A stretch of 26,275 bases of DNA, taken from positions 1 to 26,275 of the IMG/VR virus record IMGVR_UViG_3300033180_000004. One strand, written 5' to 3'. Source of the DNA: a virus. This document shows positions 1-26,275 of this stretch, in pieces; position 1 is the first letter of the stretch; every line of letters starts with the position of its first letter. The notes under the pieces were generated by a model that worked only from the letters and a program-made list of their open reading frames with translations, was not told the origin of the DNA and did not search any database. The translations under genes and the position numbers were made by a program.

Positions 1-2
1 GC

Positions 3-233
3 GAGAGCGAGATCGGCAGCGGCGGGCTGCGCGGGTCGATCGCCACGCACAAGGCGATGATCAACGCGGACGAGGTGCCGGTCGTGGTCGTCAATGCGGT
101 GATCACGCCGGGCACGATTGTCGGTACCGTCAGCGAGGTGTTCGTGCCCGGACCCGCCAGCTACAAGGTCGTTTCCCGCCCGCGTCTCGACGAGACCGGC
201 GCGATCTGGAACGTCGACCTGCAGGCGGCCTGA
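3..233 (+). CDS. Head-tail joining protein, C-terminal part (partial)
   Basis: The reading frame is open from the window edge and ends at the TGA at 231-233, so only the last 76 residues are seen. The fragment is rich in beta-strand-like stretches (PVVVVNAVITPG, VSEVFVPG, YKVVSRPRLDETGAIWNVDLQAA). A terminal pattern of a Y-x-V strand, a charged turn with a Gly, and a closing hydrophobic strand is what small head-tail adaptor or connector proteins (gpFII-like fold) often show. Position fits as well: it sits directly before the DUF6441-like and terminator-like genes, where head completion proteins occur in lambda-type modules. The assignment rests mainly on position, because no diagnostic motif is visible. 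The 2-base gap to the next start suggests translational coupling. Confidence 0.5.
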   Translation, partial: ESEIGSGGLRGSIATHKAMINADEVPVVVVNAVITPGTIVGTVSEVFVPGPASYKVVSRPRLDETGAIWNVDLQAA

Positions 234-235
234 CC

Positions 236-907
236 ATGCGTCCGTCGGCGGAGCTGGTCGGGCTGGACGACGTGCTGGGCGATATCGGCCGGCGCTTCGA
301 CAAGGCGCAGCTCGCCGGCATGAAGGATACGGCGAGCGGCCTGAAGGACGATCTGGCCGGCCAGTCCGAAGGGATCGTCGGCCCGCGCGTCGCCAAGGCG
401 TGGCGGGCAAAGACCTATGACAACAAGGCCGCGAACGAGGGCCCGGCGGCGTTCGTCTGGTCGAAGGCACCGAAGATCATCAGCTTCCACACGGCCAACC
501 AGGTCGTGCACGCGGTGCACGGCAAGTTCATGGCCATCCCGACCGAGGACGCCCCGATGAAGGGCGGCGGCGGGCGGATGTCGGTGGCCGAGGTCGAGGC
601 GCGTTTCGGCAAGCGCATCTTCTTTATCGGGCCGGACGATCACGGGTTCCACACGCCGAGTCAGCGGCGCGCCGGCATCGCCTTCCTGGTGCTGAAGGAC
701 CTGGTCGTGCGCAAGGCGTCGCAGCGTTATCGCAACGCCTCGGCGCGCGAGAAGGAAGGCGGTCGCAAGCCCTTGAGCGCGGTGATCATGTTCGTGCTGG
801 TGCCGCAGGTGCGGGGCCGCAAGGAAATCGATCTCGCCGCCACGGCGGATCGCTGGGCGGGGCAGGCGGTCGAGCTGATCCTCGCGCATCTGGGAGACGG
901 CGGTTGA
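236..907 (+). CDS. Tail completion / minor tail protein, DUF6441-like
   Basis: This 223-residue soluble protein starts 2 bases after the previous stop. The N-terminal third is charged and probably helical. The middle holds VAKAWRAKTYDN, followed by FVWSKAPKIISFHTANQVVHAVHGKFMAIPT and a Gly-rich segment (KGGGGRM). This combination of a 'rAWR' box, an 'iw.k...ii..f..g..i....gkyLaIPt' block and a later PxV region is what I recall for the DUF6441 family of phage proteins, common in alphaproteobacterial prophages. Its place between head joining and tail terminator genes is that of an HK97 gp10-like or gpZ-like tail completion protein. The function is inferred from position. The stop overlaps the TTG start of the next gene by 4 bases. 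Confidence 0.65.
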   Translation: MRPSAELVGLDDVLGDIGRRFDKAQLAGMKDTASGLKDDLAGQSEGIVGPRVAKAWRAKTYDNKAANEGPAAFVWSKAPKIISFHTANQVVHAVHGKFMAIPTEDAPMKGGGGRMSVAEVEARFGKRIFFIGPDDHGFHTPSQRRAGIAFLVLKDLVVRKASQRYRNASAREKEGGRKPLSAVIMFVLVPQVRGRKEIDLAATADRWAGQAVELILAHLGDGG

Positions 908-1329
908 AGGAATTTCAGGTGCTGCTCGGCGTCAAGGCGCTGGTGGCGGCTGCGGTGCCGCTGGCCGAGGTGCGCGGGTTCGACGAGGATACGACATATC
1001 CCGAGACGATCGCGCCCGACGGCACCGTGATGGGCTTCCCCGGTGATCCCGGGCAGCCGGAGGTCGATCTGAGTCCGATCGCGTATAATTACGACCAAGA
1101 GTTTCCGCTCGAGGTCGCGGTGCCGCCCGGTACTCCGGTCGAAGTGTTGATCGGGATGCTGACCGACATTGGCATGGGCGTGGCGGCCGACCCCACGCTG
1201 GGCGGCCTGTGCGAATATCTGGTCGCGACCGCGCCTGTGCTGCGCGACCGCACGACCAATTACGTCACCGGCATCTGGGCCGATGTGTCGATCATCGCGA
1301 GCTATTCGACCAGCGACCCGCTGGCCTGA
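904..1329 (+). CDS. Probable tail terminator protein
   Basis: This 141-residue protein uses a TTG start at 904 that overlaps the upstream TGA (TTGA), a typical coupled junction; no ATG lies early in the frame. The sequence opens with a short helix (LLGVKALVAAAVPLAEVRGFD), then an acidic loop, then a block PIAYNYDQEFPLEVAVPPG and a helix (VEVLIGMLTDIGMGVAADPTLGGL). The closing strands are TNYVTGIWADVSIIASYSTSDPLA. A regular alpha/beta protein of 130-140 residues ending in a beta strand with 'v.i.v.y.t...pl', located just before the tube gene, matches tail terminator proteins (lambda gpU, HK97 gp10-neighbour type). Such proteins cap the tail tube at the head-proximal end. The assignment is from architecture and order, not from a catalytic motif. 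Confidence 0.6.
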   Translation: MKEFQVLLGVKALVAAAVPLAEVRGFDEDTTYPETIAPDGTVMGFPGDPGQPEVDLSPIAYNYDQEFPLEVAVPPGTPVEVLIGMLTDIGMGVAADPTLGGLCEYLVATAPVLRDRTTNYVTGIWADVSIIASYSTSDPLA

Positions 1330-1356
1330 TTTCGAACAACGACAAGGAGAACGAGC

Positions 1357-2622
1357 ATGACCCGCGCACGCGGCGCCAATGCCCTGTTGGGTGGCGCCTT
1401 TGAAACCGTCTACGGCACGCCCCCGGCCGAGTTCCTGCGCCTGCCGTTCGTCTCGGCGAACCTCGGCGAAGAGCAGGGCCTGCTCGAGGACGATCTGCTC
1501 GGCATGGGCCGCGAGTCGCAGGATCCCGACTATGACGTCATCGTCAACGATGGCGACGTGGTCGCGCCGGTCGACAGCCGCCTGTTCGGTTTCTGGCTCA
1601 AGAGCATGTTCGCCGCGCCGGTCACGACCGCGTCGGGCGCCGCGTCGCTCGACCTGACCTTTTCCGCCCAGCCGACCGATACCTCGACCATCACGCTCGC
1701 AGGCACCGTCTGGACGTTCGTTTCGGGCAGCCCGAGCGGCAACCAGATCCAGATCGCGGGCACGCTCGCGCTGACGCTGGCGGCGGCGGTGACGGCGCTC
1801 AACGGCAGCGCGATCGGCGCGATCGCGGCGGCGACCTATTCGGCGGTGGGCGGCACCAAGCTGCATATCGTGTTCGACACGGCCGGCCCGGCGGGCAACG
1901 CCTATACCGTGGTGGTCAGCGCCGGTTCGCGTGCCACGATCCCCTCGGCGACGCTGACCGGCGGGACCAATGCCCATGTCTTCACCTCGGGCGCGCTGGT
2001 GCTGCCGAGCATGTCGCTGGAAATCGGCCTGTCCGACATCGCGAAATATTTCATGAACTTCGGCTGCATGTCGAACCAGATGAAGATCGCGCTGGCGGCC
2101 AAGGGCAAGCTCAACGCCACCATGTCGCTGATCTGCCAGGGCGAGCTGCCCGCGACCAGTGCGGCGGCCGATGCCAGCGAGGCGGTGGCGGATGTGTTCC
2201 GCTTCGCCCAGGCGACCGGCTCGATCAAGAAGGACGGTGTCGAACTGGGCGACATCACCTCGGGCAACATCGCGGCGAGCAACAATCTCGACAAGATCGA
2301 GGTCATCCGGCGCGACATGCGCATCGCCGGCGCCGATCCGGCCAAGTTCATGGCCAGTGGCGATGTCAGCGCGCGATTCGGCGACATGACGCTGTACGAT
2401 GCGGCAACCGGCAAGACGCCGATCGACCTGAGCTATGGCTGGGCGCGCGACAGCCACTCGCTGACCTTCGACCTGCCGCGCGTGTTCCTGCCCCGCACCA
2501 AGCGGCCGATCACCGGGCCGGCCGGCATCCAGGCACAGTTCAACTGGCAGGCCTCGGGCGCGCTCGGCCACGCGATGACGGCGACGCTGGTCAACGACCA
2601 GCCGGGCACGCTCTATGCTTAA
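1357..2622 (+). CDS. Major tail tube protein with inserted beta domain
   Basis: This 421-residue protein is preceded by an AAGGAGA ribosome binding site 7 bases from the ATG, the best site in this stretch, as expected for the most abundant tail protein. Residues 1-88 and about 204-421 look like the phage tail tube fold: N-terminal TRARGANALLGGAFETVYGTPP, a 'G...gdv..pvd.r.fGfWLKSMFAAP' block, then HVFTSGALVLPSMSLEIGLSDI and a C-terminal segment on Phe/Tyr-rich strands. Between them, residues about 89-203 form a separate Thr/Ala/Gly-rich unit: TITLAGTVWTFVSG, a 'GNQIQIAGTLALTLAAAVTALNG' helix and a GNAYTVVVS strand. This resembles the small insertion domain with 'tYtFv', 'aatLaaaINa' and 'gNaitlt' motifs found in many phage structural proteins. 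The insert explains the length, since tube proteins of this type are usually nearer 300 residues. It probably decorates the tube exterior. Confidence 0.85.
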   Translation: MTRARGANALLGGAFETVYGTPPAEFLRLPFVSANLGEEQGLLEDDLLGMGRESQDPDYDVIVNDGDVVAPVDSRLFGFWLKSMFAAPVTTASGAASLDLTFSAQPTDTSTITLAGTVWTFVSGSPSGNQIQIAGTLALTLAAAVTALNGSAIGAIAAATYSAVGGTKLHIVFDTAGPAGNAYTVVVSAGSRATIPSATLTGGTNAHVFTSGALVLPSMSLEIGLSDIAKYFMNFGCMSNQMKIALAAKGKLNATMSLICQGELPATSAAADASEAVADVFRFAQATGSIKKDGVELGDITSGNIAASNNLDKIEVIRRDMRIAGADPAKFMASGDVSARFGDMTLYDAATGKTPIDLSYGWARDSHSLTFDLPRVFLPRTKRPITGPAGIQAQFNWQASGALGHAMTATLVNDQPGTLYA

Positions 2623-3136
2623 GGTGGGGCCGCGCGTCGACAAATGGCTCGGCGATCTCGCCAGCACCGACAAGAAGGATCCGCGCCCCTTCCTGATGCC
2701 CGGGGTGCGCGTGAAGTTCGCGCCGGTTGCGCGGCCTGCGGTGCGCGCCGGCACCAGGGCTGGGCGCGCCGTGTTCGCCGCGGACGGTGGCGATAACGAG
2801 GAGGCGGGCGACGCCTATTCCTATGAGTTGATCCTGCGCGGGATCGTCGAATGGGAGGGCGTGGTCGACGAAGCGACCGACGAGCCCTTGCCCGTGACGC
2901 CCGAGATGGTCGCGCTTGTGCTGGCCGACCCGGATTTCTTCGCCGCGGCCGATCGCGTCTATGCGCTGCCCCATGCGGTGCAGAGTGCGGAAAAAAACGG
3001 CTTGTCCGTCTCGCCGAGTGGCACTGGCGAAACGGGGACCGGGGCGCGCGCTATTGCCAAACCACGTGCCAGAAAACGGACGGCAGCCGCTGCGAAAAGT
3101 GCCCCTACACCGTCGAAGCGCTCCAGACCGAGATAG
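2615..3136 (+). CDS. Tail assembly chaperone, short form (gpG-like)
   Basis: This 173-residue protein overlaps the tube stop by 8 bases and lies between tube and tape measure, the standard place for lambda gpG-type chaperones. Residues 1-125 look genuinely coded: a basic N-terminus (VGPRVDKWLGDLAS), YSYELILRGIVEWEGVVDEATDEPLPVTPEMVALVLADPDFF and a helix FFAAADRVYALPHAVQ. After residue 128 the frame turns into a low-complexity Arg/Lys/Ala/Thr tail (PRARKRTAAAAKSAPTPSKRSRPR) with no sign of a fold. That is expected for translation past a frameshift site that is normally used part of the time. The short form is made when no slippage occurs. In lambda, gpG and gpGT bind the tape measure and recruit the tube protein. 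Confidence 0.75.
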   Translation: MLKVGPRVDKWLGDLASTDKKDPRPFLMPGVRVKFAPVARPAVRAGTRAGRAVFAADGGDNEEAGDAYSYELILRGIVEWEGVVDEATDEPLPVTPEMVALVLADPDFFAAADRVYALPHAVQSAEKNGLSVSPSGTGETGTGARAIAKPRARKRTAAAAKSAPTPSKRSRPR

Positions 3137-3372
3137 GCGAGGAGGTCTGGCACGTCCTGAACATTTGCAGCAGCCAGCTGCGCTTTCAGCTCCATCCGGT
3201 GCCGATGGGCATGGGCGTGACGATGGCAAGCGAGCCGATCGGGCTGGATTTCGGCGCGGTGATGGCGATGGGCGACGCGCTGGGCTGCGACCTGCCCCTG
3301 CTTGCCGAAGTTCTGCCGTTCGTTGAATATGCCATCGTCGAGGGAGCGAGTGACGATGGCGACGAGGAGTAG
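2615..3372 (+). CDS. Tail assembly chaperone, -1 frameshift fusion (gpGT-like)
   Basis: Slippage at 2992-2998 moves ribosomes from the frame of the 173-residue protein into the -1 frame, giving a product of about 252 residues (128 upstream plus 124 downstream codons, stop 3370-3372). The downstream part has no plausible start of its own near the join but is clearly coding. It carries LAEWHWRNGDRGARYC, a C148-x3-C152-x7-C160-x2-C163 cluster, and then EVWHVLNICSSQLRFQ...IGLDFGAVMAMGDALGCDLPLLAEVLPFVEYAIVEG. The last block resembles the T domain of phage tail chaperones (DUF1799-like: 'W..l...tQWR..-.G..GLDy.av'). In lambda the T domain binds tube subunits and the G domain coats the tape measure. 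The Cys4 cluster is an addition I do not know from lambda. Confidence 0.8.
2992..3033 (+). promoter_or_regulatory. Programmed -1 ribosomal frameshift signal (A AAA AAC plus hairpin)
   Basis: In the upstream frame the codons read GAA AAA AAC, so bases 2992-2998 form the canonical X XXY YYZ heptamer A AAA AAC; G GAA AAA overlaps it as a second possibility. A 9-base spacer follows. Bases 3008-3015 can then pair with 3026-3033 (seven of eight pairs), and 3017-3019 with 3023-3025 over a GGC loop with one bulged G. A slip of -1 joins the chaperone N-terminus to the open frame that carries the conserved T-like domain. Spacing and direction both fit known bacterial and phage frameshift stimulators. 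The efficiency cannot be read from the sequence. Confidence 0.8.
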
Positions 3373-3802
3373 GACCGCGACGATCGTCGCCGGCGTCGTG
3401 CTGTTGGCCGCCCTGGGCTTCATGTCGGGGTGCCAGTCATCTCGCGCCAAGGCGGTGTCACTGTGCCGCGAATATTATGGAGACGATGCGGTCGGGGAAC
3501 CGACGGTGCTCGATCTGCCGATCTCCGATGTCGAGTTCGTTCGGAAGTACATGCCCGGCGAAAAGAATGCGGCGATTCTGTTGGGTCTAAAGGTCGAGGC
3601 GGAGCATGAGTCGCTCGGCGTTCGGAATGTGATCTTTGCGAACTCTCCGCTGCCGGTGAAGCCGCAGTGCGCCTTTCGAACGCACGACGGCGATTTGTCT
3701 GACCTCGCCGAGGGGGAAATGCACTCGGCACAGGCAACGCGTTTACTTGTAAACGCAAGAGTGTCGCCGCCCTCGTCGCAATGGCCACCCTGCTGCATGT
3801 AG
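3356..3802 (+). CDS. Small exported lipoprotein of unknown function (moron candidate)
   Basis: This frame overlaps the end of the frameshift product by 17 bases. I start it at the ATG at 3356 (148 residues) because this gives a clean lipoprotein signal: basic N-terminus MATRSRT, hydrophobic core IVAGVVLLAALGF, lipobox MSGC with Cys at residue 24 and a Q-S-S-R mature start. An upstream ATG at 3302 would bury the signal. The mature part is acidic, with pairs of Cys and no recognised domain. Its base use is visibly less GC-rich than its neighbours and includes rare codons such as CTA and AAT/GTA-rich stretches, a mark of recent acquisition. A lipoprotein gene wedged between chaperone and tape measure is not needed for tail building. 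Receptor masking or superinfection exclusion is a possible role, by analogy with phage lipoproteins such as T5 Llp. That is inference only. Confidence 0.6.
   Translation: MATRSRTATIVAGVVLLAALGFMSGCQSSRAKAVSLCREYYGDDAVGEPTVLDLPISDVEFVRKYMPGEKNAAILLGLKVEAEHESLGVRNVIFANSPLPVKPQCAFRTHDGDLSDLAEGEMHSAQATRLLVNARVSPPSSQWPPCCM
3739..3756. promoter_or_regulatory. Perfect 8+8 bp inverted repeat (possible operator)
   Basis: GCGTTTAC-TT-GTAAACGC is a perfect dyad of 8-bp arms with a 2-base centre, lying in the last quarter of the lipoprotein frame. It is AT-rich for this genome and is the size of a dimeric repressor site. It is too tight for a hairpin loop in RNA. No regulator for it is visible in the window. 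Confidence 0.4.
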
Positions 3803-3821
3803 GGCGACCGCTCGGATAGAA

Positions 3822-3838
3822 ACGCGCGGCGTGCGCGT
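3822..3838 (+). repeat. Small hairpin ACGCGC / GCGCGT
   Basis: Six-bp perfect arms (3822-3827 and 3833-3838) around a 5-base loop, followed by CGTTATTT, lie in the gap between the lipoprotein stop (3802) and the tape measure start. It could be a weak terminator or part of a paused structure just before the stronger one at 3863. Confidence 0.35.
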
Positions 3839-3862
3839 CGTTATTTAATGAATGCATCATCG

Positions 3863-3893
3863 GCCGTCGGGGTTTCCCGGCGGCTTTTCTTTT
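3863..3893 (+). terminator. Intrinsic terminator directly upstream of the tape measure gene
   Basis: Bases 3863-3871 pair with 3876-3884 over a GTTT loop, giving nine pairs with one G-U, followed by TTTTCTTTT. This is a textbook factor-independent terminator. Its U tract runs straight into the GGAG ribosome binding site (3894-3897) of the next gene, so part of the late transcripts should end after the chaperone/lipoprotein genes unless antitermination acts. Confidence 0.8.
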
Positions 3894-3902
3894 GGAGCAA
3901 CC

Positions 3903-6851
3903 ATGGCCGAGAAGTCCGTTTCGATACGCCTCGGCACGGCCGGCAAGGCACAGGTCAAGGGCGACCTCGTCGAAATCGGCGACACCGGCGAAGCACAGGT
4001 CGGACGCTGGTCGAAGGCCTATCAGAAGGCGGGACAGGATGCAGAGGCGGCGGCAGAGCGCCAGGCGCGTGCGGCGGCGAAGCTGGCGGCGATCGTCCCG
4101 CAGACGCCGGTGCAGATGCGCATCAACGATACCAACAGCACCGGATTCGGCCAGTATGAAGGCAGCGCCCGGGCCTCGGCGCTGGCGTTCGCACAGCTCG
4201 CCCAGGCCGAGGCCGATCTCACGGCGCGCAGCCGTGCCTTTGTGGCGGCGATCGACCCGGCCTTCGCCGCGCAGGCGCGATTCGATGGCGAAATGCGTGA
4301 GGCGCGCACGCTGATCGCGGCGGGCGGCATTTCGCTCGACCAATATTGCGCGAAGCTGCGCGTCGAGACCGGGCTACTTGAGCAAAGCGTGGCGGTGCAT
4401 GGCCGCGCCGGAGTCTCGGTCGGCCAGCTTCGTGCCGGCACACAGCAACTGTCCTTCCAGATCGGCGACGTCGCGCAGGGCATCGCCATGGGCACGCCGC
4501 TCATGACGATCTTTGCGCAGCAGACGGGCCAGGCGGTCCAGGCGGTGAGCCTGATGACCAATGCGACGGGCGGCTTCCTCGGCTTTATGGCGGGGCCGTG
4601 GGGTGCGGTCCTCACCGGCGCTGCGATCATCCTCGGCACGCTGGTCAGCAGGACATTCGACAGTGCCAATGCGTCCGATGTCATGGCGGCGCACCAAAAG
4701 ACGCTCGCCGACATGATCGACCAGACGACGGGTCGGATCAAAGAACAGAGCGTGGCGCTGCTGCTCAACCAGGCGATTCAGGCGCAAGGCGACATCAAGG
4801 AAGCGCAGCGCAAAGCGGACAAAGCCAAAAAATCGATCATCGCGGGCCGCGATCAGCGAGACCTTGCGGGCGGGCTCGATACGCCGGTCTATATAGATCA
4901 GGATCCCCGCATCGTCAGCGCCGTCAATGCCTTCCAGAAGAGCGGCAACGCTGACGCGCTCGCGCTCGCGCTCGGCAGGATCAACGCGAATACGCCGGCG
5001 TTGAAAGCTTCAAAGGCGGCATTGGTCGCGCTCGCGGCCGAATATGTCACCGCGAACCGCCAGGCGCAGCAATTCTCGGCGCAGCAGCGCCTCTTGACCG
5101 GTGCCGAGAAGCCCGGTGACCGTAAGCTGGCCCTCGGTCAGTTCGGCCCTGACGCGCCGGACCTCGCGCTGGCGGACGCCCAGGCCAAGCTCGCCGCGGC
5201 GACGACGAAGCGGGAGCGCGCGACGGCGCAGGCGACGATCACTCAGATCACGGCCCGCAAGGAATTCGGCGACGGCACGATCACGCTGGCGCAATATACC
5301 GCGCGGATGGCCGAGGCCGACAAGGCGGTGAACGCCAGCCAGGTGCACACCGATCGCCACGGCCAGTCGCTTGCCCGCAACGCGGCGGCGATGGTTGTCA
5401 ATGCGTCGGCGGCGATCGATCTCGCGCGCGCCTATCTGCTCGGCGGCGATGCCGCGTTGAAGGCGGAGGCGGCGCGCAAGGGCCTGACCGATGCCACGCG
5501 CAAGGGCATCGACGGCGACGCGCAGACCGCGCGTCAGCTGGCGATCATGGTCGGCGACCAGCTGGTCAAGGGCGCCCAGTCCGTCGCCCAGCTGCGCGAG
5601 GAGACGATGGCGCGCGCCGCGGTCGATGCGCAGGTCAAGGCCGGCGCGCTCGACGTCAGCGACATGGCGCGCGCGCTGTCGGACGAGGCGGCGCTGCGTC
5701 CCCTGCTCAAATTGCAGATGGTCGCCCAGGGCGCCGCGCTGGCGGCGCTGACCGACGTGATCGTCGCCTATCGCGCGGCACTGGCCGATGCGCATGCCGA
5801 GGAGGATCGCGGCGCCGCGCTGAAGGCGATCAAGGATGCCGGCGACCGGGTGGCCGAGTTCAAGGCGCAGATCGCCGATCTCAGCAGCGACCCCGCGACG
5901 CAGGCGATCAACGCCGCGGCGCGCGGTGCCAACCGGCAGGCCGATGACCTGCATCTGCAAGGCGGCGATCGTCAGTCGTTCCTCGACGCGCAGGCCGAGC
6001 AGGCGCGCGCTGCGGCGGCGCTCGACCGCGCGCGCTATTTCGACCAGACCTTCCGCCAACAGGCGAACGATAACGAGATGACGCAGGCGCAGATCGCGCT
6101 GCTCGGTGCCACGGCCGACAAGCGTGAGATCATCCTCGACCATCTGCGCCGCGAGCAGGAACTGAAGGAACGCGGCCTTTCGCTCGATAGCGAGGAGGGC
6201 CGCGCGCTGCTCGAGCAGGGCGACGCGCTCGAGGCGAACCGGATCAAGCTGCAAGCCATGGGCCGCGATCTCGACGAGGTGCGCCAGTTCGGCGAGAAGC
6301 TGGTCGACGACGTCCTCGACCCCAGCAACTGGACCAGCTTCGGCGATGTCGCGCACATGGTTCTGAAGGACATCGAGGCCGAGCTGATCAAGCTGACGCT
6401 GATCAACCCGATCAAGAACTGGCTGTCGGGTCAGAACAACACGACGTCCGGCGGGTTTTTCTCGTCGTTGTCGTCGCTGTTTGGTGGTGGTGGCAGCAAG
6501 GACCCTGGCGGCGGCATCGTCAGCTCGGTCAAAGGCAGCAACGCGACCGGGACCGAGAACTGGTCCGGCGGCATGACCTGGCTGGCGGAAAACGGGCCGG
6601 AGATCGTCAACCTCCCGCGCGGTTCGCGCGTCTCCTCGGCGGCCGAGACGCGGCGCATGCTGGCGAACGACAATCGCGGCGGGGGCAATGTGTACCATGT
6701 CGATATGTCGAATTCCGTGGTCGACAGCGAGCTGTGGCAGCGGCTCGAGGCGATGACCGACGAGAAGTCGGCGGCGGCGGCCAAGCAGGGCGCCGAGGGC
6801 GGTTTCATGGCGATGCAGGATTTCCGCCAGCGTAGTCACGGGCGCGGCTGA
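3903..6851 (+). CDS. Tail length tape measure protein
   Basis: The start at 3903 is chosen because GGAG lies 5 bases upstream; an in-frame ATG at 3852 would place the terminator hairpin inside the gene. The product is 982 residues, mostly Ala/Gln/Arg/Glu-rich helix, as in phage tape measures. Residues about 195-250 carry the typical lambda-type block: LSFQIGDVAQGIAMGTPLMTIFAQQTGQ, then a hydrophobic segment GGFLGFMAGPWGAVLTGAAIILG that may insert in the host membrane during DNA delivery. The C-terminus has a Gly-rich linker and WLAENGPEIVNLPRGSRVSSAAETRRM, a conserved tape measure ending. With the lambda relation of about 0.15 nm per residue, the tail would be near 150 nm (inference). It is the largest gene of the module and has no Mu-type contractile companions. 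Confidence 0.93.
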   Translation: MAEKSVSIRLGTAGKAQVKGDLVEIGDTGEAQVGRWSKAYQKAGQDAEAAAERQARAAAKLAAIVPQTPVQMRINDTNSTGFGQYEGSARASALAFAQLAQAEADLTARSRAFVAAIDPAFAAQARFDGEMREARTLIAAGGISLDQYCAKLRVETGLLEQSVAVHGRAGVSVGQLRAGTQQLSFQIGDVAQGIAMGTPLMTIFAQQTGQAVQAVSLMTNATGGFLGFMAGPWGAVLTGAAIILGTLVSRTFDSANASDVMAAHQKTLADMIDQTTGRIKEQSVALLLNQAIQAQGDIKEAQRKADKAKKSIIAGRDQRDLAGGLDTPVYIDQDPRIVSAVNAFQKSGNADALALALGRINANTPALKASKAALVALAAEYVTANRQAQQFSAQQRLLTGAEKPGDRKLALGQFGPDAPDLALADAQAKLAAATTKRERATAQATITQITARKEFGDGTITLAQYTARMAEADKAVNASQVHTDRHGQSLARNAAAMVVNASAAIDLARAYLLGGDAALKAEAARKGLTDATRKGIDGDAQTARQLAIMVGDQLVKGAQSVAQLREETMARAAVDAQVKAGALDVSDMARALSDEAALRPLLKLQMVAQGAALAALTDVIVAYRAALADAHAEEDRGAALKAIKDAGDRVAEFKAQIADLSSDPATQAINAAARGANRQADDLHLQGGDRQSFLDAQAEQARAAAALDRARYFDQTFRQQANDNEMTQAQIALLGATADKREIILDHLRREQELKERGLSLDSEEGRALLEQGDALEANRIKLQAMGRDLDEVRQFGEKLVDDVLDPSNWTSFGDVAHMVLKDIEAELIKLTLINPIKNWLSGQNNTTSGGFFSSLSSLFGGGGSKDPGGGIVSSVKGSNATGTENWSGGMTWLAENGPEIVNLPRGSRVSSAAETRRMLANDNRGGGNVYHVDMSNSVVDSELWQRLEAMTDEKSAAAAKQGAEGGFMAMQDFRQRSHGRG

Positions 6852-7504
6852 TGACGGTGACGGTCGTCCCCCAGCCCCTGCCGCTCGACTTCTGCGGCGC
6901 CGGCCAGGCGTTCGAAATCGATCGCGTCGATTATAGCGCGCCGGAGACGGCAGGGCGCACCGGCGGGGTGCAGGCGGGCTTCCCGCGCTGGACGGCGACA
7001 TGGCCGGTCGGCACGATCAGCCGGCGCAAGTCGGACGAGGTGCGGGCGTTCGTCACGTCGCGGCGCGGGGCGCAGCGCCTGCTTTACGGTTATGAAGTCG
7101 GGCGCGAGATCCCGCGTTATCATCAGGGTGGCATTCCGCTGGGCCCAGCGCCCACGGGCTGGTCGCAGGCGGTGGCCGATGACGGCACGGTGATGTTGAT
7201 GCTGACCGGGGTGAAGCCCGGCCTGTTCATCAGCTATGGCGACTATGTCGGGTACGTGTGGGATGGCTGGAAGCGCGCTTTGGTGCGTGCGGTTAGCCAA
7301 GCCGGGGCGCTGGACGACGACACGATCACCTTCGCAATCGAGCCGGCGGTGCCGGCAATGGTGCCGGTCGATGCCACGATCAAGCTGGCCTATGCCGACT
7401 GCCTGATGAAGATCGACCCGGGGCAGACGCAGATCGGCGGCATCGGGCGGCGGCTGGCGGTCACCGGCGGCAAGATCGTCGCGCATCAGGAGCTGGTGCC
7501 GTGA
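6851..7504 (+). CDS. Distal tail protein (position of DUF2460 / GTA gp12)
   Basis: This 217-residue protein's ATG overlaps the tape measure stop by one base. It contains PRWTATWPVGTISRRKSDEVRAFVTSRRGAQRLLYGYEVGREIPRYH. This is the pattern of distal tail or DUF2460-like proteins: a strand with aromatic residues, a helix that measures '..l.aF...rrG....F.y.d', then beta strands. The second half (GTVMLMLTGVKPGLFISYGDYVGYVWDGWKRALVRAV) is all-beta. The run tape measure, about 215 aa, about 211 aa, NlpC-like, large hub is the same as gp11-gp15 of the Rhodobacter gene transfer agent. This protein is therefore likely to form the ring joining tube to hub. Family membership is inferred from order and pattern only. 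Confidence 0.6.
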   Translation: MTVTVVPQPLPLDFCGAGQAFEIDRVDYSAPETAGRTGGVQAGFPRWTATWPVGTISRRKSDEVRAFVTSRRGAQRLLYGYEVGREIPRYHQGGIPLGPAPTGWSQAVADDGTVMLMLTGVKPGLFISYGDYVGYVWDGWKRALVRAVSQAGALDDDTITFAIEPAVPAMVPVDATIKLAYADCLMKIDPGQTQIGGIGRRLAVTGGKIVAHQELVP

Positions 7505-8136
7505 GGGTCTTTCCCGACGAAGCCATCGCCGCGTTCGAGGACGGCACCGCGATCGTCAGCGGCGCCGTGGCGATCTATTGCAGCGATCCGGTGTTCGTGT
7601 GGGGCGGCTGGGGACCGCTGACGCTGGGCGACGATGAATATGTCGGCGTCGGCGACCGGGGGCTGGCGCAGGTCAACCAGGCGGCGCTGGGCGGGGTGGC
7701 GCAGGGCGTGACGCTGGCCCTGTCGGGCGTCGACCCGGCGATGATCGCGCTGATCGATGCGATGGACCTGCGCGGGGCGCGCGCGGTGCTGTGGCGGCTT
7801 GTGTTCGACGGGACGGGGCTCAATCTGCTCGCCGCGCATGTCTTCACGCGCGGCACCGTCGACGAGTTGCCGGTCGAGGATGTGCCGGGCGGCACCTCGA
7901 CCATCACCGTCGCGATCGAGAGCCCGGCGCGCGGGCTCGGCCGCAAGGGCGGACGGCGCCGCACCGATGCCGATCAGCGGCTGATCAAGGCGACGGACGG
8001 CGGTTTCAAGCACGTCGCCTATGCCGCGGAGAAGCAACTTTACTGGGGCGGGCAGAAACCCGCTTCGATCGGCAGCACGTTCGGCTCGGCGTGGAGCAGC
8101 GTGATCAGCGCCAAGATGGGTAACGAGATCGCCTGA
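7501..8136 (+). CDS. Tail tip protein (position of DUF2163 / GTA gp13)
   Basis: It starts with GTG in a GTGA overlap with the previous stop and gives 211 residues. The visible content is beta-rich: AIVSGAVAIYCSDPVFVWGGWGPLTLGDDEYVGVGDRGLAQ, then QAALGGVAQGVTLALSGVDPAMIALIDAMDLRGARAVLWRLVFD. The C-terminal TSTITVAIESPARGLGRKGGRRRTDADQR...YWGG resembles DUF2163-like tail proteins, where 'v...E......l.r....r....C...lG' ends the domain. In gene transfer agents and lambda-like tails the protein in this slot builds the baseplate hub collar. It is shorter than usual for DUF2163 (about 290), so a simpler relative is likely. Its TGA overlaps the next ATG by one base. Confidence 0.55.
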   Translation: MRVFPDEAIAAFEDGTAIVSGAVAIYCSDPVFVWGGWGPLTLGDDEYVGVGDRGLAQVNQAALGGVAQGVTLALSGVDPAMIALIDAMDLRGARAVLWRLVFDGTGLNLLAAHVFTRGTVDELPVEDVPGGTSTITVAIESPARGLGRKGGRRRTDADQRLIKATDGGFKHVAYAAEKQLYWGGQKPASIGSTFGSAWSSVISAKMGNEIA

Positions 8137-8537
8137 TGCAGCGCGATTATCAGGCCCTTGACCGCTTCATCGCGGAACGCCGGGTCATGCCTTTCGCCTG
8201 GGGCCGCGCGGCCAATGATTGCGTGAGCTTCGCGGCGGGCGCGGCGATCGCACAGACCGGCACCGACCCGCTGAAGGGCCTGCGCTGGGCCAGCCGGGCT
8301 GGCGCGCTCAAGCTGCTGACGCGGCTTGGCGGCCTCGACGTGGCGATATCGTCCCGCCTCGCCGAGGTCGCCCCCGCCCAGGCGCATCGCGGCGATATCG
8401 CCGGCGTGCCGTCGGCGGATCTGCCGGGTGACGTGCGACTGATGGTGATCGTCGGCGAGTTGCTGGTCGGGCCGGGGGAGCATGGCACCGAATTCGCACC
8501 GCGCAGCGCCATGCTGCGGGCGTGGAGCCTCGGCTGA
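8136..8537 (+). CDS. NlpC/P60-like tail peptidase, DUF6950-like
   Basis: This 133-residue protein shows FAWGRAANDCVSFAAGAAIAQTGTDPL, where Cys29 in 'NDCv.f' occupies the place of the NlpC/P60 catalytic Cys, followed by a helix. A later 'AHRGDIAGVPS' block (His84, Asp87) matches the 'GD' strand of the family. The later catalytic His is not obvious, so the activity is uncertain. Proteins of this kind sit between distal tail and hub genes in lambda (gpK) and in gene transfer agents (gp14), and are thought to cut peptidoglycan during DNA entry or to act in tail tip assembly. Junctions on both sides overlap by one base. Confidence 0.7.
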   Translation: MQRDYQALDRFIAERRVMPFAWGRAANDCVSFAAGAAIAQTGTDPLKGLRWASRAGALKLLTRLGGLDVAISSRLAEVAPAQAHRGDIAGVPSADLPGDVRLMVIVGELLVGPGEHGTEFAPRSAMLRAWSLG

Positions 8538-10804
8538 TGGGTAAGGCCGTCAAGATCTTCTACGCCGTGTCGTGGATCGTCGTCGGCGCGATCACCGGCA
8601 ACTGGGCGATGGTGATGCAGGGTGCGATCCTGCTCGGCTCGACCCTCACCGAGAAGGGACCCGGCGCGCGCCAGGCCTCGGCATCGACGATGCAGCTCGG
8701 CGAAACGTCGCGCAAGGCGGCGTTCGGCACGGTCGCCACGGCGGGCAGCCTCAACGAGGGGTTCGACCATGACGGCAAATATGGCACCGACTGGGAGGTG
8801 CTCGACATCACGCTGGCCGATTGCCGCTGCAAGGGGCTGGTCGGGGTCTATGTCAACGATGTCTATGTCGCCTTCGCGCCGACCGGCGACGATGTGGCCG
8901 ACCAGAACGGCACGGTGCCGGGTTATAACGACCAGCTGCGCATCAATTTCTATCCCGGCACCGAGACGCAGATCGTCAAGCAGACGCTGATCGATTTCGA
9001 CGGCTATGCGGCGAGCGACAATCTCGCCGGCGTGTGCAAGGTCGTGGTGCATTACAAGGCCGATGACGAGAAGGCCAAGCACCCGGTGTTTCCGGGCGGC
9101 CGGCCGCGCTTCCTGTTCGTGCTCGATGGCGCCTATTGCTACGATCCGCGCAAGGACTCGACCGTGGCCGGCGGATCCGGGCTGCACCGCTGGGACGACC
9201 CGTCGACCTGGGAATGGTCGGACAACCCGATCGTCTGCCGTTACAACTGGGCGCGCGGCATCTTCGCCTGCGACCGGGTCGACCAGCCCGACATGCTGTT
9301 GGTCGGGCGCGGCCTGTCGGCGATCGAGGCGCCGCCCGAGAATGTCGCATGGCGCGCCAATATCTGCGACGAGCTGGTGCCGCTCGCCGCGGGCGGCAGC
9401 GAGAAGCGCTACACCTGCGGCATCATGATCGAGGCGGACGAGCAGTTCGACGCGGTCGAGAAGATCTGGGCGGATTGCTGCGCCGGCATCATCCGCCAAC
9501 CCGAGGGCAGTGTCGAGGTCGATCCCGGCCATGCCGTGACGCCGACCTTCGACATCACCGACGACGATCTGCTGATCGGCGCCAAGGTGAACTTCTCGCG
9601 CTTCCGTAACCAGGCCGACCAGCTGTGGATCAACACGGTGATCCCGGGCTATGTCGAGCCGGCGCAGAAATGGGTGACGCACAGCGCGCCGCTGCGCCGG
9701 GTCTATGCCGATGTGATCGCCGATGGCGGGGCGCGCGAGGCGACGCCGCAGCTCGACGCGGTGACCAGCGGCACCCAGGCGCAGCGCTGCGGCGAGATCA
9801 TGCGGCGCATGGGGCGCCTGTTGCGCACCGCCACGGTGACGGTGGGGCCGCGCTATGCCGGTGTCGAGGAAGGCGACTGGGGCACCTTCACCTCCGCCCG
9901 CCACACCGGGGGCGTGCCGATGACGGTGCGGGTCGAGGCGATGGCGCTGGACGAGAAGTGGCGCAACACGCTGACGCTGCGCGAGATATCGGCCGATGTG
10001 TTCGCCTGGACGATCGCGGACGAGATCGCCGAGGGTGCGGTGGCGGTGCCGAACCCGGTGCCGACTTATGGCGACGCGCCGGATGCCGACGACTGGGCCG
10101 TGGCGGGCGGGATCGTCGCCGGCACCAATGGCGAGGCGATCCCTGCGATCATCCTGTCGGGCGCCTCGAGCGACCCCTATGCGCAGTCGATTATGGTCGA
10201 ATATCGGCCGCGCATGGCGCTGCTCGCCGAGGATGGTTCGGTGCTGCTCAACGAGGACGGCTCGGTGATGCTCGCCGAGGGCGACGCGCCCGACTGGATC
10301 GCCGAACCAACGCTGGCGGCGGCGACGACCAGCTATACGTTGCGCGGGTTGTCGGCCGGCAGCGTCTATGAGGTGGCGATCAGCTATTATGTGCGTGGGG
10401 CGGTCACCGACCGGCTGGTGCTGGGTCCGGTAATCGCCGGCGCGTTGGGCGTATCGCGGGCGGCGTACAGTGTCGATGCGCTGGACCCGGCCTTTCCGGT
10501 GACCAGCGACGACACGCACATCATGATCGCCGCATTCACCGCGGTGCTGGATGACGGGCGGTCGATGGCGTTCCCGGCGGACAACATCGCCAGCCTGGCC
10601 AATTCGACGACCTATGGCGTGTTCTGGCGCTTCTCGACCAGCGCGTGGGAGGTCGACGTGACCCCGGCGATCAGCCGCAAGGCTTCGTCCGACTATGTGT
10701 TCATCTGCTGGACGACGACATCCACGGCCGGGTCGTTCCCGCCCGCGACGTCGCCGCCACCCGGATACCAGGGCGCGGGCCCGCGCGAACTCGAAATCGT
10801 CTGA
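8537..10804 (+). CDS. Tail hub / host specificity protein (gpJ- or GTA gp15-like)
   Basis: I start it at the ATG at 8537, which overlaps the upstream TGA, rather than five codons earlier; the product is 755 residues. The N-terminus is hydrophobic (KIFYAVSWIVVGAITGNWAMVMQGAILLGSTLTEKGPGARQASASTMQLGETSRKAAFGTV), as in several tail-tip attachment proteins. A long beta-rich hub follows, with WGDNP-like WSDNPIVCRYNWARGIFAC and a helix-strand segment DEQFDAVEKIWADCCAGIIRQPEG, typical of phage 'central tail hub' proteins. Residues about 535-640 look like a fibronectin type III unit (WIAEPTLAAATTSYTLRGLSAGSVYEVAISYYVRG). The C-terminus is Pro/Gly/Thr-rich and probably joins the fibres encoded next. 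A DGSV repeat near residue 565 is noted separately. Confidence 0.85.
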   Translation: MGKAVKIFYAVSWIVVGAITGNWAMVMQGAILLGSTLTEKGPGARQASASTMQLGETSRKAAFGTVATAGSLNEGFDHDGKYGTDWEVLDITLADCRCKGLVGVYVNDVYVAFAPTGDDVADQNGTVPGYNDQLRINFYPGTETQIVKQTLIDFDGYAASDNLAGVCKVVVHYKADDEKAKHPVFPGGRPRFLFVLDGAYCYDPRKDSTVAGGSGLHRWDDPSTWEWSDNPIVCRYNWARGIFACDRVDQPDMLLVGRGLSAIEAPPENVAWRANICDELVPLAAGGSEKRYTCGIMIEADEQFDAVEKIWADCCAGIIRQPEGSVEVDPGHAVTPTFDITDDDLLIGAKVNFSRFRNQADQLWINTVIPGYVEPAQKWVTHSAPLRRVYADVIADGGAREATPQLDAVTSGTQAQRCGEIMRRMGRLLRTATVTVGPRYAGVEEGDWGTFTSARHTGGVPMTVRVEAMALDEKWRNTLTLREISADVFAWTIADEIAEGAVAVPNPVPTYGDAPDADDWAVAGGIVAGTNGEAIPAIILSGASSDPYAQSIMVEYRPRMALLAEDGSVLLNEDGSVMLAEGDAPDWIAEPTLAAATTSYTLRGLSAGSVYEVAISYYVRGAVTDRLVLGPVIAGALGVSRAAYSVDALDPAFPVTSDDTHIMIAAFTAVLDDGRSMAFPADNIASLANSTTYGVFWRFSTSAWEVDVTPAISRKASSDYVFICWTTTSTAGSFPPATSPPPGYQGAGPRELEIV

Positions 10805-10811
10805 GGAGACC

Positions 10812-11036
10812 ATGATGCGAATGACCAGATTGCTCGCCGCGTTCGTCGCGGCGGGGGCGCTCGGCGCGTGCACCTTCACCCCGGACCATGCGCCCAATGG
10901 GGTGAAGGTGAGCGATTTGCCAGAAGCGGCACCGCTCAACGGCAGCGAATATGTCGCTGCGGTCCAGAACGGGCGGTCGGTCAAGGTGAAGGCGGCCGAT
11001 CTTCGGCACTTCGCGCAGGGCGGAGAGATCAAATGA
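10812..11036 (+). CDS. 74-residue lipoprotein with SDLP tail-fibre motif
   Basis: A GGAG site 4-5 bases before the ATG at 10812 sets the start; the longer upstream frame is a shadow of the hub gene. The N-terminus MMRMTRLLAAFVAAGALGAC is a lipoprotein signal with lipobox LGAC (Cys20). The mature 55 residues contain VKVSDLPEAAPLNGSEYVAAVQNGRSVKVKAADL. This is the 'i.dLPaa..L.G.E.v.vvQ.g..v......l' motif found near the N-terminus of many phage fibres. The next gene repeats the same motif after its own signal peptide. The protein is thus a membrane-anchored stub of a fibre attachment domain. Its role is unknown; candidates are a lure or mask on the host surface, or a tail part secreted and assembled outside the cytoplasm. 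Confidence 0.7.
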   Translation: MMRMTRLLAAFVAAGALGACTFTPDHAPNGVKVSDLPEAAPLNGSEYVAAVQNGRSVKVKAADLRHFAQGGEIK

Positions 11037-12313
11037 TCAGGCGATTGATCCCGGCAGCACTCCTTGCAGCGGCGCTGGCGTGCGCGCCGATCGCGGCGAC
11101 GGCGCAGAAGGTTTCCGACCTGCCGGCGGCGACGACGCTGTCGGGCCCGGAGATGCTCGCCGGGGCACAGGGATCCGGTTGCGCCACCCATGTCGCGCCG
11201 TGCGCCTCGGTGCGCATCTCGCCGGCACAGCTTGCGACCTATATCAACGCCAGTCTCGACCCGCAGCTGGTGGCGCTGGCGGCGCTGTCGCCGGCGGCCG
11301 ACAAGTGCGTCTATTGGACCGGGTCGACCGCGGCGTCGCTGTTCGACTGCACCAGCTTCATGCGCGGGCTGGATGGCAGCGCGAATGCGGCGGCAGCGCG
11401 CAGCACGCTCGGGCTCGGCACGCTGGCGACGCAGAGTGGGACGTTTTCGGGCACATCGAGCGGCACCAACACCGGCGACCAGACGACCGTCACCGGCAAT
11501 GCCGGCAGCGCGACGGTGTTGCAGACGCCGCGCACGCTGGCGATCACCGGTGACATCGCATGGACCTCCCCGAGCTTCGATGGATCGGGCAACGTCACGG
11601 CGGCGGGCACGCTGCCGACGGTCAACAGCAATGTCGGCGCCTGCGGCACCTCGACGACGATCCCGACCGTCACGCTCAACGCCAAGGGACTTGCCACGGC
11701 CTGCACCGCGGCGACGGCGTCGACCGATATCGCGCTGCCTATCGTGCACCCCGGCTATGTCGCGGGACGCTGGTATTGGCCGTTCGGCGCGACGGCACAG
11801 GCCAATCTCTCGGTTGTCGTGGGCAATGCCAATTTGCGACTTGCCCTGGTGCTGGTGCCGCAACGCATCACCGTGTCGGACCTGTTCACCCGCATCGGTA
11901 CGGCTTCGGCCGGCGGCAACATCCAGCTCGGCGTCTATGCCCAGGATGCGTCGACCAAATATGCCACAGGCGCGGTGCTGGCATCGACCGGCAATATCTC
12001 CACAACGACGGCGACGGTGGTGTCCGCCACGCTGGGCGCATCGACCCAGCTGGCCCCGGGCTGGTATTGGGTCGGCGCGATGGCCGACAACGGCACGGTC
12101 GGCGTAACCGGGACCGCGACAGGCATCGTGCGCGGCGCCGCAATGATCGGCAGCACGACGCTGGGCAACGTCTCGTCGGCCATGGTCGTCAACGCGATCG
12201 CCGCGCAATATTCGGTGACCTTCGGCACCTGGCCGAACCTGACCGGCGTGACACCGACCGAAGTGCTGACCGGTGAGCCGATGGTCGGCTTCAAGATCTC
12301 GTCGGTCCCATGA
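11033..12313 (+). CDS. Tail fibre-like protein with N-terminal signal peptide
   Basis: The ATG at 11033 overlaps the previous TGA (ATGA), giving 426 residues; the longer upstream frame is not used. The first 25 residues (MIRRLIPAALLAAALACAPI then AATAQ) form a Sec signal with an AxA-Q cleavage site. The SDLP motif follows immediately (KVSDLPAATTLSGPEMLAGAQG). Next comes STLGLGTLATQSGTFSGTSSGTNTGDQTTVTGNAG and TLPTVNSNVG, repeats widespread in phage tail fibres (ARSTLGLG..., TGDQTTV, AGSATVLQT.R...). The C-terminal half is a beta-rich, Ala/Thr/Gly-rich possible receptor-binding head, ending FKISSVP. Two Cys pairs near residues 60 and 85 could form disulphides if the protein is exported. A signal on a virion fibre is puzzling, because virions assemble in the cytoplasm. 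Confidence 0.75.
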   Translation: MIRRLIPAALLAAALACAPIAATAQKVSDLPAATTLSGPEMLAGAQGSGCATHVAPCASVRISPAQLATYINASLDPQLVALAALSPAADKCVYWTGSTAASLFDCTSFMRGLDGSANAAAARSTLGLGTLATQSGTFSGTSSGTNTGDQTTVTGNAGSATVLQTPRTLAITGDIAWTSPSFDGSGNVTAAGTLPTVNSNVGACGTSTTIPTVTLNAKGLATACTAATASTDIALPIVHPGYVAGRWYWPFGATAQANLSVVVGNANLRLALVLVPQRITVSDLFTRIGTASAGGNIQLGVYAQDASTKYATGAVLASTGNISTTTATVVSATLGASTQLAPGWYWVGAMADNGTVGVTGTATGIVRGAAMIGSTTLGNVSSAMVVNAIAAQYSVTFGTWPNLTGVTPTEVLTGEPMVGFKISSVP

Positions 12314-12361
12314 CGTGCGCCGCATCCCTCCTCAACGCAACCATCGAAAGGGGCCGCGCCG

Positions 12362-12781
12362 ATGACCGCGCGTAGTTCGATCACCGTGTTCCGCAAGGAT
12401 CCTGTGCAAATCGCCATCGCCTTTACCGGCGTCGACCTGACCGATGTGATGGCCAGCCTGTCGCTCGCGGTGAAGATCGGGCCCGATGTCGGCGGAGAGC
12501 CGATCCTGACCTTCACCGGTGCGGAGGATGGCGGCATCACGCTGTTCGACATGTCGGTCGATGATGACGGAATCGCCACCAGCGTGATTCTGCTGTCGAT
12601 GACCAAGGCCGACCATGTCGCTGCGCTGGCGGACTACCAGCCGGTCGAGCCCGGCCAGACCGTCATTCTCTATTTCGACATCCAGTGGACGCCGCCAGCC
12701 GCGCTGGTCGCGCCGATGACGGCTGTCGAAACCACCATCCTGACCGGCAATTACATCGTTCTGGGGAGCGCCAATGACTAG
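12362..12781 (+). CDS. Small beta-rich tail protein, BppU-like pattern
   Basis: This 139-residue protein follows a 48-base gap containing GGGGCC ahead of the ATG. It begins with 'r.sITVFRKDPVQIAIAFTGVDLTDVMASLSLAVKIG', then 'GEPILTFTGAEDGGITL' and 'TKADHVAALADYQPVEPGQTVILYFDIQWTPPA', ending 'ETTILTGNYIVLGSAND'. Phage upper baseplate proteins (BppU N-terminal fold) share this plan of a short strand with 'D...l.v.f..vDLtg', a middle substitution of 'i...iG' and a closing 'G.Y.v' strand, and their genes also neighbour spikes. It probably forms a collar between hub and tailspike. Its last 8 bases overlap the tailspike start, which suggests coupling. Confidence 0.5.
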   Translation: MTARSSITVFRKDPVQIAIAFTGVDLTDVMASLSLAVKIGPDVGGEPILTFTGAEDGGITLFDMSVDDDGIATSVILLSMTKADHVAALADYQPVEPGQTVILYFDIQWTPPAALVAPMTAVETTILTGNYIVLGSAND

Positions 12782-15350
12782 CACAGTGATTACGGTCGAG
12801 GTCCTCGACGAAAGCGGCAAGGCGGCGGTTGCCGCGGCGAAACGCGCGCAGACGATCGTCGATGACATCGGCGACGTCGTGGGCAGTATCGACGATGCCA
12901 GGGATGAGGCGCTGGGTGAGATCGCGGCGGCGGAGGCCGATGCCCTGGCCTCGCTGACCGGCATCGCGGCCGAGCGTGCGACCCGGCTGATCGGCGCGGT
13001 AAAGGCGGCGGCGGGCGATGCGAGCAAGGTCAAGCTCCTCGTCTCAATGGATGGCGCGGTGACCTATCGCAGCGGCTCGACCACGGACATTCAGACACTG
13101 TCGCCGCTGATCGGTGCGGGCACGCTTTCGCAGTTCGGAACGACCTATGATGGTACCGGCGGCGCAGAACTGCCGCTCCGCCCTATCAAGAACGCGACAG
13201 GCATCCAGTTCCACAGCCAGGTCGGGTTCGATCTCTCCACGTCGCCGCTGACGCAGACGGGTGAGATGTGCATCGACATCATCATGCGCACGCCGGCGCC
13301 GGCGGCATCGTACGCCAGCGTTGCGCTGATGACCGCCGACATCGCGGCGCGAAAGATGGGAGACATCTCAGCGGTAACGGCGGGGGCGTGGACCAACATC
13401 CCCGCCAACTACAGCGGCTATCCAGACCCGGCGGCAGGATATCTCCGCAACATGCAGATCGCCGACGCGGATCTGATCCAGGGCCTCTATATCAAGGGCA
13501 ACGGCGCCTACGGCAAACCGAGCGATCAGGGCTTCCTGACGATTCTGAACAGCGACGAAGGCAAGTACATCCGCTTGTTCTTCGATCGACTCGGACGGAT
13601 CGTCGTCTTTGCCTATGACGGCACGACCCAGGCGCAGGTCAAGACGCAGAACACTGATGCCTTCACGCTCGGTCAGAGCGGGCCGATGCATCTGAAGCTG
13701 GACTGCAGCCATCGCCACACCCGTCTCTGGCTCAATGGCGTCGAGATTTATTCGGCCGCCATGAAGGCATCGTTCACGCCGGACCATATCTATTTCAACG
13801 GCAAGAGCAGGCTTGCGGCGGGGGTGATCCCGGTCAGCGGCTTCGCCTGGACCATGGATGCGCTGTGCATCACGGAAAACCTCGACTTCACGGCGAAGCG
13901 CCATCTGTCCGACGCGCTGGCGGCCGAGTTCGGGACACCGAAACAGGCGTGGAACCCGGTGGTTCGGATCGGTGTGCATATCGGGCAATCGAACGGCGCG
14001 GGCAGCACGAACACGGCGGGCGACCTGAACCGACCCGACGCGATATCCGGCTGGAACGGGATGGTGATGCCGAGCGGGGCGGACTTGCCTGCGCAGGTCG
14101 CGATCACGAACACCTGGCTGCAACGCGTCTACGTCACGCGGGACGCCAACGCGCCGTGGGACATCGGCCCGATGCGCGCCGACACCAACGTGTTCAGCGG
14201 CGCGGCCGGCGTCGGCAGTGCCTATGTCGTTTCCGGGCAGGGGATCGAGACGGTCGAGTGGGGCCTAATGGGCCAGTTGCTGACCACCGAGGAGAACCGC
14301 GCGCACGACTGGTGCCTGCTCGGCATCAACGATGGCGGCTATTCGCTCGGCTATCTCGACAGCACGACCAACCCCTATCTCTACAACGTGCGGGGGACAT
14401 CGTTCGGGAGCTGGCCAAACGTGACCAACGAGCGCGACCACGCGAATCAGATGGTGGCGGAAGCTGTCGCGCATTTCGCCGCGCGCGGCCAGACGGTCGA
14501 GCTTGCCTATGTCTATCATGAGCAAGGCGAGACGATCGTCCCGCTGCCGGCCGGCTACACGCAGGCGACCTATGGCGCGGCCTATGAGGCGAGTTGGCGC
14601 AACTGGCTGGTCAACCAGTTATGGCATCTGGTGAACCCGACCGGGCCGGCTCCGGTCTATATCAAGAAGGCGATCAACTATTCGGCGGATGGCGCGTCGA
14701 ATAGCTACAACGTCACGCCTTATTACCCGGACGACCAGCTGCGGCGACTCGAGGCGACGAAGGACACGACGTTCCGCTTCGCCTTCACCGGCGAGAGCTA
14801 CGCGCGCGACGGTCGGTTCATTCACAAGCCGCTGCTGTGGCACAGGAAACGCGGCGAGACGGTGGGCAAGATCATCCTCGACGCCCAGGCGGGCAATGAC
14901 ACGACCTGTTTTCAGGTCAAGTCGGCATCGATCGTGTCGGGCAAGATCCGGCTGATGTTGTCGGCCGGCGCCGATGCGGTTGACACGGCTTATCCCACCG
15001 TCTTGGCGCGCCACGCGACCGGCGGCGTCGATACGTTCGGCTTGGTTCTGGAACCCGTCTCTGGCGGTCGTACCATCACCGCAGTCGATAACACGAACAT
15101 CAACGCCGCCACGCCGTACATCGAGGTCACCGTCTCGGGTGGCGGTGCCGTCGCGGGCGACCGGATCAACGTCACTGGCAGCAACGCCCGCTGGTCCAAC
15201 TATCGCCGCCATGCGCGCACCTACGGCCTGTTGCCGGATCAGGACTGGAGCGGGTCACCGGCCAACTTCACCAGCGGCGCACCGCCCTACACGCCGGGGG
15301 CCAACAATGAACTAACGCCGTGGCTTGCGGCGGGGAGCTATGTCGTATGA
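12774..15350 (+). CDS. Tailspike with SGNH/SASA carbohydrate acetyl-esterase domain
   Basis: This 858-residue protein has a GGGGAG ribosome binding site inside the previous gene. Residues about 13-90 are an Ala/Asp/Glu-rich helix likely to form a trimeric coiled coil. Residues about 130-375 look like a LamG/jelly-roll unit (IRLFFDRLGRIVVFAYDG, HLKLDCSHRHTRLWLNGVEIY). Residues about 390-700 show the esterase: block I HIGQSNGAG with nucleophile Ser406, a late H582-E-Q-G-E-T block like the 'WhQGEsD' box of the sialate O-acetylesterase (SASA/CE6) group, and D679-GRFI-H684 as a possible Asp/His pair. The remainder is a beta-rich C-terminal domain. Esterase tailspikes remove O-acetyl groups from capsule or exopolysaccharide receptors. 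Sphingomonads make acetylated sphingans, an attractive but unproven substrate. Confidence 0.82.
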   Translation: MTSTVITVEVLDESGKAAVAAAKRAQTIVDDIGDVVGSIDDARDEALGEIAAAEADALASLTGIAAERATRLIGAVKAAAGDASKVKLLVSMDGAVTYRSGSTTDIQTLSPLIGAGTLSQFGTTYDGTGGAELPLRPIKNATGIQFHSQVGFDLSTSPLTQTGEMCIDIIMRTPAPAASYASVALMTADIAARKMGDISAVTAGAWTNIPANYSGYPDPAAGYLRNMQIADADLIQGLYIKGNGAYGKPSDQGFLTILNSDEGKYIRLFFDRLGRIVVFAYDGTTQAQVKTQNTDAFTLGQSGPMHLKLDCSHRHTRLWLNGVEIYSAAMKASFTPDHIYFNGKSRLAAGVIPVSGFAWTMDALCITENLDFTAKRHLSDALAAEFGTPKQAWNPVVRIGVHIGQSNGAGSTNTAGDLNRPDAISGWNGMVMPSGADLPAQVAITNTWLQRVYVTRDANAPWDIGPMRADTNVFSGAAGVGSAYVVSGQGIETVEWGLMGQLLTTEENRAHDWCLLGINDGGYSLGYLDSTTNPYLYNVRGTSFGSWPNVTNERDHANQMVAEAVAHFAARGQTVELAYVYHEQGETIVPLPAGYTQATYGAAYEASWRNWLVNQLWHLVNPTGPAPVYIKKAINYSADGASNSYNVTPYYPDDQLRRLEATKDTTFRFAFTGESYARDGRFIHKPLLWHRKRGETVGKIILDAQAGNDTTCFQVKSASIVSGKIRLMLSAGADAVDTAYPTVLARHATGGVDTFGLVLEPVSGGRTITAVDNTNINAATPYIEVTVSGGGAVAGDRINVTGSNARWSNYRRHARTYGLLPDQDWSGSPANFTSGAPPYTPGANNELTPWLAAGSYVV

Positions 15351-15634
15351 GCAGGAAATCGTTGATCGCGATGTTGCGCGACTGGCTGGCCACCGATCAG
15401 GCTTCCGACGCCACGCCGAGCGAGTTGATCTCCGCCATCTGCAAAGCGCACGATGTCACGCCTGACGACCAACTGCGCCTGCACTTGCGCATGTATCTGC
15501 TGTCGGCCCGGGAACATCAGCCGAAGGCCCAGCCCCGCGCAGACGGCCACGCATCCAGGCCGGTGCCCAACGACCTGGCGGCGATGCTCGACGTGATGGA
15601 ACGGATCATCGGCGACGCGGAGGCGGCGCAATGA
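15347..15634 (+). CDS. Hypothetical 95-residue phage protein
   Basis: It starts at ATG 15347 in an ATGA overlap with the tailspike stop; the in-frame ATG 27 bases earlier would put the start deep inside the tailspike, so I did not choose it. The protein begins with a helix MSRKSLIAMLRDWLATDQ, then DATPSELISAICKAHDVTPDDQLRLHLRMYLLSAREHQ, a hydrophilic linker, and a final helix AAMLDVMERIIGDAEAAQ. It has no signal, membrane segment or known motif. It may be a tailspike chaperone, by position only. Confidence 0.6.
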   Translation: MSRKSLIAMLRDWLATDQASDATPSELISAICKAHDVTPDDQLRLHLRMYLLSAREHQPKAQPRADGHASRPVPNDLAAMLDVMERIIGDAEAAQ

Positions 15635-15671
15635 TCCCGACGCTTCGACGATCGGTGCAGGCGGCGGTTAT

Positions 15672-16055
15672 ATGAGCGACCCGTCCGCGCTCGATGACCT
15701 CAAGACAGCCGCAGCTGCAGGCGGCAGCTTCGGCGGCGCGTTCTTCGCGCTGCGCTGGCTGGTCACCTGGATCACGAAGCGGCTCGACCGGCGGCAGGAG
15801 CGGCTCGATGCCGAGCATGACGCCCTGGACATGGGGTGGCGCGAATATCGGCTGCACAACGAACGGCGGCTGGCGTCGGTCGAGAAGCAGAACCGGGCGC
15901 TCCACCTCGCCTTTCAGCACGTCTCGGCCGCGCTGATCCGCACCGACCCGCAGAACCCGGCGCTGATGATGGCGGACCGCATCATGGCGGCCGCCTTTCC
16001 CGATGATTTCACGCTGTCGGCGGCGATCGCCGCCGGCGCCATCGACCGTACGTAA
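15672..16055 (+). CDS. Membrane-anchored coiled-coil protein (holin or spanin-like candidate)
   Basis: This 127-residue protein has an N-terminal hydrophobic stretch (GGSFGGAFFALRWLVTWITK, about residues 17-36), followed by a charged helix rich in Arg/Glu (RLDRRQERLDAEHDALDMGWREYRLHNERRLASVEKQNRALH) that is likely to be coiled coil. The tail is MMADRIMAAAFPDDFTLSAAIAAG. One membrane segment near the N-terminus followed by a long soluble helix is the shape of an i-spanin, and a small membrane protein just before the endolysin could also be a holin accessory. The ribosome binding site is weak and GGCGG-like. It may also be a tail chaperone relict; no family motif is visible. Confidence 0.6.
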   Translation: MSDPSALDDLKTAAAAGGSFGGAFFALRWLVTWITKRLDRRQERLDAEHDALDMGWREYRLHNERRLASVEKQNRALHLAFQHVSAALIRTDPQNPALMMADRIMAAAFPDDFTLSAAIAAGAIDRT

Positions 16056-16066
16056 GGAGACGACAG

Positions 16067-16534
16067 ATGAAAGCACGGACCCCCGCGCCGATGGACCCGC
16101 GTGCCATCGGCTTCATCACCATCCATTGCGCCGCGACGCCCCGCGGGCGCGACACAAAGGCGGCGGAGATCTCGGCGATGGACATCGCCCGGGCCGATCT
16201 CGGCAACCAGATCGCCTATCATTATGTCATCGAGCTCGACGGCAACACCGTCCAGACGCTGCGCCACGACCAGAAGGGCGCACACACCGGCGGGCACAAC
16301 ACCGGCAACCTCGGCATCTGCTATGTCGGCGGCGTCGAGGCGAACAAGGCGATGACGCCGGCCGACACGCGCACCGATGCGCAGAAGGCCGCGCTGCTCG
16401 CGCTGATCCACAAGCTGCGCGCCCAATATCCGCACGTCGTCATCCGTGGGCATCGCGACTGGCCAGAGGTGAAGAAGGCCTGCCCGTCGTTCGACGTGAA
16501 GGCGTGGTTGGCGAGCGTTGGGGTGGCGGCGTGA
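16067..16534 (+). CDS. Endolysin, N-acetylmuramoyl-L-alanine amidase (T7 lysozyme type)
   Basis: This 155-residue amidase has AAGGAG 7-8 bases before its ATG. It belongs to the Amidase_2/T7 lysozyme class: 'ITIHCAAT' with His20 as the first zinc ligand, Y51/H52 near the T7 Tyr46, a 'GAHTGGHN.GNLGICYVGG' core, and 'GHRDWPEVKKACPSFDV' with His129, Lys137 and Cys139. The order and spacing correspond to T7 His122, Lys128 and Cys130, so all metal and catalytic residues are present. It cuts the amide between N-acetylmuramic acid and L-Ala in peptidoglycan. There is no signal peptide, so release to the cell wall needs a holin. The next gene starts by GTGA overlap. Confidence 0.92.
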   Translation: MKARTPAPMDPRAIGFITIHCAATPRGRDTKAAEISAMDIARADLGNQIAYHYVIELDGNTVQTLRHDQKGAHTGGHNTGNLGICYVGGVEANKAMTPADTRTDAQKAALLALIHKLRAQYPHVVIRGHRDWPEVKKACPSFDVKAWLASVGVAA

Positions 16535-16914
16535 ACGTCTGGAAGTTCCTCGATCATTGCCTCGACCGTTTGCCTGGCTGGCCGAGCGAGCGGCAGTGGG
16601 TGACGATCTGGCTGTTCGTGCTGATATTCCTGCTGCTGGCGATGGCGACCGCCAACCCGCGTTTGTGGGAGGTCGAGGTGTTCAAGGTCGTCATGCAGGC
16701 GGTCGTTCTGACCGGCGCGCTCAACATGGTGCTGGCCTTCCACTTCGCGGCCAACAAGGGCGATGAAACCAAGGCCGAGAATACCGGCAAGGCGTTCGAC
16801 GCGATCACCGCCACGGCCAATGCCGGCGGCGATGCTGGCAAGCCCGACGTGACCCTGAAGCCCGGCGAGACGGCGCAGGCCGAAGCGGCTCCGGTGGGCG
16901 ACGAACTTGCCTGA
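16531..16914 (+). CDS. Holin candidate with two membrane segments
   Basis: A GTG at 16531 overlaps the amidase stop (GTGA); no ATG occurs before the first membrane segment. The 127-residue product has a hydrophobic stretch near residues 22-41 (WVTIWLFVLIFLLLAMATA) and another near 49-70 (VFKVVMQAVVLTGALNMVLAFHF). A hydrophilic Ala/Asp/Glu-rich C-terminal tail follows. Two closely spaced segments with a short loop fit class II holins, and the place directly after a signal-less endolysin supports this. The tail (GKPDVTLKPGETAQAEAA) is disordered-looking. An unrelated inner membrane tail protein cannot be excluded. Confidence 0.72.
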   Translation: MNVWKFLDHCLDRLPGWPSERQWVTIWLFVLIFLLLAMATANPRLWEVEVFKVVMQAVVLTGALNMVLAFHFAANKGDETKAENTGKAFDAITATANAGGDAGKPDVTLKPGETAQAEAAPVGDELA

Positions 16915-16937
16915 GACTTCAACCAAGGAGAAGAACG

Positions 16938-17318
16938 ATGAAGCGATTGATGATCGCCGCGGCGCTATGCGTCTCGGCGCTGTCGGCCTGTGCCCTGTCG
17001 GGGTGCGGCATACTCCAGCCGCCGGCAAGCGCCACGGCGGGCGCGCTGGGCGATCATGTCGTGCTCAAGAGCACGATCGCACTGTCGCTGGGCGAGCTGG
17101 CCTTCACCGGGGCCGAGCAGACCGCGACGGCGGCGCTCAGGTCGCCGCATCTGTCGAAGGACGATGCCGCCCGACTGGGCACGCTGGTGCACGATGCGCG
17201 CGGCTATCGCGATCAGGCGCGCAAGGCGGTGGCGGCCGGGCAGGATGCCAGTACCATCCTCGGCAATCTGAACGGGGCGCTGAGCAAGATCACGCCCCTC
17301 ACCGCGAAAGGAAGCTGA
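16938..17318 (+). CDS. Lysis-cassette lipoprotein
   Basis: AAGGAG lies about 7 bases before the ATG. The first 23 residues (MKRLMIAAALCVSALSACAL) form a lipoprotein signal with two successive lipoboxes, LSAC (Cys18) and LSGC (Cys23); the second fits best. The mature part (GILQPPASATAGALGDHVVL...) is helical and Ala-rich, with repeats of 'AAL' and charged residues. Outer membrane spanins (o-spanins, Rz1 type) are lipoproteins encoded next to endolysins but are usually Pro-rich and shorter, so this is an alternative rather than the call. It may be a stabilising subunit or a moron. Confidence 0.6.
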   Translation: MKRLMIAAALCVSALSACALSGCGILQPPASATAGALGDHVVLKSTIALSLGELAFTGAEQTATAALRSPHLSKDDAARLGTLVHDARGYRDQARKAVAAGQDASTILGNLNGALSKITPLTAKGS

Positions 17319-17319
17319 C

Positions 17320-17559
17320 ATGGTCGACGTCACCGGCATCATCGGCGCGATCCTGACCGACGCCAATCTGCTCACCGATCTGTATGTCAGGATCAGGGGC
17401 AATGTCGCCCAGGCCAAGGACGTGCTTGCGACCAACCCGGACGCGACGCTGGCGCAGCAGCTCGCCGACGCGCAGGCCAAGCTGAAGGCGATCCAGGAGC
17501 AGGCGGCGCAGGCCGATGCCGATTTCGATGCGGCGCTCGCCGCTTCGCAGGCACGCTGA
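17320..17559 (+). CDS. Small helical phage protein
   Basis: The ATG lies one base after the lipoprotein stop with AAGGA within that stop region, so the two genes are coupled. The 79 residues start VDVTGIIGAILTDANLLTDLYVRIRGNVAQAKDVLA and then form an Ala/Gln/Asp-rich heptad-like helix (LAQQLADAQAKLKAIQEQAAQADADFDAALAASQAR). It has no signal and no catalytic motif. Pairing with the preceding lipoprotein is possible because the genes share a junction. It is the last gene before the terminator. Confidence 0.55.
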   Translation: MVDVTGIIGAILTDANLLTDLYVRIRGNVAQAKDVLATNPDATLAQQLADAQAKLKAIQEQAAQADADFDAALAASQAR

Positions 17560-17586
17560 TCCCGGTCGATCGACGACGATCGCGCA

Positions 17587-17622
17587 GGCGCCCCGGGCTT
17601 CGGCTCGGGGTGCCCTTTTTTT
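17587..17622 (+). terminator. Strong intrinsic terminator closing the late operon
   Basis: Bases 17587-17598 pair with 17603-17614 (12 pairs, two of them G-U) around a TTCG tetraloop, followed by one C and seven T. It marks the end of the co-directional phage gene block. Confidence 0.93.
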
Positions 17623-17641
17623 GTGTCCGCGCTTGCCGGAT

Positions 17642-17656
17642 GTTCCGTGAATGTTC
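17642..17656. promoter_or_regulatory. LexA (SOS) box GTTC-N7-GTTC
   Basis: GTTC at 17642-17645 and GTTC at 17653-17656 are separated by exactly seven bases, the alphaproteobacterial LexA consensus. The box sits 11 bases upstream of the ATG at 17668. A further GAAC at 17663-17666 makes a GTTC-N6-GAAC dyad over the second half. This predicts induction by DNA damage. Chance matches to eight fixed bases do occur, so the position is what makes it convincing. Confidence 0.65.
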
Positions 17657-17667
17657 CACATGGAACC

Positions 17668-18009
17668 ATGCCCGCGAATCGTGCCACCTTCCTTGCACTC
17701 TGCGTTGTGGTCGAAGCCGAGGATCAGTCGCGACGGGGCAAGGTCGCGCCGTCGCTCGGTCTAAGGCTGGCGCTGGCCCATCTATACGACGCCAGCGACC
17801 GGCGCGGGGCGTGGTTCGACCGCGAGCCCTACGACGCCTTCTGGAAGGCTGCGACGCAGGATGACCGTTGTGATGGCAGCGCGGGGGCATTCGGCCGGCG
17901 ACAGCAACTGACGGCCGCGCTCAACGCCATCGCGCGCGCTGCCGGCATGGAACTGGACGTGACGGCCGATCACCGCTTGCGCGCGGCGATCAGGGGAAGC
18001 GCCGCCTGA
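17668..18009 (+). CDS. Hypothetical protein with SOS-type box in front
   Basis: I place the start at ATG 17668 (113 residues). A longer frame from GTG 17623 would begin in the U tract of the terminator and cover the LexA box, so it is unlikely. The protein starts MPANRATFLALCVVVEAEDQSRRGKVAPSLG, then a helix-rich part LRLALAHLYDASDRRGAWFDREPYDAFWKA, and ends in 'AFGRRQQLTAALNAIARAAGMELDVTADHRLRAAI'. It has no signal or membrane segment, and I do not recognise the family. It lies outside the late transcript, beyond the terminator, and the last 20 bases overlap the end of a converging gene. Possible roles are a damage-induced phage switch or a host SOS gene. Confidence 0.6.
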   Translation: MPANRATFLALCVVVEAEDQSRRGKVAPSLGLRLALAHLYDASDRRGAWFDREPYDAFWKAATQDDRCDGSAGAFGRRQQLTAALNAIARAAGMELDVTADHRLRAAIRGSAA

Positions 18010-18268
18010 CTGGCCCCGCGGCGAGCGGGATGTAGCGCGGTTCGCCCGGTCGCGCGCCCAACTCCCATTCGTCGATCGACCAGAACGCCGCGAGATTTCG
18101 CCGATCGCGCGGCAGCAGCCGATGCGGCACGCCCTCGCTGATAAACCGGGCGAGATAGCTCGAGCTGTGGCCCAGCATGCGCGAATGCTCTGCCAGCGTC
18201 TCGCCCTTGCGCGCGACATGGTGCTCGATCGTCCGACATATCTGGTCGCGGGTCGGCTCGGGGCGCAT
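17990..18268 (-). CDS. Small helix-turn-helix-like DNA-binding protein
   Basis: The ATG lies at 18266-18268 and the product is 92 residues. It begins with a basic helix (TRDQICRTIEHHVARKG). The segment ETLAEHSRMLGHSSSYLARFISEGVPHRL follows, which has the turn and spacing of a helix-turn-helix (first helix LAEHSRMLG, recognition helix SSSYLARFISE). The end is rich in Arg and Pro. The gene converges on the SOS-linked gene and overlaps it by 20 bases. It has no signal or catalytic motif. It might be a prophage regulator stranded at the right edge, or a host gene. No good ribosome binding site is seen upstream of the ATG, so the start could be elsewhere. Confidence 0.5.
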   Translation of the reverse strand: MRPEPTRDQICRTIEHHVARKGETLAEHSRMLGHSSSYLARFISEGVPHRLLPRDRRNLAAFWSIDEWELGARPGEPRYIPLAAGPVRRRFP

Positions 18269-18294
18269 GCCGCATTGCTTACACAGGTTAGTGC

Positions 18295-18368
18295 TGGAGC
18301 GGGTAACGGGAATCGAACCCGTGTATTCAGCTTGGAAGGCTGCTGTACTACCATTGTACTATACCCGC
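18295..18368 (-). tRNA. tRNA-Gly(TCC)
   Basis: The minus strand reads GCGGGTA acceptor, D-arm GTAC-AATGGTA-GTAC, anticodon loop CTTCCAA (TCC at 18334-18336), T-arm with GGGTTCGATTCCC, acceptor TACCCGC, discriminator T and an encoded CCA (18295-18297). The body is 71 bases, as expected. The anticodon stem has a G-A at its first pair. The 3' end faces the prophage, which fits the common use of tRNA 3' ends as phage attachment sites. Confidence 0.95.
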
Positions 18369-18398
18369 AGCGTCCAGCGCGGCCGCTAGTGCCACGAC

Positions 18399-18427
18399 CG
18401 GCGGCGGATGGTCAACATCCGCCGCCG
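18399..18427 (-). terminator. Long GC-rich hairpin after the hydrolase gene
   Basis: Bases 18399-18410 and 18416-18427 are perfect 12-bp complementary arms around a 5-base loop, 11 bases after the hydrolase stop on the minus strand and before the tRNA. There is no T tract, so it may be a Rho-assisted stop or an mRNA 3'-end protector. Confidence 0.55.
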
Positions 18428-18437
18428 TGCCGCATGC

Positions 18438-19355
18438 TCATTTTCGCGCGTCGAGGAAGGCCCGCACCATCGCCACCGTCGCGGCGGGTTGTTCCTCCAT
18501 CAGCCAGTGACCGGCATCGGGGATCACGCCTTCGGTCACGTCGCTGGCGGCGAAGCGCATTACCGTCGCCATCATCGGTCCGAAGGATTTGGCGCCGCCG
18601 ATCGCCAGCACCGGCATGGTCAGCTTGCCGCCGGCAAGGAACGCCTGGTTATCGATCGCATCCTGGTCGAACGCGGCGAATTGCGCGAAACCGGCATGCA
18701 TCGCCCCGGGCCGGGCATAGAGCGCGGCATAATGGACGCGCGATGCCTCGCTGAACTTTGCCGGCGTGGCGGAGAACTCGTTCCAGAAGCGGTCGAGATA
18801 GATGCGCTCGCGCCCCGCGACGAGGCGCTCCATATCGGGTCCGCCGAAGCGGAAATGCCATAGCAGCGGGTTTTTGAGGATCTGGTCCCACGGGCCAACG
18901 CCGGGCAAAGGCGCATCCATCAGGATGAACCGCGTGATGCGTGCCGGATTCTCGGCGGCGAAAGCATAGCCGACCATATTGCCGATATCGTGGGTGATGA
19001 GGTCGGTCTTGCCGATCTTCAGTGCGTCGAGCACGCCGGAGATATCCTGGCCCTGCGTCTTCTTGTCGTAACCGCCCGCCGGCTTGGTCGAAAGGCCCAT
19101 GCCGCGCAGGTCTGGCACGACGACCTGATGATCGCGCGCCAGGTTCGCGGCGAGCGGCGCCCACATGTCTCCGGTCTCGCCATAGCCGTGGAGCAGCACC
19201 ACCGCCGGTCCGCTGCCGCCGACCCGGACATGGATCGTCGTGCCGTTGGTAGTGATGTCGCGCTCGGTGAAGCCTGGCGGAAAGGGCTCGACCTGGGCGA
19301 GCGCCGGGCTGGCGGTCAGCATCCCCAATATGGCGGCGATAATCGGACGAAGCAT
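18438..19355 (-). CDS. Secreted alpha/beta hydrolase, epoxide hydrolase-like
   Basis: This 305-residue protein has a GGGAG ribosome binding site about 8 bases before the ATG at 19355. Residues 1-20 (MLRPIIAAILGMLTASPALA, then Q21) are a Sec signal peptide. The hydrolase core shows the oxyanion loop HGYGETGDMW (56-65), 'PDLRGMGLS' and nucleophile Asp123 in 'THDIGNMVGY'. Asp in this position is typical of epoxide hydrolases and haloalkane dehalogenases rather than Ser esterases. The catalytic His283 lies in 'DAGHWLMEEQP'. The cap domain with 'WHFRFGG' and HYAALYARPGAMHAGFAQF is close to epoxide hydrolases. It should act in the periplasm on hydrophobic epoxides or related substrates. It is divergent from a LysR regulator, which probably controls it. 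Confidence 0.88.
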   Translation of the reverse strand: MLRPIIAAILGMLTASPALAQVEPFPPGFTERDITTNGTTIHVRVGGSGPAVVLLHGYGETGDMWAPLAANLARDHQVVVPDLRGMGLSTKPAGGYDKKTQGQDISGVLDALKIGKTDLITHDIGNMVGYAFAAENPARITRFILMDAPLPGVGPWDQILKNPLLWHFRFGGPDMERLVAGRERIYLDRFWNEFSATPAKFSEASRVHYAALYARPGAMHAGFAQFAAFDQDAIDNQAFLAGGKLTMPVLAIGGAKSFGPMMATVMRFAASDVTEGVIPDAGHWLMEEQPAATVAMVRAFLDARK

Positions 19356-19471
19356 GGATGTACTCCCTTGTTGTCAGCATGACGCGATGGCGTCTGGACA
19401 GCAAGATGTGTCATCGGCATCGTTCGCACTAGCCGGCAAAGGCTGAAACTGGTTTCCGGGATATCCGAACA
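19356..19471. promoter_or_regulatory. Divergent promoter region with two short dyads
   Basis: The 116-base gap between hydrolase and LysR gene holds GACGC-GATG-GCGTC (19381-19394) and GAAAC-TG-GTTTC (19445-19456). Each has 5-bp arms and is a candidate operator. Neither contains a clear T-N11-A LysR core, so assigning them to this regulator is tentative. Promoter boxes are not readable with confidence. Confidence 0.45.
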
Positions 19472-20368
19472 ATGATGAAGCTCGATGGCATCGCCGCCTT
19501 CGTCGCCACCGCCGAGGCAGGATCGATCAGCGCGGCGGCTCGGCGGCTCGGCAACGCCAAGTCGGTGGTCAGCGAACGCCTCGCCGAGCTCGAGCGCACG
19601 CTCGGCACAAGGCTGATCCAGCGCACCACGCGCAAACTGTCGCTGACCGAGGATGGCCACACTTTCCTGGCGCGCGCGCAACGCATCCTGTTCGAGGCGA
19701 CCGAGGCGTCGGCGGAAATGGCCGAACGGCGCGGCACCCTGGTCGGGCCTTTGCGTATCTCGGCGCCGGTCGGGTTCGGCGTGCTGCATCTCGGCCCGGC
19801 GATCTACCACTTCCTCGCGGCGCATCCCGGCATCGACCTCGCGCTCGAACTGGACGACGGCTTCGTCGACGCCGCCGCCGACGGGTTCGATGCGGTGCTG
19901 CGCCACGGTCCGGTCGGCGACAACCGCCTCGTGGCCAAGCGCCTGTCGACCAGCCGCCGCCTGCTTGTCGCCGCGCCGGATTATCTCGCGCGTCGCGGCA
20001 CGCCGGCGTCGCTGGCCGATCTCGATGGCCATGACGGCATTCTCTACGCCAATCGCGACGCCGACTGGCGTTTTGCCGGGCCGGGCGCATGGGACGTCGT
20101 GCGGCCGCGCGCGGCGTTGCGCGTCAATAACGGCCTCGTGATGCGCGACGCCGCGCTGGCCGGGCTCGGTATCGCGCTGTTGCCGAGCTTTTTCGTCCAT
20201 GCCGAACTCAAGGCCGGCGCGCTCGTCACGATCGACATCGGCCGCGCGGCGGAGGGGGCCGAGCTCCACATCGCCTATCCGCGCGACCGCAGCGCCTCGG
20301 CCAAGGTCGCCGCGCTGACCGAGAGTCTCAGGGTGTCGTTCGGCGACCCGCCTTACTGGGATCGCTGA
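19472..20368 (+). CDS. LysR-family transcriptional regulator
   Basis: This 298-residue protein starts with two adjacent ATGs (19472 and 19475; either could serve). Residues 1-65 form the winged helix-turn-helix: LDGIAAFVATAEAGSISAAARRLGNAKSVVSERLAELERTLGTRLIQRTTRKLSLTEDG. The arrangement of 'AAaRRLg.aksvVSerla.LE..lGtrLiqRTTRkl.LTe.G' is diagnostic. Residues about 90-290 are the substrate-binding domain, beginning 'GPLRISAPVGFGVLHLGPAIYHFLAAHPGIDL' and resembling the CrgA/DmlR-type subgroup. The usual function is to activate the divergent gene when a small effector is bound, here most likely a substrate or product of the hydrolase. It is also expected to repress its own gene. Confidence 0.93.
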   Translation: MMKLDGIAAFVATAEAGSISAAARRLGNAKSVVSERLAELERTLGTRLIQRTTRKLSLTEDGHTFLARAQRILFEATEASAEMAERRGTLVGPLRISAPVGFGVLHLGPAIYHFLAAHPGIDLALELDDGFVDAAADGFDAVLRHGPVGDNRLVAKRLSTSRRLLVAAPDYLARRGTPASLADLDGHDGILYANRDADWRFAGPGAWDVVRPRAALRVNNGLVMRDAALAGLGIALLPSFFVHAELKAGALVTIDIGRAAEGAELHIAYPRDRSASAKVAALTESLRVSFGDPPYWDR

Positions 20369-20470
20369 ACGGCGCGATCACGCCACATGACGAAGATTTC
20401 ATAAAACAGGCCATTGGGTCGGGCACCGCCCCGCGATATCGTGCCTGCGTACGGCGCAGGGAGGGGCATC

Positions 20471-21031
20471 ATGACACTCGAAACGGTACGCCATCATATC
20501 CATGAGACAGAGGCGAAGCTGCTCGCCGACCTGCGCCACCTGCGCCGTGTCGCGCGCACCGCGCCCGACGCCGCCACGCCGCCCGAAATCCCGCTGACCA
20601 CCGGCCAGCGCATCGCCGACACCGTCGCCGCGACGATGGGATCGTGGAAATTCATCATCATCCAGACGACGATCCTGTTCTTCTGGATCATGCTCAACAT
20701 CACCGCCTGGATCGAGCATTGGGATCCCTATCCCTTCATCCTGCTCAACCTCGCTCTGTCGTTCCAGGCGGCTTATGCGGCGCCGTTCATCATGATGAGC
20801 CAGAACCGCCAGCAGGATATCGATCGGCTCGCCGCGGAAAGCGATTACCAGATCAACATCAAGGCCGAGCTGGAGATCGAGGCGCTGCACCAGAAGCTCG
20901 ACCAGTTGCGCGAGACCGAAGTGCTGTACCTGACCAAGGCCGTGCGTGAGCTGACCGAATTGCTCAACCGCTCGGGCCTGTGCGCGCCGCCGGCGGGCGA
21001 TGCGGCGCCAAGCGGCGAAACCGCCACCTAG
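20471..21031 (+). CDS. DUF1003 inner membrane protein
   Basis: I start at ATG 20471, with GGGAGGGG about 6 bases upstream; the ATG at 20414 has no such site. The product is 186 residues. An N-terminal charged helix (residues 1-30) is followed by 'PLTTGQRIADTVAATMGSWKFI' and a membrane segment at 61-80 (FIIIQTTILFFWIMLNITAW). After a short loop, 'DPYPFILLNLALSFQAAYAAPFIMMSQNRQ' forms a second segment with the DUF1003 signature. The C-terminal half is a helix with heptad-like Glu/Leu spacing. The function of the family is not known; members lie in the cytoplasmic membrane. There is no operon partner in the same direction. Confidence 0.93.
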   Translation: MTLETVRHHIHETEAKLLADLRHLRRVARTAPDAATPPEIPLTTGQRIADTVAATMGSWKFIIIQTTILFFWIMLNITAWIEHWDPYPFILLNLALSFQAAYAAPFIMMSQNRQQDIDRLAAESDYQINIKAELEIEALHQKLDQLRETEVLYLTKAVRELTELLNRSGLCAPPAGDAAPSGETAT

Positions 21032-21061
21032 CGCAAAGCGAACCGCGTAAGGGCGCGCGAC

Positions 21062-21202
21062 TTATTGCGCCGGGGGAGCATCGGTTTCGGCACGGCGCGA
21101 GGCCTTGCGCCGGTCAGGTCCGGAAAAGGGCTTTGGGTGGGCCGCGCGTCGATCGGTGCGGCTGCGGCGCTCAGTGGCGATGTTGGGCGAATCATCAGAC
21201 AT
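21062..21202 (-). CDS. 46-residue Arg-rich small protein
   Basis: A strong GGAGGAAATC precedes the ATG at 21202 (six to seven bases from the AGGAGG core) and an open frame of 47 codons ends with TAA at 21062-21064. The product begins MSDDSPNIATERRSRTDRR and ends in RRAETDAPPAQ, with a repeated DRR box and the core FSGPDRRKASRR. Two Arg-Arg modules around a 'GPDRR' centre suggest a nucleic-acid or membrane-phosphate binding peptide. It lies between DUF1003 and the peptidase, on the minus strand. I recall small proteins with 'GPDRR' motifs in sphingomonads, but I cannot name this one. Confidence 0.6.
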   Translation of the reverse strand: MSDDSPNIATERRSRTDRRAAHPKPFSGPDRRKASRRAETDAPPAQ

Positions 21203-21313
21203 GATTTCCTCCGTCCGCCACATGTCACCATGAAAGATTGAATCGGAGGTAAACGCCCGCGGCGTGGCGCGCGACGCTGCATGCGCTGCCGATCTGCGCC
21301 GCCTGACAGAATC

Positions 21314-21340
21314 GGTGGCGGCCGTTCGACAGCCGCCACC
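21314..21340 (-). terminator. Hairpin downstream of the peptidase gene
   Basis: GGTGGCGGC (21314-21322) and GCCGCCACC (21332-21340) are perfect 9-bp arms around a 9-base loop, starting 6 bases beyond the peptidase stop on the minus strand. The following bases are GATTCTGTC, not a U run, so termination by this hairpin alone is uncertain. Confidence 0.5.
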
Positions 21341-21346
21341 TTCATC

Positions 21347-23422
21347 CTACCAGATCCGCACCCGATCCTCCGGCGCGACATATTGCCGGTCGCCCGGCTT
21401 GATGCCCCATGCGTCATACCAGGCATCGACATTGCGCAGCGGGTTGATCGCGCGGATCTGGCCCGGCGAATGCGGGTCGCTGACCAGTTGCTGGCGCAGC
21501 GCCTCGTTGCGGAACAGCGTCCGCCACACCTGGCCCCAACCGAGGAAGAAGCGCTGGTCGCCGCTATAGCCGTCGATCACCGGCGCCGGCTTGCCGCCGA
21601 GCGAAGCGTGATAGGCGTCGAGCGAGATCAGCACGCCGCCCAGATCGCCGATATTCTCCCCCATCGAGGCGCGGCCGTTGATGTGCACGCCGGGCAACCC
21701 GTCGAAACTATACGCCTCATATTGCGCGCCATATTTCACCGCCTGCGCCTCGAACTTGGCGGCGTCCTCGGCCGCCCACCAGTCGCGCAGCACGCCATGC
21801 CCATCCGACTTGCGGCCCTGGTCGTCGAAACCGTGGCTGATCTCATGGCCGATCACGCCGCCGATCCCGCCATAATTGATCGCCGCATCGGCATCGGGAT
21901 CGAAGAAGGGCGGCTGCAGGATCGCGGCCGGGAAGACGATCTCGTTCTTTACCGAGTTATAATAGGCGTTCACCGTCTGCGGGGTCATGCCCCATTCGGC
22001 CTTGTCGACCGGTCCGCCCAGGCGCGTGCGGCGATAATCCCATTCGAAACGCTGCGCGCGCTCGGCATTGCCGACTACATCGCCCGGTACGATGCGCAGT
22101 GCGCTGTAATCGCGCCACTTGTCCGGATAGCCGATCTTGACGGTGAAATTGGCCAGCTTGTCGAGCGCCTGGGTCTTGGTCGCGTCGCCCATCCAGGGCA
22201 GGTTGCGGATGCGGCCACCCAGCGCGGTGCGCAGGTTTCCGACCAGCTCGTCCATCTTGGCCTTGGACGAAGGCGGGAAATAGAGCGCGACATAATCGCG
22301 CCCGATCGCCTCGCCCAGCGAGCCTTCCGCCATGGCGACGCCGCGCTTCCAGCGGTCGCGCTGTTGCGGCTGGCCGTTGAGGAATTTCGAGCGGAACTCG
22401 AACTGCGCATCGACGAAGCGCTTCGACAGCAGAGGTGCGATGTCGTCGGTGGTGCGGAACGCCTCCCATGCCTTCAGCGTGTCGAGATCGGTGGTGGCGA
22501 ACACCTCGGCGATCTTGGGGAAGGCGGTGTTCTGCGACACGATCACGCGCTCGGCCTTGCCCACGCCCGCGGCGCCGAGGAAGGTCGTCCAGGGAAAGCC
22601 TGGCGCCAGCGCCTGCAATTGCGCGGTGCTCATCGCATTATAGGTCTTGTCGCGGTCACGGCTCTGCGCGCGGGTCCAGTGCGCCTGGGCGATACGCGTC
22701 TCCATCGCCACCACCTTGGCGGCGGTGCCTGTGGGATCGGCCCAGCCGGCCATGCCCAGCATCTGCGCGACATATTGCTGGTAGCGTTCGAGCTGCGGCT
22801 TGAACTTGGCGTCGAGATAGAGATCGCGGTCGCCAAGGCCCAGGCCCGACTGGCGCAGCGACAGTGCATAGACTGTCGGTTGCTTGGCATCGTCATTGAC
22901 GCCCGAGCCGAAGAAGCTCGCCCCGAACCCGCCATGCGATGCGCCCATCAGCCGCGCGACCGCATCCTTCGACGTCGCCGCCTTTACGGCTGCCAGCCGC
23001 CGCATCAGCGGCGCGGCATCGGCCCGTTCGATCGCGGCGGTATCCATGAAGCCGTGATAAAGCATCGCCACCTTGGCGCGGTCGACATGGGTGGTGTCGC
23101 CGACCTGATAACTCTCGATCAACTTGTGCAGCCGCGCATCGGACAGGTCGCGCAACACCGCGAAGGCGCCGTAGGAAGAGCGATCGGCCGGGATCTGGGT
23201 GTTCTTGACCCACGTCCCGTTGACGAAATCGAACCAGTCGTCGCCGGGCTTCACGCCCTTGTCCATGCCGGTCAGGTCGAAGCCCCAGCTGCCATAGTGC
23301 GTCGCGGCGGTGGCATCGGCGGTGGCTGGCGACGTTGTGGGGGTAGCCTGCATCTGGGCGGCGAGCGGGGCGACTGCGCATAGCGCGAGCAACGATGTGG
23401 CGAGGGCGAATTTCATCTTCAT
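21347..23422 (-). CDS. Secreted M13-family zinc metallopeptidase
   Basis: I start at ATG 23422 (MKMKFALATSLLALCAVAPL), where a Sec signal ending in 'LAAQ' begins; a longer frame adds 34 non-signal residues. The product is 691 residues, near the usual 670-700 for bacterial PepO/neprilysin-like enzymes. The start of the mature protein is 'GFDLTGMDKGVKPGDDWFDFVNGTW', typical for M13_N. The catalytic core shows NAYYNSVKNEIVFPAAILQPPFF, the HExxH zinc site H526-EIS-H530, and the third ligand E589-NIG-D593. The C-terminus ends RVRIW, as in other bacterial M13 peptidases. It would degrade oligopeptides in the periplasm or outer membrane. It is on the same strand as, and about 324 bases downstream of, the molybdenum enzyme gene. 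Confidence 0.95.
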   Translation of the reverse strand: MKMKFALATSLLALCAVAPLAAQMQATPTTSPATADATAATHYGSWGFDLTGMDKGVKPGDDWFDFVNGTWVKNTQIPADRSSYGAFAVLRDLSDARLHKLIESYQVGDTTHVDRAKVAMLYHGFMDTAAIERADAAPLMRRLAAVKAATSKDAVARLMGASHGGFGASFFGSGVNDDAKQPTVYALSLRQSGLGLGDRDLYLDAKFKPQLERYQQYVAQMLGMAGWADPTGTAAKVVAMETRIAQAHWTRAQSRDRDKTYNAMSTAQLQALAPGFPWTTFLGAAGVGKAERVIVSQNTAFPKIAEVFATTDLDTLKAWEAFRTTDDIAPLLSKRFVDAQFEFRSKFLNGQPQQRDRWKRGVAMAEGSLGEAIGRDYVALYFPPSSKAKMDELVGNLRTALGGRIRNLPWMGDATKTQALDKLANFTVKIGYPDKWRDYSALRIVPGDVVGNAERAQRFEWDYRRTRLGGPVDKAEWGMTPQTVNAYYNSVKNEIVFPAAILQPPFFDPDADAAINYGGIGGVIGHEISHGFDDQGRKSDGHGVLRDWWAAEDAAKFEAQAVKYGAQYEAYSFDGLPGVHINGRASMGENIGDLGGVLISLDAYHASLGGKPAPVIDGYSGDQRFFLGWGQVWRTLFRNEALRQQLVSDPHSPGQIRAINPLRNVDAWYDAWGIKPGDRQYVAPEDRVRIW

Positions 23423-23453
23423 GTCCGTGCGACTCCCGGGACGGAATGTTGCG

Positions 23454-23469
23454 CGTTCGAGACCGAACG
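23454..23469. repeat. Short inverted repeat upstream of the peptidase gene
   Basis: CGTTCG-AGAC-CGAACG has 6-bp arms and a 4-base centre, about 31 bases upstream of the peptidase ATG. It could be an operator or a 5'-leader hairpin. Nothing else recognisable is seen in the leader. Confidence 0.4.
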
Positions 23470-23564
23470 TTACGCGAGGTTGTGCTACAAGCCGCTGCGG
23501 CGGGCAATCGCGCGAATGTCGCAAACTGTATCAGCCGTTTGTGCGTGAGCAGGGAAGAAGAGCG

Positions 23565-23723
23565 GTTCGCGCAGAGGCGCGGAGGCGCTGAGGTGTTGCG
23601 CGCGGTGCGACCTTCCGCGCGCCAGCGCACATCCCGCATGGTGCTGATGTCGGGCCTGACTTGCTGACGCGAGACGAAAGCCGCCAAAGCACCTTCTCTG
23701 CGCCTCCGCGCCTCTGCGCGAAC
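23565..23723. repeat. REPIN-like element: 24-bp inverted repeats of GCGCNGAG units
   Basis: Bases 23565-23588 and the complement of 23700-23723 are identical over 24 bp (GTTCGCGCAGAGGCGCGGAG then GCGC). Each arm is built of tandem 8-mers: GCGCAGAG, GCGCGGAG, then GCGCTGAG on the left or GCGCAGAG on the right. The arms enclose about 111 bases with no gene. The 324-base gap 23423-23746 otherwise holds only the short dyad at 23454. Purine-rich GCG-x-GAG repeats of this sort are scattered in proteobacterial genomes. The paired inverted layout is that of a REPIN or a small non-autonomous element. Confidence 0.75.
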
Positions 23724-23746
23724 AAATCTACTTCTTCAGCCTGCCC

Positions 23747-26035
23747 TCACATCACCTTGTCGAGCGTGATCGGCAGGTCGCGCACCCGCTTGCCCGTTGC
23801 GTTATAGACCGCGTTGGCGATCGCCGCCGCCACGCCGGTGATGCCGATCTCGCCGATGCCGCGCGCGCCCATCGGGCTGTGTGGATCGGGGATGTCGGTC
23901 CACAATATGTCGATCGCCGGCACGTCGGCCTGCACGGGGACGTGATATTCGGCGAGACTCGGGTTCATCACCCGGCCGGTGCGTTCGTCGAACAGCGTCT
24001 CCTCGCTCAGCGCCAGGCCGATCCCCATGATGATGCCGCCCTTGAACTGGCTCGTCGCGGTCTTGTGATTGAGGATACGCCCGCAATCGAACGAACCGAG
24101 AAAGCGGGATACCCGCACCTCGCCGGTCACCGCGCTCACCCGCACCTCGGCGAATTGCGCACCATAGCTGTGCATCGAATATTTCTGGAATTCGAGCGGC
24201 GCGGGCGCCGCCGCTTCGACCGCCAGTTCGGCCCGTCCTGCGCGTTTGAGGATCGAGACATAACTTTCGCAGCGCCCCGGCTCGTCGGCCTTGCACAGGC
24301 CGCCATCGGCCGAGACCACGTCGTCCGCGGATAACCCGGCCAGCGGGCTGTCGTTACCGGCCAGCTTGAGCAGTTCGGGCACCAGCGCCTCATAGGCCGC
24401 GATCACCGCCGCGCCGATCGACGCGGTCTGCGACGAGCCGCCGGCAATCGTGCCGGGCGGCAGATCGGTGTCGCCATAGTCGAAGCGCACCCGGTCGAGC
24501 GGCAGGCCGAGCCGGGCGGCGGCATGCTGTGCCTGCACGGTGGCGGTGCCCATGCCCATTTCATGGGCAGCCATGGCGACCACCGCGCTGCCATCGGCCG
24601 ATAAGGTGATGCGCGCCGCGCCGCCGGGGATGCGGTAATAGGGATAGGTCGCGGTGGCGCAGCCCATGCCGATCAGCCACTCGCCCTCGCGGCGCGAGCG
24701 CGGCGTGGCGGGGCGTTGATCCCAGCCGAACGCCGCGGCACCCTTCTCATAGGCCTCGACGATGTGGCGCGCCGAAAAGTCGTTGCCGGTGGTCGGGTCT
24801 TTGGCCGGTTCGAGGCGCTTGCGCAGCTCCACCGGGTCAAGCTGCAACTGCTCGGCCAGCTCGTCGAGCGCGGATTCCAGCGCGAAGCTGCCGACCGATT
24901 CCCCCGGCGCGCGCATGAAGGTGTTGGCCAGCATGTCCATGTCGGCGACCTGCTGGGTGATATGGAAACTGTCGGACGCATAGAGGTGGCGCGCCGGGAA
25001 GCTGAACTGTTCGGGGCAGCTGTTGTGCGTGGTCATCGCCGCGACGCCGGTGTGGATCAGCGCGGCCAGCGTGCCGTCGTCGTTCGCGCCGAGCGCGACC
25101 CGCTGCTCGGTCAGCGTGCGCCCGCCGATCACACGGTACACACCCTCGCGCGACAGCATCATGCGCACCGGCCGCCCGGCCAGTTTCGCCGCGGCGGCGG
25201 CGAGGATGTGGTGGCTCCACACGGTCTTGCCGCCGAAGCCGCCGCCGACATAGGGCGAGGTGACGCGGACCTGCTCGGGCTTGATGCCGAAGACATGGGC
25301 GAGCATCTGCGCGGCGATGTTGACGCCCTGATTGGCGTCGTGGACGCGGAGCGTATCGCCCGCCCATGCCAGCGTCACGGCGTGGAGTTCGATCGCATTA
25401 TGGTTGTGGCGCGGGGTCCGGTAAATCTGGTCGACCTTCACCTTCGTGCCGGCCAGCGCAGCTTCCGCATTGCCGACATCGATGGTGGTCGGGTCGCGCA
25501 GGATGTTGGACGGGGTGCGGGCGTGCTTCTTCGCCTCGGCGAAGGCGGTGATCGCCGGCATCGTCTCATAGCGCGCGCTGATCAGCGAGGCGGCGTGCTC
25601 GGCCTGGTCATGGGTGTCGGCCAGCACCACCGCGATCGGCTCGCCATTCCAGTGGATCTGGTCGTCGGCCATCACCGCCAGGCTGCTGCCATAGCCGGGC
25701 GGCGGCGGGTTCATTGGCGGCGCGTTGCGGTGCGTCATCACCAGCCGCACGCCCGGCGCGGCCTCCGCCGCCATCGTGTCGAGTGATGTGATGTGGCCAC
25801 GCGGAATGCTGCTGAAGGCGAGCGCTGCATGCAGCATGCCGGGCATGACGAACTCGCCGGAGAAGCGCGCCTTGCCCTCGACCTTCAAGGGCCCGTCGAT
25901 GCGCGACACCGGCTGGCCGAGCGCGCCATGTTTGGTGCGCAGTGGATCGGGCGTGGCGCCGGGGACGAAGCGATCGGGCGCGAGGCCGATTGCGGTCTTG
26001 ATCACCTTGTCGGCGATTTCCGTCGGGCCGGTCAT
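23747..26035 (-). CDS. Xanthine dehydrogenase-family molybdenum subunit (PaoC-like)
   Basis: I start at ATG 26035 (762 residues), which overlaps the stop of the upstream FAD gene; the longer frame is a shadow. The N-terminus contains 'GQPVSRIDGPLKVEGKARFSGEF', the standard opening of PaoC/YagR-like subunits. Residues 264-270 are GGGFGGK, part of the molybdopterin-binding core. 'MGMGTATVQAQHAAARLGLPLDRVRFDYGDTDLP' and 'GGSSQTASIGAAV' follow. 'GARGIGEIGITG' carries the catalytic Glu729 that acts as base at the Mo centre. There is no signal peptide here. The FAD-then-Mo gene order with a 4-base overlap is that of paoABC/yagTSR three-subunit aldehyde oxidoreductases. It oxidises aldehydes or N-heterocycles; the substrate cannot be told. 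Confidence 0.92.
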   Translation of the reverse strand: MTGPTEIADKVIKTAIGLAPDRFVPGATPDPLRTKHGALGQPVSRIDGPLKVEGKARFSGEFVMPGMLHAALAFSSIPRGHITSLDTMAAEAAPGVRLVMTHRNAPPMNPPPPGYGSSLAVMADDQIHWNGEPIAVVLADTHDQAEHAASLISARYETMPAITAFAEAKKHARTPSNILRDPTTIDVGNAEAALAGTKVKVDQIYRTPRHNHNAIELHAVTLAWAGDTLRVHDANQGVNIAAQMLAHVFGIKPEQVRVTSPYVGGGFGGKTVWSHHILAAAAAKLAGRPVRMMLSREGVYRVIGGRTLTEQRVALGANDDGTLAALIHTGVAAMTTHNSCPEQFSFPARHLYASDSFHITQQVADMDMLANTFMRAPGESVGSFALESALDELAEQLQLDPVELRKRLEPAKDPTTGNDFSARHIVEAYEKGAAAFGWDQRPATPRSRREGEWLIGMGCATATYPYYRIPGGAARITLSADGSAVVAMAAHEMGMGTATVQAQHAAARLGLPLDRVRFDYGDTDLPPGTIAGGSSQTASIGAAVIAAYEALVPELLKLAGNDSPLAGLSADDVVSADGGLCKADEPGRCESYVSILKRAGRAELAVEAAAPAPLEFQKYSMHSYGAQFAEVRVSAVTGEVRVSRFLGSFDCGRILNHKTATSQFKGGIIMGIGLALSEETLFDERTGRVMNPSLAEYHVPVQADVPAIDILWTDIPDPHSPMGARGIGEIGITGVAAAIANAVYNATGKRVRDLPITLDKVM

Positions 26036-26275
26036 GCCGTCGCTCCCGTCAATTCCGCGAGCACAGCGACGATGGTGCGACGCGCCAGCTCGATCTTGAA
26101 GCTGTTGTCGCGCAGCCCGGTCGCCGGGGCGAGCTCGGCCTCGGCAGCGGCGCGGAACGCCTCTGCGCTGGCGGGGCCGCCGCGCAGCATCTCCTCGGCC
26201 TGCCAGGCGCGCCACGGCTTGTGGGCGACGCCGCCGAGCGCGAGCCGCACATCGCGGACCTGGCCGTCTTCCACA
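26032..26275 (-). CDS. FAD-binding subunit of the molybdenum enzyme, C-terminal part (partial)
   Basis: The last 80 residues are in the window; the gene begins beyond the right edge. 'VRDVRLALGGVAHKPWRAWQAEE' is the well-conserved 'r..rialGgva..PwRa..aE..L.G' of the CO/xanthine dehydrogenase FAD subunit C-terminal domain. Next comes the 'aF..Aae.el......r.NsFKielarR.i...l..l' ending. In these enzymes the FAD subunit passes electrons from the iron-sulfur subunit onward. The next gene begins inside its stop codon, a typical operon junction. The iron-sulfur subunit gene is expected just outside the window. Confidence 0.9.
   Translation of the reverse strand, partial: VEDGQVRDVRLALGGVAHKPWRAWQAEEMLRGGPASAEAFRAAAEAELAPATGLRDNSFKIELARRTIVAVLAELTGATA

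Follow-up and report, generated by a model that had tools for sequence, protein, structure and literature searches.

Why would a prophage carry, side by side in its tail operon, a small lipoprotein and a tail fibre that share a docking motif and each begin with a predicted export signal? In the textbook view, tailed phages assemble entirely in the cytoplasm. The window analysed here (26,275 nucleotides of the IMG/VR virus record IMGVR_UViG_3300033180_000004) holds the tail and lysis half of a prophage, with phage genes up to about 17.6 kb and a tRNA-Gly at 18295-18368 that is probably the attachment site; the flank beyond the prophage has host-type genes (LysR, M13 peptidase, molybdenum hydroxylase). 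The features that bear on the question are as follows.

8522-10804, plus strand: tail-tip protein of the J / Phage-tail_3 type (PHROG 5616, tail fiber protein, E 1e-108; PF13550, E 8e-10)
10812-11036, plus strand: lipoprotein of 74 aa with an ATG start, MMRMTRLLAAFVAAGALGAC followed by TF, and a canonical lipobox, L-G-A-C
10905-10967, plus strand: motif of the lipoprotein, KVSDLPEAAPLNGSEYVAAVQ (sequence, shuffle test and module alignment)
11033-12313, plus strand: tail fibre of 426 aa with a signal peptide, MIRRLIPAALLAAALACAPIAATA followed by QKVSDLP; its N-terminal 128 aa are orthologous in L002
11033-11104, plus strand: Sec-type signal peptide of the fibre, predicted by rule-based scoring, with cleavage between ATA and QK (residues 24 and 25)
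11108-11242, plus strand: docking module of the fibre; Cys50 and Cys57 lie in a loop inserted into its hairpin (GSG-CATHVAPC-A; 14-module alignment)
11300-11371, plus strand: second fibre module, ADKCVYWTGSTAASLFDCTSFMR; its Cys92 and Cys106 take the place of L/F and F/L in cytosolic homologues
11744-12310, plus strand: C-terminal domain of the fibre, swapped between two phages and also found in an unsignalled gene of Rhizobium phage RHph_N1_10
12362-15350, plus strand: two tail/fibre-position genes without export signals (139 and 858 aa), an internal contrast in the same operon

The tip gene (likely start, ATG 8540), the lipoprotein gene and the fibre gene follow one another in this order, and the latter two sit inside the tail (late) operon; no promoter-like or terminator-like signals were recognised around them, or between J and the fibre. 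A GGAG Shine-Dalgarno sequence lies immediately upstream of the lipoprotein gene, whose product comprises a signal peptide (residues 1-19), the lipid-bearing Cys20 (codon 10869-10871), a linker (residues 21-31) and a docking module (residues 32-68). The fibre gene, preceded by GGAGAG, overlaps the lipoprotein stop by ATGA and is translationally coupled to the lipoprotein gene through this overlap. The initial annotation had described the two adjacent genes as each bearing an export signal directly followed by the same fibre motif. Place, signals and motif were confirmed for both, and the pair is conserved in a second phage, IMGVR 3300020060_000019; the motif directly follows the signal in the fibre, whereas in the lipoprotein an 11-residue linker (TFTPDHAPNGV) separates it from the lipid-Cys. 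The pattern K[IVM][ST]DLP[AED]AxxLxGxE matches the lipoprotein at 10905 and the fibre at 11108, two occurrences in the window against none in 100 shuffles, and the final Q of the motif as first described is present in both proteins.

We considered whether the signals could arise from wrongly chosen starts. For the lipoprotein this is unlikely: the GTG at 10902 that adjoins the motif has no visible Shine-Dalgarno sequence, and the lipobox is conserved. For the fibre there is no start codon near the motif, the nearest being codon 5, inside the signal. To call signals, rules on composition and cleavage sites stood in for SignalP, and they also flag J and the major capsid ORF; since a lenient version flagged many internal starts, a stricter one was applied to the controls described below.

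The second phage is an independent temperate phage (36 kb, with an integrase) that has the same order of J, lipoprotein and fibre. Identity to the window phage is 65% for J, 59% for the lipoprotein and about 75-79% for the N-terminal 128 residues of the fibre. The lipoprotein ortholog (L002:4777-5004) keeps the lipobox and the module at similar length, and both lipoboxes, both AxA sites, the motif and the ATGA coupling are all retained between the two phages. Both signals are under purifying selection, with dN/dS of 0.14 for the fibre signal and 0.50 for the lipoprotein signal (modules, 0.31-0.35; whole lipoprotein, 0.41; its linker, 0.94). As the fibre signal peptide is both predicted and conserved, it would speak against a cytoplasmic location. 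The C-terminal domains of the two fibres differ, and a constant N-terminus with an exchanged distal domain is the pattern seen in receptor-binding fibres. The fibre C-terminus matches only PHROGs of unknown function; RHph_N1_10, which shares the domain without a signal, is a lytic phage. An AlphaFold2 model of the whole fibre (pLDDT 30) gave no usable fold or disulfide geometry, and genome-contig scans with J and with the fibre N-terminus found no relatives. Two features mark the protein as a tail fibre: its gene adjoins the tail-tip gene in the late operon, and its docking module is common to virion fibres.

How unusual a signal is in front of this module can be seen from a scan of IMG/VR with a degenerate DNA pattern of the motif, which returned 32 contigs. 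In 30 of these the gene starts 3-4 residues ahead of the motif, leaving no room for a signal; as a rule, therefore, the module stays in the cytosol, and a signal in front of it truly departs from that rule. Two contigs differ: one is the sister phage, which has the same gene pair, and the other is a Mu-type contig of Bacteroidota-like character with MRGYLIIFFVFGFLISKAQ followed by KVSDLP. The earlier statement that the motif is normal for virion fibres and needs no secretion is borne out by these N-terminal, unsignalled copies and by a virion protein of known structure: a profile of the docking module matches the crAss001 tail fibre gp22 at residues 28-55 (AATPLKGNETVVLVQNGKNVKASVKDV, E 3e-5). 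In the crAss001 virion, residues 1-26 seat the gp22 trimer in the docking hubs of the tail (PMC10172136), so that the same N-terminal module stands just after the hub-seated residues (PDB 7qoj, 7qol, 8ckb). The KISDLP start itself is unaligned, however, and no lipoprotein with a second copy of the module is described for crAss001. Ordinary KITDLPAAxxLxGxE and ADKLPYFTG fibres have the same modules in the same order and the same place at the tail end of the late operon, but they start at or near the module and lack both the export signal and the Cys pair. In an alignment of 14 modules, those of the lipoproteins and of the fibres cluster by gene and not by phage; the duplication is therefore old.

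The lipoprotein is little more than a docking module on a short lipid tether, because its module matches gp22, AlphaFold2 models it as a beta-hairpin followed by a helix (pLDDT about 79-84), and Foldseek searches with the model give only weak matches (best E 4e-3), most of them in the N-terminal part of fibres, tailspikes or uncharacterised phage proteins. Its lipid-Cys is its sole cysteine, and its module has no inserted Cys loop. No family in Pfam, PHROG, NCBIfam or PADLOC matched it, and tblastn against phages and viral contigs found no close relatives.

The cysteines of the fibre bear on whether the signal is used. The loop GSG-CATHVAPC-A, inserted in the docking hairpin, occurs in the 14-module alignment only in the two exported fibres. 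The second fibre module usually reads ADKLPYFTGSGTAALTDFTAF, and the window fibre has Cys at two positions that are otherwise occupied by hydrophobic residues, L/F and F/L. We scanned IMG/VR for the Cys version of this module with a pattern blind to signals and obtained three contigs, all three with the second Cys. Both contigs with a complete 5′ end encode clear signal peptides (MRRLAAVAFVVACLVASARPAQA and MKRLAVAVLVAAVLLVPRASRAQ); the third is 5′-cut and a near-identical copy of one of them. A control pattern with L/F matched 120 loci with 121 modules in all; none of the 121 contains Cys, and only 1 of 75 non-redundant control fibres with a complete 5′ end was signal-bearing. Among 5′-complete cases the Cys pair is thus confined to signal-bearing fibres, with 4 distinct modules in two lineages. 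Fisher's test gives p = 3e-6 for 4/4 against the 75 controls and 1e-3 for the two unselected cases alone; the four cases form two independent lineages, and the cysteine evidence rests on these two. The Cys-pair signature offers a simple sequence test for finding exported fibres. The sole control fibre that has a Cys-free ADKLPYFTG module and scores as signal-bearing (MHGGHRVIALCSLWAALCVLCVPLFGQQ) is in L098 (IMGVR 3300020202_000344). More broadly, Cys content is 2.5-4 times higher in signal-bearing fibres than in unsignalled structural proteins in 4 of 5 phages (the window phage, its sister and two soil-type phages; p = 2e-4 over these four). The fifth, the Mu-type Bacteroidota-like phage, is the exception, its signal-bearing fibres being poor in Cys (0.19% versus 0.83%).

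Signal-bearing fibres also occur outside this pair of phages, as the initial annotation had mentioned for alphaproteobacterial phages, and they extend beyond the alphaproteobacteria. Three other phages, G002, G003 and G004, each encode three signal-bearing proteins in a row, these being fibres, LamG-like, beta-helix or companion proteins. The run in G002 encodes a fibre, a LamG-like protein and a right-handed beta-helix protein (PF13229), and that in G003 a fibre, a LamG-like protein and a tailspike-like protein. The beta-helix protein, the third signal-bearing gene product of G002 (L190 10239-11990), has 13 Cys in its mature part, which is unusually Cys-rich for a phage structural protein. 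G004 is a Mu-type phage of Bacteroidota-like character (sheath, Mu transposase C-terminal domain, AAA ATPase), and its run consists of the KVSDLP fibre, MKKIFLLLLLPIASLAQ... and MKNLICITVFLLVSIAGYCQ.... No further gene of G004 was recognised as a fibre beyond these signal-bearing ones; on the simplest reading, therefore, they are its virion fibres. It is mainly because of this set that we prefer maturation of fibres outside the cytoplasm to a decoy made only in lysogens.

Starting from the gene structure, the signals and their conservation, the identity of the module, the Cys pattern and the recurrence in other phages, we propose, with a probability of roughly 40%, that the fibre folds and is oxidised in the periplasm and is mounted on tails at lysis, and that the lipoprotein displays the docking module of the fibre at the envelope. 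Both proteins would be exported in the late (lytic) phase. The fibre would cross the inner membrane by Sec, lose its signal between ATA and QK, and fold in the periplasm, where its extra cysteines could form disulfides. Once holin, endolysin and spanins had opened the cell, the compartments would mix, and the N-terminal KVSDLP module of the fibre would dock on the tail tips of released particles from outside the cytoplasm, the J-type tip protein being the presumed partner. The lipoprotein, with the same module on a short lipid tether, would hold, nucleate or deliver that module there and so keep fibres from being lost until the tails arrive; the role of the lipoprotein is the weakest step of the proposal. 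Actual export, the disulfides, the contact with the tip protein, attachment at lysis and the part played by the lipoprotein are inferred. Export would not be required for all fibres of the window phage, given the tail/fibre-position genes at 12362-12781 and 12774-15350, which have no signals; in the sister phage, the gene at the corresponding position encodes a GDSL lipase domain.

A parallel exists in pIII, the adsorption protein of filamentous phages, which is Sec-exported and disulfide-bonded. Here too a Sec-exported, disulfide-bonded receptor-binding protein that joins the particle from the envelope side is proposed; filamentous phages, however, assemble in the membrane, and the window's tailed phage in the cytoplasm. 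With more reserve, we suggest a general and undescribed maturation route, by which several unrelated tailed phages would export receptor-binding fibres by Sec, fold them in the periplasm, often with disulfides, and mount them at lysis, the window phage being helped by its lipid-anchored docking module. No published description of exported fibres in tailed phages was found in the open-access literature. If the route is real, it would change what is assumed about the disulfide chemistry of fibres and about when particles become infective, as well as how tail fibres are engineered and annotated.

The initial annotation had named surface decoys that mask receptors and periplasmic fibre assembly among possible explanations. 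Periplasmic folding is favoured over a lysogen-expressed decoy because the genes have no recognisable promoter of their own and lie in the late operon, the C-terminal domain of the fibre is swapped, and recognised fibre genes of other phages carry signals; receptor masking of the Llp/Cor type stays a candidate for the lipoprotein. The main rival to periplasmic loading, possible though on balance unlikely, is an envelope protection of that type, serving superinfection exclusion or the protection of progeny. The outer-membrane lipoprotein, alone or with the exported fibre, would block either the receptor or the docking of tail tips and thereby keep superinfecting or newly released phages from adsorbing. 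Llp of T5 is a small lipoprotein of the outer membrane whose gene adjoins that of the receptor-binding protein, and Cor proteins resemble it (PMC9586334). The window gene is small too, bears a lipobox and adjoins tip and fibre genes; its product has Thr or Ser at the +2 position, which by the E. coli rule would send it to the outer membrane, and a lipid-anchored docking module could occupy tail tips. However, Llp and Cor share an intramolecular disulfide that the window lipoprotein, with no Cys beyond the lipid one, could not form, and there is no sequence match to them: the family models gave none. Moreover, no promoter of its own was recognised, a fibre docking module and coupling to an exported fibre are particular to the window gene, the former not being reported in Llp or Cor, and the whole exported fibre sets of other phages would be left unexplained. 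Should the pair be an exclusion device after all, it would be built in a new way, from the virion's own docking module on a lipid anchor.

The remaining readings carry little weight against periplasmic loading. The signal-like N-termini might serve not for export but as hydrophobic anchors inside the tail tip. J also scores under the signal rule, so hydrophobic N-termini do exist in virion proteins, but anchoring leaves unaccounted for the conservation of a perfect lipobox and of the AxA sites between the sister phages, the selective gain of paired cysteines and a cleavage site directly ahead of the docking motif in two unrelated phages; we consider it improbable. We give as little credence to the idea that the lipoprotein is itself a virion component, lipidated in the envelope and docked on the tip beside the fibre, where it would help the tail to engage the outer membrane of the next host. 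Its make-up, a docking module on a tether of variable length, and the coupling of its gene to that of the fibre would fit, but no homologue of it was found in virions of tailed phages, and we know of no lipidated protein in such virions. Least probable of all is a remnant, by which fibre-swap recombination would have left the lipoprotein behind as a piece of an older exported fibre. It does consist of signal and module only, like a truncated fibre; this reading is already weakened, however, by the lipobox, module and similar length kept in the second phage at a dN/dS of 0.41, and by the age of the duplication.

Several other small or exported proteins were noted near tail and lysis genes. A role of the 74-aa lipoprotein as an outer-membrane spanin (Rz1-like) was ruled out by position: such a spanin gene would overlap or adjoin that of an inner-membrane spanin in the lysis cassette, but this cassette, with the endolysin at 16067-16534, lies 5 kb off and has its own lipoprotein gene at 16938. 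The latter (16938-17318; MKRLMIAAALCVSALSACALSGC) adjoins the endolysin gene, has no Pfam match and is a candidate lysis lipoprotein. In Sinorhizobium phage phi2LM21, p49 (L007 7249-7470) is a 73-aa protein encoded right behind J, with a Tat-like signal (MNRRSFLAALCAAPLVPKIVDA), and is possibly a parallel to the window lipoprotein; its positional counterpart in HMSP1-Susan (L172 7433-7651) has a similar C-terminal end and no signal. A prophage on a plasmid of Devosia sp. SL43 (L179 from 10943) has a tailspike-like gene with a Tat-like signal (SRRRALQSLVAGSAAAGLSAIATPARA), a signal-bearing tail-end gene in an alphaproteobacterial phage. Finally, the window encodes another lipoprotein (3356-3802; MATRSRTATIVAGVVLLAALGFMSGCQSS) between the tail assembly region and the tape-measure gene, and the sister phage has in the same slot (L181:16445-16828, minus strand) an unrelated-looking exported protein (MVKSLALLLVAALLQS), neither with a family match; this slot looks like a conserved place for exported accessory genes.
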